From Verrucosispora sp. WMMD573 (GTDB lineage Bacteria > Actinomycetota > Actinomycetes > Mycobacteriales > Micromonosporaceae): a stretch of DNA of 64,000 nt. The stretch is taken from contig NZ_CP114901.1 in assembly GCF_027497175.1 (NCBI RefSeq), forward strand, positions 5,952,001-6,016,000, given 5' to 3'. The notes under the pieces are model-generated. The model saw nothing but the letters and a program-made list of their open reading frames with translations. It did not search any database and had not been told where the DNA came from. Within the stretch, counting starts at the first letter, position 1. Every line of letters starts with the position of its first letter. Below are positions 1 to 64,000 of this stretch, piece after piece. The translations under genes and the position numbers were made by a program.

Positions 1-1
1 G

Positions 2-43
2 GCGGTGGCCGCGCTCGATCGCCACGTCGGCCCGAAGTCGTGA
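2..43 (+). CDS. possible 3' end of an upstream gene (partial)
   Basis: The first bases read as an open frame ending AVAALDRHVGPKS then TGA at 41-43. Codon usage fits the local GC-rich genes, but only 13 residues are visible and no function can be given. The frame could equally be chance. The rest up to the next stop codon is a short spacer in which I see nothing. Confidence 0.25.
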   Translation, partial: AVAALDRHVGPKS

Positions 44-97
44 ATCGCCCGGACACCACCGACCGACGACTGCCCGCACGCCGAAGGTTCGACCGGG

Positions 98-1255
98 TCA
101 GATCGCGGCGAGCGCGTTCTCCAGGTCGGCGCGCAGGTCCTCCGGGTCCTCCAAACCGACGGAGAGGCGCAACAGTCCGCCGTCGGGTTTGGCCTCCGCC
201 TCGACGGGGCGGTGGGTGAGTGACGCCGGGTGCTGGATGAGCGTGTCGACGCCACCGAGGGAGACGGCGTGCGTGATCAGCCGGCAGGCGTCGGCGACCG
301 CCGCGGCGGCGGGGGCGCCGCCGCGTACCTTGAAGGCGAGGAGGCTGCCCGGGCCGGACATCTGGCGGCCGACGAGCCCGGCCGGATCGTTGGCGCCGGG
401 GTGGTGGACCCGCGCGACCGCCGGGTGTGCGGCGAGCCAGATGGCGAGTTTCTCCGCGCCCGCCTGCTGGGCGCGGACCCGCAGCGGCAGCGTCTGTAGG
501 CCGCGGTGCAGCAGGTACGCCCCGAGGGGGTGCAGGATCGCGCCGGTCAGGGCGCGGATCTGGCGCAGCCGGCTGGCCCATTCGGCGTCGCAGGCGATCA
601 CTCCGGCGAGGACGTCGCCGTGGCCGCCGATGCTCTTGGTGGCGCTGTGCAGCACCAGCTGTGCGCCGTGTCGGGTGGGCTGCTGGAGGACCGGGGTGGC
701 GACGGTGTTGTCGATCAGCAGGGGCACCTGGCCGGCGGCGGCGGCGAGGGCGGCGATGTCGATCAGGTCGAGGGTCGGGTTGGCGGGGGTTTCGGCGATC
801 ACCAGGGCGGTGTCGGGCCGGATGGCGGCGGCGACGGTGTCGGGCCGGGCCCAGGTGACGTCGGTGCCGAGCAGACCGGTGGCGAGGACGTGGTCGGTGC
901 CGCCGTAGAGGGGGCGGACGGCGACCAGGTGTCGCCGGCCGTCGCGGGTGGCGGCGAGCACGGCGGCGGTGAGTGCGGCCATGCCGCTGGCGTAGGCGAC
1001 GGCCTCGGCGGTGCCTTCCAACTCGGCGAGGGCGGTTTCGAAGCGGGCGACTGTCGGGTTCCACAGCCGTTGGTAGACGGCGCTGGCGTCGGCGGGGCGG
1101 GTGCCGCCGGTGGCGAGGGTCTCGTAGGCGTCGCCGCCGGCGTGCACCGAGGGCAGCGGGTTGGTGGTGGACAGGTCGATCGGCGGCACGTGGACGCCGA
1201 GGGCGGCAAGGTCGTCGCGGCCGGCGTGCACGGCTCGGGTGTCCACGGTCGTCAT
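98..1255 (-). CDS. PLP-dependent trans-sulfuration enzyme (cystathionine gamma-synthase/lyase family)
   Basis: The product is about 385 residues, the usual size for the Cys/Met-metabolism PLP family. The PLP-lysine region reads HSATKSIGGHGD, and YASGMAALTAA and DNTVATP are further family signatures. The enzyme is cytosolic and should act on cysteine, homocysteine or methionine-type substrates; the exact reaction cannot be told from sequence. The start is uncertain. ATG 1255 gives the family-like MTTVDTRAVHAGRDDL, while in-frame ATG 1273, ATG 1282 and TTG 1291 would add up to 12 residues; a GGAG lies 12 nt before ATG 1282. The gene is divergent from the Lrp/AsnC regulator, sharing a 100-bp AT-rich promoter with a palindromic operator, so the regulator probably controls it in response to an amino acid. 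Confidence 0.88.
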   Translation of the reverse strand: MTTVDTRAVHAGRDDLAALGVHVPPIDLSTTNPLPSVHAGGDAYETLATGGTRPADASAVYQRLWNPTVARFETALAELEGTAEAVAYASGMAALTAAVLAATRDGRRHLVAVRPLYGGTDHVLATGLLGTDVTWARPDTVAAAIRPDTALVIAETPANPTLDLIDIAALAAAAGQVPLLIDNTVATPVLQQPTRHGAQLVLHSATKSIGGHGDVLAGVIACDAEWASRLRQIRALTGAILHPLGAYLLHRGLQTLPLRVRAQQAGAEKLAIWLAAHPAVARVHHPGANDPAGLVGRQMSGPGSLLAFKVRGGAPAAAAVADACRLITHAVSLGGVDTLIQHPASLTHRPVEAEAKPDGGLLRLSVGLEDPEDLRADLENALAAI

Positions 1256-1297
1256 GTCGAGAGGATCGAACATCCAGCCCATCAGGGGCAATAGCTC

Positions 1298-1317
1298 CGA
1301 ATATTATTCGCTATAAT
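1298..1317. promoter_or_regulatory. Lrp-type operator and -10 box
   Basis: CGAATA-T-TATTCG (1298-1310) is a perfect 6-1-6 inverted repeat in an otherwise GC-rich region. It is followed at 1312-1317 by a perfect TATAAT that would be the -10 of the plus-strand regulator gene. On the other strand the same segment supplies TAATAT as a possible -10 for the PLP enzyme. A bound Lrp-type dimer here would cover both promoters. That the adjacent Lrp protein binds this site is inference. Confidence 0.7.
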
Positions 1318-1356
1318 CGCTTTCGCAGCCGGTGTCGTTCGGTGAAGGATGGCGGG

Positions 1357-1836
1357 ATGCCCCCCGCATCGAACGATGTTCGGCCGTTCGCGGCCCTCGA
1401 CGACACCGACCGCGCGATCCTGACCGAGCTGGCCGGCGACGGCCGGTTGCCGAACAATGCTCTGGCCGAACGGGTGGGGGTGGCGCCGTCGACCTGCCTG
1501 GCGCGTACCCGGGCGTTGCGGGAGTGCGGGGCGATCCGGGGTTTCCACGCCGAGGTGCATCCGGCGGCGTTGGGGTTGCCGTTGCAGGCGCTGGTGTCGG
1601 TGCGGCTGACCGAGCACGCGCGGGCGGCGGTGGACGCGTTCCGGGCCCGCTCGGTGCGGCTGCCGGGGGTGGTGTCGGTGTTCCACGTGGCCGGCGCGGA
1701 GGATTACGTGCTGCACGTGCGGGCGGCCTCGGCGGAGGCGCTGCGCGACTTCGTGCTTGACCATCTGGCGGTGGATCCGGCGGTGCAGCACACCCAGACC
1801 AGCCTGATCTTCGAGCAGGCCCGCGGGTCGGGTTGA
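1357..1836 (+). CDS. Lrp/AsnC family transcriptional regulator
   Basis: A 159-residue DNA-binding protein. An N-terminal winged HTH ([31 protein letters not shown], residues about 13-60) precedes a RAM ligand-binding domain ending in TSLIFE. Size and architecture are standard for Lrp/AsnC. ATG 1357 is preceded by GAAGGA at good spacing and by a TATAAT -10 about 40 nt upstream. It probably senses an amino acid and regulates itself and the divergent PLP enzyme through the palindrome at 1298-1310. The stop overlaps a possible TTG start of the next gene, so co-transcription with the oxidoreductase is plausible. Confidence 0.92.
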
Positions 1837-1892
1837 TCACGTCGCTGGCCGGGTCGGGAACAGAACCGGCGTACGCCGGGTTGGCCAGCCGT

Positions 1893-2897
1893 GTGATCGA
1901 CGTACCCCTGTCTGTCCTCGACCTCGCTCCCGTCGCCGCCGGCGCGTCCGCCGGTGAGGCGTTGCGGCACACCACCGAGTTGGCGCGACGCGCCGACGAA
2001 CTGGGCTACCACCGGTTCTGGGTGGCCGAGCACCACAACATGCCGGCGATCGCGTCCTCGGCACCGGCGGTGCTGATCGCGCATCTGGCCGCACACACCA
2101 CCGACATCCGGCTCGGCTCGGGTGGGGTGATGCTGCCCAACCATCCACCGCTCGTGGTCGCCGAGCAGTTCGGCACCCTGGAGGCGCTGCATCCGGGGCG
2201 GATCGACCTGGGCATCGGCCGGGCGCCCGGCACCGATCAGGTGACCGCGTTGGCGCTGCGCCGGACCATGGAGGGTCTGTCGGCCGAGGGTTTTCCCCGG
2301 GAGCTGAACGATCTGATGGGCTACTTCGACGAGACGGGGTCGGGACGGATCACCGCGACTCCGGGGCGTGGGCAGCGGCCGGCGGTGTGGTTGCTGGGCT
2401 CCAGTGGGTTCAGCGCTCAGCTGGCCGGCGCGCTGGGACTGCCGTTCTCCTTCGCGCACCACTTCAGCGCACAGAACACGTTGCCCGCGTTGGCGCTGTA
2501 CCGGCAGAGTTTCCGCCCGTCGCGGTGGCTGGATCGGCCGTACGCGATGGTGGCGGTGAACGCCGTCTGTGCGGAGTCCGACGAGCGCGCCGAGTGGTTG
2601 GCCGGGCCGGCCGGGTTGTCGTTCCTGCGGTTGCGGTCGGGTCGGCCGGAGCCTCTCGCCACTCCGGACGAGGCGGCGGCGTACCCGTACACCGAGTTCG
2701 AGCGGGAGTTCCTGGCGCAGCGCCGGCAGGGTCAGGCGAGCGGTTCCCCGGAGACGGTACGCCGGCAGTTGGGCGACCTGCTGGCCAGCACCGGCGCGGA
2801 CGAGCTGATGCTGACCACGATGGTGTACGACGTCGCCGACCGGGTGCGTTCGTTCGAGTTGATCGCCACTGAGGTGGCCGGCGGTCTGCGCCGCTGA
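1893..2897 (+). CDS. LLM-class (luciferase-like) flavin-dependent oxidoreductase
   Basis: A bacterial-luciferase-like monooxygenase of the MsnO8/YhbW type, about 334 residues. It begins with the family-typical [11 protein letters not shown] and contains [28 protein letters not shown] and [12 protein letters not shown]. These proteins are cytosolic TIM-barrel enzymes using FMNH2 or F420; the substrate is unknown. GTG 1893 is chosen because the conserved domain begins there. The frame is open back to TTG 1833, which overlaps the Lrp stop codon by 4 bp and would add 20 poorly conserved residues. Its location right behind the Lrp gene suggests a shared transcript. A strong hairpin at 3088-3134 probably ends it. 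Confidence 0.88.
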
Positions 2898-3087
2898 GGC
2901 GGTGGCCGTCGCCCGGCGGGCTGCGCTGCCCGGGACGGCATGGTGGCCCAGGTCACAGCGTTCCCGGTGCCGCGAAACACGATCTTCACGACGGCGTCAC
3001 CCTCGCGACGCGGAGCCCGCCTAACTTTGTATCCGGTGGTGGTACGGCACTCCCCGGTCGGGACGGGTCGGGGGTGCCGCGGTGTGA

Positions 3088-3140
3088 GGCACCGGGCCGC
3101 AGTTGTGCGGATTCCGCGATTGCGGCCCGGTGCCTTTTCC
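3088..3140 (+). terminator. rho-independent terminator
   Basis: A perfect 14-bp GC-rich stem (3088-3101 with 3121-3134) has a 19-nt loop that can itself fold. It is followed by TTTTCCTT. It sits about 190 bp after the oxidoreductase stop and 30 bp beyond the convergent lyase gene, so it may serve both directions; the U-tract favours the plus strand. The rest of 2898-3087 shows no gene. Confidence 0.85.
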
Positions 3141-3169
3141 TTACTTCTATCGCTTGTTCACCCCGGCGG

Positions 3170-5452
3170 TCAACGCAGGTGGATGTCGGGCGCGGGTGGC
3201 GTGCTCATGCCGTCGCCGATGAAGAAGCTCGGGTGCGGGGGCTGGTTGTAGGCGGTGTTCTGCCAGGCGACGGCGACCCGGTACTGCAGGTCGTGCATCA
3301 GGGTGTAAATCCGGGTGCTGGTCGGCGTCGGGGTGCTGTAGATCCGCAGGGCCCGGCTGTCGCTGGTGCGCCAGACCACCTCCTCCCGCCAGTCACCGAA
3401 GAGGTCGCCCGAGAGCGCGGGGGTGGCCTTGGTGCCGTTGTTGGCCGCCACGCCACTGCCGGTGAGCAGGCGGGTGTCGCCGCCGGTGCCGTACTTGTCG
3501 ATCCGGGTGGCGTCCAGCAGTTCGCGGACCGGGTCGCCGTCCCACCAGGCGAGGAAGTTCGTCGAGGACGGCTTGCGGCCGATGTTCTGACCTCGGGTGT
3601 TGGCCAGGCCGCTGACTGCGGACGACCAGGATTCGGCGCCGGGGCTGCCGGCCCAGATGTCGCCCGAGACGCCCCGGCCGTTGTCGCCGCCGGTCGGGGT
3701 GGACCAGAGAATCTGCCCGGTGCGGGCGTCGGCGAACCAGGAGCTGGGCTTGCTGCCGTCCTCGCTGACCTTGAAGTACTCCAAACCAGGGCGGGACGGG
3801 TCGAGGTCGCCGACGTGCCCGGCGTCGCCGTGGCCGTGGCCGGTGGACCACAGCAGGCGGCCGTTGTCGTCGACCGTGGCCGCGCCGTAGACGATCTCCT
3901 GCCGGCCGTCGCGGTCGACGTCGGCGATGGAGAGGCTGTGGTTGCCCTGGCCGGCGGCGGCACCGTTGCCCGAGGCATTGGAGTCGAAGGTCCACCGCTT
4001 GGTGAGGGTGCCGTTGCGGAAGTCCCAGGCGGCGATGACCGCACGGGTGTAGTAGCCACGGGCCATGATCAGCGACGGGCGCTGGCCGTCGAGGTACGCC
4101 GTGCCGGCGAGGAACCGGTCGACCCGGTTGCCGTAGTTGTCGCCCCAGGAGGAGACGGTGCCACGCGGCGGGTCGTAGTTGACGGTGGAGAGGGCGGCAC
4201 CGGTGCGGCCGTCGAACATGGTCAGGTACTCGGGGCCGGCGAGGACGTAGCCGGCGGAGTTGCGGTGGTCGGCGCCGCTGTTGCCGATGACCTGGCCGGT
4301 GCCGGAGCGGGTGCCGTCGGCGGTCTTCATGGCCACCTCGGCTCGACCGTCGCCGTCGTAGTCGTACACCTGGAACTGGGTGTAGTGGGCGCCGGCGCGG
4401 ATGTTGCGGCCGAGGTCGATGCGCCACAGCCGGGTGCCGGTGAGGGTGTACGCGTCGACGTAGACGTTGCCGGTGTAGCCGGACTGAGAGTTGTCCTTGG
4501 CGTTTGACGGGTCCCACTTGAGCACGAACTCGTACCGGCCGTCGCCGTCGAGGTCACCGACGCTGGCGTCGTTGGCGGAGTAGGTGTAGGCCTCGCCGCT
4601 CGGGGTGGTGCCGCCGGACGGAACCTGCAACGGGACGTCCAGGTAGCCGGAGGGGAACTGCAACGCGGGCGCGGAGGCGGCCTGCTCGGTGCCGCCCACC
4701 ACGGCCCGCACGGTGTACGCCGCGCCGACCGGCGCGCCACTGTCCAGGTAGTTGGTGGCGCCGGTGATCGGGCTGGTGTTCACCCTGGTCGTGCCCCGGT
4801 AGAGGTTGAACGCCACGCCGGTGGTCTCGGTCCCCAACAGCCGCCACGAGACCAGGTTGGCCGACCCTGAGCGGACACTGACCAGGCCCCGATCCAGGTC
4901 CTCCGCCTGCATGGCTCCGTCCGGTGGCGGGGTGGGCGGAGGTGTGGTGGGCGGCGGCGTGGTCGGTGACGGTGGGGGCGTGGTCGGTGACGGTGGCGGG
5001 GTGGTGGGGTTCGGTGGCGGGGTGGTCGGTGTGGTGGCGCCGGTGCAGGTGGTGCCGTTCAGCGCGAAGCTGGTCGGTGCCGGGTTGCTGCCGTTCCACG
5101 AGCCGTTGAAGCCGAAGTTGACGCTGCCGTTGGTGCCGATGGCGGCGTTGTAGTCGACGTTACGGGCGCTCACCTGGGCGCCGGACTGGGTGACGGTGGT
5201 GTTCCAGGCCTGGGTGACCTGTTGCCCGGCGGCCCAGGTCCAGGTCAGGGTCCAGCCGTTGACCGGGTCGCCGAGGTTGGTGACGGTGACGTCGGCGCCG
5301 AAGCCGCCGGTCCACTGGTTGGTGACGCGGTAGTCGACGCGGCATCCCGCGGCGGCGGCCGAGGCGGTCAGGGTGGTCAGCACGCCGGCGGCGGCGACCG
5401 CTGTGGCGGTGGCCGCGGCGAGCAGGGCCGCCCGGGGGGCGGTGCGCAGCAT
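3170..5452 (-). CDS. secreted rhamnogalacturonan lyase (PL11 family) with N-terminal CBM2
   Basis: 760 residues. A Sec signal peptide (MLRTAPRAALLAAATATAVA, cleavage near ASAAAAG) is followed by a family-2 carbohydrate-binding module (residues about 36-140, VDYRVTNQWTGGFGADVTVT, WNGSNPAPTSFALNG). A Pro/Thr linker (about 142-178) leads to a PL11 lyase domain beginning AEDLDRGLVSV, with repeated calcium-type DxDGDGR segments (DLDGDGRYEF, DYDGDGRAEV, DVDRDGRQEI). The enzyme should cleave the rhamnogalacturonan I backbone of pectin outside the cell while anchored to plant wall by the CBM. GGAGG precedes ATG 5452. The upstream region holds two palindromes that could be carbon-source operators. It stands alone, divergent from a decarboxylase gene. 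Confidence 0.92.
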   Translation of the reverse strand: MLRTAPRAALLAAATATAVAAAGVLTTLTASAAAAGCRVDYRVTNQWTGGFGADVTVTNLGDPVNGWTLTWTWAAGQQVTQAWNTTVTQSGAQVSARNVDYNAAIGTNGSVNFGFNGSWNGSNPAPTSFALNGTTCTGATTPTTPPPNPTTPPPSPTTPPPSPTTPPPTTPPPTPPPDGAMQAEDLDRGLVSVRSGSANLVSWRLLGTETTGVAFNLYRGTTRVNTSPITGATNYLDSGAPVGAAYTVRAVVGGTEQAASAPALQFPSGYLDVPLQVPSGGTTPSGEAYTYSANDASVGDLDGDGRYEFVLKWDPSNAKDNSQSGYTGNVYVDAYTLTGTRLWRIDLGRNIRAGAHYTQFQVYDYDGDGRAEVAMKTADGTRSGTGQVIGNSGADHRNSAGYVLAGPEYLTMFDGRTGAALSTVNYDPPRGTVSSWGDNYGNRVDRFLAGTAYLDGQRPSLIMARGYYTRAVIAAWDFRNGTLTKRWTFDSNASGNGAAAGQGNHSLSIADVDRDGRQEIVYGAATVDDNGRLLWSTGHGHGDAGHVGDLDPSRPGLEYFKVSEDGSKPSSWFADARTGQILWSTPTGGDNGRGVSGDIWAGSPGAESWSSAVSGLANTRGQNIGRKPSSTNFLAWWDGDPVRELLDATRIDKYGTGGDTRLLTGSGVAANNGTKATPALSGDLFGDWREEVVWRTSDSRALRIYSTPTPTSTRIYTLMHDLQYRVAVAWQNTAYNQPPHPSFFIGDGMSTPPAPDIHLR

Positions 5453-5575
5453 GGTTCCTCCGGTGGAGGTCGGACGCGCGGCGTCCGGTGGTCCGCCGGC
5501 CGTGCCCGGAGCCGACGAGCGTTGTCCACCGGCTCTGCCCGGGCCGGCGGCCGCGCCGCGCTAGCGGAAAGAGTC

Positions 5576-5636
5576 CATCGAATCGATGAGAGTAAGTGCG
5601 TTCCCGCGCATCTGTGATGCTAGGGCAAGCGCTTTC
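5576..5636. promoter_or_regulatory. two palindromes in the lyase/decarboxylase promoter region
   Basis: CATCGA-A-TCGATG (5576-5588) is a perfect inverted repeat. GCAAGCGCTTTC (5625-5636) is centred on AAGCGCTT (5627-5634), which resembles LacI-family operators. Both lie in the 240-bp divergent region between the pectin lyase and the decarboxylase. Control of the lyase by a LacI-type sugar regulator is inference; no such regulator is encoded in the window. Confidence 0.5.
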
Positions 5637-5705
5637 TGCTCACAATCGATCCGCCGCCTTGCTCCGCAGCCGCTCCTTTGATCCACTCGCCAGGTGGCTG
5701 CACAC

Positions 5706-7130
5706 ATGACGCCCGAGGAGTTCCGCCGGGCCGGGTACGCGGTGGTCGACTGGATCGCCGACTACTGGACGACCCTGCCGCAACGCCCGGTGACCTCCCA
5801 GGACCCGCCCGGCACGCTGGCCGCCGGGCTGCCGGCCGGGCCGCCGGCCCGGGGTGAGCCGGTCGAGGCGGTCCTCGCCGACCTGGACAAGCTGGTCGCA
5901 CCCGGGCTCACCCATTGGCAGCATCCGGGTTTCTTCGGGTACTTCCCGGCCAACACCTCGGGCCCCAGCGTGCTCGGTGACCTGGTCAGTGCCGGGCTGG
6001 GCGTGCAGGGCATGCTCTGGGCCACCGGTCCGGCCTGCACCGAGTTGGAGACGGTGCTGCTCGACTGGCTGGCCGACCTGCTGGATCTACCGGCCCGGTT
6101 CCGCTCCACCGGTCGCGGCGGCGGGGTCATCCAGGACTCGGCCTCCTCGGCCACCCTGGTGGCCACCCTGGTCGCGCTGCACCGGGCTGCCGGCGGGCGG
6201 TGGCGCCAGGCCGGCGTCGACCGTCGTTACCGGGTGTACGCCTCGACGGAGGCGCACTCGTCGGTCGAGAAGGCCGCCCGGATCGCGGGTCTGGGCGCCG
6301 ACGGCGTACGCCTGATCGAGGTGGACCCGGCGACCCGAGCGATGTCGCCGGTGGCGCTACGCGCCGCGATCGAGGCGGACCGGGCCGCCGGGATGGTGCC
6401 CGCCCTGGTGGTGGCGACCGTCGGCACCACCTCCACCACGGCGGTGGACCCGCTGCCGGCCATCGGCCCGATCTGCGCCGAGCACGGTGTCTTCCTGCAC
6501 GTCGACGCCGCGTACGCGGGCGCGGCGGCGGTCTGCCCGGAGTTGCGGTTCGGCCACGCGGGCCTGGAGTACGCCGACTCGTACTGCTTCGACCCGCACA
6601 AGTGGCTGCTGACCGGCTTCGACTGCGACGCGTTCTGGGTGGCCGACGCGGATGAACTGGTCGAGGCGTTGACCGTGCTGCCGGAGTACCTGCGCAACGC
6701 CGCCACCGAGTCCGGCGCCGTGATCGACTACCGGGACTGGCAGGTGCCGCTGGGTCGGCGGTTCCGAGCCTTGAAGCTGTGGTTCGTGCTGCGCTGGTAC
6801 GGCGTCGAGGGCCTGCGCGAGCACATCCGTCGAGGGGTGGCGCTGGCCGCCGGGTTCGCCGACCGGGTCCGCGCCGACGACCGGTTCGAACTGGTCGCCG
6901 ACCACCCGTACGCCCTGGTGTGTTTCCGGTTGCGCGGCCCGGACGGGCCGAACGAGCGCCTACTGGCGGCGGTGAATGCCACCGGTCGGATCTATCTGAC
7001 CCACACCCGGGTCGCCGGCCGACACACCCTGCGGCTGGCCGTCGGCGCCCCGCAGACCACCCAGACGCACGTCGACCAAACCTGGGAGCTGATCGCACAC
7101 ACCGCCACAACCCTCTCCCCGGAGACCTGA
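5706..7130 (+). CDS. PLP-dependent aromatic-L-amino-acid decarboxylase family protein
   Basis: A group II decarboxylase of about 474 residues. It has the N-terminal fold MTPEEFRRAGYAVVDWIADY, the HPGFFGYFPA motif, QDSASSATLVA, VDAAYAGAA (PLP-ring Asp) and the PLP lysine in DPHKWLLTGFDCDAFWV. Family members decarboxylate tyrosine, tryptophan or DOPA; substrate choice is not evident here. ATG 5706 is preferred because AGGTGG lies 8 nt upstream; the frame is open to GTG 5694. It is monocistronic, divergent from the pectin lyase and convergent with the TauE gene across a long inverted repeat. Confidence 0.9.
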   Translation: MTPEEFRRAGYAVVDWIADYWTTLPQRPVTSQDPPGTLAAGLPAGPPARGEPVEAVLADLDKLVAPGLTHWQHPGFFGYFPANTSGPSVLGDLVSAGLGVQGMLWATGPACTELETVLLDWLADLLDLPARFRSTGRGGGVIQDSASSATLVATLVALHRAAGGRWRQAGVDRRYRVYASTEAHSSVEKAARIAGLGADGVRLIEVDPATRAMSPVALRAAIEADRAAGMVPALVVATVGTTSTTAVDPLPAIGPICAEHGVFLHVDAAYAGAAAVCPELRFGHAGLEYADSYCFDPHKWLLTGFDCDAFWVADADELVEALTVLPEYLRNAATESGAVIDYRDWQVPLGRRFRALKLWFVLRWYGVEGLREHIRRGVALAAGFADRVRADDRFELVADHPYALVCFRLRGPDGPNERLLAAVNATGRIYLTHTRVAGRHTLRLAVGAPQTTQTHVDQTWELIAHTATTLSPET

Positions 7131-7149
7131 GCCTCCCCGCAGCCCCTCT

Positions 7150-7212
7150 CGTTGATCATGAGGTTGTTGTCCCGCCGCCTGGCGCGTCGGGACAACAACC
7201 TCATGGTCAACG
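7150..7212. repeat. long inverted repeat with GATCATG arms, copy 1
   Basis: A 25-bp left arm (7150-7174) and right arm (7188-7212) pair with a single G-T mismatch around a 13-nt loop. The outer part of the arm reads CGTTGATCATGAGGTTGTTG. It lies between convergent genes and covers the last codons of the TauE gene. Two other copies, at 21692 and 37843, share the GATCATG arm and the convergent location. It probably works as a bidirectional terminator. Confidence 0.85.
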
Positions 7213-8163
7213 GGGATCGGGGTGGGCGGGTGCGCCCGCGCCGACCGGCTCGGCGGGGGCGTGGGGCGGGTCGGCGGGGGCGTGGGTTGCGGCGAGGGCC
7301 CGCTCGCGGCGGGTCCGCAGCAGCACCCGGATCGCCAGCGTCAGGGCCGTGATCCAGCCCGCGGCCAGCAGCAGGTAGACGAGCACCGGCAGGAAACCAC
7401 CCAGGTCACCGGCGCGGATCAGGACCCGGGCGTTGGTCAGCACGATCACGCCACCGACGGCCGCGCCGAGCAGTTGGGCCGGCACGATGCGCACCAGCCA
7501 GGCCGCGATCGGTGCGGCGATCAGGCCACCGGCGAGCAGCGCGAGCACGATCGGCAGCAGGAAGCCCTCGGTGCCCAGACCGATCAGGAAGCCGAGGCTG
7601 GCGGCGGCGGCCACGAGGAATTCGGAGGTGTCCACCGAGCCGATCACCTTGCGGGGCTCCAGCCGGCCGCTGACCAGCAGTGCCGGGGTGGCCACCGGGC
7701 CCCATCCACCGCCGCCGGTGGCGTCGACGAAGCCGGCGACGAGGCCGAGCGGGCCAAGGAAACGCCCGCGCAGCCGGCCGGCGGCCGGGCTTCGGCGCAG
7801 CGGTCGGGAGAACCGGATGAGCAGGTACGCGCCGAGCGTGAACAGGATCGCGGCCATCCAGGGTGCGGCCGCCTCGGTGGAGAGCGCGCTGAGGAAGGTG
7901 GCGCCGGCGAAGGCGCCGAGCGCGCCGGGCACCGCGATGCGGCGCACCACCCGCCAGTCGACATTGCCGAACCGCCAGTGTGCCGTGCCCGCGGCGAGCG
8001 TGGTGCCGATCTCGGCCAGGTGCACCGAGGCGGACGCGGCTGCCGGTGCGACGCCGGCCAGTAGCAGCAGCGTCGAGGAGGTCAGCCCGTAGGCCATGCC
8101 GAGTGAACCATCGACGAGTTGCGCGGCGAGCCCCACCAGCGCGATGACGAGCAGCTTGCGCAC
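7207..8163 (-). CDS. TauE/SafE family sulfite/organosulfonate exporter
   Basis: A 318-residue polytopic membrane protein with about eight hydrophobic segments. The TauE/SafE signatures GGGGWGPVATPALL and GSVDTSEFLVA mark the two halves. The family exports sulfite, taurine-derived or other sulfur-containing anions. GTG 8163 has GGGAGG 4 nt upstream. The C-terminal tail is a charged, Ala/Pro-rich cytosolic extension. The Rrf2-type regulator upstream on the same strand suggests control by sulfur or cysteine status. The AT-rich segment CCGATAGGAGATATCGATTA just upstream is a candidate promoter/operator. Confidence 0.87.
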   Translation of the reverse strand: MRKLLVIALVGLAAQLVDGSLGMAYGLTSSTLLLLAGVAPAAASASVHLAEIGTTLAAGTAHWRFGNVDWRVVRRIAVPGALGAFAGATFLSALSTEAAAPWMAAILFTLGAYLLIRFSRPLRRSPAAGRLRGRFLGPLGLVAGFVDATGGGGWGPVATPALLVSGRLEPRKVIGSVDTSEFLVAAAASLGFLIGLGTEGFLLPIVLALLAGGLIAAPIAAWLVRIVPAQLLGAAVGGVIVLTNARVLIRAGDLGGFLPVLVYLLLAAGWITALTLAIRVLLRTRRERALAATHAPADPPHAPAEPVGAGAPAHPDPR

Positions 8164-8299
8164 GACGCCTCCCGGCTAATCGATATCTCCTATCGGCTTG
8201 GTCGAGAATGCGGCACGGTCGGCCTCGGGTCAACCCTGGGATCAGTCAGTGAGACGACACGCCGCCACGTGGCAGGCCGTCCGGCGGTGGCGCGGGTGG

Positions 8300-8761
8300 T
8301 CAGCTCCAGGCGCCGGGGTCGGCGACCAGTTTGGTGACCGGCTCGGGCAGGGTGCCCCGCGCGACGTCGGCGACGGTGACCAGTTCGAGGATCTGCCGCT
8401 CGCTGGCCCGCAACGCGATCCAGACCTCCTGCAACGCGCGGGCCGCACCCTGGTATCCGAGATGCTCGGGGCGTTGGCCCCGCACGTGGGCCAACGGCCC
8501 GTCGATCACCCGGATCACGTCGGCGAGGCAGATCTCCTCGGCCGGCCGGGCCAACCAGTAGCCGCCCTCAGGCCCGCGCTGGGCCTGCACCACGCCGGCG
8601 CGGCGCAGTTGCAGCAGGATGCTCTCCAGGAACTTCGGTGGGATCTGCTGCGCCCGCGCGATCTGGTCGGCGGTGACCGGGCGACCACGTCCAGCCCCGG
8701 TCACCGAGGCCAGTTCGGCGACCGCGCGAAGGGCGTAGTCCACCCGGGCTGAGAGACGCAT
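8300..8761 (-). CDS. Rrf2 family transcriptional regulator
   Basis: 153 residues beginning MRLSARVDYALRAVAELA, the hallmark start of Rrf2 proteins. A winged HTH follows (ADQIARAQQIPPKFLESILLQLRRAGVV, QRGPEGGYWLARP). Only one cysteine is present (EEICLADV), so the three-cysteine Fe-S site of IscR/NsrR is absent; it is more like CymR or RsrR-independent Rrf2 members. It lies upstream of the TauE exporter on the same strand with about 136 bp between, so it probably regulates that gene. The start is the first ATG of the conserved domain. Confidence 0.9.
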   Translation of the reverse strand: MRLSARVDYALRAVAELASVTGAGRGRPVTADQIARAQQIPPKFLESILLQLRRAGVVQAQRGPEGGYWLARPAEEICLADVIRVIDGPLAHVRGQRPEHLGYQGAARALQEVWIALRASERQILELVTVADVARGTLPEPVTKLVADPGAWS

Positions 8762-8883
8762 GTCCGAAAGGTTAACTGTCGGGTACCAGGGCATTGCCCG
8801 GCGGCCCACCAGCGGTCGACAAAGGTCCGGCACGTCGTACCGTGGTCGCGGCGGTCGCTGGCCGAGGCGGCCGAAACGGCGCC

Positions 8884-9765
8884 TCAGTCGCCGACCCGGC
8901 GCAGCAGGCCCTCCTGCACGGCACTGGCGATCTGGCTGCCGGCCACGGTGAACATGCGGCCGGTGGCCAGCCCGCGCGCGCCGGAGGCCGACGGGCTCCA
9001 GCAGTCGTAGAGGAACCATTCGTCGGCCCGGAACGGCCGGTGGAACCACAGGGCGTGGTCCAGGCTCGCGCCCACCACGCCACCGGGCCCCCACACCTCG
9101 CCGTGCACGGAGAGCACCGAGTCGAGCAGGGTCAGGTCGGAGGCGTACGTCAGGGCGCAGGCGTGCAACAGCGGATCGTCGGGCAGCTTGCCGTCGATGC
9201 GCATCCACACCCGCTGGTGCGGGTCGGCAGGCCGGTCGCCCGGACGGACCCAACCCGGCTCACCGACGTAGCGCACGTCGATCGGGCGGGGAATCTGCCC
9301 CCAGATGCCCAGCCGCTCCGGGTAGCGGGACAGCCGGTCGGTCATGGTCGGGACCGATTCCGGCCCGGGCACGTCCGGCGGCAGCGGGGCATGGTGGTCC
9401 AGCCCCTCCTCCGGTCGCTGGAACGAGGCGGACATGAAGAAGATGGGCTTACCGTGCTGGAGCGCGACCGAGCGGCGCACCGAGAACGAGCGACCGTCCC
9501 GGATGTTCTCCACCTCGTACTCGATCGGCTCGACCGGGTCGCCGGCGCGCACGAAGTAGCCGTGCAGCGAGTGCACCACCCGCTCCGGGTCGACGGTGCG
9601 GCCGGCGGCGACCAGGGCCTGACCGGCGACCTGACCGCCGTACACCCGCTGCGGGCCGACCGGCGGGCTCATCCCCCGGAACGACATGGCGCCGGTGGAC
9701 GCGAGGTCCAGCACCTCCAGCAGCTGGTCGACGGCGGCCTGACCGACGAGCGAGGTGTCGGTCAC
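8884..9765 (-). CDS. tesB: acyl-CoA thioesterase II
   Basis: 293 residues with two hot-dog domains. VYGGQVAGQALVAAGRTV and HSLHGYFVRAGD in the N-terminal half, and LTYASDLTLLDSVL and SLDHALWFHRPFRADEW in the C-terminal half, are TesB signatures. It hydrolyses acyl-CoA to free fatty acid and CoA in the cytosol. GTG 9765 overlaps the stop of pyruvate kinase (GTGA), so translation is coupled to pyk. A short imperfect hairpin overlaps its stop codon (8864-8885). Confidence 0.93.
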   Translation of the reverse strand: MTDTSLVGQAAVDQLLEVLDLASTGAMSFRGMSPPVGPQRVYGGQVAGQALVAAGRTVDPERVVHSLHGYFVRAGDPVEPIEYEVENIRDGRSFSVRRSVALQHGKPIFFMSASFQRPEEGLDHHAPLPPDVPGPESVPTMTDRLSRYPERLGIWGQIPRPIDVRYVGEPGWVRPGDRPADPHQRVWMRIDGKLPDDPLLHACALTYASDLTLLDSVLSVHGEVWGPGGVVGASLDHALWFHRPFRADEWFLYDCWSPSASGARGLATGRMFTVAGSQIASAVQEGLLRRVGD

Positions 9766-11210
9766 TGCAAGGCCCGCGCGGTGGCGGCGTCGACAAGCGA
9801 CCCGAGCTGGTGCACCCGCAGCGTGTTTGTCGAGCCGGGGCTACCGGGCGGACTGCCCGCCACGATCACCACGTAGTCGCCGGGGTTGCCCCGGTTCAGC
9901 CCGAGCAGCGCCTGGTCGACCTGGCGGAACATGTCGTCGGTGTGCTGCACGAACGGCATCAGGAAGGTCTCCACCCCCCAGGAGAGGGCGAGCTGCGCCC
10001 GGACCTCGGGCACCGGGGTGAAGGCCAGCAGCGGCAGGTCGCAGTGCAGCCGGCTGAGCCGACGCACGGTGTCACCGGTCTGCGAGAACGCGACAAGCGC
10101 CTTGGCGCCGATGGCCCGGGCGATCGAGGAGGCGGCCACGGTGAGCGCGCCGCCGTGCGTACGCGGGTCGTGCTGGAGGCGGGGCACCAGGATCGATCCG
10201 GCCTCGGTGGTGGTGACGATCTTGGACATGGTACTGACGGTGAGCACCGGGTACTTGCCGACGCTCGTCTCGCCGGAGAGCATCACGGCGTCGGCGCCGT
10301 CGAGCACCGCGTTGGCGACGTCGGATGCCTCGGCGCGGGTCGGCCGGGAATTCTCGATCATCGAGTCGAGCATCTGGGTGGCCACGATGACCGGCTTGGC
10401 GTTCTCCCGGCACAACTGCACCGCACGCTTCTGCACCAGCGGCACCTCGTCGAGCGGCAGCTCCACGCCGAGGTCGCCGCGGGCCACCATCACCCCGTCG
10501 AAGGCCAGCACGATCGCTTCGAGGTGGTCGACCGCCTCCGGCTTCTCGACCTTGGCCAGCACCGGGCGGTGCACGCCGACCTCGCTCATGATCGCGTGGC
10601 ACAGCTTGATGTCGTCCGCGGAGCGGACGAACGACAGGGCGACCAGGTCGACACCAAGGCCGAGCGCGAAGCGCAGGTCGGCGGCGTCCTTCTCCGACAG
10701 GGCGGGCACGCTGACCGCCACGTTGGGCAGCGAGACGCCCTTGTTGTTGCTGACCGGCCCGCCCTCGGTGACCAGCACCCGGATGTCGTTGCCGGTGACG
10801 TCGGTGACCTCGACGGCGACCCGGCCGTCGTCGATCAGCAGCCGGTCACCGGGCTTGACCTCCTGGGGAAGCTTGCGGTACGTGCAGGAGACCCGCTCCT
10901 TGCTGCCCACGATGTCGTCGCCGGTGATCACCACGGAGTCGCCGGTACGCCACTCGTGCGGCCCGTCGGCGAACCGGCCGAGTCGGATCTTGGGCCCCTG
11001 GAGGTCGGCCAGGATCGCCACCGGCTGGCCCGCCGCCTCGGCCGCCTCCCGGACAAGCCGGTAGACCGACTCGTGGTCGGCGTGGCTGCCGTGGCTGAAG
11101 TTGAGCCTCGCCACGTTCATGCCGGCTTCGACGAGCCCGCGGATGCGCTCGGGCGACGAGGTGGCGGGGCCAAGAGTGCAGACGATCTTCGCGCGGCGTG
11201 TCACGCCCAT
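9762..11210 (-). CDS. pyk: pyruvate kinase
   Basis: 482 residues, standard length. It has the N-terminal TRRAKIVCTLGPATSS, the substrate/Mg region VMVARGDLGVELPLDEVP, the pyruvate kinase loop ENSRPTRAEASDVANAVLDG with DAVMLSGETSVGKYP, and a C-terminal allosteric domain. It converts phosphoenolpyruvate and ADP to pyruvate and ATP. ATG 11210 is supported by GGAGGAGAG 9 nt upstream and by the conserved N-terminus; an in-frame start at 11240 would add ten unconserved residues. The stop overlaps the tesB start. The 240 bp upstream (11211-11453) contains no gene and presumably the promoter. Confidence 0.96.
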   Translation of the reverse strand: MGVTRRAKIVCTLGPATSSPERIRGLVEAGMNVARLNFSHGSHADHESVYRLVREAAEAAGQPVAILADLQGPKIRLGRFADGPHEWRTGDSVVITGDDIVGSKERVSCTYRKLPQEVKPGDRLLIDDGRVAVEVTDVTGNDIRVLVTEGGPVSNNKGVSLPNVAVSVPALSEKDAADLRFALGLGVDLVALSFVRSADDIKLCHAIMSEVGVHRPVLAKVEKPEAVDHLEAIVLAFDGVMVARGDLGVELPLDEVPLVQKRAVQLCRENAKPVIVATQMLDSMIENSRPTRAEASDVANAVLDGADAVMLSGETSVGKYPVLTVSTMSKIVTTTEAGSILVPRLQHDPRTHGGALTVAASSIARAIGAKALVAFSQTGDTVRRLSRLHCDLPLLAFTPVPEVRAQLALSWGVETFLMPFVQHTDDMFRQVDQALLGLNRGNPGDYVVIVAGSPPGSPGSTNTLRVHQLGSLVDAATARALQ

Positions 11211-11453
11211 CAGGCTAGTCTCTCCTCCGGGTCGGACCACCGGCCGACCCCTTGCGCAATGTGGAACAGTTGTCCAACGGCACGCGGCTCACTGCGCAGC
11301 CGACGAGCGTGGGCCGCTCCGGACGTCGATGGCGGGCAACGGCGACCGCGCGCCGGAATGGTACGCCCCTGGCGCCAGGGCACGTCGGGGCGCTCCAGGC
11401 CGACGACTCTCCGTAACCATTCGACAACATGGCGTGAAGTTGGCCGGGTCGGC

Positions 11454-11819
11454 TCAGCTCTCCGTCTTGACCAGCGGAAACTCCAACGAGCCGGCCGGGC
11501 AGAGGAAGGTCATCACGTCCACCCGGTAGAGGCCGGCCTGCACCGCCGGGTCGGCTTCCATCACGCTGCGGACATCGTCGACCGATCCGGTCCGCGCCAG
11601 ACCGAACCCCAGCGGCGGGTCCGGTTCCCGGGCCTGGCCGTCCACCGCACCGGCGACGAGGATGATGCCGCGCTCCTGCATCGCCTGCATGTGCCGGGCA
11701 TGCTCGGCCTGCAACCGCTGGACGGTCTCGGCCGGCAACGCCCGTCCGGCGGCGCCGGGATACAGCACGATGCACTCGTACGTGTCGAGCGCGAAATCGA
11801 CCTGCGGCTCCCCTGACAT
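11454..11819 (-). CDS. YCII-related domain protein
   Basis: A 121-residue small cytosolic protein of the YCII/ferredoxin-like fold, with LQAEHARHMQAMQERG and GSVDDVRSVMEADPAVQAGL matching the usual YCII pattern. Members are often dehalogenase- or isomerase-like, but function is generally unknown. ATG 11819 is preceded by AAGGGAG at close spacing. It is monocistronic on the minus strand upstream of pyk, with no visible functional link. Confidence 0.78.
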   Translation of the reverse strand: MSGEPQVDFALDTYECIVLYPGAAGRALPAETVQRLQAEHARHMQAMQERGIILVAGAVDGQAREPDPPLGFGLARTGSVDDVRSVMEADPAVQAGLYRVDVMTFLCPAGSLEFPLVKTES

Positions 11820-12061
11820 GGTCTCCCTTTCGCACGGCCCGCCGACGCCGGGCGGTGCACGCGGCGGCACCGTTTAGCCTCCCACGGACGGTCCGGCCGC
11901 ACGGCCGCTCCGCCGATCCTCCCGGGCTGCCCGGCCCCCGGTGCCCGGTCGCCCCGCCGCGACACCGACAGCCGGGTCGGTCCGCGCGCCGGGTGACCTA
12001 CGGGCGGGCGATCGCTACCGTGTGATCGATGTCGTGCGGGTGACGGTGGGAGTGTGCATCG

Positions 12062-12382
12062 GTGCGGAATGGTGAGCCGGCGGCGCAGCCGCTGCCGTAC
12101 GCGGAAATCACCGAAGAGAGGTACGGCAGCCGGGTCGCGGAGACGTTCTCGGTGCGCCGGTACGGTCCGGCGGTGCTGCTCAGCGGCGACTGCCCCCGCT
12201 GCCAGCACCCGATCACCTGCCCGATCGTCGGCGAGGTCTACCGGCGGGAGACGCCGCAGGCAGCCGTCGACCCTGGCTACCGGACGCTGCTGTGCAGCTG
12301 CGCCGCCGACCACCCGGCCCGCCCGGACGGGCTGGCCGGCTGCGGCGCGTACTGGACGGTGACGCTGGAGGTCGAGGCGTGA
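12062..12382 (+). CDS. small cysteine-rich protein of unknown function
   Basis: A 106-residue protein that I do not recognise. GDCPRCQHPITCP followed by LCSCAADHP suggests a metal-binding site. No signal peptide or membrane segment is visible. GTG 12062 is the only start in the short open stretch after an in-frame stop at 12041, with GGGAG about 9 nt upstream and a possible -10 TACCGT near 12016. Its stop overlaps the start of the next membrane protein gene (GTGA), so the two are coupled and probably act together, perhaps as a soluble sensor with a membrane partner. Both converge on the CHAT gene. Confidence 0.7.
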   Translation: MRNGEPAAQPLPYAEITEERYGSRVAETFSVRRYGPAVLLSGDCPRCQHPITCPIVGEVYRRETPQAAVDPGYRTLLCSCAADHPARPDGLAGCGAYWTVTLEVEA

Positions 12383-12840
12383 TCCGGGTGCGGCCGGGCC
12401 CCACGGCGACGCTCACCGACCTGCGTCGGGCCCAGGAGCTGGCCGCGTTGCTGCGCGGCGAGCTGGACCGGGTCCGGACCGCCGCGCTGGCCTGGCGCAA
12501 CGGGCTGGGCGGCCTGCTCGTCGCGCTGATCGGCTTCAGCCTGATCCGGGGCCGTTCCGACGTCAGCACGCTCGCCCCGGGCTGGGGTGCGCTGGTCGGC
12601 GTGCTGCTGCTGGCCGCGATCGTGGCCGGGGTGGCCGGGGCGCTGGCGTTGCTGCGGGCCGCCCACGGACCGCTGTCGGTGACGCCGGTGGCCGAGTTGC
12701 CCCCGGCGCCGCTCGGCGAGCACCGGGAGGCCCTCGTCGCGGCCCGGGCGCTGCGCCTCGGGGTGCTACTGGTGCTGCTCTGCACGGCCCTGCTGATCGC
12801 CGCCGTGGGAGTCACCTGGTACGCGCCCGGCCAGCCCTGA
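12379..12840 (+). CDS. small membrane protein of unknown function
   Basis: 153 residues with an N-terminal amphipathic stretch (LTDLRRAQELAALLRGELDR) and three hydrophobic segments (about residues 40-58, 67-90 and 126-147). I do not recognise a family. GTG 12379 overlaps the TGA of the preceding cysteine-rich gene, indicating translational coupling. It converges with the CHAT-domain gene 87 bp away; whether the three genes are functionally linked is unknown. Confidence 0.72.
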   Translation: MIRVRPGPTATLTDLRRAQELAALLRGELDRVRTAALAWRNGLGGLLVALIGFSLIRGRSDVSTLAPGWGALVGVLLLAAIVAGVAGALALLRAAHGPLSVTPVAELPPAPLGEHREALVAARALRLGVLLVLLCTALLIAAVGVTWYAPGQP

Positions 12841-12927
12841 CCAGATTCGATCCGGTACCCGGCCGGGGCCGGTGCGTCGTCGGCGGTTCGCTGCGTGCCG
12901 ATGATCCGTGGCGGCGGACTGCTCCGG

Positions 12928-15900
12928 TCAGGGGCCGATGTGGGCGTAGCCGGCCCAGAGTTCCGGCAGGTCGGGCAGGGCCGCACGCACCTGCTGGACG
13001 GCATGGTGCAGGGCGGACGCGGCCCGCTCCGGGTCGAGCCCGCCGGGCACCGCCAACGCCGCGTACAGGTCCTCGCACAGCTGCACGGTCAACGCGTCGG
13101 AGATGGCCCAGAGCGCGCCGATGACGTGCCGGAAACCCGCCAACTGGAACGCGGTGCCCAGGGTCAGCGCCTCGTCCGGCAGAGCGGCGCCGCCGCGTAC
13201 CGTGTCGCAGGCGGACAACACCGCGAGCGCCGCCGTGGTGTCCGCCGGCCGCCACAGATCCCGTACGTGCAGCGGGCCGCCGGCCAACGCGAGCCGGCCC
13301 CGGGCGGGTGCGGCGAGATCCTGCGTACCGTGACAACACAGGTGGACCACCGACGTTCCCGGCAGTGCGCCGAGCACCGCGGCGGGAGTGGCCGCCGCTG
13401 CGGTCAGCGACGTCACGTCGGTCACGTACCGGCGCACCACGGCCTCCTCCCCCGCCGCGCCGGGCAGGTCCGCCAGCCCTGGCGTCCGTGGCATCGCGAC
13501 CATCAGGGCCGAGGTGACCGGCACGGCCCGGCCCGCCGGCCCCCGCCGGGCCCGGATGAGCGCCCGCAACGAGGCCGTGTACGACGGGACGACCCGGTCG
13601 AGGACCCCGGCCCCCCCACTCAGCGGGGCGGCGGCGTGCAGCGGCAGCAAGGTGAGCACTCCGGTGGGACACCACCACAGGCGGGCCGGAGCGACGCCGG
13701 GATCCGGTGGCCCGGCGGGCTCGCCCAGCGCGTCCAGCACCGGGGCGGCGACCACCCGCCACAGCCAGTCGAGGGTCTCCGGTATCCGCCGCCGGAACGC
13801 GGCCCGGCGACGCTGCCCGTCCGGCCCCGGGTCACCGCCGGACGCGGTGACCTCGGCCAGCCCGGTCAGGAAGTACACGGCCCGCAGGTGCAGTTCGCCG
13901 AGGGTCAGCTCGGGCAACGGCACCACCGTCACCCGACCCTCGTCGACCACCAGCGCGTCGCAGCGCCGCGCGGCGACGTTCACCAGCACCACCGGGCCGT
14001 TGCCGGCCGCCTGCGCCAGGTCGGCGAAGGGGGGTGGGCGCAGGAAACCTTCGAAGCCGGCCAGCCGCCGGATCTGCGCCAGCACCTCGCGTCGCTGGCG
14101 AGCCAGCTCGTGCCGGCGCTCCGAGCCCATCTGGTCCGCGGTCACTCCGGCGACGATCGGGGCCGTCAGCCCGGCGAGCAGCGACCGGCCGGGCCGGGGA
14201 TCGAGGCGGTCGAGGGCGGTCTGGGTGGCGGCCAGCCGCTCGGCCAACCGGGGCTCCCGCGCACGCAGCGCGGCCAGGTCGGCACCGGCGTCGTGGGCCC
14301 GGGTGAGCAGCACCCCCCGGCCGTACTCCAGCAGCTCCACCGCGCGTTCCGGCCGGCCGAGCGCGATCGCCACCGCCGCGGCGTCGCCGGCCAGGCCCGG
14401 GAACTGCCCGAGCAGTCGACCCTGGTCGTCGAGATCCATGCCGTGCCAGGCCACCAGGTCGAGCAGCTCGATCGCGGTGGTGTAGCCGTCCAGCGCCGCC
14501 GGCAGGTCGCCGGCCTCGGCGGCGAGACCGGCGTAGGTCCGCGCGGCGCCGGCCCGCAACAGCGACGGCGCCGCCTCGGTCGCGGCGGCCTCCCGCAACG
14601 CGGTGATCGCCTCGGACAGGTCGACCGACGGCAGGTCACCGGAGACGGCCGGAGCGATGCCGGTCGGCTCCGCGGGCGGCGCAGTGCTGGTCGGGCCGCA
14701 GGCGGGCGCGGTGGCGGGCGCGGACGCGGTGGCGGGCGCGGTGGCGGGCGCGGACGCGGTGGCGGGCACGGACGCGGTGGCGGGCACGGACGCGGTGGCG
14801 GGCACGGACGCGGTGGCGGCGGCCTCAGCCGAAACCGGGGCGTCCCGGGTGGCGTGCGCGATCTCCTCGACGGCGGCGGCCAGGTTGTTCAGGCACATTG
14901 TCCGTTCCGGATGACCGACGGGCAGGGCCGCGACCGCCGCCCGGTACACGGTCAGCATCTCGTGGGCGTCGCGGCCGGCCCGACCGGCCCGGAACCTGAT
15001 CAGCAATGCGTTACCGAGGTTGGTCAGCGGTTGGTGCCGTTCCGGCGCCGAGGCGGATGTCGCCTGTTCGATCTGGCGCAGCAGCGTGACCGCCTCGTCG
15101 AGCGCGGCGGAATCGTCGCTGAGTTGGTGCCGCAGCAGGTGGCTGAGGGCGAGCGTGCCGCCGATGCGTACCCGGTCGACGGGCTCGGCGTCCCGCTGCG
15201 CCAGCTCCGCCGCCTCCCGCAGCAGCGCGACCGCCTGCTCGGCGTCGGTCAGCGCGGCCGCCCGGGCCTGCTCCGGTGCGGTGCCGCCGTCGGCCGGCAG
15301 CGCGGCGTTGACGACCAGCTCGGTGCGCCGGTTCAACGCCGATCCCAGGTTGAGCAGGCCGAGCATCCGGTCCGGGTGCCCGGATGGGGCAGCCGCCACC
15401 GACCGCCGCAGCACGTCGATCGCCTCGGTGAGGATGCCCAGGTCCTGGGTGCGGCCGAAGAGTTCCTGAAGGACCAGACCCAGATTCGACAGGCGGAGCG
15501 GCAGTTTCGCGGAACTCGCGGTGGCGGCGACCGCCTCGCGCAGCCTCGCCACGGCCGGTTCCAGCAGGTCGGGTTCCCCGGCCAGGTTGGCCAGCTCCCG
15601 CAGCATGTTGCCCAGGTTGTTCGACAGGTCGGGCCGGTCCGGATGATCCGCCGGCAGCAGCCGCTCCGCCTCGGCGAGCACGTCGCGGGCCTCCCGCAAC
15701 GTCGGTACCCCGGCCAGGTCGGCGTGCCACCGGCCCAGCGTGTACCCGAGGTCGCCGAGGCGTCGGGCCCGCTCCACCGGGTCGGTCGTCCCGTCGGCCG
15801 CCGCCCGCAGCAGTCGCACCGCCTCGTGGAGATCCTCCGGGCGGCGGTGCTGCGCATAGCGCACCTTTAGCAGCTTGCCCTCGGCCTGCCACAGCCCGCC

Positions 15901-17118
15901 GACGTCCAGCCCGTCGAGCCGAGGTCGGACCGCCGCCGCCCGATACGCCTCGATCGCCGCGTCCAGGTCGGCCAGGGTCTGCCGCCGCTGGTGCCGCTCA
16001 CCGACCAGCCCGGCCAGGGTGGCTCGCGCCAGGCCGTCCCGTTGCTCGCCGAGTCCCGCCGCCAGCGCGGCACGGTTGGCCTCGATCGCCGTGTCCAGGT
16101 CACCGTCGGTGCCGCTGACCACGAACCGCCTACTGGCCAGCGTGGCGTACGTGAAGACCACCAGCGGATCGGCCCGGACGGACACCGCCTGCGCCAGCGC
16201 GTCGACGGCCCGGTCGAGGTCGGACGGCTCACCGCGTCGCTGCCAGCGTTCACGCAGCCGGTCGCCGAGGTTGACGCGGGCGATCATCCAGACCGGCGAG
16301 TCGGCGGACGCGGCCCGGGCCGCGTCGCCGAGCAGTCGGATCGACTCGTCCAGCGCCGCCACGTCACCTGCCTGCTCGAACCGGTCGCCGAGAACGTTGC
16401 CGAGGTTGAAAAGCCGAGCGGGGCGCTCCGGGTCACCGGCCGGCGTCGACTCCAGACTCTCCCGGTGCGCGTCGATCGCCGCCGGAAGCGACAGCTGCCG
16501 GCCCAGGTGCAGGTACTGATCGCGGTGCACCCGTCCGAGCGCGGAGAGGTAGTGCAGGCGCTCGGGTACGCCCGACGGTGTGCCGGCCAGCGCCCGTTCC
16601 AGCAGGGCCTGCGCCTGACCGGCCACCCGGTAGTCCCCGGAACGTTCGGCCCCGCCCATCAGCGCGACCGCCTGGCGGAACAGTTCGGCCGGCGCGTCGC
16701 CGCCGGATCGGCCGGGCGCGGAGCGGGCTGCCGGGATCCGGCCACCGGTCTGGGCCGAACCCGCGCTGGTGGGCGTGTGGGCGTGGAGCAGGGCCAGCAA
16801 CGACGGCGGTACCCGCTGCGGTGCCAGGTACAGCAGCATCTTAGTCAACCCGACCGCCTGCACGAGATCGGCGTCGTTCTGCCCGGCCGGCAGACTCTGG
16901 TACCGGTACCAGTGCAGGCAGGCCAGCAGGAACAGGGCCTCAGCCTCGTGCTCGGCGAGTGAGTCGCGCCCGGCCACCCCGTCGAGCAGTTCGTACACCG
17001 GTCGGGCCTCCTGGAGGGCTGCGGGTTCCAGCACCCACCGGGGCTCCATGGTGGTGCCGAAGTCGTCGAGCCGCTTCCGCAGCCGCCGCACCGGGTCGGA
17101 CCTGAATCGCTGCCACAT
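12928..17118 (-). CDS. TPR-repeat CHAT-domain (caspase-like) protein
   Basis: A large 1396-residue protein with no signal peptide. Residues about 130-750 form repeated TPR helices (NLGNVLGDRFEQAGD, NNLGNMLRELANLAGE, NLGSALNRR). A low-complexity Val/Ala-Pro-Ala-Thr-Ala linker (about 766-807) leads to a second TPR block and a C-terminal CHAT domain from about residue 1080. The caspase-type pair is intact: His near 1263 in HLCCHG and Cys near 1304 in LSACDT. CHAT proteases are known effectors in some defence and cell-death systems and in TPR-CHAT/gasdermin pairs, but no gasdermin or nucleic-acid sensor is encoded beside it. ATG 17118 has GGGAGG at 6 nt. The long upstream region has direct repeats. 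Confidence 0.9.
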   Translation of the reverse strand: MWQRFRSDPVRRLRKRLDDFGTTMEPRWVLEPAALQEARPVYELLDGVAGRDSLAEHEAEALFLLACLHWYRYQSLPAGQNDADLVQAVGLTKMLLYLAPQRVPPSLLALLHAHTPTSAGSAQTGGRIPAARSAPGRSGGDAPAELFRQAVALMGGAERSGDYRVAGQAQALLERALAGTPSGVPERLHYLSALGRVHRDQYLHLGRQLSLPAAIDAHRESLESTPAGDPERPARLFNLGNVLGDRFEQAGDVAALDESIRLLGDAARAASADSPVWMIARVNLGDRLRERWQRRGEPSDLDRAVDALAQAVSVRADPLVVFTYATLASRRFVVSGTDGDLDTAIEANRAALAAGLGEQRDGLARATLAGLVGERHQRRQTLADLDAAIEAYRAAAVRPRLDGLDVGGLWQAEGKLLKVRYAQHRRPEDLHEAVRLLRAAADGTTDPVERARRLGDLGYTLGRWHADLAGVPTLREARDVLAEAERLLPADHPDRPDLSNNLGNMLRELANLAGEPDLLEPAVARLREAVAATASSAKLPLRLSNLGLVLQELFGRTQDLGILTEAIDVLRRSVAAAPSGHPDRMLGLLNLGSALNRRTELVVNAALPADGGTAPEQARAAALTDAEQAVALLREAAELAQRDAEPVDRVRIGGTLALSHLLRHQLSDDSAALDEAVTLLRQIEQATSASAPERHQPLTNLGNALLIRFRAGRAGRDAHEMLTVYRAAVAALPVGHPERTMCLNNLAAAVEEIAHATRDAPVSAEAAATASVPATASVPATASVPATASAPATAPATASAPATAPACGPTSTAPPAEPTGIAPAVSGDLPSVDLSEAITALREAAATEAAPSLLRAGAARTYAGLAAEAGDLPAALDGYTTAIELLDLVAWHGMDLDDQGRLLGQFPGLAGDAAAVAIALGRPERAVELLEYGRGVLLTRAHDAGADLAALRAREPRLAERLAATQTALDRLDPRPGRSLLAGLTAPIVAGVTADQMGSERRHELARQRREVLAQIRRLAGFEGFLRPPPFADLAQAAGNGPVVLVNVAARRCDALVVDEGRVTVVPLPELTLGELHLRAVYFLTGLAEVTASGGDPGPDGQRRRAAFRRRIPETLDWLWRVVAAPVLDALGEPAGPPDPGVAPARLWWCPTGVLTLLPLHAAAPLSGGAGVLDRVVPSYTASLRALIRARRGPAGRAVPVTSALMVAMPRTPGLADLPGAAGEEAVVRRYVTDVTSLTAAAATPAAVLGALPGTSVVHLCCHGTQDLAAPARGRLALAGGPLHVRDLWRPADTTAALAVLSACDTVRGGAALPDEALTLGTAFQLAGFRHVIGALWAISDALTVQLCEDLYAALAVPGGLDPERAASALHHAVQQVRAALPDLPELWAGYAHIGP
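14697..14820. repeat. low-complexity repeat inside the CHAT gene
   Basis: Near-identical 18-bp units (such as gcggtggcgggcacggac) with shorter variants encode the linker repeat V/A-PATAS between the two TPR blocks of the CHAT protein. Units are multiples of three, so expansion or contraction keeps the frame. It is a likely site of strain variation. Confidence 0.75.
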
Positions 17119-17258
17119 GCCAGCCCTCCCGTCGCAGGCACCGTTCGCTCAGGGGTAGCAGCTGCGGTGAACGGCCGCTGTCCCAAAGCCGACCGGGTAA
17201 CGCGCCGTGCCGTGCGCGTCGCGCGCGCCGTGGCCGTGCCTGCACGCCGTGCGCCGTG

Positions 17259-17384
17259 CGTGCCGTGCACGCCGTGCGTGCCGTGCACGCCGTGCCGTGC
17301 GCCTGCAACTTCGGGGAAACTGCAGCCTGCGCCCGCCTGGACCCGACAAGTTCGGGGAAACTGCTGCCTGCGCGGCCCGCCTGG
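17259..17384. repeat. repeats upstream of the CHAT gene
   Basis: The 364-bp space 17119-17482 holds no convincing gene. It contains about two copies of an 18-bp GC unit (cgtgccgtgcacgccgtg, 17259-17299). It also has two direct repeats of about 35 bp starting CAACTTCGGGGAAACTGC (17306-17340) and CAAGTTCGGGGAAACTGC (17347-17384), 41 bp apart. They lie 190-270 bp upstream of the CHAT start codon and could be regulator sites or duplicated spacer. Confidence 0.6.
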
Positions 17385-17445
17385 CATCGGGGGTGTTGTC
17401 TGGGTGGGGCTTTGTCAACGGGCAGGTGGGGATGTCGGCGGCTGC

Positions 17446-17475
17446 GGCCCGGCGGCTCCGTGCAGCCGCCGGGCC
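17446..17475 (-). terminator. terminator hairpin after the lipase gene
   Basis: A perfect 12-bp stem (17446-17457 with 17464-17475) has a 6-nt loop and starts 8 nt beyond the lipase stop codon on the minus strand. No U-tract follows, which is common in GC-rich actinobacteria. Confidence 0.65.
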
Positions 17476-17482
17476 GGGTGGG

Positions 17483-18598
17483 TCACAGGGCGAGGCAGTT
17501 GGGTTTGATCGCGGCTTCCCGGAGGACCTGTCGGACGACGGTGTAGGTGGTGCCGTCGAGCACCAGGCCGAGGTGACCGACCACACGCAACGGGCACCAG
17601 GACTGGATCAGTACGTTTGTCGCGCCGTCGGCCAGCTTCGCGTTGTCGACCGGTCGGACCAGTTCGTCCTGCCAGGTCCGCACCGCGGTCCAGCGCACCG
17701 GGGCCGGGGTGTCGTCGCCCGCGTTGAGGGCGGTGAGGAACGACGATCCGATGGTCATCTGCTGACAGGCGACCACGCCGGCACAGCTGCCCAGACCGAG
17801 GAACGACACGATGTTGGCCACGTACGTGCCGTACTGCGGGGTGCCCAGGCTGACGTAGCGTTCGACGGCGTCGTCGCCACCGAGGTTCTTGATGTAGTAG
17901 CGGCTGACCAGGCCCCCTTCGGAGTGTGCGACCAGGTCGACCTTGGCACCTCCGGTGGCGGCGCGGACCTGCCCCACATACCCGCGCAGCCCGGCGGCGG
18001 ACGCGGTGATGTCGCCGAGTCCCAGGTTGGGCAACTGGTAGATCCAGACCCGGTAGCCGTCGGCGCGCAGCCGGCCGGCAAGCGGCTCGTAGACAGCGGC
18101 GATGCCGCTGAGCCCACCGACCACGATGACCGGATTGGCGCCGGCCAGCGCCCGCAAGCCTGCGTCGGCAGCGGCCTCACGGGTGGACGCGACGCCGACG
18201 GACCCGGTCGCGTCGGCAGACCCAGCCTCGCGGACAGACCCAGCCTCGCGGACAGACCCGGCGGCGGCGCCGGGCGCAGGGAGCACGCCGGCCGCTGCGG
18301 TCGCACCGTTCGTGGTGGGGATGCCGGTGATGGCGGCGCCAGCAGGCCCGGCGGTGCCGGCAATCACGGTGCCGGTGGCGGCAACACCGGTACCGGCGGA
18401 GCCGGAGGTGGCGGAGCCGGAGGTGGCGGAGCCGGAGGTGGCGGAGCCGGAGGTGGCGGAGCCGGAGGTGGCGGAGCCGGAGGTGGCGGAGCCGGAGGTG
18501 GGTGCTGCCGTATCGGGTGGAGCGGCCGTGGCGGCGGGAGCCGCGAGGACGGCGACGACAGTGAGTGCCAGGACGGGGACAGCCTTTCGGAGCAGCAT
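17483..18598 (-). CDS. secreted lipase/esterase (alpha/beta hydrolase) with TSGSA repeat
   Basis: 371 residues. The signal peptide (MLLRKAVPVLALTVVAVLAA, cleavage near ATAAP) is followed by seven TSGSA pentapeptides (residues 34-68), a low-complexity linker to about residue 150, and an alpha/beta hydrolase domain. NPVIVVGGLSGIAAVYEPLA begins the domain and the nucleophile elbow is AHSEGG. SLGTPQYGT and VGHLGLVLD (catalytic His) resemble the Streptomyces/LipA class 2 lipases. It should hydrolyse lipids or esters outside the cell. ATG 18598 has GGGAGG 7 nt upstream. Confidence 0.85.
   Translation of the reverse strand: MLLRKAVPVLALTVVAVLAAPAATAAPPDTAAPTSGSATSGSATSGSATSGSATSGSATSGSATSGSAGTGVAATGTVIAGTAGPAGAAITGIPTTNGATAAAGVLPAPGAAAGSVREAGSVREAGSADATGSVGVASTREAAADAGLRALAGANPVIVVGGLSGIAAVYEPLAGRLRADGYRVWIYQLPNLGLGDITASAAGLRGYVGQVRAATGGAKVDLVAHSEGGLVSRYYIKNLGGDDAVERYVSLGTPQYGTYVANIVSFLGLGSCAGVVACQQMTIGSSFLTALNAGDDTPAPVRWTAVRTWQDELVRPVDNAKLADGATNVLIQSWCPLRVVGHLGLVLDGTTYTVVRQVLREAAIKPNCLAL
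18395..18499. repeat. 15-bp tandem repeat in the lipase gene
   Basis: Seven copies of a 15-bp unit (ggaggtggcggagcc on the plus strand) encode TSGSA x7 between the signal peptide and the catalytic domain of the lipase. The unit is in frame, so copy-number change alters only linker length. Ser/Thr-rich linkers of this kind are often O-glycosylated in actinobacteria. Confidence 0.85.
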
Positions 18599-18779
18599 CG
18601 CTGCACCTCCCAAGGGGGATCCCGGGGTTACCGGGTGGAGGCGGTGGGATGTCCGATCGACCGTGCACTGATGATGCGGGTAACGATCCAGAAACGTCAA
18701 TGAAAAGTTACGCGCGGGTAGCGATTGCTCCCTCGGATGTCTCCGAGCGGAGCCGACAGAACCGTCCACGTACGACGAG

Positions 18780-18810
18780 CGCCGCACGCACCGGATGGGT
18801 GCGTGCGGCG
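18780..18810 (-). terminator. terminator hairpin after the TerC gene
   Basis: A perfect 13-bp stem (18780-18792 with 18798-18810) with a 5-nt loop begins 16 nt after the TerC stop codon on the minus strand. It separates TerC from the lipase downstream. No T-run follows. Confidence 0.75.
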
Positions 18811-18826
18811 TCGAGTTCGGCGTGGG

Positions 18827-19636
18827 TCAGCCGGCTGGCGTCGCCTCCGACTCTGGCTTCGGCTCGGGACGGGCCTGGCCCTGCTTCACGTACGTCGGGT
18901 GCAGCTGTACCGGCTGATTCTCCTGCTGGCGGCGCTGCCGCGCCCGAACCCGCAGGTTGAGGAACTCCACGAAGATCGAGAAGGCGATCGGGCCGTACAC
19001 GTAGCCCTTCGGGATGTGCTGGTCGAAGCTCTCCGCGATGAGGCTGGCACCGATGAGCAGCAGGAACGACAGGGCCAGCATCTTGACCGTCGGATGCTGG
19101 TTGACGAACCTGCTGACCGCACCGGCCGAGACCAGCATGATGATCATCGCGATGATCACGGCGGCGACCATGATGGCGAGTTCGTCGACCATGCCGACCG
19201 CGGTGATCACCGAGTCGAGCGAGAAGACCACGTCCAGCACCAGGATCTGCGCGATGACCGCGCCGAACGAGACCACCTTGCCGCCCTCGCGCCCGTGGTC
19301 GGAACCTTCCAGGTGCTCGTGGATCTCGTACGTAGCCTTGCCCACCAGGAATATCCCGCCGAGCAGCAGAATCAGATCGCGCCCGGATATCTCCTGCCCG
19401 AGCACGGTGAACAGCGGCGCGGTCAGACCGATGATCCAGGACAGCGAAGCCAGCAACAGCAGTCGGGTGATCAGGGCGAGCGAGATGCCGATCGTCCGCG
19501 CCCGGGCCTGCTGGTGCTCTGGCAACCGCCCGGACAGGATCGAGATGAACACGACGTTGTCGATGCCCAGCACGATCTCCAGCAGGAGCAGGGTCGCGAA
19601 CGCGATCCACAGCTCGGGACTGGTCAGGAACTCCAT
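18827..19636 (-). CDS. TerC family integral membrane protein
   Basis: A 269-residue protein with seven or so membrane segments. The paired acidic motifs EIVLGIDNVVFISIL and LDVVFSLDSVITAVG lie in the first and fourth helices and are typical of TerC/Alx proteins, which have been linked to manganese efflux and tellurite resistance. The C-terminus is a charged cytosolic tail. ATG 19636 is preceded by GAGG at 5 nt. It is monocistronic, followed by a strong hairpin. No riboswitch-like leader could be recognised in the 660-bp region upstream. Confidence 0.88.
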   Translation of the reverse strand: MEFLTSPELWIAFATLLLLEIVLGIDNVVFISILSGRLPEHQQARARTIGISLALITRLLLLASLSWIIGLTAPLFTVLGQEISGRDLILLLGGIFLVGKATYEIHEHLEGSDHGREGGKVVSFGAVIAQILVLDVVFSLDSVITAVGMVDELAIMVAAVIIAMIIMLVSAGAVSRFVNQHPTVKMLALSFLLLIGASLIAESFDQHIPKGYVYGPIAFSIFVEFLNLRVRARQRRQQENQPVQLHPTYVKQGQARPEPKPESEATPAG

Positions 19637-20010
19637 GCCATCCTCGACTCTCACGACCGGCCGCCGGGTCGGCACCCGGACCATCGGCTGATCTGCATCA
19701 TGATGAACTACCGGGCCGCCAGCCGCTGCGCAACCCCACCGCCGCCAGACCCCCGGCCAGCACGAAACCGCCCGCACGAGTTGCGGCATGACGGCCACTT
19801 CAGGAGAAGGGAAGCCCCCACATCCCGCAACCCGCTACAGCGTCCGGCAGGTCCCGGACGCGATACCGCCACCGGCTCCCGGCCACCACCCAACGCCCGA
19901 GTCCAGCACCGGACCACCGGCACGCGTTGCGGCATCGCGGCCTCTCCCGGGAGCCCGGAGGCCGCAGCATGCCGCATCCCGCGACAACTTTCCCGGCAGC
20001 CCTCCGGCCG

Positions 20011-20214
20011 CCGCACGACAGCGACCCGGCCGATCTCGAACCCACCGCACGACAGCGACCCGGCCGATCTCGAACCCACCGCACGACAGCGACCCGGCCG
20101 ATCTCGAACCCACCGCACGACAGCGACCCGGCCGATCTCGAACCCGCGCCACGACAGCAACCCGGCCGATCTCGAACCCGCGCCACGACAGCAACCCGGC
20201 CGATCTCGGCCGCG
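20011..20214. repeat. 34-bp tandem repeat, six copies
   Basis: Units start at 20011, 20045, 20079, 20113, 20147 and 20181. The first four are nearly identical (ccgcacgacagcgacccggc followed by cgatctcgaaccca) and the last two carry shared substitutions. A 34-bp period is not a multiple of three, so it is not a coding repeat. It fills part of the 660-bp space between TerC and the pentapeptide gene. The remainder (19637-20010) has imperfect GC-rich duplications around the words ttgcggcat and catcccgc, and no convincing gene. Confidence 0.9.
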
Positions 20215-20296
20215 CGCACGACGGCGGCTCCGACAGCCCGCCGGGCGGCCGAGCCGGGGGCCTACGCCACGGAGGGATCGGTGGCATGCTGTGGCC

Positions 20297-21646
20297 GTGC
20301 CCGGCACCCCACCCCCAGACGAACGACTGCGGGTCATGCCGTGGTGGCTGGTACTCATCGGGCTGCTGCTGGCCGCCCTGCTCGGCTGGTGGGTGCTGTA
20401 CTGGCTGCTCGGCGAGGCCGACCGCGCCACCGCGCCGGACACCCGGGCCACGTTGCGCATCGACGCCATCCGCACCGGGTTGACAGTGGTTGCCGGCACC
20501 GGCGGCGGATTGGCGCTGCTGCTCGCCGCCCGGCGACAGTGGATCAGCGAGCGGGCGCAGCGACACGAGGAGGGCGTCGCCGCCGCCGACCAGACGCACC
20601 GCGACCGGGTGCAGGCGCACGTCGAAGCGGTCGCCGAGGCCGGGCAACGACACCAGGAACACCAGGCCGAGGCCGCCGCGCACGACGCCGCCGAGCGCCG
20701 GCTGACCGAGCTGTACACCCGGGCCGTCGAACTGCTCGGCAACGACAACGCGGCCGTACGCCTCGGTGGCCTGCACGCCCTGGAACGGCTCGCACAGGAC
20801 AACCCGGCGCAGCGTACGACGATCATCGGGGTGCTCTGCGCGTACCTGCGGATGCCGTCGCCGGACGACGCGCGGGAGACGGAGGTACGCCGCAGCGCGC
20901 AGCGGGTGTTGACCCGGCACCTGCGCGCGGACGACGACGCCTTCTGGCCCGGCATGCGCCTGGACCTGACCGGCGCGCGACTGGACGACTTCGACGCCAC
21001 CGGCTGCACCCTTGACGACGCCGACCTGACCGGCGCCACCTGCACCGGCGCCACCCGGTTCACCGGTGCCACGTTGACCGGGCGACTGGCCCTCGGTGCG
21101 GGCTTCGACACCCTCGTGCTCGACGGGGTCGGCGGCGACGCGACGATCGTCCTGGACGACGCCCGGGTGACCGGCCGGCTCAGCGCCGACGGGGCCGGGT
21201 TCGGTGGCCCGCTGTCGGGTCAGCGGGCCACCCTCGGCGAGACCTCCTGGCGGGGCAGCACGTTCCACCGGACCGCCACGTTCGACCACACGACCTTCAC
21301 GGGCAGCGCCAGCTTCCGCGAAGCTGTGTTCCACGGTGGACTGTCCATGGAGCACAGCACGTTCGGCGGTGACGCCGACTTCCGGCGGGCACGCTTCGCC
21401 GACCTGGCCCTGTTCCGCTGGACCGAGTTCCGGGCGGACGCGTCGTTCGCCGACGCCCGCTTCGCCGGGGCGGCCAGCTTCGGCCGGGCCCGCTTCCACG
21501 GCCCGGTCACCTTCGAGGGCGCCACCCCGGCCCGACGCCCCCTGTTCGACCAGGCCCGCGCCACCACGTCGGGAACCCACACCTGGCCCGACGGCGTCCG
21601 CGTCGAACCCCTGGACACCGACTGGATCCTCCTCACCGACCCGTAG
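20297..21646 (+). CDS. pentapeptide-repeat membrane protein
   Basis: About 449 residues. The N-terminus has two membrane segments (MPWWLVLIGLLLAALLGWWV and the segment around VVAGTGGGLALLLAA). A coiled-coil region rich in Gln/His/Glu follows (residues about 75-135), then LYTRAVELLGNDNAAVRLGG. The C-terminal half consists of pentapeptide repeats of the A(D/N)Lxx / xxFxx type (ARLDDFDATGCTLDDADLTG, ARFADLALFRWTEF). Membrane-anchored pentapeptide proteins of this layout are common in actinobacteria and have no agreed function. GTG 20297 or ATG 20336 may be the start; GGAGGG lies upstream of the former. The 34-bp tandem repeat ends about 80 bp before the gene. Confidence 0.82.
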   Translation: MPGTPPPDERLRVMPWWLVLIGLLLAALLGWWVLYWLLGEADRATAPDTRATLRIDAIRTGLTVVAGTGGGLALLLAARRQWISERAQRHEEGVAAADQTHRDRVQAHVEAVAEAGQRHQEHQAEAAAHDAAERRLTELYTRAVELLGNDNAAVRLGGLHALERLAQDNPAQRTTIIGVLCAYLRMPSPDDARETEVRRSAQRVLTRHLRADDDAFWPGMRLDLTGARLDDFDATGCTLDDADLTGATCTGATRFTGATLTGRLALGAGFDTLVLDGVGGDATIVLDDARVTGRLSADGAGFGGPLSGQRATLGETSWRGSTFHRTATFDHTTFTGSASFREAVFHGGLSMEHSTFGGDADFRRARFADLALFRWTEFRADASFADARFAGAASFGRARFHGPVTFEGATPARRPLFDQARATTSGTHTWPDGVRVEPLDTDWILLTDP

Positions 21647-21691
21647 ACCGGACCCCGAGACGAGGTCGGTCCGGTCTCAGGTCGCGCCCGC

Positions 21692-21763
21692 CGATCATGC
21701 AGTTGTGGCACCCGTAATCGACCGGTTTGCTCTGCTCGGTCAACGACCACAACTGCATGATCG
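21692..21763. repeat. long inverted repeat with GATCATG arms, copy 2
   Basis: A perfect 17-bp stem (CGATCATGCAGTTGTGG at 21692-21708 with its complement at 21747-21763) encloses a 38-nt loop. It fills the space between the convergent pentapeptide and DUF397 genes. It shares the GATCATG arm with the copies at 7150 and 37843 but has a different centre. Confidence 0.85.
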
Positions 21764-21783
21764 ACGTTGCGCTGAGCGGAGGG

Positions 21784-21978
21784 TCAGGGCCGGACGGTGA
21801 GGTGGGTGATGAAGGTCTGCCAGGCGGTGGGTGGGAAGGTCAGCAGCGGGCCGGTGGGGTCCTTCGAGTCCCGGACGCCGACCACGCCGGGCAGGTTGTC
21901 GGCGACCTCGACGCAGGCACCACCGTTCGTGGACGAGCGGGACGACGTACGCCACCGAGCGCCGGTCAGGTGGTCCAT
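21784..21978 (-). CDS. DUF397 domain protein
   Basis: 64 residues: ARWRTSSRSSTNGGACVEVA and VGVRDSKDPTGPLLTF are the DUF397 signature. Such proteins sit directly behind XRE regulators with a DUF5753 domain in actinobacteria (the whiJ-type arrangement) and have been proposed to act as partner or toxin-like peptides. ATG 21978 lies inside the end of the upstream HTH gene (13-bp overlap), so the pair is translationally linked. Confidence 0.92.
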   Translation of the reverse strand: MDHLTGARWRTSSRSSTNGGACVEVADNLPGVVGVRDSKDPTGPLLTFPPTAWQTFITHLTVRP

Positions 21979-22766
21979 GTCTTCGCCGCCTCCTTGAGCA
22001 CGTCGAGGGTCTGCCCCAGCGGAAGGGCTTCGCCTCGGACCGCGTCCCATGCCAATCCCAAGCTAGCCAGCGAATCCGGCTCACCTGCAATCTGTGCCGC
22101 CAACTGATTGTCCACATAGCCGGCTCGCATCCCGTCCGGCAGGTCGGCCAAGATGAACGCGCCGGCCAGACCTGGGTAGATGCCAGCGGACAGCGGCACG
22201 ACCTGCAACCGGATATGCGGCTGCTCAGCGCAGCTCAACAGGTGCTCAACCTGCTCACCCATCACGTCGGGGCCACCGCATGCCCGGCGCAGGACCATCT
22301 CGTCAAGCACCACGAAGAGCTGCGGGGCCGGGTCACGCGCGAGCACGGCCTGCCGCTCCAGCCGCGCCGCGACCCGCTGGTCCAGCTCGGCAAGCGGCGT
22401 CCCGGCCGCCCGGAAGACCGCGCGGGCATACGCCTCCGTCTGGAGCAGCCCCGGCACGAAGGAGTGCTCGTACCAGCGCAGCGCCGTCGCCTCCCGCTCG
22501 ATCTGGATCAACTCGCGCAGCCAGATCGGCGCGGCATCGCCCTTGACCAGCTCGTCCCAGAGGGTCGCGAAGTAGCCACCCGTGTCAAGCGCCTTGTCGA
22601 CGGCGGTCAGGTAGGGCAGCGTCGGCGGCTTGGTGCCGGTCTCGATCGCGCTCACCTGCGAGTCCGAGCAGAAGACCCGTTCGCCGAGCTGGGCCTGGGT
22701 CAGTCCGGCCGCCGCCCGGCGTCGCCTCAGCTCGCGAAGCAGGTACTCGGACGGCGAGATTCCCAC
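21966..22766 (-). CDS. XRE-family regulator with DUF5753 (Scr1-like) domain
   Basis: 266 residues. The N-terminal HTH (EYLLRELRRRRAAAGLTQAQ, GERVFCSDSQVSAIETGTKPP) is followed by DUF5753: EREATALRWYEHSFVPGLLQ, TEAYARAVF, RQAVLARDPAPQLFVVLDE, IRLQVVPLSAGIYPGLAGAF. It binds DNA and pairs with the overlapping DUF397 product. GTG 22766 gives MGISPSEYLL, the usual start; GTG 22775 is an alternative. The 250-bp region upstream contains TGTGGA-type direct repeats near 22765-22800 and is shared with a divergent small gene. Confidence 0.9.
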   Translation of the reverse strand: MGISPSEYLLRELRRRRAAAGLTQAQLGERVFCSDSQVSAIETGTKPPTLPYLTAVDKALDTGGYFATLWDELVKGDAAPIWLRELIQIEREATALRWYEHSFVPGLLQTEAYARAVFRAAGTPLAELDQRVAARLERQAVLARDPAPQLFVVLDEMVLRRACGGPDVMGEQVEHLLSCAEQPHIRLQVVPLSAGIYPGLAGAFILADLPDGMRAGYVDNQLAAQIAGEPDSLASLGLAWDAVRGEALPLGQTLDVLKEAAKTWTT

Positions 22767-23018
22767 GGCTTCCACACCCTTCCATGACGGTCCACACCGT
22801 TCCGTGCCACCTCGAAACCGGTCGTCACGTTCCGCGATCAGGCGATGACTGTTCCGAGCGTAGGGGCGTACGTCCAGGGTGGAAGGAGCACGACGCGCCT
22901 GGTGGCGGTCCATCCCCCGGGCCCGCCAGGACGCGCCCGTGCCGGGGGTCGCCGCCGGGCGAGCAACCGCGGCAACCCCCGACCCCCCGACCCCGCCGTC
23001 GACGAAGGGAGGTGTGTC

Positions 23019-23387
23019 GTGTCCATGACGAGGCACGCCAATACCGTTCCGACATCGCGCTGGCCGACCCGCCGAGCCGCCCGCCCCGCCGTCGCGCCGG
23101 GCGGCACCCGCGAGGACGGGACGCCCCGGGTCACACCGGGCGTCTACCTGCTGACCCGCGAGGCGTCCCCGCAGTTCGTCAGGCCGATCACGGTGCGGGT
23201 GATCCGCGAGCGGACCGGTCGGAGCACCTACGACGGTTGGGCGTGGATCGAGGTGTACCAGCTCGACTCTCAGGGCGAGGCGATCGACCACCGCGAGTTG
23301 TACGTACGCCCCGACGGAATGCGCCCCGCGCCGCCGCCCCCACCTCGCGCCCCGGCGCGGCGTGCTGCGACGAGGGCTGCCGGATGA
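23019..23387 (+). CDS. conserved small protein, unknown function
   Basis: About 122 residues. An Arg/Pro-rich N-terminus precedes a compact domain (GVYLLTREASPQFVRPITVR, DGWAWIEVYQLDSQGEAIDH, RELYVRPDG) with predicted beta strands, and then a Pro/Arg-rich tail. Proteins with this core often sit divergent from HTH-DUF397 pairs in actinobacteria, as here. GTG 23019 follows GGGAGG at 6 nt; ATG 23025 is the alternative. The biochemical role is unknown. Confidence 0.72.
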   Translation: MSMTRHANTVPTSRWPTRRAARPAVAPGGTREDGTPRVTPGVYLLTREASPQFVRPITVRVIRERTGRSTYDGWAWIEVYQLDSQGEAIDHRELYVRPDGMRPAPPPPPRAPARRAATRAAG

Positions 23388-23613
23388 ACACGCCCCGGCC
23401 GTGAGCACATACCGTCCCGCCCGACGTGGCGTTGCCGGGCCTGCGGGATCGCCTGGCCCTGCTCTGCGGGCGAAGCTGCGCCTACTCACCGAGTGTCGAG
23501 GCCATGGTGGAGGGGTCGCACCCGGCCGAAAGGCAGCCTGATCCGCCGCATCGACGGGTGCTGTTAGCATCACCGGCGGACGCGTCCAGCACCCATGAGG
23601 ATCCGGCGAATCG

Positions 23614-24714
23614 ATGTCCCCGAACGAGCAGGATCCGTACGCGCTACTCGGCGTCAGCCGAGAAGCGTCAGTGGCTGAGATACGTCAGCGCTACCTGATC
23701 CTGGTGCAGGTCTGGCATCCGGACAAGCATCAGTCGAGTCCGGAGAACGTTCGCGAAGAAGCGACCCGTCAGATGCAGCAGATCAACCGGGCGTACAAAC
23801 TTCTCACTGATGTTCGGGAACGCGAGACGCGCGAACGCCAGGCCCGCCAGGCCGAGGAACAGCAACGCGCGGGGCGCCAATGGGCGGGCGGTGGGCAGCG
23901 GGCCAGCGACTGGGCAGCCCAGCAACGCGAGGCGCGTGAGCAGGGGGACCGGGAGCGTGCGGCACACGAACGGCGGGCCCGGGCACACGCGGCGCGTGAG
24001 GCCCGTGAGCAGGAAGCCCGCGAACGCGAGGACCGCGAGCGGGCGGAGGCCGAGCGGCTGGCGCGGATACGCGAGCGGGAGGCACGCGAGCATCAGCATC
24101 CTCACGCCCAGTGGACGCATCCCCGGTACGAGCCGGCGAATCTACCGGGACCGCTGACCATCGAACCGATAACCATCTCGTTGTCGGATGGCGCCGAGGG
24201 TTACACGCTGTTGGCTCGATCCGACGGCCCGGGGTCTGTGGTCTTTTTTCCCGGCGCCGACGGCGAGCTGCTCCTGTTCCGCTCCCCGGAGGCGCTGCAC
24301 CGGTACCTGACCGAGACCGGCAGTTACTGGTTGGCCGCCGTTCCCGGTTGGGACGAGTTCATGAACTCGATCCTCAAGGCCGGCATCAGCGTCGACGACG
24401 ATCGGTCGTACGACTTCGGGCTGATTCTCTACAGCATCAGGCGCCCGGTCACCGACTGGGTTCCCCGGCTCTTCATCAGCAACCGCGATCTCATTGTGGA
24501 CATCGCGGAAGCGTTCGAGATCGCCGAGGCGTTGGACCTGTTGCGCGCGGGCTCGGCGATCGACACGCTCGACGATCTGATGCGGGTCGCCGACCGACCA
24601 CTCGCCGGATGGGGCGCACGACGTCGGCTCGACGCCATGAATTCGGGGCCGGCGACCGCCGCGTGGCGCAGGGTGATCCGGACCGTCGAGCAACGCGTGC
24701 GGTGGCTGCGCTGA
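23614..24714 (+). CDS. J-domain protein with charged coiled coil and unknown C-terminal domain
   Basis: 366 residues. The J domain (residues 6-68, DPYALLGVSREASVAEIRQR, with the HPD tripeptide in VWHPDKH) should stimulate an Hsp70/DnaK. Residues about 70-165 are an Arg/Glu/Ala-rich helix (REAREQEAREREDRERAEAE), probably a long single helix or coiled coil. The C-terminal 190 residues form an unrecognised globular domain (TIEPITISLSDGAEGYTLLA, SYWLAAVPGWDEF). There is no zinc-finger domain, so it is a class III J protein. The gene converges on the FtsK-like cluster with 13 bp between stops. A -10-like TAGCAT lies near 23566; the rest of 23388-23613 shows no gene. Confidence 0.85.
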   Translation: MSPNEQDPYALLGVSREASVAEIRQRYLILVQVWHPDKHQSSPENVREEATRQMQQINRAYKLLTDVRERETRERQARQAEEQQRAGRQWAGGGQRASDWAAQQREAREQGDRERAAHERRARAHAAREAREQEAREREDRERAEAERLARIREREAREHQHPHAQWTHPRYEPANLPGPLTIEPITISLSDGAEGYTLLARSDGPGSVVFFPGADGELLLFRSPEALHRYLTETGSYWLAAVPGWDEFMNSILKAGISVDDDRSYDFGLILYSIRRPVTDWVPRLFISNRDLIVDIAEAFEIAEALDLLRAGSAIDTLDDLMRVADRPLAGWGARRRLDAMNSGPATAAWRRVIRTVEQRVRWLR

Positions 24715-24727
24715 GCGGCCAGCCTCG

Positions 24728-25165
24728 TCACTCCTGTGGGCCGCTCTCACCAGCCTGGATGGACCGGGCGGTCGACAGGAGTGACCCGCCGAACTCCGGG
24801 GTTGTCAGCACGTTTACCGCGACGCCGGGCTCGACGAGCCAGAACGCCTGGGCGCCGTCGTGCAGACCGACGCTGTCCCCGTGCGGGAACTCGCTCAGCT
24901 GCCACTCGGCGGGGTCGCGCTCGTGATACCCGCAGAGGAAGTCCCGTAGCGCGGTCAGGTCGACAAGCCGGTCGCCGCGCAGCACGTGGACCCGCAGATC
25001 CACTCGGTGCCCCTCGGGCGTCTGCCGCTCCCAGACCCGGCTGGCGAAGCTTACGTCGTCCCACTCGGTGGCGAAGTCCGACACCTCGTCGCCCACACCG
25101 GCCGGCACCTGCCCGATGTGGTAGCCGTCGAGCACCCCACCGTCGCGCGTCTCGTCGCTGCTCAT
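24728..25165 (-). CDS. conserved protein of unknown function
   Basis: 145 residues, acidic, without signal peptide or membrane segment. Visible stretches are ATEWDDVSFASRVWERQTPE, DLTALRDFLCGYHERDPAEW and GAQAFWLVEPGVAVNVLTTP. The fold resembles small cytosolic immunity- or regulator-type proteins, but I do not recognise the family. ATG 25165 directly follows GGTGGG. It is the last gene of the FtsK-like cluster, 25 bp after the small helical protein gene, so it is probably co-transcribed. Confidence 0.75.
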   Translation of the reverse strand: MSSDETRDGGVLDGYHIGQVPAGVGDEVSDFATEWDDVSFASRVWERQTPEGHRVDLRVHVLRGDRLVDLTALRDFLCGYHERDPAEWQLSEFPHGDSVGLHDGAQAFWLVEPGVAVNVLTTPEFGGSLLSTARSIQAGESGPQE

Positions 25166-25190
25166 CCCACCGCCTCGATCGGTTTCCGAC

Positions 25191-25454
25191 TCAGTTGCCC
25201 AGCGCCCGCACCTTGGCGATCGTCTCCTGGACGTGTTGCCGGGCGGGTTCGTGCCCCTGGGCCGCCTGGGCGAGCGCCTGCCGGTACGAGTCGATCATGT
25301 TGATCAACGGCCCGGCGGCCACGCCCTGCAGGGCCCCGGCGACTAGTTGCCGGGCCTCGGCCGCGTCCTGCGCCGCCGCCGCTGTCTTCGCCTTTGCCTC
25401 GTCCAGCTTCTGCGCCGCCGCTGCCAGCCTGGCGATCATCTCCGCTGCGCTCAC
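25191..25454 (-). CDS. small helical protein (DUF6244-like)
   Basis: 87 residues, Ala/Gln-rich and entirely helical by appearance (MIARLAAAAQKLDEAKAKTA, MIDSYRQALAQAAQGHEP, QHVQETIAKVRALGN). The size recalls WXG100/ESX secreted helical hairpins, but the WxG motif is absent, so that link is weak. I believe it belongs to a Micromonosporaceae family annotated DUF6244; this is memory, not a search. GTG 25454 has GGAGG 4 nt upstream. It lies between the proline-rich membrane protein gene and an unknown gene on the same strand. Confidence 0.78.
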   Translation of the reverse strand: MSAAEMIARLAAAAQKLDEAKAKTAAAAQDAAEARQLVAGALQGVAAGPLINMIDSYRQALAQAAQGHEPARQHVQETIAKVRALGN

Positions 25455-25651
25455 ACGCCCTCCCCACGATCGCACCACTCCGGCGTCGCCACGTTCACCC
25501 GAGCGACCACACAGGAGCGTACGAGATGCACACACGCACCGCGACCACCCGAACGCGCCACACCGCCGAGGGCGGGTACATCTGTCGCTGCCCCACTCTT
25601 GGTCGCCTCGACCCGCCCCTTCCGACGATTCGCTGGACCGGCGACCGGAAT

Positions 25652-26797
25652 TCAGCGCAGGGTGCGGAAGAGCAGCAGGTAACCGCAGTAGGCGAGGGGT
25701 ACCGCGAGGAAGCAGATCAGGAAACCCAGGACCGGATGGCGCGGCGGGGTGGCGGCGCCGACGGCCGGCCGCCCCCAGCGGCCGAGCACCAGCCAGCCGC
25801 CGATCAGCGCCATGGCGGGCAGGCCGGCGAGCATCCAGGCGAGCAGGGTGCCCAACCCGACCACGCCGAGGCTCCAGCCGAACGTCAGGACCAGCAACAG
25901 CAGCCCCGCGATGCCGGCGGCACCGGCGTAGACCGCGACCGCTCGGGCCCGCGACGACCAGCCAGGTAACAGCGCCGGTTGCTGGGCGAGTAGTTCCGCC
26001 TGCTGCCCGTGCCGGTCGGCCTCATCGGCCCAGCGCCGGGCCAACTCCAGCTCCGTCGCCGGGTCGACCTCACCCGTGCGCGGGCTCGGCACCCCCGCCG
26101 CCGTCGCGCTCACCGCCACCGGCAGCGCCGGGTTCGTCTCCCCCACACCAACCGGGGAGTACGCCCCGACATCCGGCCGCCCCGGGGCGGCGGCTGCGCC
26201 GCCGTCCGACCCCGTCCTTGGTCCCCACCCGCCGCCCGGGTAGCCGGGCGAACCCGGCGGCCGACCCGGCGGGTCCGACACCGGTGCGCCGGTCGACGAC
26301 GGCCCGGCTGGGCCGGACACGGGTGCCCCGCTCCACGACTGGTCTGGCGGGGCCGGCGGGCCGGACACCGGCGCGCCGGTCGGCAACGGCCCGGCTGGGC
26401 CGGATACCGGCGGGCCGGGCGGGGCCGGCGGGCCGGACACCGGCGGGCCGTTCGGCGGCGGACCGGCTGGGCCGGATACCGGCGGGCCGGGCGGGGCCGG
26501 CGGGCCGGACACCGGCGGGCCGTTCGGCGGCGGACCGGGAGGCGGGCCACCGGGCATGACTCCGCCCGGCGTGGCACCGGTCGGTGCGGTGCGGCTCGGG
26601 CCGCCCGGTGCGATGCCGATGGTGCGGCCGAGGTGGTCGAGGCGCTGCCCCTGCGCGGTCAGCCGCCGGTCGAGGTACTCCACGGCCGCGCCGAGATCGC
26701 GCTGCCGTTCGGCCTCGGCGGCGGCGCCCTGCTCGCCCACGCGGTGCTGCACCGCTAGGTGACGGGCCAGCGCCGCGTACTCGTCGAAGGTGGACAC
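25652..26797 (-). CDS. proline-rich membrane protein
   Basis: 381 residues. An N-terminal helical region (residues 1-60, RQRDLGAAVEYLDRRLTAQG) is followed by a Pro/Gly-rich repeat region (about 78-210) with 24-residue units GPPPNGPPVSGPPAPPG and so on. A charged helix then leads to four hydrophobic segments (about 275-300, 303-325, 330-345 and 355-380). The layout suggests a membrane scaffold with an extended cytosolic arm. GTG 26797 starts 3 bp after the stop of the FtsK-like ATPase gene, indicating an operon and probably a shared complex. Confidence 0.8.
   Translation of the reverse strand: MSTFDEYAALARHLAVQHRVGEQGAAAEAERQRDLGAAVEYLDRRLTAQGQRLDHLGRTIGIAPGGPSRTAPTGATPGGVMPGGPPPGPPPNGPPVSGPPAPPGPPVSGPAGPPPNGPPVSGPPAPPGPPVSGPAGPLPTGAPVSGPPAPPDQSWSGAPVSGPAGPSSTGAPVSDPPGRPPGSPGYPGGGWGPRTGSDGGAAAAPGRPDVGAYSPVGVGETNPALPVAVSATAAGVPSPRTGEVDPATELELARRWADEADRHGQQAELLAQQPALLPGWSSRARAVAVYAGAAGIAGLLLLVLTFGWSLGVVGLGTLLAWMLAGLPAMALIGGWLVLGRWGRPAVGAATPPRHPVLGFLICFLAVPLAYCGYLLLFRTLR
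26306..26536. repeat. 72-bp coding repeat in the proline-rich protein gene
   Basis: Two nearly identical 72-bp units (26393-26536) and a diverged third (to about 26306) encode the 24-residue Pro/Gly-rich repeat. The period is in frame, so length variation between strains is likely. Confidence 0.75.
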
Positions 26798-26800
26798 GCC

Positions 26801-29479
26801 TCACTCCTGCCCGTCGGAGGGGTGACCGTCGCGGGCGAACGGCACGATCAACCGGACCCGCTGGTCGTGCCGGTCCACCAGCAGCGCCCGATCCGCGCGG
26901 GGGGTGTACGCGAGATCGTGCACGCCGAGGTGCAGGCCGAGATCCGAGCCGGGCACGTTCAGCGCGACCAGGCAGGCGACGTCGTCGCGGTTCTGCGTAC
27001 CGCCGAGGTCGTCGGCGAGCCGGCGCAGACCGCGCCACCAGCCGAGCAGGTGCACCCCGTGGCCGGGCCCCTGGCGCAGCAGCACCCGCAGGTTGTCGTG
27101 CCCGGAGCGGAACGTGGTCGGGTCGCTCTCGCCGAGCAGGCCGGCGGCGGCGTCCATCCCGAACACCACCAGGTAGCTGCGCCCCGCCGGCACCGTACCC
27201 GACTCCGCCGCCCCGGCATCCGGACCGGTGTGGGGAGCACCCGGCCCCGCAGCGGACGCAACCGACGTGGCTTGCGGAGCATCCGGCAGGGCGGCCCCGG
27301 CGGACGTGGACCCTGGGCCGTCGGTGCGGTGGCCGCCGGCCAGGCCGGTGGCGAGGGTGCCGATCCGGTCGCGTAGGGCAGCGGCGTCGAGCCGCTCGAC
27401 CCGGTGCCCGGCGGCGGCCAACGTTGCGGCCGTGTCGTCGGCCGCCGGGTCGGCGGCGGCGACCAGCGGAGCGAGCACGAACACCGCCTCGCCGGGGGCA
27501 TGCTGTCGGGCCAGGCTCAGGGTGGCGGCCCGCAGCACCTCAGCCCCGGCGGGCGAGGTGCCGACCACGGCCAGGTGCCGGCCGGGGGCGGTGTCCATGA
27601 TGAACAGGGCGGTGGTGCCGTCCACGTCGACCGTCCGGCCGACCAGGGCCAGCGGACGCCGGCCGCCGGGGCGCAGCCCGGTGAACGTGGCGTCGTCCTC
27701 GACGCGGGCGGTGTCGTAGCCGCGGAAGACCGACGGCGGGCGGGCCCCCGTCGGGCGAGCCCGCCACATCTCGTGCCGCAGCCGGGTCAACTCGTCGGAC
27801 GCGGCGTGCGCGTCGGGGAAGCGGATCACGGTGTTCGCGCCGGGGGCACCGGCGGCGGTGTTCACCACGGCCGAGCCGACCGGCAGCGTTGCCGCGGCGT
27901 CGTTGAGGTGGTCGAGCACTCCGCCACCGCCGGGCAGCGCCACCCGCAGGGCGAACTGCCCGAAGACCGCCTCGGAGCGGCCGTAGAGCGCCTCGATCCC
28001 GGTGGTGCTCTGGCTGGCCAGCACCAGGTGTACGCCGTACGAGCGGCCCTTGCGGGCCAGTTCCTCCAGCAGGTCCACCGACTCGCGGGCCAGCGGGTCG
28101 TTGCCGGCCAGCAGCACGTGGAACTCGTCGATCACAGCGACGATCCGGGGCACCGCGGTGTCGGCGGGCAGGTCGGCGAGCTTGGTGACGCCGTGCCGCT
28201 TGAGCGCGGTGGCCCGCCGGTGCAGTTCGCGGCGCAGTTCGCGCAGCACCGCCACGCCGTACTCCCGGTCGCTCTCGATGCCGACGGCGCGGGCGTGCGG
28301 CAGCCACGACGGGTCGCGTTCGGTGGGCACGAACTCGGTGAAGCTGACCCCCTCCTTGAAGTCGAGCAGGTAGAGCTGCAACTCGGTCGGCGGGTAGCGG
28401 GCGGCCAGGCCGTACAGGACGTCGAGCAGGAAGACCGTCTTGCCGGCGCCCGTACGCCCACCGACCAGCCAGTGCGGGGTGGCGTCGTCGAAGGCCATCG
28501 GGAACGGGTCGCGTCCGGCGCGGCCCACCACGGTACGCAGGCCCGCCCGGCCGGAAACCCCCCACCGTTGCCCGGGCAGCAGGTCGGCGAAGCCGACCGC
28601 CTCGCCGCGTCGGGCCGCCTCGCCCAGGTGGGTGGCGAGCGCGGCGACGGAGGCCGGCGGGGGGTCGCCGTCGAGGACGACCGGCGCGGCCAGTCCGCTG
28701 CCGTCGACGCTGAACGGCGTGCCGGGCGGGTCGCCGACCCGGGCGTACCCGTCGGTCAGCCGCAGCGGGGTGGTGGCGCCCAGCGGTGGGGCGGACTCGC
28801 CCGGCCCGGCCGGCGGCCAGCCGGCGAGCAGCACGCAGACGGCGGCGGCCGGGCCGGCGTGGGTGAGCGCGGCCAGCCGGGCGGCCTCGCGGGGCGCGGG
28901 GATGGACGCGGCGACCAGCAGCAGCAGGTCCTGGTCCGGTCGGTCGGCCTGCCGCGCGGCTCGGGCGTGCCGTTCGGCGGCGTCGAGCAGCGTGGTGACC
29001 TCCGCCTCGGTGGTGGCCGGCGGGTCGACGACGCCGGCGTCGAGCAGTGGTCGCAGTGGACCGAAGGTGGCGCCGAGGGCGGCGGTGTCCAGCGCGGCGA
29101 CCCGGACACCGCCGGGCGCGGCGGTGGCCAGCAGCCGCAGCACCAGGGCACGTAGCAGGCCGGCGACCGCCGGCTGGCGGGCGTCTGCGTCGATCGCCAG
29201 GTGATGCCCGGCGCCCAGGGGCACCAGGACCGGGAAGCCGCCGCCGGCGGTGACCGCCTCCCCGACGCGCACCGGAACGGGTCGGCGGGCCAGTGGGATG
29301 CCGGGCGTCGGGGTGGCCAGCGCCGCGCCGACCCGGGCCAGCCGGGCCAGCAGGTCGGTGTCGACCACTGTGGCGGTCGGTGTGGTGGCGCGCAGCGCGG
29401 TGCGGGCGGATTCGAGGTGGGCGCGGGCCGCCCGGTGAGCGGCTACCGCCTGCTCGTACGCCGACGCGAGCCTGCCCAC
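26801..29479 (-). CDS. FtsK/SpoIIIE-family ATPase
   Basis: About 892 residues with no membrane segments. A short N-terminal coiled coil (ASAYEQAVAAHRAARAHLES) is followed by three ATPase-like modules. The first is degenerate (GAGHHLAIDADARQPAVAG). The central one is complete: Walker A GGRTGAGKTVFL near residue 345, Walker B IVAVIDEFHVLL near 450, and VHLVLASQSTTGIEALYG. The third lacks a P-loop (GRHLAVVGTSPAGAEVL). Three tandem modules recall EccC of type VII secretion, yet here the middle one is the intact one. GTG 29479 has AAGGG 7 nt upstream; the frame is open 40 residues further. It heads a cluster with a membrane scaffold, a small helical protein and an unknown protein. Confidence 0.88.
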   Translation of the reverse strand: MGRLASAYEQAVAAHRAARAHLESARTALRATTPTATVVDTDLLARLARVGAALATPTPGIPLARRPVPVRVGEAVTAGGGFPVLVPLGAGHHLAIDADARQPAVAGLLRALVLRLLATAAPGGVRVAALDTAALGATFGPLRPLLDAGVVDPPATTEAEVTTLLDAAERHARAARQADRPDQDLLLLVAASIPAPREAARLAALTHAGPAAAVCVLLAGWPPAGPGESAPPLGATTPLRLTDGYARVGDPPGTPFSVDGSGLAAPVVLDGDPPPASVAALATHLGEAARRGEAVGFADLLPGQRWGVSGRAGLRTVVGRAGRDPFPMAFDDATPHWLVGGRTGAGKTVFLLDVLYGLAARYPPTELQLYLLDFKEGVSFTEFVPTERDPSWLPHARAVGIESDREYGVAVLRELRRELHRRATALKRHGVTKLADLPADTAVPRIVAVIDEFHVLLAGNDPLARESVDLLEELARKGRSYGVHLVLASQSTTGIEALYGRSEAVFGQFALRVALPGGGGVLDHLNDAAATLPVGSAVVNTAAGAPGANTVIRFPDAHAASDELTRLRHEMWRARPTGARPPSVFRGYDTARVEDDATFTGLRPGGRRPLALVGRTVDVDGTTALFIMDTAPGRHLAVVGTSPAGAEVLRAATLSLARQHAPGEAVFVLAPLVAAADPAADDTAATLAAAGHRVERLDAAALRDRIGTLATGLAGGHRTDGPGSTSAGAALPDAPQATSVASAAGPGAPHTGPDAGAAESGTVPAGRSYLVVFGMDAAAGLLGESDPTTFRSGHDNLRVLLRQGPGHGVHLLGWWRGLRRLADDLGGTQNRDDVACLVALNVPGSDLGLHLGVHDLAYTPRADRALLVDRHDQRVRLIVPFARDGHPSDGQE

Positions 29480-29601
29480 ACCCCTGCCCTTCGCCGCCGA
29501 GCGCCGCCTGGTCGCAGAAACCCTAACGGACGGCGGCGACACCGGCACGTGTCCGAACCGGACGTGTCGGGCCGCCGCCTCGGCCGGAGGCGGACGCACG
29601 G

Positions 29602-29632
29602 CGGCCGACGGCCCGAACCGGGCCGCCGGCCG
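29602..29632 (-). terminator. terminator hairpin after the GDSL hydrolase gene
   Basis: A 14-bp stem with one mismatch (29602-29615 with 29619-29632) and a 3-nt loop begins 11 nt after the hydrolase stop codon on the minus strand. It separates this gene from the FtsK-like operon. Confidence 0.7.
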
Positions 29633-29642
29633 CAGCCTACGG

Positions 29643-30443
29643 TCAGCCGGTGACCGCGTTGAGCGCCGGCAGGTAGCCGTAGCGGTAGCCGTCGGCGTTC
29701 GGGTGGTACGCCTCGATGACCCCGGTGACGTCCCGGATCCACGGCTGGGCGCCGCAGACGCCGTGGCCGGCGAAGGTGGGCCGGGTGTCGGCGAAGGTGG
29801 CGCCGGCAGCGGCGGCCCGGTCGGCGGTCACGGTGGCGAGGACGTCGGCCGCCTCGTTGAGGATGGTGCGCTTGTAGGTGCTCATGGCCAGCAGTCCGCA
29901 GTAGCGGGTCTCGAACAGCCGTGGATAGCCGAGCACGATCAATCGGGCGTTGGGGGCCCGTTCCCGGATGGCGGCGTAGGTGCGGTCCAGCCGGGCCGGC
30001 AGCGTGCCGGTGGCGAACGCCTTCGCGGCGTTGACGGCGTTGGTGCAGGTGGAGGTGCTGCCGAACCGGCAGTCGGTCATCACGTCGGCGAAACCGGCGT
30101 CGTTGCCGCCGATGGTGATGGTGACCATCGTGGTGGTGGTGGACAGCGAGCCCAGCTGGTTGTCGAGCACGTCGGCGGTGACCGCGCCGCCGCAGGCGGG
30201 GAACCGGAAGCTGGCCACGTTGTTGGCGGCTGCCCACAGCGGGGCGTACGACTTCTGGCTGCGCAGGCAGGTGGACAGGTCGTACGGGCCGGCACCGACA
30301 CCTGAGGAGTACGAGTCGCCCAGGGCGACGTAGTGGATGGGCGCGGCGGCCTGGGCGACGCCGGGGACGGCCAGCGCGCCGACGGCGGCGGTGAGGAGGG
30401 CGACCAGCGCGGTCAGGGCGCGGGCCAACGGACGATGGGGCAT
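29643..30443 (-). CDS. secreted SGNH/GDSL-family hydrolase
   Basis: 266 residues with a signal peptide (ARALTALVALLTAAVGALAV, cleavage near AQAAAP). Block I is ALGDSYSSGVGAG with the catalytic Ser, block III is IGGNDAGF, and the catalytic Asp/His region is EAYHPNADGYRYGY. Paired cysteines (STCLR/PACGG, DCR/TCT, YCG/VCG) match the disulfide-bonded Streptomyces esterase type. It should hydrolyse esters or lipids outside the cell. GGAGG lies 6 nt before ATG 30443. It is monocistronic. Confidence 0.92.
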   Translation of the reverse strand: MPHRPLARALTALVALLTAAVGALAVPGVAQAAAPIHYVALGDSYSSGVGAGPYDLSTCLRSQKSYAPLWAAANNVASFRFPACGGAVTADVLDNQLGSLSTTTTMVTITIGGNDAGFADVMTDCRFGSTSTCTNAVNAAKAFATGTLPARLDRTYAAIRERAPNARLIVLGYPRLFETRYCGLLAMSTYKRTILNEAADVLATVTADRAAAAGATFADTRPTFAGHGVCGAQPWIRDVTGVIEAYHPNADGYRYGYLPALNAVTG

Positions 30444-30566
30444 GACGGACCTCCACGGGGGTGGTGGTGGAGCCCGAGAACCGCGCGCGAGGCCAAGGGT
30501 TGTTACTGGTCGGTAATGCTATCGAAACATCTGGATAAAGTGAATAGCCGTTAAGGCGTGGGACGT

Positions 30567-30613
30567 GACGAGGCCGCGCCCGCGCGGTCGTCCCGCGTGG
30601 ACGCGGCCTCGTC
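30567..30613 (-). terminator. terminator hairpin after gltD
   Basis: A perfect 12-bp stem (30567-30578 with 30602-30613) with a GC-rich 23-nt loop lies 21 bp after the gltD stop on the minus strand. The following 100 bp contain an AT-rich patch (near 30500-30550) that probably holds the hydrolase promoter. Confidence 0.65.
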
Positions 30614-30633
30614 GAGCCCTCGGCCGCTAACCG

Positions 30634-32136
30634 TCAGTGCGCCGCCAGGGGCCGGCTGGCCGTGTGGACCGGAGCCGGCAGCGTGCCGACGCCCTCCAGG
30701 TACGTGTGGATCGCCGCGGCGGCGGCCCGCCCTTCGGCGATCGCCCAGACGATCAGCGACGCGCCCCGGTGCATGTCACCGGCGACGAAGACCCCGTCGG
30801 CCTCGGTCTGCCAGTCCGCCCGGGAGTCGACCGCGCCCCGCGCGTTACGGGCCACCCCGAGCTGCGCCAGCAACGGCTGTTCCTCGGTGCCCTCGAAGCC
30901 GATCGCCAGCAACACCAGGTCGGCCGGCAGTTCCCGTTCGGTGCCCGGCACCACCGTGACGATCCGCCGGCCGTCGTGCTTCTCCACGGACACCTCGGCG
31001 ATCCGCACCGCCCGCACCGCACCGGTGCCGTCGTCGACGAACTCCTGCACCGCCACCGCGAAGACCCGCTCGCCGCCCTCCTCGTGGGCCGGGTACTCGC
31101 GCAGGATCCACGGCCACGTCGGCCACGGGTCGCGACTCTCGTCCCGGGCGCGCGGCGGCTGCGGATACAGGTCGAGCTGGTGCACGCCGGCCGCGCCCTG
31201 CCGGTGCGCCACACCCAGACAGTCCGCCGCGGTGTCGCCACCGCCGATGATGACCACGTGCCGGCCGGCCGCGTCGATTGGCGTACCGTCCGGCAGGGTG
31301 GCCAGCGCCGGCTGGCCCTCGCCGGCCGCCGCGACCACCCGGTTGGCCGCCACCAGATGCGTCATCGCCTGGTGTACGCCGCGCAGCTGCCGACCCGGCG
31401 TGTCGGTGTCCCGGCCCTGCAACGCGCCACAGGCCAGCAGCACCGCGTCGTGCCGGGCGCGCAGCTGCTCGGCGGTGACGTCGACCCCGACGTTCACCCC
31501 GGCCCGGAACTCGACCCCCTCGGCGCGCAGCTGCGCCAGCCGGGCGTCGATGTGCCGCTTCTCCAGCTTGAAGTCGGGGATGCCGTACCTCAGCAGGCCA
31601 CCGATCGCATCGTCACGCTCGTAAACGGTCACGGCGTGACCGGCGCGGGCCAGTTGCTGCGCGGCGGCGAGCCCGGCCGGCCCGGAGCCGACCACGGCGA
31701 CCGACCGACCGGAGGGCACGGGCGCCGGGCGCGGAGGCAGTCCCCGGGCCGCGGCCGCGTCGGCGATCTCCACCTCGACCTGCTTGATGGTGACCGGCGC
31801 GCCACCGGCGATGCCGAGCACACACGCGGCCTCGCAGGGTGCCGGGCAGAGCCGGCCGGTGAACTCGGGAAAGTTGTTGGTGGCGTGCAGCGACTCCACC
31901 GCCGCATCCCAGTTGCCGGTGCGGACCAGGTCGTTCCAGTCCGGGATGCGGTTGCCCAGCGGACAACCGTCGTGGCAGAACGGGATGCCGCAGTCCATGC
32001 AGCGGGTGGCCTGCTCGCGGATCAGTCCCTCACCGGCCGGCGGGTAGACCTCCCGCCAGTCGCTGATGCGCACCGGCACCGGCCGGCGGGCCGGCAGCCG
32101 CCGGCCGTAGCGCAGGAAACCGTTCGGGTCAGGCAC
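30634..32136 (-). CDS. gltD: glutamate synthase small subunit
   Basis: 500 residues. The N-terminal iron-sulfur domain has [17 protein letters not shown] and [12 protein letters not shown], coordinating two 4Fe-4S clusters. The FAD site [16 protein letters not shown] and the NADPH site [13 protein letters not shown] follow. It passes electrons from NADPH to the large subunit for reductive transfer of glutamine amide nitrogen to 2-oxoglutarate. GTG 32136 lies 8 bp inside the end of gltB, so the subunits are translationally coupled. A hairpin follows the gene. Confidence 0.97.
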
Positions 32137-35100
32137 GAGCCACCTCCTGGGCGACCGCCCGCGGGGCGGGGGCTACCGGTGCGGACGAGCCGGCGGCCGG
32201 CTGCGCCGGTGCCGCCAGTGCGCTCATCACCGCGTCGTCGACGTCCTGGCCGGCGGCTTCGGCGGCCCGCATGATCTCCATCACCCGGCGGTAGTCCCGG
32301 GGCACCACGGCGGTGAACTCCTCCACCGCCTCCGGCCAACGCTTGAGCAACTGTTCGGCGATCGCCGAGTCGGTCTCCGCGAAGTGCCGCTGCACCAGCT
32401 CGTGCAGGCGGGTCCGTTCCGCCTCGCTCGGCGCGGACAGGTCGACCAGTTCGGTGTTGACCCGGCGTCGGTCGAGGTTCCAGACGAACGCCGTACCGCC
32501 GGACATGCCGGCGGCGAAGTTGCGGCCGGTCGGACCGAGCACCACGACGGTGCCGCCGGTCATGTACTCGCAGCCGTGGTCGCCGACGCCCTCGACGACA
32601 GTCACCGCGCCCGAGTTACGGACCGCGAACCGCTCGCCGACCCGACCCCGCAGGAAGACCTCACCGGCGGTCGCGCCGTACAGGATGGTGTTGCCGGCGA
32701 TGATCTGATCCTCGGCGCGACCGCCCGCCTCGGCGTTGGCGGACACGAACGGTGCCGCCGCGTCCGGGCGGACGACCAGCCGGCCACCGGAGAGGCCCTT
32801 GCCGACGTAGTCGTTGGCGTCGCCGTGCAGGCGCAGGGTCACCCCGCGCGGCAGGAACGCGCCGAAGGACTGCCCGGCGGTGCCGCGCAGGGTGAACTCG
32901 ATGGTGTCGGCGGGCAGGCCGGCACCACCGTGGCGGCGGGTGACCTCGCCGCCGAGCATCGCGCCGACGCTGCGGTGCTCGTTGCGGATCGCCACCTCGG
33001 CCCGCACCAGCGGGACCGACTCGTCGGGACCGGTGGCGCCCAGCGCCGGCTCGGCGAGGGCGATCAGCTCGTTGTCCAGGGCCAGCTCAAGGCCGTGGTC
33101 CTGAGCGCGTACGCCCCGGCGGGCCGCGCCCTCGGGCAGCTCCGGCAGGTGCAGCACCCGACCGAGGTCGAGCCCACCGGCCTTCCAGTGCTCCACCGCC
33201 GGTGCCACGTCGAGCAGCTCGGTACGCCCGATCGCCTCGTCGATGCTGCGTAGCCCCAGCTCGGCCAGGTAACCGCGGATCTCCTCGGCGAGGAAGAGGA
33301 AGAAGTTCTCCACGAACTCCGGCTTGCCGGTGTAGCGCTCGCGCAGCACCGGGTTCTGGGTGGCGATGCCCACCGGGCAGGTGTCCAGGTGGCAGACGCG
33401 CATCATGATGCAGCCGGAGACGATCAGCGGGGCGGTGGCGAAGCCGAACTCCTCGGCGCCGAGCAGCGCCGCGACGATCACGTCCCGGCCGGTCTTGAGC
33501 TGCCCGTCGACCTGCACGGTCACCCGGTCACGCAGCTTGTTGAGCAGCAGCGTCTGCTGTGCCTCGGCCAGGCCCAGCTCCCACGGGGTGCCGGCGTGCT
33601 TGAGCGAGTTCAGCGGGGACGCGCCGGTGCCGCCGTCGTGGCCGGAGATCAGGATGACGTCCGCCTTGAGCTTGGCCACCCCGGCGGCGACGGTGCCGAC
33701 ACCGACCTCGCTGACCAGCTTGACGTGCACCCGGGCGGCCGGGTTGACGCACTTGAGGTCGTGCACCAGCTGGGCGAGGTCCTCGATTGAGTAGATGTCG
33801 TGGTGCGGCGGCGGCGAGATCAGGCCGACGCCGGGGGTGGCGTGCCGGGTACGCGCGATCCACGGCCAGACCTTGTTGCCGGGCAACTGCCCGCCCTCAC
33901 CGGGCTTGGCCCCCTGCGCCATCTTGATCTGGAGGTCGTCGGCGTTTACCAGATACTCGCTGGTCACGCCGAACCGGCCGCTGGCGATCTGCTTGACGGC
34001 GGAGCGGCGGGCGGGGTCGTGCAGCCGCTCGACGTCCTCCCCGCCCTCGCCGGTGTTGGACTTGCCGCCGAGCCGGTTCATCGCGACGGCGAGGGTCTCG
34101 TGCGACTCGGCCGAAATCGACCCGTACGACATGGCGCCGGTGGCGAACCGCTTGACGATCTCGCTGGCCGGCTCCACCTCCTCGATCGGCACCGGCGGCA
34201 GCACGCCGCTGCGCAGCCGGAACAACCCGCGCAGCGAACCAGCCCGCGCGGCCAACTCGTCGACCTTGGCGGTGTAGTCGCGGAAGACGTCGTACTGGCG
34301 GCTGCGGGTGGCGTGCTGGAGCAGGAAGACCGTCTCCGGGTTGAACAGGTGCAGCTCACCCTCGCGGCGCCACTGGTACTCGCCGCCCACCGGCAGCAGG
34401 TCGACCGCCTCGGCGCCGGCCGCCGGCCAGGCCAACGCGTGCCGGGCGGCAACCTCGGCGTGGATGCCGTCGAGGCTGACGCCGCTGATCGTGCTCGGCG
34501 TGCCCCGGAAATACCGCTCGACCAGTCCGGTGTCCAGCCCGACCGCTTCGAAGACCTGCGCGCCGCAGTACGACGACACCGTCGAGATGCCCATCTTGGA
34601 CATGATCTTCAGGACACCCTTGCCGAGCGCCTTGACGTAGTTGCGGATCGCGGCCCGCGGCGCGACCCCGGCCAGCACACCCGTGGAGATCATGTCCTCC
34701 ACCGACTCGAAGGCCAGGTACGGGTTGACCGCCGCCGCCCCGTAGCCGATCAGCACCGCCGCGTGGTGCACCTCACGGCAGTCGCCCGACTCGACGATGA
34801 GCGCCACCTGGGTCCGGGTCTGCTCCCGGACCAGGTGCTGGTGCACCGCCGCGGTGAGCAGCAGCGACGGGATCGGGGCCAGGTCGGCGTTGGAGTCCCG
34901 GTCGGAGAGCACCAGGATCCGTACGCCGTCCTCGATCGCCTCGGAGACGTGCCGGCAGATCTCGGTCAGCCGGGCTCGGATCCCGGCGCCACCGTCACGG
35001 ATGCGGTAGAGCCCGGACACCCGCACTGCCTTGAAGCCGGGCAGGTCACCGTCCTCGTCGATACAGAGGATCTTCGCCAGCTCGTCGTTGTCGATCACCG

Positions 35101-36850
35101 GGTAGGGCAGCACGATCTGCCGGCAGCTCGCCGGGCCGGGATCGAGCAGGTTGCCCTCCGGGCCGATGGTGGTGGCCAGGCTGGTCACCAACTCCTCCCG
35201 GATGGCGTCCAGCGGAGGGTTGGTGACCTGGGCGAACAACTGATGGAAGTAGTCGTAGAGCAGCCGTGGCCGGGTGGACAACGGGGAGATCGGGGTGTCG
35301 GTGCCCATCGAGCCGATCGGCTCCGCGCCGGTCCGCGCCATCGGCGCGAGCAGGATTTTCAGCTCCTCCTCGGTGTAGCCGAAGGTCTGCTGGCGGCGGC
35401 GTACCGAGTCGTGGGTGTAGACGACGTGCTCGCGGGCCGGCAGGTCGTCCATCTCGATAAGCCCGGCGTGCAGCCAGTCGGCGTACGGCTGGGCGGCGGC
35501 CAACTCGGTCTTGATCTCGTCGTCGTGCACGATCCGGCCGGCGACGGTGTCGACCAGGAACATCCTGCCTGGCTGGAGCCGCCCCTTGGCCACCACGGCG
35601 GCCGGGTCGAGGTCGAGTACGCCCGCCTCGCTGCCCAGCACCACCAGGCCGTCAGCGGTCTGCCACCAGCGGCCCGGACGCAGACCGTTACGGTCGAGCA
35701 CCGCGCCGACGATCTCGCCGTCGGTGAAGGCGACCGAGGCCGGGCCGTCCCACGGCTCCATCAGGCTGGCGTGGAACCGGTAGAAGGCGCGCTTGTCGGC
35801 GCGCATGTCGGGGTCGTTCTCCCACGCCTCCGGGATCATCATCAGCACCGCGTGCGGCAGACTGCGCCCGGCCAGGTGCAGCAGTTCGAGTACCTCGTCG
35901 AAGTTGGCCGAGTCGGAGGCGGCCGGGGTGCAGATCGGGAAGACGCGCCGGATGTTGCCGGGCAGATCCGGGGTGCGCAGCAGCGCCTCGCGGGCCTGCA
36001 TCCAGTTCCGGTTGCCCCGGATGGTGTTGATCTCGCCGTTGTGCGCGATGAAGCGGTACGGGTGCGCCAGCGGCCAGGACGGGAAGGTGTTTGTGGAGAA
36101 CCGGGAGTGCACCAGGGCGATGGCGCTGGCCACCCGCTCGTCGGTGAGATCCGGGTAGAACGCGGGCAGCTGGTCCGGGGTGAGCATCCCCTTGTAGACC
36201 ATGGTCCGGCCGGACAGCGACGGGAAGTACGCCGGCACCCCCCGCTCGGCGGTCTCGCGCTCGGCCTGCTTGCGTACGCAGAAGGCGACCCGCTCCAGCT
36301 CGACGCCGCTCAACGCCTCACCGGCCGGGCCGGCGGGGGTGTCGGTGAGGCGCTTCGCGGCGAGGAAGACCTGTCGGACGCGGGGCATCGCCGCCAACGC
36401 CGTCTCACCGAGGCCGCTCGGGTCGACCGGGACGTCGCGCCAGCCGAGCACCTCGGCGCCCTCGACCAGGGCGTACTTCTCGACCACCTGCCGGGCCCGG
36501 GCCTCGGCGGCGTCGTCGTCGGTCAGGAAGACCAGACCGGTGGCGTACTCGCCGGCCGGAGGCAGCGGAAACTCGACCACCGCGCGCAGGAACGCATCCG
36601 GCACCTGGATCATGATGCCGGCGCCGTCACCGGTGTTCGGTTCGGCGCCCCGGGCGCCACGGTGGTCCAGTCGGCACAGCGCGCCGAGGCCGTTGGCGAC
36701 CACCGTGTGCGAGCGTCGGCCGTGCAGGTCCGCCACGAAGGCCACGCCGCACGCGTCATGCTCGTACGCGGGGTCGTGCAGGCCGGCAGGGGACGCTACC
36801 TGGCCCTCTCGCAGCGCCGGCTGGGGGCGGTGTGGGTACGCAAGGGCCAC
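32129..36850 (-). CDS. gltB: glutamate synthase large subunit
   Basis: 1573 residues, full length. The class II glutamine amidotransferase domain begins at the Cys in [11 protein letters not shown] (residue 34), which implies removal of a propeptide. The central domain follows, then the FMN-binding synthase domain ([40 protein letters not shown]), the 3Fe-4S ligands in [12 protein letters not shown], and a C-terminal glycine-rich beta-helix ([30 protein letters not shown]). With gltD it forms NADPH-dependent GOGAT. GTG 36850 has AGGAGG 4 nt upstream. An AT-rich patch near 36910-36935 probably carries the promoter. Confidence 0.97.
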
Positions 36851-36985
36851 CGGGCCTCCTGTCGTCGCTCAGGCTGGATCATGGTCGGGACGACGTCGGC
36901 CCTGGATCGGACTATTGAGTCTACGTTAGGGGCCGGCACGCAAGGCCAGTGCGGATTGATCACACCGTCCAGAGTTTGGGACATG

Positions 36986-36991
36986 TAGTCT
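36986..36991 (+). promoter_or_regulatory. -10 box of a leaderless gene
   Basis: TAGTCT lies 6 nt before GTG 36998 and no Shine-Dalgarno sequence is present. Transcription from this box would start at or next to the start codon, giving a leaderless message for the GNAT gene. Confidence 0.55.
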
Positions 36992-36997
36992 CGCGCC

Positions 36998-37840
36998 GTG
37001 GATTCCGAGCGTACCGACCTCCTCGACCGGTTGGAACGGTTCTACGACGCGGTGCCCCGGGACGCGGCCCGTGTGGAAGATCACGGTGGTCTGGTGCTGT
37101 TCGTCCGGGAAGGCCCGGGATGGCCGTTCTACGCCCGGCCACGGCGGGACGGCACCGGGTCACCGACCCTCGCCGACGTGGCGGCGGTGCGGACGCGCCA
37201 GCGCGAACTCGGCCTGCCCGAGGCCCTGGAGTGGGTGCACGACACCACCCCCGAACTGCTGGCGGTGGCCCGCTCGGGCGGCCTGTGCGTCCTCGAAGCG
37301 CCGCTGATGGTGCTCGATCCGGCCGCCCTGCCGCACCCGGCGAGGCTGGGCGTACCGGTGCGGTTGCTCGATCCGGCGGACGAGGACTTCGACTCGGCGG
37401 TGGCCGCCCGGCGGGCCGTGGCGGCGGTCGGGTTCGCCGCTCCCGGCACCAGACGGGGCGAGGCCGGACCAGCCGACCGTGACGCCGCCATGATCGGACT
37501 GGACGCGGCGGCGGTCGACGAGGAGCGGTCCCGCATCGCCGACGGCAGCCGGCTGTCCGCACTGGCCGGCACCCCGACGGAAGGCCCACTGGCCAGCGGG
37601 ATGGCCATGCGGGTCGGTGACGTCGCCGAGATCGCCGGGGTGGCCACGCTGCCCAGCGCCCGCCGTCGAGGGTTCGGCGCGGCGGTCACCGCCACCCTGG
37701 CCCGCGCCCTGCTGGACACCGGCACCGACCTGGTCTTCCTCACCGCCGGCAGCGAGGAGATCGCCCGCGTCTACCTGCGCGTCGGCTTCCGCCGCATCGG
37801 CACCGCCTGCATCGCTTCCCCCACCCCCCTACACCCCTGA
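36998..37840 (+). CDS. GNAT-family N-acetyltransferase
   Basis: 280 residues. The N-terminal 110 residues form a variable domain (EDHGGLVLFVREGPGWPFYA) and the C-terminal half is a GNAT fold, with the acetyl-CoA binding motif ATLPSARRRGFGAAVTATLA and the terminal strand VYLRVGFRRIGTACIA. The acceptor substrate is unknown. GTG 36998 is supported by a -10 box immediately upstream and the absence of a ribosome site. It is divergent from gltB and ends at a long inverted repeat. Confidence 0.87.
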   Translation: MDSERTDLLDRLERFYDAVPRDAARVEDHGGLVLFVREGPGWPFYARPRRDGTGSPTLADVAAVRTRQRELGLPEALEWVHDTTPELLAVARSGGLCVLEAPLMVLDPAALPHPARLGVPVRLLDPADEDFDSAVAARRAVAAVGFAAPGTRRGEAGPADRDAAMIGLDAAAVDEERSRIADGSRLSALAGTPTEGPLASGMAMRVGDVAEIAGVATLPSARRRGFGAAVTATLARALLDTGTDLVFLTAGSEEIARVYLRVGFRRIGTACIASPTPLHP

Positions 37841-37842
37841 AA

Positions 37843-37942
37843 CCCCACCCCACCCCTTGCCGTTGATCATGACGTTAGCGGCACTTTTGAAGATCATCTC
37901 GACCGTTAACCTCATGATCAACAGAGCAATGGTGGGGTGGGG
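37843..37942. repeat. long inverted repeat with GATCATG arms, copy 3
   Basis: The outer arms are CCCCACCCCACC and its complement. The inner arms contain TTGATCATGA on the left and TCATGATCAA on the right. A few mismatches interrupt a stem of nearly 40 bp around a loop near 37881-37900. It lies between the convergent GNAT and monooxygenase genes and reaches to the monooxygenase stop. Same family as 7150 and 21692. Confidence 0.85.
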
Positions 37943-37947
37943 TGGGG

Positions 37948-39129
37948 TCAGGTTGGGGGGCGCCATTGGGCGGCGATGGTGGCGGCGGTGCCGAGTAGGC
38001 GGGGGGTGATGGTGCCCAGGGCCGCGTCGCGGGCGCGTAGGGCCAGGCGGCCCCGGGTGCGCAGCACCGCGGACATGCGGCGGGTCTGCCGGACCACGGC
38101 CGCCGCGCGGGGTCGCCGCGCCCGGTCGTACGCCAGCACCGCGTCGGGCAGGGTCGACTCGCGCAGCAGCACGGCGAGGGTCGCGGCGTCCTCGAAGGCC
38201 AGGCAGGCACCCTGCCCCAGGTGCGGCGGCATGGCGTGCGCGGCATCGCCGAGCAGCACCACCCCGCCCGGGCCGGCCGGGAAGCCGAACGCTCGGGGCA
38301 GCGGACGCAGCTCCCGGATCTCCCGCTGCACCAGGTCGGCCGGGTCGGTCGCGGCCAGCAGTTCGTCGACCGGCGCGGGCCAGCCGGCGTACCAGCGGCG
38401 CAGCAGCGCCAACTGGGTCTCCGGCGGCTCGGGACGGGCCGCGCCCGCCGCGGTGGCCATCCAGTAGATGCCGCCACGGCTGGAGGCGCCGGAGGAGCCC
38501 CGTTCGCCCAGCGAGGCGGACACGAAACGGTAGCCGGCACCGAGGATCTCACCGCCGACCGCGTCGGGCAGGCTGGGCGCGCGGTACCAGGGGATCACCG
38601 CCCGCCAGGCGGCGCAGCCGGAGCTGACCACTCCCGAGGCGGGGGCGAGCTGACGCCGGATCACGCTGTCCGTGCCGTCGGCGGCCACGACCAGATCCGC
38701 CTCGTACGTGTGCCGGCCGTCGCCGACAGCGGGCCGTTCACCGGCGGCGGCGCGCACCGTCCGCACCGTCACCCCGGTACGCAGCTCGACCCGCTCGCCC
38801 AGGCCCGCGATCAGCGCGTCGTGCAGGTCCTCCCGGTGCACCACCACCGGGACACGCTCGGCCGGCGTCGGTCGGGGCTGCACCAGCCAGTGCCCGTCCG
38901 GACGGCGCACCCCGCCGTCGGACAGGGGGGTGGCGATGGCGTCCAGTCCGGCGCCGAGCCCCAGGGCGCGCAACGCCCGGACCCCGTTGGGCCAGAGCAT
39001 CACGGCGGCCGGCTCGGGACGGATCCGGTCGGCCCGCTCCAGGAGCGTCACCTGCCAGCCCGAACGGGCGAGCGCGCCGGAGACCGCCAGGCCGCCGAGC
39101 CCGCCGCCGACCACCACCGCGGTCCGCAT
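37948..39129 (-). CDS. FAD-dependent monooxygenase
   Basis: 393 residues of the PHBH/UbiH type. The Rossmann motif is VVVGGGLGGLAVSGALARSG, the DG motif is ADLVVAADGTDSVIRRQL, and the GD motif is VVLLGDAAHAMPPHLGQGAC. It should hydroxylate or epoxidise a small aromatic or isoprenoid substrate using NAD(P)H; the substrate is not evident. ATG 39129 follows the lgt stop by 14 bp, so it is the second gene of an lgt transcript. Confidence 0.9.
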   Translation of the reverse strand: MRTAVVVGGGLGGLAVSGALARSGWQVTLLERADRIRPEPAAVMLWPNGVRALRALGLGAGLDAIATPLSDGGVRRPDGHWLVQPRPTPAERVPVVVHREDLHDALIAGLGERVELRTGVTVRTVRAAAGERPAVGDGRHTYEADLVVAADGTDSVIRRQLAPASGVVSSGCAAWRAVIPWYRAPSLPDAVGGEILGAGYRFVSASLGERGSSGASSRGGIYWMATAAGAARPEPPETQLALLRRWYAGWPAPVDELLAATDPADLVQREIRELRPLPRAFGFPAGPGGVVLLGDAAHAMPPHLGQGACLAFEDAATLAVLLRESTLPDAVLAYDRARRPRAAAVVRQTRRMSAVLRTRGRLALRARDAALGTITPRLLGTAATIAAQWRPPT

Positions 39130-39143
39130 GAGCGTCCCCGGCC

Positions 39144-40469
39144 TCAGCTGTCGCGGTCGGCGGGACGCGCAGCGGCGGATTCCGCCGCCGTACCGCCGGC
39201 CGGTGCACCCGATGCCGATCCGGCCTGCTCGCCGTCGGCCGCCCCGCCGGCCGACCCGGCGCGCTCACCGGCCGGTCCTCCGGACGGCTCACCCTGCGGT
39301 CGGGCGGCGGTCGCCGCCTCGTCGTCCGGTCGGTCGGTGCCGGGCGCGGCACCCACGTGGACCGGGTCCGCCGCCGCGGCGGGCGCGGCGCCCGCGTCGA
39401 CCGGGTCCGCCGCCGCGGCGGGCGCGGCGCCCGCGTCGACCGGGTCCGTCGCTTCGGGCGGCGCCTCGCCGGTCCGTCGCCAGTGCGTGAACTGCTCCTC
39501 GTCGACCACCCGGTAGCCCTCGGGCGCCGCCGGCTCGGTGGTGGCCCCCTTGGCCGACAGGTCGACCTGCGAGACGTCGGAGGTGGCCGGGGCGGTGGTG
39601 GCGACGCTCGGCAGGCCGACCGGGATCAGGTACTGCCGTGGCCCGCGCACCCGCAGGAAGTAGATGAGAGCGCCGAGGAACACCAGCGCCGCGGTCCAGA
39701 CGTTGATCCGTACGCCGAGGATCGTGTTGGCCTCGTCGGTACGCATCATCTCGATCCAGAACCGGCCGGCGGTGTAGCCCATCACGTAGAGGGCGAACGC
39801 GCGGCCACGGCCGAGCCGCAGCTTACGGTCGAGGAAGTACACCATCGCGGCGACGCCGACGTTCCACAGCAACTCGTAGGCGAAGGTCGGGTGGTAGAGC
39901 CCCTCCTCCAGGATCGGCTGACCGGCCTCGTCACGCAGCGCCTGCCCGCCGTCCATCCGGTGGATCTCCAGCCCCCAGGGCAGGTCGGTCCGCCCGCCGT
40001 AGAGCTCGTTGTTGAACCAGTTGCCCAGCCGGCCGATCGCCTGGGCCAGCGGCAGGCCCGGCGCCAGCGCGTCGGCGACCACGGTCAGCGGAATGCCCAG
40101 TTGCCGGGCGGCGATCCAGGCGCCGACCGCGCCACCGGCGACCGCGCCCCAGATGCCCAGCCCACCCTCGTGGATGAAGAACACCTTGATCCAGTCCCCG
40201 CCGGTGCCGAAGTACTTCTCCGGTGAGGTGATCACGTGGTAGATCCGGGCGCCGATGATGCCCGCCGGCACCGCCCAGACGGCGATGTCGAGCACCGTGC
40301 CCGGGGCCGCGCCGCGCTGACGCAGCCGCCGCTCGGTGACCCAGCAGGCCACCGCGATGCCGGCGAGGATGAACAGCGCGTACGCCCGGATGGGGAACGG
40401 GCCGAGCTGCCACACGGCGTTGCTCGGACTCGGGATGGCGGCCAGGGACGTCGGCGAGGCGAGACTCAC
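39144..40469 (-). CDS. lgt: prolipoprotein diacylglyceryl transferase with long C-terminal tail
   Basis: 441 residues. The enzyme core (about residues 1-290) has seven membrane segments, RIYHVITSPEKY, HEGGLGIWGAVAGG and the Lgt signature GRLGNWFNNELYGG. It transfers diacylglycerol from phosphatidylglycerol to lipobox cysteines. The remaining 150 residues are an acidic, Ala/Pro/Gly-rich cytosolic tail with 13-residue repeats (DPVDAGAAPAAAA, DNA 39361-39438), which is long for the family. GTG 40469 has no ribosome site, but TAGCGT lies 8 nt upstream (40478-40483), suggesting a leaderless message. A hairpin separates it from trpA. Confidence 0.95.
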   Translation of the reverse strand: MSLASPTSLAAIPSPSNAVWQLGPFPIRAYALFILAGIAVACWVTERRLRQRGAAPGTVLDIAVWAVPAGIIGARIYHVITSPEKYFGTGGDWIKVFFIHEGGLGIWGAVAGGAVGAWIAARQLGIPLTVVADALAPGLPLAQAIGRLGNWFNNELYGGRTDLPWGLEIHRMDGGQALRDEAGQPILEEGLYHPTFAYELLWNVGVAAMVYFLDRKLRLGRGRAFALYVMGYTAGRFWIEMMRTDEANTILGVRINVWTAALVFLGALIYFLRVRGPRQYLIPVGLPSVATTAPATSDVSQVDLSAKGATTEPAAPEGYRVVDEEQFTHWRRTGEAPPEATDPVDAGAAPAAAADPVDAGAAPAAAADPVHVGAAPGTDRPDDEAATAARPQGEPSGGPAGERAGSAGGAADGEQAGSASGAPAGGTAAESAAARPADRDS

Positions 40470-40543
40470 GGGTGCACACGCTACCGCTGCGGACCCCCGT
40501 ACCGTCACCCCGGTCCGCCGCACCCTCCCCACACCAGCACTCG

Positions 40544-40614
40544 CGATCTGCACTTCTCGTCGCCGCGAAGCCGGCATCACGGACTAAGCGGCGACCGAAA
40601 CCTCAAGATCGACG
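40544..40614. repeat. imperfect inverted repeat between trpA and lgt
   Basis: The left arm CGATCTGCACTTCTCGTCGCCG (40544-40565) pairs imperfectly with the right arm around 40588-40614, which contains GCGGCGACCGAAACC and AAGATCGACG. The innermost 7 bp (GTCGCCG/CGGCGAC) match exactly. It starts about 20 bp after the trpA stop on the minus strand, so it may end the trpCBA transcript. The arms differ from the GATCATG family except for the GATC core. Confidence 0.6.
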
Positions 40615-40634
40615 TTGAGGGGTGGGGTGGGGGA

Positions 40635-41450
40635 TCAGCGGTCGGGGTGGCGGACGCCGTCGGACAGTTCGGCGCTCAGGGTGCGCAGGGCGGTCAGCGC
40701 GGCCGCCTCGTCGGGGGCGTCGAGCAGGCAGCGGATGAGCGCGCTGCCGACGATCACCGCGTCGGCGTACCCGGCGACGGTGGCGGCCTGCGCCCCGGTG
40801 CCCACGCCCAGGCCGACGCCGACCGGCAGGTCGGTGACCTCCCGCACCCGGGACACCAGCACCGGCGCCGCCTGCGACGTCTGTGACCGGGCCCCGGTGA
40901 CGCCCATGATCGCGGTGGCGTAGACGAAGCCCCGGCAGTGCGCCGCCGTCATCGCCAGCCGCTCATCGGTGGACGACGGCGCGACCAGGAACGTGCGGTC
41001 CAGCCCGTGCGCGTCCGAGGCGGCCAGCCACTCGCCGGCCTCCTCGGGGATCAGGTCGGGGGTGATCAACCCGGTCCCGCCGGCAGCGGCGAGATCCCGG
41101 GCGAACGCGTCCACCCCGTACCGCTCGATCGGGTTCCAGTAGGTCATCGTCACCACCGGGGCACCGGTGGCGGCTACCGCCTCGACGATGCTCAACGTGT
41201 CCCGGGTGCGTACGCCGCCAGCCAGGGCGATGTCACTGGCCCGCTGGATCACCGGTCCGTCCATCACCGGGTCGGAGTACGGGATCTCCACCTCGATGAC
41301 GTCGACGCCCGCAGCGACCATCGCCTTCATCGCCCCGATGCTGCCCTCGACCGTGGGAAAACCGGCCGGCATGCAGCCGACCAGCAACGCCCGGCCGTCC
41401 GCCCGGGCCTTGTCGAAGGCCACCCCGATCCGGCTGGTCCGCTCGCTCAT
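40635..41450 (-). CDS. trpA: tryptophan synthase alpha subunit
   Basis: 271 residues. DVIEVEIPYSDPVMDGPVIQ carries the catalytic Glu and Asp; GLITPDLIPEEA and YATAIMGVTGAR match the phosphate-binding and loop-6 regions. It cleaves indole-3-glycerol phosphate and channels indole to TrpB. ATG 41450 is 4 bp after the trpB stop; an in-frame extension to 41510 would lie inside trpB and is unlikely. It is the last gene of trpCBA. Confidence 0.97.
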   Translation of the reverse strand: MSERTSRIGVAFDKARADGRALLVGCMPAGFPTVEGSIGAMKAMVAAGVDVIEVEIPYSDPVMDGPVIQRASDIALAGGVRTRDTLSIVEAVAATGAPVVTMTYWNPIERYGVDAFARDLAAAGGTGLITPDLIPEEAGEWLAASDAHGLDRTFLVAPSSTDERLAMTAAHCRGFVYATAIMGVTGARSQTSQAAPVLVSRVREVTDLPVGVGLGVGTGAQAATVAGYADAVIVGSALIRCLLDAPDEAAALTALRTLSAELSDGVRHPDR

Positions 41451-41454
41451 GGCC

Positions 41455-42693
41455 TCACTCCTTGTCGAGGATGCCGAAGTACTCACCGGCGGTGTGCACG
41501 TCCTTGTCACCCCGGCCGGAGAGGTTGACCACGATCGTGGGCTGCCGGCCGAGCTCGGCGGCGAGCTTCGGCGCGATGACCAGGGTGCCCGCGAGGGCGT
41601 GTGCGCTCTCGATCGCGGGGATGATCCCCTCGGTGCGGCAGAGCAGCTCGAACGCGGCCATCGCCTCGTCGTCGGTGACCGGCTGGTAGCTGGCCCGGCC
41701 GGTGTCGTGCAGCCAGGCGTGCTCCGGGCCGACGCCCGGGTAGTCCAGTCCCGCGGAGATCGAGTGCGACTCCCGCGTCTGGCCGTCGGCGTCCTGGAGG
41801 ACGAAGGTCCGGGTGCCGTGCAGCACGCCTGTGGAGCCGCCCGTGATGCTTGCCGCGTGCCGGCCGGTGTCCATTCCGTCGCCGCCGGCCTCGAAGCCGT
41901 ACAGCCGCACCTGCGGGTCGTCGGTGAAGGCGTGGAAGATGCCCAGCGCGTTGGAGCCGCCGCCGACGCAGGCCGTCACCGCGTCGGGCAACGCGCCGGT
42001 CAGGTCCAGGCACTGCGCCCGGGCCTCCTCGCCGATACCCCGCACGAAGTCGCGGACCAGCGCCGGGAAGGGGTGTGGTCCGGCGGCGGTGCCGATCAGG
42101 TAGTGGGTCTCGTCGACGTTGGCGACCCAGTCCCGCATCGCCTCGTTCATCGCGTCCTTGAGGGTGCGCGAGCCGGTGGTCACCGGCACGACCGTCGCGC
42201 CGAGCATCCGCATCCGGGCGACGTTCAACGCCTGCCGCTCGGTGTCGACCTGGCCCATGTAGACCACGCACTCCAGGTCGAACAGGGCCGCGGCGGTGGC
42301 GGTGGCGACACCGTGCTGACCGGCGCCGGTCTCGGCGATCACCCGCCGCTTGCCCATCCGCCGGGTCAGCAGCGCCTGACCGAGCACGTTGCGCACCTTG
42401 TGCGCGCCGGTGTGATTGAGGTCCTCCCGCTTGAGCAGCACCCGGGCACCGGCTCGGGCGGAGAACCGGCGGGCCTCGTAGAGCAGCGACGGCGTCCCCG
42501 CGTAGTCGCGCAACAGGTCGGCGAACTCGGCCCGGAACGTCTCGTCGGCCATCGCCGCCTGGTGCGCCGACGCCAACTCGTCGAGCGCGGCGACAAGTGC
42601 CTCCGGCACGAACCGGCCGCCGAACGTGCCGAAATGGCCGGCGGCGTCGGGGAACTGCGCCGGCAGCTCGGTGTTCGTGGCGTCAGCACTCAT
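41455..42693 (-). CDS. trpB: tryptophan synthase beta subunit
   Basis: 412 residues. The PLP lysine is in [10 protein letters not shown], the substrate Glu in [13 protein letters not shown] and the PLP phosphate loop in GGGSNALG. It joins indole and serine to give tryptophan in the alpha2-beta2 complex. ATG 42693 is preceded by GAGAGGA. It lies 39 bp after trpC and 4 bp before trpA. Confidence 0.98.
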
Positions 42694-42732
42694 CGCGGGT
42701 CCTCTCGCTCACAAACGGTCGCCCGGCGCGGC

Positions 42733-43596
42733 TCAGCGCACCGGGCGGGGCGTCGCCGGGTGGTTGCCGGCGTTGACCAGCTCGGCCACCGCCTCCCGGG
42801 GACTCTTCTGGGTCACCAGCCCCTCGCCCACCAGGACGGCGTCGGCGCCGGCCGAGGCGTACCGGATCAGGTCGTGCGGGCCACGTACGCCAGACTCGGC
42901 AATCTTGACGACGTTGCTGGGCAGGCCGGGCGCGATCCGCTCGAACACCGACCTGTCGACCTGAAGGGTACGCAGGTCACGGGCGTTGACCCCGATGACC
43001 TGGGCGCCGGCCTCCATGGCCCGGTCGGCCTCCTCCTCGTCGTGCACCTCGACCAGCGCGGTCATGCCCAGCGACTCGATTCGCTCCAGCAGGCCGACCA
43101 GCACGTTCTGCTCCAGCGCGGCGACGATCAGCAGCACCAGGTCCGCGCCGTGGGCGCGCGCCTCGTGCACCTGGTAGCTGGAGACCACGAAGTCCTTGCG
43201 CAGCACCGGGATGTTCACCGCGGCCCGTACGGCGGCGAGGTCGTCGAGTGACCCGCCGAACCAGCGCCCCTCGGTGAGCACGCTTATCGCGCGGGCACCA
43301 CCGGCCGCGTACTCGCCGGCCAGGTCCGCCGGGTCGGCGATCTCGGCCAGCTTGCCCTTGGACGGCGAGGCACGCTTCACCTCGGCAATGACCGCGACGC
43401 CGGGCCGGCGCAGGGCCGCGTACGCGTCCAGCGGCGGCGGCGCGGCGGCGGCCAGTTCACGGATCCGCTCCAGCGGAACCTGTTCCTGCCGCCGGGCCAC
43501 GTCTTCGCGGACGCCGGCCAGGATCTCGTCGAGCACGCTGACGGGCGCCGCCGAGCCGGCCTCGTCCCCCTCGGCGTGGGCATGTTCAGCAGTCAC
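42733..43596 (-). CDS. trpC: indole-3-glycerol phosphate synthase
   Basis: About 287 residues. [13 protein letters not shown] carries the substrate-binding Lys, [13 protein letters not shown] the catalytic Lys, and [11 protein letters not shown] and IAESGV complete the TIM-barrel signatures. It decarboxylates and closes CdRP to indole-3-glycerol phosphate. GTG 43596 has GGGGAG 7 nt upstream and would have a leader of about 27 nt from the -10 at 43630. ATG 43623, 6 nt after that box, could be a leaderless start adding nine residues; a later GTG before [11 protein letters not shown] is also possible. It opens the trpCBA operon. Confidence 0.95.
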
Positions 43597-43629
43597 CAAC
43601 GGACTCCCCTCTCCGGGTGTCATGGGCCG

Positions 43630-43738
43630 ATGCTAGGGGGCACCACCTGGACCCGACCGCCGGGGGTATGGCGCTCCTCACGAAATGGGCTGCGGCATAA
43701 TGGCCCACTTGTGCGCACGGACCGTGACTCTGCGTCAC
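43630..43738 (-). promoter_or_regulatory. trpC promoter region
   Basis: On the minus strand TAGCAT (43635-43630) is a good -10 for trpC. About 90 bp further upstream GTGAC-tctgc-GTCAC (43724-43738) is a perfect spaced inverted repeat next to an AT-rich patch (43738-43752). No leader peptide with consecutive Trp codons was found, so classical attenuation is not supported. Confidence 0.5.
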
Positions 43739-43978
43739 AGTATTATCGACGATCGCCCATGGGAGAGTGACCGAGAGGCGGTGCGACGGTCAGCGGATCC
43801 GGCCATGTCGATGTTGTGACCAAGCTCAAGGACAAAGGTCCCTGTGCCGGTCAGGCCGGCTACCGCAGAGTTGACGGTGCAGTCATCACCACGAAACCCG
43901 GGCCGAGCAGCATCAGCCTCGGGCACACTCGATGACGCGCCTGCCCCATCGCCACGACGATCTCTCCCCGGGGTGATC

Positions 43979-44230
43979 ATGAGTACCTCCGCGCCGCAGC
44001 AGACCATCGGACTCACCACCATCTCGCGCACCGTCGCGTCGCTCGCCGTCGGTGTCGTCCACACGTTGGAGCGGGCAGTGGTCGGACCGGACCGGATGCG
44101 CACCGCATCCGGCAACGCCTGGGAGGCCATCTGCGCCGACCGGGCCCGAGCCGACCAGCGGGCCGAACTGGACCGCCTCGTCGCGGAACTCACCGCGGCC
44201 CGGGCGCGCACCCGGCAACCCGTCGGCTGA
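43979..44230 (+). CDS. small protein of unknown function
   Basis: 83 residues. A hydrophobic or amphipathic N-terminal stretch (TISRTVASLAVGVVHTLERA) is followed by a charged helix (DRARADQRAELDRLVAELTA). I do not recognise it. It lies on the opposite strand between trpC and the trp-associated membrane protein gene and so splits the trp genes into two minus-strand groups. ATG 43979 is chosen; GTG 43973 is alternative, and the ribosome site is weak. Codon bias fits a real gene better than the overlapping minus frame. Confidence 0.58.
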   Translation: MSTSAPQQTIGLTTISRTVASLAVGVVHTLERAVVGPDRMRTASGNAWEAICADRARADQRAELDRLVAELTAARARTRQPVG

Positions 44231-44306
44231 CCGCTCCCGCCGCCCTGACCTCAAACCCGGGTGGCCGGCCCCCCGCAGGGCGCCGTCCGACCCCGACGCC
44301 GGCCGG

Positions 44307-44900
44307 TCAGCGGATCGTCGGGTCCTCGCCGCGGTCCAACGCCTCCCACGCATCGATGGTGCCCGCCCCACCGATCGGACCGCTGGTGCCGGCAGGCCGA
44401 GTGGTCCGACGTTCGTAACGCGCGCCCATCGCCGGCCAGCGGTGACCACGCAGCATGGTCAGCGAACCACCGACGGCGGCGAGGATCCCGCCGAGCAGGG
44501 TCAGCGCCGGCCACTGCCAGGTGACCGGGTCGCCGAGATCACCGACGATCCCGTAGCCTCCACCGGCCGCGAGGGCCAGGCCGAGCAGGGTCAGCAGCCC
44601 GCCGAGCACTCGGCGCAGCCGGCCCCGGGTGGCCAGCACCGCCCCGCCACCGGCCAACCCGACGAGGGCCAGGGCCGGCAGCCACGGCAGCAACTGCCCG
44701 CCCGTGCGGCCCTCCTCCACCAGCAGCAGCGTCGGTTCGCCTCGGCTGACCGCGCCGAGCACCCAGGTGCGAGTCACGGCCCACAGCGCCAGCCCCGCGC
44801 CGGCCAGGCAGAGCAGCACGGCGTACGCCAGTTCGCGCCGGCCCGGCACCGGTCGCGCGTCCCCGGTGCCGCGTTCCCCCGGCACGCTCCCCGCGCTCAC
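44307..44900 (-). CDS. Trp biosynthesis-associated membrane protein (TIGR02234 family)
   Basis: 197 residues with four membrane segments (about 22-42, 66-86, 96-114 and 124-146) and a C-terminal cytosolic tail ending DAWEALDRGEDPTIR, the characteristic tail of this actinobacterial family always found in trp operons. Its role is unknown; membrane anchoring or transport linked to tryptophan synthesis has been suggested from context. GTG 44900 overlaps the TGA of the last mini-ORF in the 59-bp repeat array, with GGAAGG 8 nt upstream, so its translation is tied to ribosomes arriving from trpE. Confidence 0.92.
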   Translation of the reverse strand: MSAGSVPGERGTGDARPVPGRRELAYAVLLCLAGAGLALWAVTRTWVLGAVSRGEPTLLLVEEGRTGGQLLPWLPALALVGLAGGGAVLATRGRLRRVLGGLLTLLGLALAAGGGYGIVGDLGDPVTWQWPALTLLGGILAAVGGSLTMLRGHRWPAMGARYERRTTRPAGTSGPIGGAGTIDAWEALDRGEDPTIR

Positions 44901-44959
44901 CGAGCCGACCTTCCGCTCGCGACTGCGGGACTCCGCTGCGCTACATTCCTCGCGCTCAC
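44897..44959 (-). CDS. mini-ORF 3 of the trp junction array
   Basis: The third 20-codon frame, like mini-ORF 2 but with Ser for Trp near the end (GRSAR). Its GTG overlaps the TGA of mini-ORF 2, and its TGA overlaps the GTG of the trp-associated membrane protein at 44900. GGAAGG precedes it at 8 nt. Confidence 0.4.
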   Translation of the reverse strand: MSARNVAQRSPAVASGRSAR

Positions 44960-45018
44960 CGAGCCCACCTTCCGCTCGCGACTGCGGGACTCCGCTGCGC
45001 TACATTCCTCGCGCTCAC
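44956..45018 (-). CDS. mini-ORF 2 of the trp junction array
   Basis: The second 20-codon frame (SARNVAQRSPAVASGRWAR after the GTG). Its GTG overlaps the TGA of mini-ORF 1 and GGAAGG lies 8 nt upstream (45027-45032), so it has both a ribosome site and coupling. Confidence 0.4.
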   Translation of the reverse strand: MSARNVAQRSPAVASGRWAR

Positions 45019-45077
45019 CGAGCCCACCTTCCGCTCGCGACTGCGGGACTCCGCTGCGCTACATTCCCCGCGCTCAC
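45015..45077 (-). CDS. mini-ORF 1 of the trp junction array
   Basis: A 20-codon frame, GTG start overlapping the trpE TGA (GTGA), encoding (V/M)SAGNVAQRSPAVASGRWAR then TGA. It has no ribosome site of its own, so it would be read only by ribosomes finishing trpE. Whether a peptide accumulates is unknown; the act of translation may be what matters. Confidence 0.4.
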   Translation of the reverse strand: MSAGNVAQRSPAVASGRWAR

Positions 45078-46627
45078 CGGGCCGGCCGGAGGGTTTCCGC
45101 GGCGGCGATGGCCGCCAGCACGGCGGCAGCCTTGTTCCTGGTCTCCTGGTCCTCGGCGGCCGGGTCGGAGTCGGCCACCACACCGGCGCCGGCCTGCACG
45201 TACGCCCGGCCGCCCCGGATCAGCGCGGTCCGGATCGCGATGGCCATGTCGAGATCTCCGGCGAACCCGAAGTAGCCGACCGTCCCGCCGTAGAGGCCCC
45301 GGCGGACCGGCTCCAACTCCTCGATGATCTCCATGGCGCGTACCTTCGGCGCGCCGGAGAGCGTGCCCGCCGGGAAGGTCGCGGCGAGCGCGTCGAAGGC
45401 GGTGCGGTCCGCCCGCAGCGTGCCGATCACCGTGGAGACGATGTGCATCACGTGGCTGTACCGCTCGATGGTGGCGAACTCCGGCACCTCGACCGTGCCG
45501 GGACGGCAGACCCGGCCCAGGTCGTTACGGCCCAGGTCGACAAGCATCACGTGCTCAGCGCGTTCCTTCGGGTCGGCGAGCAGCTCGGCGGCGAGCCGGG
45601 CGTCGGCCTCCGGGGTCGCGCCACGCGGTCGGGTCCCGGCGATCGGATGCAGCAGTGCCCGCCGCTCGCCATCCACCTCACCGGTCACCTTCAGGTGCGC
45701 CTCCGGTGACGAGCCGACGATGTCGAAGTCGTCGAAGCGCAGCAGGTACATGTAGGGGCTGGGGTTGGTGGTGCGCAGCACCCGGTAGACGTCCAACGGG
45801 TCGGCGTCGGTCTCCCGCTCGAACCGCTGGGCGAGCACGATCTGGAAGCACTCGCCGGCCCGGATCGCCTCCTTCGCCGCCTCCACCGCCTTCGGATACC
45901 CGCCGTCCGGTGTGCGGCTGCGGACCTCGCCGGCCGGCGGACGGGCGACCGTGGCGACCATCGGCGGGATGGGCCGCGACAGCGCCGTGGTCATCGCGTC
46001 CAGGCGGCCCACCGCGTGGTGGTAGGCGGCGACGACCCGCTCGTCGCGGCCCGGCTCGTCCAGCGGGGGCAGGATCGCGTTGGCGACCAGGATCGCCGAA
46101 CCGTCGAAGTGGTCGAGCACCACCAGGTCGGTGGCGAGCATCATGCCCAGTTCGGGCAGGCGCAGGTCGTCCTCCGTGAACACGGGTAGCCGCTCGAACC
46201 GGCGGATCAGGTCGTAGCCGAGATAACCGACCATGCCGCCGGTCAGCGGTGGCATCCCGTCACCGGGGGTGCCGGGCGGGCCGGCCAGCGCCGTCACCGT
46301 CGCACGCAGCACCTCGACCGGGTCCCCGGAGGTCGGCAGCCCGGCCGGCGGCACGCCGAGCCAGGCCGCGGAGCCGTCGCGCTCGACCAGGGTGGCGCTG
46401 CTGCGCACCCCGACGAAGGAGTACCGGGCCCAGGCCAACCCGGATGAGCCGACGCCCTGCTCGGCGGACTCCAACAGGAACGTCCCCGGGCCACCGGCGA
46501 GCTTGCGGTACACCCCGACCGGGGTCTCCGCGTCGGCGAGCAGCCGGCGGGTGACCGGCACCACCCGCCACCGGGCGGCCAGTTCGCTGAAGGTGGCCGC
46601 GTCCGGACTCACCCGACCGTCGCTCAT
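45074..46627 (-). CDS. trpE: anthranilate synthase component I
   Basis: 517 residues. The N-terminal feedback region contains GTFLLESAEQG (the LLES motif binding tryptophan). The chorismate-binding domain has CFQIVLAQRFE, HPIAGTRPRGATPEADARLA, LVDLGRNDLGRV and the terminal YVQAGAGVVADSDPAAEDQE. It makes anthranilate from chorismate with a glutaminase partner (TrpG) that is not in this window. ATG 46627 has GGAG 7 nt upstream and lies 67 bp after hisI. Its stop begins the GTGA chain of mini-ORFs leading to the trp-associated membrane protein. Confidence 0.97.
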   Translation of the reverse strand: MSDGRVSPDAATFSELAARWRVVPVTRRLLADAETPVGVYRKLAGGPGTFLLESAEQGVGSSGLAWARYSFVGVRSSATLVERDGSAAWLGVPPAGLPTSGDPVEVLRATVTALAGPPGTPGDGMPPLTGGMVGYLGYDLIRRFERLPVFTEDDLRLPELGMMLATDLVVLDHFDGSAILVANAILPPLDEPGRDERVVAAYHHAVGRLDAMTTALSRPIPPMVATVARPPAGEVRSRTPDGGYPKAVEAAKEAIRAGECFQIVLAQRFERETDADPLDVYRVLRTTNPSPYMYLLRFDDFDIVGSSPEAHLKVTGEVDGERRALLHPIAGTRPRGATPEADARLAAELLADPKERAEHVMLVDLGRNDLGRVCRPGTVEVPEFATIERYSHVMHIVSTVIGTLRADRTAFDALAATFPAGTLSGAPKVRAMEIIEELEPVRRGLYGGTVGYFGFAGDLDMAIAIRTALIRGGRAYVQAGAGVVADSDPAAEDQETRNKAAAVLAAIAAAETLRPAR

Positions 46628-46694
46628 GCCGGCACTCCGCTGTGCTCCGTGCCGTCATGAGGCACACCCGCGCCGATCCCGATGATTCGCTCGC

Positions 46695-48059
46695 TCATGA
46701 AGCCACCTCGCCGGTGACGGGCAGCTCGGTGGAGAAGCAGGTGCGCTGCCCGGTGTGGCAGGCGGCACCGACCTGGTCGACACTGACAAGTACCGCGTCA
46801 CCGTCGCAGTCGAGCGCGACGGAGCGGACGTACTGGTGATGGCCCGAGGTGGCGCCCTTGACCCAGTACTCGCGCCGGCTGCGCGACCAGTAGGTGGCCC
46901 GACCGGTGGTCAGGGTGCGGTGCAGGGCCTCGTCGTCCATCCAGGCCATCATCAGCACCTCACCGCTGTCGTGTTGGCGGACCACGGCGGCCACCAGGCC
47001 GTCGGGGGTGCGCCGCAGGCGGCCGGCGATCGCCGGGTCGAGCCGTGACGGTCGCCGCGAACCGCCAACCGGCTGCGGATGGTCAGGGTGGGCGCCGGTC
47101 ACCGGCGCGTCAGGTACGGGCACAGTGACCGATTGTCCCGCACGCGGCGCGGGTACCCCAGTGGGCTCCCGGCTGGCGGACGGGGCACCGCCGGCGAACC
47201 GGCCCAACTGGGCCACGTAGCGGTCCAGGCGCCCGTCCAGCAGAGCGTCGGCGAGATCCGGGCCGGCCACCTGACCCACCTCGGCGGCGTACGGACGGAT
47301 CAGCGGCAGGGTGCCGGTCACCAGGCGAGCCGCTGCCGCCCAGACCTGGCCGGTCGAGCCGGGACGCAGGCCGAGACAGCGCAGCATGTCCTCGCGGTAG
47401 CCGGCGGGCGCCACCGGCAGATCGAGCGCGGCGGTGAAAGCCGACCGGCGGGACACCACCCGCACCGACGGGTTCGCCAGCCGCAGCACGGAGGGGCAGA
47501 GCCGGGCCAGATCGGCGGCGGCCAGCCGGGCACCGAGCGGATCCTCGTGGTCCCGGGCGGCGGCCACCTTGCCCAGCGTGGCGATCAGTTCCTCAAGCCG
47601 TGGCTCGTCGGCCGGCTGGCAGAGCACCGGCAGGTCGATGCGGTGCCGCCAGTACGGGTCGGCCCAGAGCAGCCGGGTGGGGGCCGTCACCGGCAGGCCG
47701 AAGGCCCAGTCGGCCGGCTCACCGAGGCGGGTCACCCAGGAACGGATGTCCCGGGCCGCCACCGACACGTGGGTCAGCCGGCCGGAGTGCTCCGCGAGGT
47801 ACGCCCGACGGGCCGCGTACGGAGCGCCACCGAGCAGCACGTCCACGTCGACGTCGCTGTGCGCGGTGGCGGCCCGACGCGCGTGGCTGCCGCGCAGCAG
47901 GATGCCCACCACGGGCCGGTCGGCGCTCGCCCGCAGCCGGGCAGCCCAGTCGTCGAAGAACCCACTGTCCGGTGACGGAGCGTGATCCACTGCGCCATCG
48001 TGCCGCAGGTCCGATCGGGGCGCAATGACCGGTGACGGACCTGAAGTCCGATCTGACAC
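46695..48059 (-). CDS. hisI: nucleotidyltransferase-HisI fusion (phosphoribosyl-AMP cyclohydrolase)
   Basis: One 454-residue frame. Residues about 30-290 resemble a pol-beta-type nucleotidyltransferase: [20 protein letters not shown] with VDVLLGG gives the G-S and DxD metal motifs, followed by an alpha-helical region. Residues about 340-454 are a complete His[48 protein letters not shown] and the zinc ligands in ACHTGQRTC. HisI opens the AMP ring of PR-AMP in histidine synthesis. A possible separate HisI start is GTG 47123, 8 nt after a -10-like GACAAT, giving a 142-residue HisI. The frame could start at GTG 48059 or GTG 48000. trpE follows at 67 bp. Confidence 0.85.
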
Positions 48060-48117
48060 CAGCTGACCGTGCTATCGGCATTACACCCCAGCGGGCGTTT
48101 GGCCCGATTTCGATGCT

Positions 48118-48510
48118 TCAGTCGAACTCGCCCAGCTCCGCCCGCCGGTAATGGTCGATCTTGAAGTCGAGCACCTTCAGGTCCTCCTCCAGCTCGGCCA
48201 TCCGGTGCAGCACCCGTATCCGATGCTCCTCGAACAGCGCCCGGCGGGCACCGAGCGTGCCGTCACCCTGTCGGGCCAACTCGACGTAGCGACGCATGTC
48301 GCGCACCGGCATGCCGGTGCGGCGCAGCCGGGTCAGCAGCAGCAGCCAGTTGACGTCCTCCGCAGTGTAGCGACGCCGGCCGGCGGAGTCCCGGCCCACC
48401 GGGGCCACCAGCCCCTCCTGCTCGTACCAGCGCAACGTGTGGGTGGTCAGGCCGACCCGCTGGGCCGCCTCGCTGACGGTGAAGGTCGGCTCCCGCGTAC
48501 CGATGTCCAT
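48118..48510 (-). CDS. MerR family transcriptional regulator
   Basis: 130 residues. The N-terminal winged HTH (TVSEAAQRVGLTTHTLRWYE, GLVAPVGRDSAGRRRYTAED) is followed by a dimerisation coiled coil (RMAELEEDLKVLDFKIDHYR). No cysteine metal site is present, so it belongs to the small-molecule or BmrR-like side of MerR proteins without an effector domain. It is divergent from the ABC-2 transporter operon, separated by 115 bp with a palindrome, and probably regulates it. Confidence 0.93.
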   Translation of the reverse strand: MDIGTREPTFTVSEAAQRVGLTTHTLRWYEQEGLVAPVGRDSAGRRRYTAEDVNWLLLLTRLRRTGMPVRDMRRYVELARQGDGTLGARRALFEEHRIRVLHRMAELEEDLKVLDFKIDHYRRAELGEFD

Positions 48511-48588
48511 CGTTCGAGGGTCCCAGCACCGGGCGACCCGGCGCGACCCCGTGACCGCGCTTGCCGAACCGGCCGTATTTCACCTACC

Positions 48589-48607
48589 GTTGATTTCAAC
48601 AGACAAT
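48589..48607. promoter_or_regulatory. palindrome in the MerR/ABC divergent promoter
   Basis: GTTGA-TT-TCAAC (48589-48600) is a perfect inverted repeat in an AT-rich stretch, followed by a -10-like GACAAT (48602-48607) for the ABC operon. Position between the divergent genes suggests the MerR operator; this is inference. Confidence 0.5.
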
Positions 48608-48625
48608 GAATTTAGGAGGTGGGCG

Positions 48626-49357
48626 ATGGCCGACGCGATCGCCGTCCGGGGCCTGGTCGTGGACCGGGGCGGACGGCGGGTGCTGCACGGGATCGACGCC
48701 ACGGTGCCGCGCGGCTCGGTAACCGGTCTGCTCGGGCCGAGCGGCAGCGGCAAGACCACGTTGATGCGGGCGGTCGTCGGAGTGCAGGTGATCGCCGCCG
48801 GCACGGTGACGGTGCTCGGGGCCCCGGCCGGCGCGCCGCCACTGCGCCACCGGGTCGGTTATCTGACTCAGGCGCCGAGCGTCTACGCCGACCTGACGGT
48901 GCGGGAGAACGCCCGCTACTTCGCCGCGCTGCACGGCCGCGACCGGTCCGAGGCCGACCGTGCGGTGGCCGACGTCGGCCTGGCTTCAGCGGCCCGCCAA
49001 CTGGTGGGCACTCTCTCGGGCGGGCAGCGCAGCCGGGCGTCGCTGGCCTGCGCCCTGGTCGGCGAGCCCGAGCTGATCGTGCTCGACGAGCCCACAGTCG
49101 GCCAGGATCCGGTGCTGCGGGCCGATCTCTGGGCCCGATTCCACGCGCTGGCCGCGACCGGGACGACCCTGCTGGTGTCGAGTCACGTGATGGACGAGGC
49201 CGCCCGGTGCGACCGGTTGCTGCTCATCCGCGAGGGACGGCTCGTCGCCGACGACACACCAGCGGCAATCCGGACCGCCGCCGGGGTGGACGACCTCGAC
49301 GAGGCGTTCCTGCGGCTGATCAGGGCCGCACAACCCGACCGGTCCGGGGAGGCGTGA
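48626..49357 (+). CDS. ABC transporter ATP-binding protein
   Basis: 243 residues. Walker A GLLGPSGSGKTTLM, signature LSGGQRSRASLACAL, Walker B LIVLDEPTVGQDP and the H-loop SSHVMDEA are all intact. It powers the adjacent ABC-2 permease for export of a drug- or lipid-like substrate. ATG 48626 has a strong AGGAGG. The TGA overlaps the permease ATG (TGATG). Confidence 0.95.
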   Translation: MADAIAVRGLVVDRGGRRVLHGIDATVPRGSVTGLLGPSGSGKTTLMRAVVGVQVIAAGTVTVLGAPAGAPPLRHRVGYLTQAPSVYADLTVRENARYFAALHGRDRSEADRAVADVGLASAARQLVGTLSGGQRSRASLACALVGEPELIVLDEPTVGQDPVLRADLWARFHALAATGTTLLVSSHVMDEAARCDRLLLIREGRLVADDTPAAIRTAAGVDDLDEAFLRLIRAAQPDRSGEA

Positions 49358-50112
49358 TGAGCCCGCGCATTCTGGCCGCCACCGTCGCCCGCATCCTGCG
49401 GCAGCTGCGCCACGACAAACGAACCATCGCGTTGCTGGTGGCCGTGCCCACCGTCCTGCTCACCCTGGTCTACTACATGTACGCCGACCAGCCCACGCCG
49501 CCCGGCCAGCCGTCGACATTCGACCGGATCGCCCTGGTGATGCTCGGCTTCTTTCCGTTCATCATCATGTTCTTGGTGACCAGCATCGCGATGCTGCGCG
49601 AGCGCACCACCGGCACGCTGGAACGGCTGCTCACCACCCCGCTGGCCAAGACCGACCTGCTCTTCGGGTACGGGATCGCCTTCGGGCTGGCCGGCGCGGT
49701 GCAGGCCGGCCTCGCCTCCGCCGTCGCGTACTGGGTCTTCGGCCTGCAGACGGCCGGCAGCAGTGCGCTGGTCATCATGATCGCCGCACTGAACGCGGTG
49801 CTCGCCGTCGCGCTCGGACTGCTCTGCAGCGCCTTCGCCCGCACCGAGTTCCAGGCCGTACAGTTCATGCCGGTCGTGGTCGCACCCCAACTGCTGCTCT
49901 GCGGGTTGTTCGTGCCCCGCGACGAGATGGCCGGCTGGTTGCAGGCGATCAGTGACGTGCTGCCCCTGTCGTACGCCGTCGAGGCCCTACAGGAGGTCGG
50001 CGCGCACGCCGAGCCGACCGGGACGATGTGGCGCGACGTGGCGATCGTCGCCGGCGCGGCGGTGCTGGCGCTGGTACTCGCCGCGGCCACCCTGCGCCGG
50101 CGCAGCGGCTGA
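49357..50112 (+). CDS. ABC-2 type transporter permease
   Basis: 251 residues with six membrane segments. VPTVLLTLVYYMYADQPTPP follows the first helix region, RERTTGTLERLLTTPLAKTD is the conserved cytosolic motif of ABC-2 permeases, and QLLLCGLFVPRDEMAGWLQA lies before the last helices. It forms the channel for the ATP-binding protein encoded just upstream, with which it overlaps by one base. The TetR gene follows 73 bp downstream. Confidence 0.94.
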   Translation: MSPRILAATVARILRQLRHDKRTIALLVAVPTVLLTLVYYMYADQPTPPGQPSTFDRIALVMLGFFPFIIMFLVTSIAMLRERTTGTLERLLTTPLAKTDLLFGYGIAFGLAGAVQAGLASAVAYWVFGLQTAGSSALVIMIAALNAVLAVALGLLCSAFARTEFQAVQFMPVVVAPQLLLCGLFVPRDEMAGWLQAISDVLPLSYAVEALQEVGAHAEPTGTMWRDVAIVAGAAVLALVLAAATLRRRSG

Positions 50113-50185
50113 CGACGCCGGGCCGGCCCGGCGCGTCGATCGCGCGCCGGGCCGGCGACGACGCGGACAGGAGCGAGGGAGGGCG

Positions 50186-50815
50186 ATGGTAGGGCGCAGC
50201 GGACGGCGACCCGGCAAACCCGGCACCCGGGACACGATTCTCGACGCCGCCCGGGCCGTCTTCGCCGAACGCGGCTACGACGCCAGCACCATCCGGGCCA
50301 TCGCCACCTCCGCCGCGGTCGACCCGGCCCTGGTGCACCACTACTTCGGCACCAAGGAACAGCTCTTCCTGGCCGCCATGCGCTTTCCGGTGAACCCGGG
50401 AGAAGTGCTGCCCAAGGTGCTCGCCGGTGACCGTGCCGCCCTGGGCGAACGGCTGGTACGCATGTTCGTCACGGTCTGGGACTCGCCCGCCGGTGCCGCC
50501 GGGGTGGCCCTGCTGCGCTCCGCGGTGAGCAGCGAGTGGACCGCCCGCCTCCTGCGCGAGTTTCTCACCACCCAGGTGCTGCGCCGGGTCCTCGACCACC
50601 TCGACGTCGACCCGGCCGAGGTGCCGCTGCGCGGATCGCTGGTGGCCAGCCAACTCGTCGGGCTGGCGCTGATGCGCTACGTGATCCGGCTGGAGCCGGT
50701 CGCCTCCGCCGCGCCGGAGACCCTGATCGCCACGGTCGGCCCGACCGTGCACCGCTATCTCACCGGCGACCTCGGCCGCCCAGCCGCCGAGGTCGGGCCG
50801 CCTAGCCCGCGCTGA
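50186..50815 (+). CDS. TetR family transcriptional regulator
   Basis: 209 residues. The N-terminal HTH (TRDTILDAARAVFAERGYDA, IATSAAVDPALVHHYFGTKE) is a classical TetR domain, and the C-terminal region matches the TetR_C_17-like helical ligand domain (VLDHLDVDPAEVPLRGSLVA). ATG 50186 has GAGGGAGGG just upstream. It is co-directional with the ABC-2 transporter and may regulate it together with MerR. The last 14 bp overlap the end of the convergent DUF2470 gene. Confidence 0.93.
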   Translation: MVGRSGRRPGKPGTRDTILDAARAVFAERGYDASTIRAIATSAAVDPALVHHYFGTKEQLFLAAMRFPVNPGEVLPKVLAGDRAALGERLVRMFVTVWDSPAGAAGVALLRSAVSSEWTARLLREFLTTQVLRRVLDHLDVDPAEVPLRGSLVASQLVGLALMRYVIRLEPVASAAPETLIATVGPTVHRYLTGDLGRPAAEVGPPSPR

Positions 50816-51533
50816 GCACCGGCTCCAGCAGCCGGGTCAGCTCGGCCTGGTCGGTCAACCGGCGGCCGAAGGCGAGCCGGGCGCGGCGCCGGGCGCCCGG
50901 CCGGCCGAAGGTCACCAGCATCCCGTACCTGTCGATCCGCTCGACCCGGGGCGCGTGGTCGGCCGGACCGGCGGCCAGGCCGAGCTGCCGGCGCAGGTAG
51001 TCAGTCATCTGCTGGGCGCGGTCCTCGCCCAGGTGGGCGAGCAGCCCCGCCTCGACCGGGTGCAGCGGATCCGGCTCGGACTCGGCGTACGCGGCAGGGT
51101 CGATCCGGCGCAACTCGCCGGCCCGGTGCCAACGCGCCTCCGCCACCTCGAAGCGGAACAGCCGAAAGCGGGTGCCGACGTCGAGCAGGTCGCCGGTGGG
51201 CTCCACCGCGGCGAAATCCACCGCGGCGGCCCGCGCCTCGTCGCCGACCAACCGACGCGCCCAACCGGAGACCAGCGCCCGGCCGAGGGACGGCGCTCCG
51301 GCGGCGGGCGGCAGATCGAGCACGTCGAGCACCACCGCGACGGCGCGCTCCTCGGCACCGGCGTCCAGCGCCGCCGCGAGATCGCTGACCACCGGCACCA
51401 GCAGCAGCACCCGACCCTCGGCGTCGGTGGCGTGGCGCGCGTGGTGCAGACCGGGCCGGCAGGCCAGGTGTACGAGGCCGGGCAACCGGCCGGCAACCAG
51501 GGTCCGGACGATCTCAGCGGGGCTGGGCCGCAT
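50802..51533 (-). CDS. DUF2470 (heme-utilisation-type) protein
   Basis: 243 residues. The first two thirds have an FMN-binding-like split-barrel look (CRPGLHHARHATDAEGRVLL). The C-terminal DUF2470 domain includes HPVEAGLLAHLGEDRAQQMT, DYLRRQLGL and RIDRYGMLVTF. DUF2470 domains occur in HugZ-type heme-degrading or heme-binding proteins. ATG 51533 has AAGGAGGT 7 nt upstream. An iron-box palindrome lies 16 bp before the ribosome site, supporting an iron-repressed role in iron or heme acquisition. Confidence 0.85.
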   Translation of the reverse strand: MRPSPAEIVRTLVAGRLPGLVHLACRPGLHHARHATDAEGRVLLLVPVVSDLAAALDAGAEERAVAVVLDVLDLPPAAGAPSLGRALVSGWARRLVGDEARAAAVDFAAVEPTGDLLDVGTRFRLFRFEVAEARWHRAGELRRIDPAAYAESEPDPLHPVEAGLLAHLGEDRAQQMTDYLRRQLGLAAGPADHAPRVERIDRYGMLVTFGRPGARRRARLAFGRRLTDQAELTRLLEPVLSAG

Positions 51534-51549
51534 GACACGACCTCCTTTG

Positions 51550-51568
51550 AGGTTAGGCTTACCTAACT
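51550..51568 (-). promoter_or_regulatory. IdeR/DtxR-type iron box
   Basis: The 19-bp sequence reads AGTTAGGTAAGCCTAACCT on the minus strand. It closely matches the IdeR/DmdR consensus TTAGGTWAGSCTWACCTWA as I remember it. It lies between the ABC exporter stop and the DUF2470 start, so it should repress the DUF2470 gene when iron is plentiful. Confidence 0.85.
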
Positions 51569-51597
51569 TGGAGGGTATGGCATCGGCCCGGCGGCGT

Positions 51598-53373
51598 CTA
51601 CCGGGTCTGCTCAAGCCACGAGGCGTAGAGCAGCCCGTACACCGAATCCGGCTCGCGGATCAGCTCGTCGTGCGAGCCACGCTGCACGACCCGCCCCCGG
51701 TCCACCACGATCACCTCGTCGGCGTTCTGCGCGGTCGACAGCCGATGCGCGATCGCCAGGGTGGTCCGACCCCGGGTCACCGCGTCCAACGTCCGCTGCA
51801 ACCGCACCTCGGTGGCCGGGTCCACCGCGCTTGTCGCCTCGTCCAGCACCAGCAGATCCGGATCGGCCACGTACGCCCGGGCCAACGCCACCAACTGACG
51901 CTCCCCCACGCTCAACGCCTCGCCACGCTCACCCACCCCGGTCGACAGCCCGGCGGGCAGCCCGTCCAGCCAGTCGGCCAGACCCAGCTCGGTGAAGGCG
52001 GCGGTGAGCTGTTCATCGGTCAGCTCCGGACGGGCGAAGCGGACGTTGTCGGCCACCGTGGCGTCGAACAGGAAACCGTCCTGGGGAACCATCACTACCC
52101 GGGAGCGCAGCGAATCGAAGCGCACGTCGGTCAGCGGCACCCCGGACAGCAGCACCGCCCCCGCCGTGGGGTCCATCAGCCGGGTCACCAGCTTGGCGAA
52201 GGTGGTCTTGCCGCTGCCGGTCTCACCCACCACCGCCACCCGACTCTTCGCCGGAATCTCCAGGCTGATGTCGTGCAGCACCGTCGGACCGCCCGGATAG
52301 GCGAAACGTACGCCGCCGAAGCGGATGTCCAGCGGCCCGGTGGGCAGCTCACGCCCCTGCGAGCCGGGATCCGCCACATCCGGCTCGACGTCCAGCACGT
52401 CGAGCACCCGACGCCAGCCGGCGATCGCGTTCTGCGCCTCGTTGAGCACCTCGGTGGCGATCTGCACCGGCTGGATGAAGAGCGTCACCAGGAACAAGAA
52501 CGCGGTGATCTCACCGATGCTCAGCGTCCGGTCGGCACCGAGGAACACCCCCAGCACCACCACACCTGCCAACGCCAGGCCGGCGGCCAGCTCACCTACC
52601 GAGCTGCCGAGAATGCTGATCCGGATCGCCTTCTGCTGCGCCCGCCGCTGGCCGTCGATCGCCTCGTCCAGCCGCCGGGCGGTGCGCCCCGCGATGCCGT
52701 ACGCCCGGATCACCGGCGCGCCGACCACGCTCTCCCCGACCGCCGCCAGCAGGGCGCCCGTACGCTGCCGAACCACCCCGTACGCCCCGGCGAGCCGACG
52801 TTGGAGCAGCCGGATCACCAACACCGCCGGCCCGAAGGCGGCGAACACCACAAGCGTCAACTGCCACGAATACGCCAGCATCACGACCGTGGTGACCGCC
52901 AACTGCCCCAGGTTGACCAGCAGGATCACCCCGCCCCACTGGAGGAACTGGGTGATCTGGTCGACGTCGCTGGTGACCCGGGAGACCAGTGAACCGCGCC
53001 GCTCCGACTGCTGGTGCAGCATCGACAGGTCGTGCACGTGCCGGAAGGCGCGCACCCGTACCCCAGCCAGCGCCGTCTCGCTGACCGTGAACAGTCGGCG
53101 CATCATCAGGTAGCCACAGGTCGTGGTCACCACCAGCACCGCCGCGGTGACCGAGACCACCACGAACAACGCGTTCAGGTCCAACCCGCCGGTGATACCC
53201 CGGTCGATGCCCTGCTGCACCGCCACCGGCACGGCCACCCGGCCGACCATGTACACAAGCGCCAGACCGAGGGTGCCGGCCAGCCCGACCCGCAGTTCCG
53301 GGGAGAGCGACAGCCCCCGACGCAGCGTCCGCCACGTCGACTCGGGCTGCTCCGGCGCTTCGCCGACCGTCAC
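51598..53373 (-). CDS. ABC exporter half-transporter, second subunit
   Basis: 591 residues: a six-helix type IV exporter membrane domain (about 25-310) and an NBD. Walker A is VVGETGSGKTT and Walker B LLVLDEATSAVD has the catalytic Glu, with the H-loop AIAHRLS. The signature is LSVGERQ rather than LSGGQ. That is complementary to the first subunit and indicates a heterodimeric exporter with one degenerate ATP site. GTG 53373 overlaps the TGA of the first subunit. The substrate is unknown; the iron-boxed gene downstream has its own control. Confidence 0.93.
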   Translation of the reverse strand: MTVGEAPEQPESTWRTLRRGLSLSPELRVGLAGTLGLALVYMVGRVAVPVAVQQGIDRGITGGLDLNALFVVVSVTAAVLVVTTTCGYLMMRRLFTVSETALAGVRVRAFRHVHDLSMLHQQSERRGSLVSRVTSDVDQITQFLQWGGVILLVNLGQLAVTTVVMLAYSWQLTLVVFAAFGPAVLVIRLLQRRLAGAYGVVRQRTGALLAAVGESVVGAPVIRAYGIAGRTARRLDEAIDGQRRAQQKAIRISILGSSVGELAAGLALAGVVVLGVFLGADRTLSIGEITAFLFLVTLFIQPVQIATEVLNEAQNAIAGWRRVLDVLDVEPDVADPGSQGRELPTGPLDIRFGGVRFAYPGGPTVLHDISLEIPAKSRVAVVGETGSGKTTFAKLVTRLMDPTAGAVLLSGVPLTDVRFDSLRSRVVMVPQDGFLFDATVADNVRFARPELTDEQLTAAFTELGLADWLDGLPAGLSTGVGERGEALSVGERQLVALARAYVADPDLLVLDEATSAVDPATEVRLQRTLDAVTRGRTTLAIAHRLSTAQNADEVIVVDRGRVVQRGSHDELIREPDSVYGLLYASWLEQTR

Positions 53374-55238
53374 CGGTCCACCTCCAGTCCGGAGGTCATC
53401 GGGGTGACCTCGTCGTACGTGCGCTGTCGGTCGTGGTCGACCTCGGCCTGCTCGTAGGCGGTGACCAGATCGGCGTAGCCCGGCACCGTGGCCAGCAGCG
53501 TGCTGTGGGTGCCCCGCGCCACCACCCGCCCCTGCTCCAGGTAGATGACCTCGTCGGCGAGGGCGATGGTCGCCCGCCGGTAGGCCACCACCAGGATCGA
53601 CGCGCCCGGGCCACCGCCGGCGGACGAGCGCAGGCCGGCCAGGATGGCGGCCTCCACCCGGGGGTCGACCGCGCTCGTCGCGTCGTCGAGCACCAGCAGG
53701 CGGGGGCGACCCGCCAACGCCCGGGCCAGGGTGAGTCGCTGCCGCTGGCCGCCGGAGAGGGAGGTGCCCCGCTCACCGACCATGGTGTCCAGCCCATCGG
53801 GCAGGGCGGCGACGAACCCGTCGGCCTCGGCCAACCGCAACGCGGCCCAGACGGCCTCGTCGTCGACGCCGGGCCGGTCCAGCGACACGTTGGCCCGCAC
53901 GGTGTCGTCGAAGACGAACGGCACCTGGGCGACCAGCGCGGCGGTACCGGCGAGCACATCCGCGGCCAGGTTCCGGACGTCCACCCCGTCGATGCTGACC
54001 GTGCCCGACCGGGGATCGACAAGCCGGACCGCCAGCGCGGTGACGGTGGACTTGCCGGCGCCGGTCGGCCCGACCAGGGCGACGGTCTTCCCGGCCGGCA
54101 CGGTGAAGGTGACCTCGCCCAGTACCTCGGTGCCGGGCAGGTGCGCCTCGGCGGGTTCGTAGGCGAAGCCGACGTCGGTGAAGGTGAGCGTGGCCGGCGT
54201 CGCCACGTCCGGGTCCGGCCGGGTGTCGCCGTACGGCATCTCGCCGGTGGCGTCGAGCACCCGGCGGATCCGGTCCCAGCCGGCGACGCTGCGCGGCAGT
54301 TCGGCCAGCACCCAGCCGATGGCCCGCACCGGGAACGCCAGCACGGTGAAGAGGAAGGCCACGCTGACCAACTCGGACACCTCGATGGCGCCCTGCCGCA
54401 GCCGGTACGCGCCGACCACCAGCACCGCGAGGGTGCCGAGACTGGGCAGCGTCTCCAGCATCGGGTCGAAGATGCCCCGCAGCCGACCGACCGAGATCAG
54501 CGCGTCGCGCAACTGGCCGGCCCGCGCCGCGAACCGGGCGGTCTCCTGCGCCTCCCGCCCCATCGTCTTGACCACCAACGCGCCGTCGAAGCTCTCGTGC
54601 GCGATCCCGCTGACCTCGGCGCGCAGCCGTTGCGCCCGCGCCTGGCGTGGGGCCATCCGGCGGGAGTACGCCACGTTGAGCGCGAACAGGGCCGGGAAGA
54701 CGGCCAGCCCGACCAGCGCCAGTGCCCAGTCGACGGCGAACAGCGACGTCACCGCGCCGATCAGCATCACCAGCGTGCCCACCGCGAAGGGCAGCGGTGC
54801 GATCGGCTGCCAGGCGGCCTCGACGTCGGAGTTGGCGTTGGACAGCAACGTGCCTGTCGCGTTGCGGTGGTGCCAGGACAGCGGCAGTTCCAGGTACCGG
54901 CGGGTGACCCGACGGCGGTAGGCGGCCTGCAGGCGGAACTGCATGTAGCCGGCGCCGAGCCGGCGACCGAAGATGCCGACCACCCGCAGCACACTCAGCC
55001 CGAGCAGTGCCGCGGCGGCCAGCGCCAACGCGCCCACCGCCACCGAACCGCTCTCGACGGCCGGCACCACCACATCACCGACGACCGCGCCGACCACGAA
55101 CGCGCTGGCGACCACCATCAGACCGAACAGCACGCTGCCGGCCACCGCGACCGCGAAGATCCTCGGTTGTTCGCGGATGGCCCGCCCGAGGACGGTCAGC
55201 CCGCGACCGAGCACGTCCCGACTAGTCCCGCTCGCCAC
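53370..55238 (-). CDS. ABC exporter half-transporter, first subunit
   Basis: About 622 residues with a six-helix membrane domain (about 30-330) and an NBD. Walker A VGPTGAGKSTVT and signature LSGGQRQRLTLARAL are canonical. The Walker B Glu is Asp (LLVLDDATSAVD) and the H-loop His is Tyr (VVAYRRA), so its own site is degenerate. Paired with the next gene, the active site would combine this LSGGQ with that Glu. GTG 55238 has GGGGGAG close upstream; an in-frame TTG at 55265 is less likely. Confidence 0.93.
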   Translation of the reverse strand: MASGTSRDVLGRGLTVLGRAIREQPRIFAVAVAGSVLFGLMVVASAFVVGAVVGDVVVPAVESGSVAVGALALAAAALLGLSVLRVVGIFGRRLGAGYMQFRLQAAYRRRVTRRYLELPLSWHHRNATGTLLSNANSDVEAAWQPIAPLPFAVGTLVMLIGAVTSLFAVDWALALVGLAVFPALFALNVAYSRRMAPRQARAQRLRAEVSGIAHESFDGALVVKTMGREAQETARFAARAGQLRDALISVGRLRGIFDPMLETLPSLGTLAVLVVGAYRLRQGAIEVSELVSVAFLFTVLAFPVRAIGWVLAELPRSVAGWDRIRRVLDATGEMPYGDTRPDPDVATPATLTFTDVGFAYEPAEAHLPGTEVLGEVTFTVPAGKTVALVGPTGAGKSTVTALAVRLVDPRSGTVSIDGVDVRNLAADVLAGTAALVAQVPFVFDDTVRANVSLDRPGVDDEAVWAALRLAEADGFVAALPDGLDTMVGERGTSLSGGQRQRLTLARALAGRPRLLVLDDATSAVDPRVEAAILAGLRSSAGGGPGASILVVAYRRATIALADEVIYLEQGRVVARGTHSTLLATVPGYADLVTAYEQAEVDHDRQRTYDEVTPMTSGLEVDR

Positions 55239-55416
55239 ATTCTCCCCCGCCGTAAGCCGCCACAATCCTCTCTCATCCTTACCGCTACCGGCCGGGTACG
55301 CCGACCCCCGGCGATATGTCCGACGTCACCCCGGGGATCCGACGCCACCCCGAGGACCCGCCGGCCGCGGAGGGCTCGGGACGCGAGCTGGGCCGCACCG
55401 GCTTACCATCACTGCC

Positions 55417-56046
55417 ATGCCGCGGTACGCCCGATCGGAGCGCGAGGCGCTCACCGAGCTGATGTCCGCCCTGGGTCCGGACGCCCCGACCCTCAACGAG
55501 GGCTGGACGACCCGTGACCTCGCCGCGCACCTGGTGGTCCGGGAGCGTCGTCCGGACGCCGCAGCGGGCATCGTCCTGCCGCCGCTGGGCGGGTACGCCG
55601 AGCGGGTGCGGCGCCAGATCGCCGCCCTCGACTGGACCGAGTTGCTCGGCCGGGTGCGACGTCCTCCGCTGTGGAGCCCGGTGAGCAATCCGCTGACCGA
55701 CGAGCTGACCAACACGCTGGAGTTCTTCATCCACCACGAGGACGTACGCCGCGCCCGGGCCGGCTGGCAGCCCCGGGAGTTGCCGGTGGGATTGGAGCGG
55801 GGGCTGTGGCGACGCGTGTCGACGCTGAGTCGACTGGCGCTGCGCCGCTTCCCGGCCCAGGTGCTGGTGCAGGCGCCCGGCCACGGCGAGGTGGCCACCG
55901 GCCGTGGCGGTGCACCGCTGCGGCTGGTCGGCACGCCCGGTGAGCTGGCCCTGTTCCTGTCCGGCCGGCAACGTGCGGCGCGGGTGCAACTCGATGGCAC
56001 GGCGGCCCTGGCCGATCGGCTCCGCACCGCCAGCCTGGGCTTCTAA
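55417..56046 (+). CDS. TIGR03085 family metal-binding protein (DinB/mycothiol-dependent isomerase-like)
   Basis: 209 residues. YARSEREALTELMSALGPDA at the start, LNEGWTTRDLAAHLVVRERR and NTLEFFIHHEDVRRA carry the conserved His residues of this actinobacterial family, related to maleylpyruvate isomerases. The role may be mycothiol-linked, but none is proven. ATG 55417 has no ribosome site; TACCAT 7 nt upstream (55404-55409) suggests a leaderless message. Confidence 0.88.
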   Translation: MPRYARSEREALTELMSALGPDAPTLNEGWTTRDLAAHLVVRERRPDAAAGIVLPPLGGYAERVRRQIAALDWTELLGRVRRPPLWSPVSNPLTDELTNTLEFFIHHEDVRRARAGWQPRELPVGLERGLWRRVSTLSRLALRRFPAQVLVQAPGHGEVATGRGGAPLRLVGTPGELALFLSGRQRAARVQLDGTAALADRLRTASLGF

Positions 56047-56169
56047 CCGTCTGTGCGGAACCGGTCACGGCAAAATCCGAAACGTTACTCGCTGCATCGA
56101 CCGACCGGTATCGGGGCTCCCGTACGCTGACCCGCGCCGCCTCGTGGGGGGGTGGCAACAGGGAGCGCG

Positions 56170-57108
56170 ATGCGAAGCTTTGTGGTTTCGGCCCTGCGCG
56201 AGCCTCCGTTCGCTGGCGTCCGACACGAGGACACCGAGCGCGTGGCCCGGGAGAGCGCGGACTGGGCGCGGGAGCTGGGCCTGATCGGTAACGGGCAGCG
56301 GCTGCACCGGGCGGATGCCGCCGGGCTAGCCGGGCGGGCCTGTCCGCAGGCGCCACCGGAGCGCCTGCGCCTACTGACCGACCTGATCTCCTGGCTGTTC
56401 GTGATGGACGACGCCTGCGACGAGGACGGGCTGGGCGCCGAACCCACCCTGCTCGCACCGACCGTGGCTGCGCTGCTGGACGTGCTGGACCGCCAGGGCG
56501 CGCCGGGTCCGGTGCCGCCCGGCGCGGCCGGGACGCTGGCGCTCGGCCTGGCCGACCTGTGTCAGCGGGTACGTGGCCACCGGCGTCCGGCGGTGCTGCT
56601 GCGGTTCGTCGCCGGGATGCGCGAGTACCTGCTCGCGCTGCTGTGGGAGGCGGCGAACCGGGAGCACGAGCGGGTCCCGCCGATCGACGAGTACGTCCAG
56701 ATGCGCCGGCACACCGGCGCCGTGTACCCCAGCCTCACCCTGACCGACCTGGCGCTGGACGGTTTTCCGCCGGCCGTACGCAGAGCCGACCCCGGGTGGG
56801 CCACCCTGGAGGTGCTGGCCGCCGACCTCATCTGCTGGTGCAACGACGTCTTCTCCTACCGCAAGGAGCACCGGGGCGGGCCGGACGCACACAACCTGAT
56901 CACGGTGCTGACCCGGGAGACCGGTGACGAGTCGGCGGCGCTGCGGGCCGCCGCCGACCGGTTCAACGATCGACTCGGGGCGTACCTGGCGGCCGAGACC
57001 GATCTGTTGGCCAGCCACGGCGACGCGGTCCGCCCAGCGTTGGACACCCGACGGAACTGGATCCGGGCCACCTACGACTGGTCGCGGGCGGCGGCGCGCT
57101 ACGAGTGA
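56170..57108 (+). CDS. class I terpene synthase
   Basis: 312 residues. The first metal motif is DDACDED near residue 79 and the second is NDVFSYRKE near 222, the NSE triad of class I cyclases. RRHTGAVYPS (pyrophosphate sensor region) and the C-terminal ARYE (RY pair) are also present. It should cyclise a prenyl diphosphate, probably FPP, to a sesquiterpene. The product cannot be predicted. No P450, methyltransferase or prenyl transferase lies beside it, so it is an orphan. ATG 56170 has AGGGAG 4 nt upstream; GTG 56152 is an alternative. Confidence 0.9.
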   Translation: MRSFVVSALREPPFAGVRHEDTERVARESADWARELGLIGNGQRLHRADAAGLAGRACPQAPPERLRLLTDLISWLFVMDDACDEDGLGAEPTLLAPTVAALLDVLDRQGAPGPVPPGAAGTLALGLADLCQRVRGHRRPAVLLRFVAGMREYLLALLWEAANREHERVPPIDEYVQMRRHTGAVYPSLTLTDLALDGFPPAVRRADPGWATLEVLAADLICWCNDVFSYRKEHRGGPDAHNLITVLTRETGDESAALRAAADRFNDRLGAYLAAETDLLASHGDAVRPALDTRRNWIRATYDWSRAAARYE

Positions 57109-57205
57109 GACGAGGGCGCCTTTCACGGGACGAGGCTGGTAGATGATCGTCAGGGCTAGCCGACGCCCGGGGGCAGGCAATACCCTTCGGTAACGAACAC
57201 CGACC

Positions 57206-59068
57206 GTGACGACCGTCACGCCTCCACCCCCGAAGGCGGCTACAGCGATGGCTCTCGATGTACCGTACAGCTCCATTCCTGACATGTTTCTCAAGCGCGT
57301 CGCGGCCTCCCCTGACCGCCACGCTTTCGCCCACCCCGGCCCGGACGGTCCGGTCTGGCTGACCTGGGCTCAGGTCTCCCAGCGGGCCACGGCGATCGCC
57401 GCCGGCCTGCACGGCCTGGGCGTCGGTCAGGAGGACCGGGTCGCGATCCTGGCGAACACCCGGCTCGAATGGGTGATCGCCGACTTCGGCATCATGTGCG
57501 CCAGCGGCGCCACGACCACTGTCTACCCGACCACCGAGCCGGAGGACGCCACCTACATCATCTCCGACTCCGGCTCCAAGGTGCTGTTCGCGGAGAACCC
57601 GGACCAGGCGGCCAAGATCGCCGGAGCGCAGCTGCCCGCGCTGACCCACGTGGTCCTCTTCGACGGCGCCTCCGACCCGTCCGCGGCAGTGCCGCAACTG
57701 ACCCTCGCCGAGTTGGAGGAGCAGGGCGCCCAGCGGCTCGCCGAGGACCCGGAGCTGATCGAGCGCCTGGTCGCCGGCATCGGCCCGGACCATCTGGCCA
57801 CCCTGATCTACACCTCCGGCACCACCGGTCGCCCCAAGGGCGTCGAGCTGCTGCACGGCGGCTGGTGCTGGGAGGGCGTGGCGCAGGAGGCGGTCGGGCT
57901 GCTCCGCGAGGATGACCTCCAGTACCTCTGGCTGCCGCTGTCCCACTCGTTCGGCAAGACGCTGCTCTGCGGCGCCACGCATGTCGGCCTGCCCACGTAC
58001 GTGGACGGCCGGGTCGACAAGCTCGTCGAACTACTCTCGGTGGTCCGCCCGACGCTGATGTGCGGCGCACCCCGGGTCTTCGAGAAGGTCTACAACAAGT
58101 CGGTCACCACCGCGCAGGACGCCGGTGGGGCGAAGGCCAAGATCTTTGCCTGGGCGGTCGGCGTCGGTAAGGAGAAGGTCGCCCTGGAGCAGGCCGGCAA
58201 ACCGGTGCCGGGCGGGCTGAAGCTCAAGTACACGCTGGCGGAGAAGCTGGTCTTCAGCAAGCTCCAGGCCCGGCTCGGCGGCCGGATCCGGGTGCTGGTC
58301 TCCGGCGCCGCCCCGCTCAGCCCGGAGATCGCCACCTTCTTCGCCGCGGCGAACCTGCCGATCTCCGAGGGCTACGGTCTGACCGAGACCAGCGCCGGCA
58401 ACTTCGTCAACCCGCCCGACGGGCTGCGGATCGGCACCGTCGGCAGGGCGATGGGCGACCTTGAGTGCCGCATCGACACCGACGGCGAGATCCTGCTCAA
58501 GGGCCGGCCGGTGATGCGGGGCTACCACAACCTGCCCGAGGAGAGCGCCGCCGCGTTCACCGAGGACGGCTTCTTCCGTACCGGTGACATCGGCAGCCTC
58601 GACGACGACGGCTACCTGCGCATCACCGACCGCAAGAAGGACCTGGTCAAGACCTCCGGCGGCAAGTACGTCGCACCGTCGCACATCGAGGGCATGTTCA
58701 AGGCCACCTGCCCGTACACCTCGCAGGCCGTGGTGATCGGTCAGGCCCGCAACTACTGCACGATGCTGGTCACGCTGGATCCGGACGCCATCGCGGGCTG
58801 GGCCGCCGGCACCCCGCTGGAGGGCCGCCCGTACAGCGAGATCGTCGCCTCCCCCGAGGCCCAGGCCATGGTGGAGGAGTACGTCGCCCAGCTCAACCAG
58901 AAGCTGAACCGCTGGGAGACCATCAAGAAGGTCACCATCCTGCCGCGCGACCTCACCATCGAGGACGGCGAGATCACCCCGTCGCTGAAGATCAAGCGCC
59001 GTGGAGTGGAGAACAGTTTCGCCGACGAGATCGACAAGATGTACGCCGGCACCGTCGCCGAGATCTGA
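57206..59068 (+). CDS. long-chain acyl-CoA synthetase (AMP-forming)
   Basis: About 620 residues. The P-loop LIYTSGTTGRPKGVEL, SEGYGLTETSAGN, the adenylate motif YLRITDRKKDLVKTSGGKYV and the C-terminal Lys region EITPSLKIKRR are complete. It activates fatty acids to acyl-CoA and resembles actinobacterial FadD15-type proteins. GTG 57206 begins MTTVTPPPPKAATAMALDVP; ATG 57248 is a possible alternative. It is convergent with the MocR gene across a strong hairpin. Confidence 0.94.
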   Translation: MTTVTPPPPKAATAMALDVPYSSIPDMFLKRVAASPDRHAFAHPGPDGPVWLTWAQVSQRATAIAAGLHGLGVGQEDRVAILANTRLEWVIADFGIMCASGATTTVYPTTEPEDATYIISDSGSKVLFAENPDQAAKIAGAQLPALTHVVLFDGASDPSAAVPQLTLAELEEQGAQRLAEDPELIERLVAGIGPDHLATLIYTSGTTGRPKGVELLHGGWCWEGVAQEAVGLLREDDLQYLWLPLSHSFGKTLLCGATHVGLPTYVDGRVDKLVELLSVVRPTLMCGAPRVFEKVYNKSVTTAQDAGGAKAKIFAWAVGVGKEKVALEQAGKPVPGGLKLKYTLAEKLVFSKLQARLGGRIRVLVSGAAPLSPEIATFFAAANLPISEGYGLTETSAGNFVNPPDGLRIGTVGRAMGDLECRIDTDGEILLKGRPVMRGYHNLPEESAAAFTEDGFFRTGDIGSLDDDGYLRITDRKKDLVKTSGGKYVAPSHIEGMFKATCPYTSQAVVIGQARNYCTMLVTLDPDAIAGWAAGTPLEGRPYSEIVASPEAQAMVEEYVAQLNQKLNRWETIKKVTILPRDLTIEDGEITPSLKIKRRGVENSFADEIDKMYAGTVAEI

Positions 59069-59081
59069 CGGCCCATCGCGT

Positions 59082-59118
59082 CGGCCCCGCACCCGTCCCT
59101 CCCCGGGGTGCGGGGCCG
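59082..59118. terminator. bidirectional terminator hairpin
   Basis: A perfect 13-bp stem (59082-59094 with 59106-59118) with an 11-nt loop lies 14 bp after the acyl-CoA synthetase stop and before the convergent MocR stop at 59156. No U-tract is seen on either side. Confidence 0.75.
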
Positions 59119-59155
59119 ATCCGTGTCGCGCCACGGACGGCGGCGAGTCGACCGC

Positions 59156-60613
59156 TCAGGCGATGACGCTCGGCTCGCGCCAGCGGGGCTGCCCCGCCCG
59201 GTCCAGGTCGTACCGGACCGCCGCGATCCGCCCGACCGCCTCGACCAGGTCGGCGGCCGGCAGGGTGAACGGCAGCCGCAGGAAACGCTCAAGCGTCCCG
59301 TCGAGACCGAAACGGGGTCCGGGCGCCAGGCGTACGCCGACCTCCTCGGCGGCCCGCGCCAGGGCGCTGGAGATCGGCCCGTCCAGTTCGGCCCAGAGGG
59401 TCACCCCGCCGCGCGGGACGGTGACCCGCCACTCCGGCAGCCGGGCGGCCAGCGCCCCGAGCAACGCGTCACGCTGCACGGCCAGTTGCGCCCGCCGGGC
59501 GGTCACGATGGCCGGCGCGACCTCCAGCAGGTGCACCGCGACCAACTGGTCCAGCACCGGGCTGGACATGTCCACCCCCACCCGCGCCGCGGCCAGCCGT
59601 TGCACCTGCGGCGCCGAGGTGCGGATCCAGCCGATCCGCAGCCCGCCCCAGAACGGCTTGCTCATGCCGCCGACGCTCACCACCCGGGAGTGCCGGTCGA
59701 AGCTCGCCGTGGGCGGCGGCAGGTCCGTCCCGTCCAGCGGCAGGTCCACGAACGACTCGTCGATCACGAGGTCGGTGCCGACCGCGTGCGCGGTGGCCAC
59801 CAGCCGTTCCCGCAGCTCGGCCGGCATCAGGTGGCCGGTCGGATTCTGGAAGTCGGGGATCAGGTACCCGACCCGGGGCCGCACCTGCCGCAGCGTGCCG
59901 AGCAGGAGGTCCGCGTCCCAGCCGTCGGCGTCGGCGGCCAGACCGTACGTGGTGATCCGGGCTCGTCGGGCGGCGAGCGCGGCGAGCGCGTTGGGATAGC
60001 TCGGCGACTCGACGAGCACCCCGCCGCCGGGCGCCAGCGCCAGCCGCAGCACCAGGTCCAGGGCGTGCTGCGTACCGTTGGTGACCATGATCTGGTCGGG
60101 CGAGGTGGGCAGGCCCCGCTCGGTGTACCGCTGGGCGACCGCCTCCCGCAGCTCGATGATGCCGATCGGGTGGTACCCGGCGCCGCTCAGATAGCGGGGC
60201 AGGTCCTCCGCCGCCGCGCGGGCCGCCGGCAGCAGCTCGGGCGGGGCGGCCAACGCCGCCACTCCGAGGTCGAGCATGTCCCGGTCGTCCAGCGGGATCC
60301 AGAGGCCGTTGGGCGCCACCCGGTGTGTACCCGGCAGCATCGTCCAGCTTCCGGCACCCCGCCGGCTGGCCAGGTGCCCGCTGTCGCGCAACTCGCGGTA
60401 CGCGGCCGTGACGGTGGTACGGCTGATCCGCAGCGCCTCGGCCAGGTCGCGTTCGGCCGGCAGGCGTACGCCGAGGGGTAGCCGCCCGTCGGCGAGCAGA
60501 CCGCGTACCGCCCCGGCCAGCGCGGCGTAGTCGGGGCTGCGTCGCCGGCCGGGCAGGGCGTGCCACTGCCCGAGCAGCCGGGCCAATTGGACCCCGCGCA
60601 CCTGACTGACCAT
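59156..60613 (-). CDS. MocR/PdxR-like GntR regulator with aminotransferase domain
   Basis: 485 residues. An N-terminal GntR winged HTH (LPLGVRLPAERDLAEALRIS, RTTVTAAYRELRDSGHL) is joined to a fold-type I aminotransferase-like domain binding PLP (DFQNPTGHLMPAELR, PLP lysine in GGMSKPFWGGLRIGW). Such proteins sense PLP or an amino-acid adduct and activate divergent genes. The divergent gene is a YczE-type membrane protein, a pairing known for one MocR subgroup. ATG 60613 starts MVSQVRGVQL. The shared 58-bp region holds three ATTGGC repeats. Confidence 0.93.
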   Translation of the reverse strand: MVSQVRGVQLARLLGQWHALPGRRRSPDYAALAGAVRGLLADGRLPLGVRLPAERDLAEALRISRTTVTAAYRELRDSGHLASRRGAGSWTMLPGTHRVAPNGLWIPLDDRDMLDLGVAALAAPPELLPAARAAAEDLPRYLSGAGYHPIGIIELREAVAQRYTERGLPTSPDQIMVTNGTQHALDLVLRLALAPGGGVLVESPSYPNALAALAARRARITTYGLAADADGWDADLLLGTLRQVRPRVGYLIPDFQNPTGHLMPAELRERLVATAHAVGTDLVIDESFVDLPLDGTDLPPPTASFDRHSRVVSVGGMSKPFWGGLRIGWIRTSAPQVQRLAAARVGVDMSSPVLDQLVAVHLLEVAPAIVTARRAQLAVQRDALLGALAARLPEWRVTVPRGGVTLWAELDGPISSALARAAEEVGVRLAPGPRFGLDGTLERFLRLPFTLPAADLVEAVGRIAAVRYDLDRAGQPRWREPSVIA

Positions 60614-60623
60614 GGCCACTCTC

Positions 60624-60686
60624 CCAATATTGGCTCTATCACGAGGCCAATTGGCACCTAGAGTGGCATGCGTGGCAATAATTGGC
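60624..60686. promoter_or_regulatory. MocR operator array and YczE promoter
   Basis: Direct repeats ATTGGC start at 60629, 60650 and 60681, spaced 21 and 31 bp, close to two and three helical turns. The first is in the palindrome CCAATATTGG (60624-60633) and the second in GCCAATTGGC (60646-60655). TAGAGT (60659-60664) lies 7 nt before GTG 60672 and fits a leaderless plus-strand promoter. MocR-type regulators bind such same-face repeats. Confidence 0.7.
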
Positions 60687-61319
60687 AACCTTCGGCACCG
60701 GCCGACCCGACGACTCACCCACCTCTTCGTCGGGCTCGCCCTCTACGGCTTCAGCATGGCGCTGATGATCCGCTCGGGGCTCGGGCTGAACCCGTGGGAC
60801 GTCTTCCACCAGGGGTTGTCCCGACTGACCGGCCTGAGCATGGGCACCGTGGTCATCGCGGTGGGCGCGCTGGTGCTGCTGGCCTGGATCCCGCTGCGCC
60901 AGCGCCCCGGTCTCGGCACCGTCGCCAACGTGGTGGTGATCGGCCTGGCGGTCGACGCGACCCTGGCCCTGCTGCCACCCGGAGGGCCACTAGCGCTGCG
61001 AATCGTCCTGCTGGTCGTCGGGATCGTCGGCAATGGCGCGGCCACCGCGCTCTACCTCGGCGCCCGCCTCGGCCCTGGCCCCCGGGACGGACTGATGACC
61101 GGCCTGGTCGCCCGCCGCCCCGGCCGGTCACCACGTCTGGTCCGCACCGTCATCGAGGTCGGCGTGCTGGCCGTGGGAGCGGTGCTCGGCGGCACGGTCG
61201 GCATCGGCACCATCGCCTACGCGCTGACCATCGGACCGCTGGCCCAACTGTTCCTGCCGCTGTTCGACGTCGCCGAACCGAATCCAGCTGCACTGGTCGA
61301 GCCAGCCCCGGCGGCCTGA
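60672..61319 (+). CDS. YczE/YitT-like membrane protein
   Basis: About 215 residues with five membrane segments. THLFVGLALYGFSMALMIRS, GLGLNPWDVFHQGLSRLTG and LGARLGPGPRDGLMTGL are the YczE signatures. Function is unproven; partnership with MocR regulators suggests transport linked to an amino acid or vitamin B6. GTG 60672 is chosen because a -10-like TAGAGT lies 7 nt upstream; the frame is open to ATG 60612, which would overlap the operator and regulator start. Confidence 0.85.
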   Translation: MAIIGNLRHRPTRRLTHLFVGLALYGFSMALMIRSGLGLNPWDVFHQGLSRLTGLSMGTVVIAVGALVLLAWIPLRQRPGLGTVANVVVIGLAVDATLALLPPGGPLALRIVLLVVGIVGNGAATALYLGARLGPGPRDGLMTGLVARRPGRSPRLVRTVIEVGVLAVGAVLGGTVGIGTIAYALTIGPLAQLFLPLFDVAEPNPAALVEPAPAA

Positions 61320-61462
61320 CGAGCACCCGGCGCCGCCGACACATACCGGATCGGATCGATCCCGTCCACCCACATCGACTGTCGGCAATCATGATGCCAC
61401 TCACGGTCGCAGTGCGACGGTCGGTGTTTTCCTGGAGCCGGGTCGCCCGGCAGAATCTCCGC

Positions 61463-61924
61463 ATGGGGGACAACGCCTGGCGTCGCACCGACGCATGGAT
61501 CTTCGTCTCGCTGGTGATCGCCAGCGGCGCCGGACGCCACCGACGGTCCACGACCACCCGCCGCCCCGAGGGGGTACGCCTCGCCGACGTGCTCTCCACA
61601 GCCGACCATCTCGACCGCAGCATCCCCGATCGGCACGACATCGAAAAGGCGATCCGTCGGCTGCTCGGCGCCGGGCTGGTCGACGTCTCCGACGGCTGGT
61701 TCCGGATCACGCCCGACGGCGAGCACCTGTGGCGCTCACGACCCAGCGCCGGACTGGCCACCACCGTCGACACCGTGCAGGGCGTGCTCAGCCGCCGGCA
61801 TGCGCCCGGCACCGCAGACTGGCACCTCGACGAGCAGGAGCACGCCGCCGCCGTGCAGGAGTATCTGGTGCGATCCATCCCGATGCCCCGGCGCTCCCCC
61901 GAAGGACACTCCGGCCGCGGCTGA
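61463..61924 (+). CDS. small protein, probable winged-helix fold
   Basis: 153 residues. DAWIFVSLVIASG, VRLADVLSTADHLDRSIPDR and IEKAIRRLLGAGLVDVSDGW with FRITPDGEHLW look like a winged helix of the kind seen in small transcriptional regulators. No partner domain is present. ATG 61463 lies 6 nt after CAGAAT and has no ribosome site, suggesting a leaderless message. It converges with hisF. Confidence 0.75.
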   Translation: MGDNAWRRTDAWIFVSLVIASGAGRHRRSTTTRRPEGVRLADVLSTADHLDRSIPDRHDIEKAIRRLLGAGLVDVSDGWFRITPDGEHLWRSRPSAGLATTVDTVQGVLSRRHAPGTADWHLDEQEHAAAVQEYLVRSIPMPRRSPEGHSGRG

Positions 61925-61986
61925 CCGCCGCGCCCTCCGCTGCGGCCGTCCGGATGCGACCCGCCCGCCGCAGTGCCCCGCCGGCG

Positions 61987-62754
61987 TCAGCGCACCGGGT
62001 GACCGGCGCCGCGCAGCACGTCCTTGACCTCCGCCACGGTCAGCTCCCCGAAGTGGAACACACTGGCGGCCAGCACCGCGTCGGCGCCGGCACCGATCGC
62101 CGGAGGAAAATGGGCCGCCGCACCGGCGCCCCCACTCGCCACCACCGGCACGTCGACGACCCGGCGCACCGCGCCGATGAGCTCCAGATCAAACCCGGCC
62201 TTCGTGCCGTCGGCGTCCATCGAGTTGAGCAGGATCTCACCCGCGCCCAGCTCGGCGCCGCGCCGCGCCCATTCCACGGCGTCCAGCCCGGTGCCGCGCC
62301 GCCCGCCGTGCGTGGTCACCTCGAAGCCACTGGCAGTGGTGCCCGCCGGTGCCCGCCGCACGTCGAGGGAGAGCACCAGCACCTGCCGACCGAACCGCTC
62401 CGCGATCTCCGCGAGCAACTCCGGGCGGGCGATCGCCGCCGTGTTCACCCCGATCTTGTCGGCACCCGCGCGCAGCAGGGTGTCCACGTCCGCCACCGTC
62501 CGCACCCCGCCGCCGACGGTCAGCGGGATGAAAACCGACTCCGCCGTACGCCGGACCACGTCGAGCATCGTGCCCCGGTCACTCGACGACGCGGTGACGT
62601 CGAGGAAGGTCAACTCGTCGGCGCCCGCCCGGTCGTACGCGGCGGCCAGCTCCACGGGATCGCCCGCGTCCCGCAGGTCGACGAAGTTGACGCCCTTGAC
62701 CACCCGTCCCGCGTCCACGTCGAGACAGGGGATCACCCGCACCGCCACCGTCAT
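61987..62754 (-). CDS. hisF: imidazole glycerol phosphate synthase cyclase subunit
   Basis: 255 residues. [20 protein letters not shown] carries the first catalytic Asp and VLSLDVRRA the second; [20 protein letters not shown] and [10 protein letters not shown] form phosphate-binding loops. It makes IGP and AICAR from PRFAR using ammonia from HisH. ATG 62754 follows TAGGCT by 6 nt, so it is probably leaderless and has its own promoter. It is separated from priA by an oxidoreductase gene. Confidence 0.97.
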
Positions 62755-62821
62755 GCGACGAGCCTATCGCCGCCCGCACGACGGTCGCCGGCCCGACCGC
62801 GTCGACGGGGTGCGCCGCCGG

Positions 62822-63820
62822 TCACAGCCGGACCAACATCTTGCCGAGGTTCTCCCCCCGCAGCAGGCCGAGGAAGGCCGCCGGGGCGTTCTCCAGCCCG
62901 TCGACGATCGTCTCGTCGTAGAACAGGGTGCCCTCGCGCAGCCAGCCGGAGACCTCCCGGACGAACTCATCCCGCAGGTGCCCGTGGTCGCTGACCAGGA
63001 AACCGCGCAGGGTCAGCCGCTTGCCGATGACCTGCGCCAGGTTGCGCGGCGCGGCCGGCGCCTCGGTGTCGTTGTAGTGCGCGATCATGCCGCAGATCGC
63101 CGCCCGGCCGTGCAGGTTCATCGACGCGATCGCCGCCTCCAGATGCTCGCCGCCGACGTTGTCGAAGTAGACGTCGACGCCGTCCGGGGCGGCGGCCCGC
63201 AGCAGGTCGCGTACCGGGCCGTCGTGGTAGTCGAAGGCCGCGTCGAAGCCGAGCGCCCGCAGTCGCTCGACCTTGGCCGCCGATCCGGCGCTGCCCACCA
63301 CCCGGCCCGCGCCGCGGAGCCGGGCGATCTGGCCGACCATGCTGCCGACCGCGCCGGCCGCCCCGGAGACGAAGACCGTCTCGCCCGGACGCATCGCGGC
63401 CACCTCCAGCAGCCCGGCGTACGCGGTCAGCCCGGTCATCCCGAGCACACCGAGGTACGCGGTCACCGGCGCGAGATCCGGGTCGACCTTCCGGGCGGCC
63501 TTCGCCTCGACCAGCGCGTAGTCCCGCCAACCGAGACCGTGCAGCACGGTGTCGCCCGGGGCGAACCCGTCGGCCTCGCCACTTACCACCTCGCCGACCG
63601 CCCCACCGTCCAGCGGCGCGTCCAGGGCGAACGGTGGCACGTAGGACCGCACGTCGTTCATCCGCCCGCGCATGTACGGGTCCACCGACATGTACCGGTT
63701 GCGGACCAGCAGCTGCCCCGGGCCGGGCGGGGGCACCTCGGCGGAGACGAGCCGGAAGTTGTCCTCGGTGGGCCAGCCCTGCGGGCGCGAGGCCAGCTGG
63801 ATCTCACGGTTGGTGGGCAC
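62822..63820 (-). CDS. zinc-independent NADP-dependent oxidoreductase (MDR family)
   Basis: 332 residues of the prostaglandin reductase/curcumin reductase type. RNRYMSVDPYMRGRM at the N-terminus, the nucleotide motif VFVSGAAGAVGSMVGQIARL, and DVYFDNVGGEHLEAAI and AICGMIAHYN are characteristic; no zinc ligands are seen. It should reduce alpha,beta-unsaturated carbonyls with NADPH. GTG 63820 has AAAGGA 7 nt upstream. It lies between hisF and priA without obvious metabolic link. Confidence 0.93.
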   Translation of the reverse strand: MPTNREIQLASRPQGWPTEDNFRLVSAEVPPPGPGQLLVRNRYMSVDPYMRGRMNDVRSYVPPFALDAPLDGGAVGEVVSGEADGFAPGDTVLHGLGWRDYALVEAKAARKVDPDLAPVTAYLGVLGMTGLTAYAGLLEVAAMRPGETVFVSGAAGAVGSMVGQIARLRGAGRVVGSAGSAAKVERLRALGFDAAFDYHDGPVRDLLRAAAPDGVDVYFDNVGGEHLEAAIASMNLHGRAAICGMIAHYNDTEAPAAPRNLAQVIGKRLTLRGFLVSDHGHLRDEFVREVSGWLREGTLFYDETIVDGLENAPAAFLGLLRGENLGKMLVRL

Positions 63821-63863
63821 GGGAGCGTCCTTTCCACTGCCGTCGGGGCGATGGCAACGGCGA

Positions 63864-63884
63864 GGCCGGGGCGGAACCCCGGCC
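63864..63884 (-). terminator. terminator hairpin after priA
   Basis: GGCCGGGG-cggaa-CCCCGGCC forms a perfect 8-bp GC stem that begins about 5 nt beyond the priA stop codon on the minus strand. Confidence 0.6.
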
Positions 63885-63889
63885 GGGGG

Positions 63890-64000
63890 TCACGGGTTGG
63901 CCAGGACCGCCAGGGCCTGCGCCACGGTGAATGCCTCCGCGTACAGCGCCTTGCCGGCGATGACCCCCTCCACGCCCACCGACTCCAGAGTGGCCAGCGC
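63890..64000 (-). CDS. priA: phosphoribosyl isomerase A (HisA/TrpF), 3' end only
   Basis: The last 36 residues are visible: ALATLESVGVEGVIAGKALY, AEAFTVAQALAVLANP, then TGA at 63890. This matches the C-terminus of PriA/HisA, where GVEG.I.GKALY precedes the final helix. In actinobacteria lacking trpF this enzyme isomerises both ProFAR in histidine and PRA in tryptophan synthesis. The rest lies beyond the window. The call rests on the short tail plus neighbouring hisF. Confidence 0.8.
   Translation of the reverse strand, partial: ALATLESVGVEGVIAGKALYAEAFTVAQALAVLANP

Follow-up and report, generated by a model that had tools for sequence, protein, structure and literature searches.

A three-unit mini-ORF array downstream of trpE in Verrucosispora sp. 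WMMD573 as a probable tandem expansion of a dispersed, MIRU-like repeat of Micromonosporaceae

The array of three short reading frames between trpE and the next gene of the trp operon in Verrucosispora sp. WMMD573 is, with a probability that we put at about 0.8, a three-unit tandem expansion of a dispersed, MIRU-like intercistronic element that is transparent to translation. It lies in the window, by which we mean the whole stretch of 64,000 nucleotides that was analyzed, and positions refer to that stretch unless stated otherwise. An earlier sequence-only reading had described three 59-bp tandem units, each with a frame running from GTG to TGA, between trpE and a TIGR02234-like gene, and this description proved exact (minus strand, 45077-44901). 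The order on the minus strand is trpE, the three 59-bp units and the gene of a 197-aa membrane protein, with the following features:

45074..46627, minus strand: trpE, anthranilate synthase component I, the upstream gene (NF010086, 815.5 bits, cut-off 693)
45019..45077, minus strand: unit 1, 59 bp; mini-ORF 1 with its stop is 45077-45015
44960..45018, minus strand: unit 2, 59 bp; mini-ORF 2 is 45018-44956
44901..44959, minus strand: unit 3, 59 bp; mini-ORF 3 is 44959-44897
44909..44914, minus strand: GGAAGG, Shine-Dalgarno-like, in unit 3, 8 nt 5' of the terminal GTG
44897..44900, minus strand: terminal GTGA, the stop of mini-ORF 3 and the start of the membrane-protein gene
44307..44900, minus strand: downstream gene, 197 aa, TIGR02234-like trp-operon membrane protein (38.2 bits)

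The trpE stop TGA (45076-45074) lies inside the first GTGA (45077-45074), and each mini-ORF opens with GTG, has 20 codons followed by TGA and overlaps the next frame by 4 nt. The GGAAGG motif was also read from the sequence at the equivalent place in units 1 and 2. Tandem Repeats Finder gave the array a period of 59, 3.3 copies, 97% matches and a score of 364, and a 48-base unit pattern (up to three mismatches allowed) had three matches in the window, with 0-1 mismatches, as opposed to none in 100 shuffles. The products of trpE, trpC and trpB score above the cut-offs of their models; the TIGR02234 label of the downstream gene is weak, as its 38.2 bits stay below the curated cut-off of 71.15, although its position in the trp operon fits. 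Other tandem repeats were seen in the window. A 34-bp unit is repeated 5.8 times at 20011-20208 (97% matches), with a period not divisible by 3 and with long open frames running across it on both strands; a perfect 15-bp repeat, GGCGGAGCCGGAGGT, occurs in 7.1 copies (100%) at 18395-18501 and is possibly Gly-rich coding sequence; and an imperfect 72/87-bp GC-rich array with sub-repeats occupies 26243-26538.

A search for the 59-bp unit across the genome and its relatives, which the sequence-only reading had named as its first check, revealed a dispersed repeat. With the array DNA as query, 14 matches were obtained in the organism's own genome (the array itself included), and 37 of 61 genomes were matched: every one of the 37 same-genus genomes and not one of the 24 that belong to other genera. 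Because this query favors arrays of 59-bp units, a sequence-only profile was built from 26 units. With this profile, the own genome yielded at least 40 unit matches (E 0.1 or better), and three other single-contig genomes yielded at least 57, 57, and 42 (E 0.001), all of these per-genome counts being lower bounds from a limited number of scored candidates. Within the family, matches at E 1e-4 were present in at least 76 of 150 genomes and at least 27 of 44 genera, and 74 genomes gave no profile match at that threshold. Among 200 genomes of the order, at least five weak matches from outside the family (E 2.7e-4 to 8.2e-4) were counted as unproven. The named carriers are Micromonospora and Verrucosispora species. 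Units across the family are 53-68 bp long and form arrays of one to six, so that the proposal of a 59-bp period preserving every GTGA junction is right for the trpE array and does not extend to a general rule. A scan of the own genome with a 15-base pattern (2 mismatches) failed to separate the family, giving 412 matches versus 321 for the reversed pattern; the window's perfect minus-strand copies were absent among the matches listed, and the profile was used instead.

The location of the units is very non-random, mostly at the start codons of genes. We compiled 110 sites, 20 from the own genome (the three weakest of the 40 matches, with E 7.5e-4, 0.036, and 0.069, were omitted) and 90 from the three other genomes, the latter clustered among the matches listed (156 counted). 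An NTGA was sought at both ends of each site, with A/G/TTGA as anchors at sites and A/GTGA in controls, and genes were called mechanically as open frames of at least 60 codons with high third-position GC. At 69 of the 110 sites a coding ORF ends with the first TGA, and at 92 a coding ORF begins with the last NTG; the other 18 lack a 3' anchor or a coding start at that end. Both the stop and the start are found at 64 of the 110 sites, compared with 1.8% of 2690 control RTGA from the same loci. This joint figure is the more trustworthy one since 41% of the controls pass the start test from inside genes; 3.1% of them are the stop of a coding frame. As the first NTGA is the upstream stop and the last the downstream start, the unit reads in the direction of the genes. 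The neighbors are ordinary operon pairs, including argJ/argB, nuoM/nuoN, and pyrC/carA (all above their model cut-offs), a thiolase with a FadJ-like gene and PotB/PotC-like permeases (FadJ and permease labels below cut-off), and lysA lies downstream of one copy. A scatter unrelated to stop-start junctions, which the sequence-only reading had named as grounds for its own refutation, is thus not what was found, and the relay architecture suggested by the sequence-only reading is borne out by this placement over 110 sites in four genomes and by the over-representation of the -4 phase described below. Its own alternative, a dispersed repeat that happens to carry a ribosome site and a start codon, is likewise correct in part, on dispersal and on the Shine-Dalgarno-like stretch, which is usual.

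Empty and filled alleles exist at the same junctions. The trpE locus was compared by eye at 18 of 19 named loci (L075 does not reach trpE) and in three further genomes. No unit interrupts the direct GTGA/ATGA overlap in CP22, gifhornensis, rosaria, Asanoa ishikariensis, and Jatrophihabitans, and none was recognized by eye at the trpE locus of the more distant Phytoactinopolyspora and Geodermatophilus. One unit is present in sediminis, zingiberis, phaseoli, sonchi, and endolithica, two in sioxanthis, endophytica, qiuiae, and two further genomes, and three in the genome of the window and one other; C95 has three, followed by an assembly gap. A decayed unit is found in lutea and a 20-nt remnant in HNM0581. 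Copy number at trpE, which according to the sequence-only reading could change by slippage, therefore varies between species from 0 to at least 3 units. Units are 93% identical within a trpE array (13 pairs) versus 86% between species (218 pairs), a likeness that fits tandem duplication and homogenization after arrival. In Micromonospora sp. C95 (L088), a run of N lies inside the trpE array; assemblies may collapse or break such arrays, and unit counts from draft genomes are possibly too low. At the trpE loci of M. zingiberis, M. phaseoli, M. sonchi, M. qiuiae, and M. endolithica, the start of the membrane-protein gene is apparently made of element sequence. After the terminal GTG at L077, L082, L083, L085, and L087, the first codons of the downstream gene are element sequence (GTGAGCGCGAGGA..., read MSAR...), which looks like a further, shortened unit that has become part of the coding region.

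The same comparison was made for 19 sites of the own genome, whose joined flanks were searched in four close species. Fifteen were read and trpE was added, giving 16; L137, L138, and L140 are not among the sites read, and L141 gave no flanks. Read by eye, 11 of the 16 sites (L122, L123, L124, L125, L126, L130, L131, L132, L133, L134, and L139) have an empty allele in at least one of five species, and the number of units differs between species at all 16. At L130, the empty allele reads ...CTCAA followed directly by GTGAAGCGC, and the filled allele reads ...CTTCG, 59 nt of element and then GTGAAGCGC. At L137, the length of the match, as distinct from the alignment itself, fits one unit in all four species.

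Unit lengths are biased with respect to reading frame. Among 153 units of 88 sites, the length is 2 mod 3 in 107, with the mini-ORF stopping inside the next NTGA in 105; it is 0 mod 3, an in-frame fusion, in 38 and 1 mod 3 in 8. For the 47 single-unit sites, the corresponding numbers are 40, 6, and 1. Because the units are related by descent and arrays multiply their own copies, these counts are not independent. More informative is a comparison of the two ways in which the phase can be lost: 24 of the 88 sites contain a unit of 0 mod 3 and 6 a unit of 1 mod 3 (two-sided binomial 0.0014), the rarer kind being the one that puts the downstream gene out of frame. The bias would reflect selection. 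A simulated relay of termination and restart, run on 86 sites as were the ribosome-site and flank-match analyses (24 of the 110 were dropped for lack of an NTGA anchor at one end), reaches the downstream start at 71 sites, compared with 27 when begun from the +2 frame. A run from the +1 frame is no control because the first TGA is met at once and the real path is repeated. Of the failures, 8 are fused in frame, 3 stay open to the end of the stretch, 2 end out of frame and 2 early. In the own genome, the relay is complete at 11 of the 16 sites with both anchors, the others being fused (3), out of frame (1), or early (1). The mini-peptide itself has no codon-position signal in 27 units (entropy 0.80/0.68/0.79), and selection on it was rejected on that ground. 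At L134, L133, L206, and L195, unit lengths of 54 or 60 bp bring the first GTG into the frame of the downstream gene, so that automated gene calling could give that gene an N-terminal extension consisting of repeat sequence.

These observations are consistent with a model in which the element is placed at the NTGA of a start codon, very often one overlapping the stop of the previous gene. The first GTGA would then give the upstream gene its stop and the mini-ORF its start, the element would bring a Shine-Dalgarno-like GGAAGG or AAAGG, and its end, or a duplicated target, would provide the next NTGA. Translation could in this way run from gene to mini-ORF to gene, so that an insertion would be nearly neutral for the operon, and at trpE the element would supply a ribosome-binding site to a junction that natively is almost without one. 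Calculated duplex energies with the anti-Shine-Dalgarno sequence average -7.0 kcal/mol before the first NTGA and -6.1 before the last over the 86 sites, with -3.0 for 1856 control RTGA. The native ribosome site is on average slightly stronger than that of the element (Wilcoxon 0.011), and the first NTGA looks like the true old start. We lean, by a little, towards ribosomes using the relay in vivo alongside independent initiation, with reinitiation suggested by the arrangement of stops and starts. Independent initiation is possible throughout because a Shine-Dalgarno-like stretch usually precedes the last NTG. Taken as the whole explanation, it would make the element a portable ribosome-binding site with a start codon, with de novo starts at the GGAAGG before each NTG and a stop/start overlap that is only the by-product of inserting at NTGA. 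It is favored by duplex energies of -4 or lower before the terminal NTG at 76% of the 86 sites versus 31% of the 1856 controls, and by the own trpE array, where the value is -6.4 kcal/mol before the terminal GTG (element) versus -2.2 before the first GTG (native). It leaves unexplained, however, why 107 of the 153 units are in the -4 phase and only 8 out of frame, and why sites with an out-of-frame unit are rarer than sites with an in-frame one. We regard it as less likely than not.

Mini-ORFs 1 and 2 of the window each have Trp as their third-to-last codon. That such codons might make the relay sensitive to tryptophan had been proposed, and this idea did not survive comparison. The units of the trpE locus were parsed at 12 loci (22 units; L075, L089, L091, and L092 were left out, as were the two qiuiae units, the degenerate lutea unit and the HNM0581 remnant). 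Twenty of the 22 end exactly at the next NTGA, and the remaining two (G005, 60 bp) run in frame to the last overlap of the array. A Trp codon occurs in only three, two of them in the window and one in zingiberis. Conservation at this locus extends to the relay arrangement but not to the Trp codon. The repeat family also sits at argJ/argB, nuoM/nuoN, pyrC/carA, and other pairs. Against an attenuator, no terminator-like site was found in 44850-45150, and an Rfam search of 44800-45200 gave no RNA family match up to E 1. Sensing of Trp was rejected on the comparative data, and we give almost no credence to a trp-specific attenuator or Trp sensor made of mini-ORFs. A transcriptional role, with the repeat carrying a promoter that frees the downstream gene, has a precedent in the closest known system, the MIRUs at senX3/regX3, as reported in PMC4213456. 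Yet a scan of 44850-45150 for sigma-70-like promoters (the one promoter type covered) found none, and the specificity for junctions and frames is translational, making such a role improbable here.

REP/BIME elements and their RAYT transposases are a system of short dispersed repeats with a tetranucleotide at the end of a hairpin. The units studied here are likewise short and dispersed with a tetranucleotide at the end of a possible hairpin. An explanation of this kind was considered, in which they are hairpin elements, of RNA or of DNA, that have GTGA as the hairpin foot and are moved by a Y1 transposase. A consensus hairpin that begins at GTGA has one fully covarying pair in 26 units (G-C 17, A-U 9), which was seen again in 87 units (GC 72, AT 12). 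This pair may, however, simply mark subfamilies. The folding of three single units was not better than that of shuffled sequences (z -0.54, 1.34, 0.80), and from the larger alignment just 5 pairs were predicted, none with a double change. The Y1 transposase domain PF01797 had no match in the own genome, while the same search was positive in 5 of 14 control genomes. The location at start codons is a further difference from REP/BIME. Apart from the one covarying pair, the signal of a conserved RNA hairpin is weak. A Y1 transposase as the mover was rejected, none being present in the own genome, and the hairpin explanation as a whole is very unlikely.

The elements have presumably moved by transposition. 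Two sites of one genome (L175 and L198, both G032) have 14-nt repeats, up to and including the NTGA, flanking a single unit. At L198, the filled allele has AGGAGGCGTC followed by GTGA on both sides, and one empty relative has ...GGGGAGGCGTC followed by GTGAACG once; three other relatives are less alike at the target. At L175, relatives carry a similar target once. These two clean cases suggest that some insertions duplicated the ribosome site along with the start codon. At L139, a 16-nt target stretch is found on both sides in sediminis, a case equally explained by tandem duplication because the repeat continues into a partial second unit. Over the 86 sites, the 5' flank matches the end of the last unit for 5.49 nt on average versus 4.34 nt when permuted (reached in 0 of 2000 permutations), and long target duplication as a general rule was rejected, since only 8 sites reach a match of 9 nt or more. 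At L122 and L123, which carry the family's own AAAGG-type end, the empty alleles show the ribosome site to have come with the element. Most insertions would have occurred without duplication of the ribosome site, or the duplication may have decayed since. Where the first and last NTGA differ, G is first and A last in 13 of 14 cases, which would fit an element that mostly arrives with a GTGA of its own, the native start staying on its downstream side. At L138 (positions 6084677-6084956 of the own genome), five 58-bp units start with GTGGCTGACGCGAGG instead of GTGAGCGCGAGG, and the array ends at a gene starting GTGGCTGACC, so that the left end of the unit follows the target's own start.

How MIRU-like elements enter start codons without breaking operons has, to our knowledge, been open since they were first described. 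A review states that MIRUs appear mobile and insert at start codons, and that the MIRU ORF becomes coupled at -4 nt spacing with a likely minimal impact on the gene (PMC12548453); PMC4213456 describes several MIRUs in the interval that separates senX3 from regX3, two genes of an operon. The family described here resembles them as a short, dispersed and tandem repeat at start codons that often overlap an upstream stop, with an internal ORF that would be coupled at -4 nt, to judge from the 105 units and 71 complete relays counted above. As regards mobility, the observations are presence/absence differences between species and the two clean target duplications; neither an act of transposition nor a mobilizing enzyme was seen. 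MIRUs have mycobacterial hosts, whereas our repeat belongs to another bacterial family, the Micromonosporaceae. We are fairly confident of its identity as a MIRU-like family and file it as such, not as MIRU, the likeness having been drawn from descriptions of MIRUs. Two papers, PMC6728339 and PMC10666635, deal with the coupling of gene pairs that overlap. Gene pairs with termination-reinitiation at ATGA/GTGA have the same kind of 4-nt junction as the units; unlike in ordinary pairs, the junction is here multiplied by an inserted repeat, and the mini-ORFs have no apparent protein-coding function. The enterobacterial RU-1/2/3 are described in the text of PMC2759123 consulted here as small, MITE-like mobile intergenic repeats of 103-168 bp with reading frames; they are larger than our units, and a targeting of stop/start junctions was not seen in that text. 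A literature search, with stretches of the unit sequence among the queries, returned no paper on this repeat recognizable from titles or the beginnings of abstracts, most subscription journals being outside its scope.

Element sequence has seemingly been read as the N-termini of genes, which is a warning for annotation. A speculative extension, which we consider doubtful, is that spread targets translation initiation regions, copying ribosome site and start, and that the chains are heritable, adjustable relays in which the number of units sets downstream expression. If that were true, each insertion would rebuild a working stop-Shine-Dalgarno-start junction behind itself. The family is abundant in actinomycetes of a large group, and closely related species can differ in having an empty or a filled allele at a given gene pair. 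Such alleles make the insertion step, the use of the relay, and any effect of copy number directly testable.
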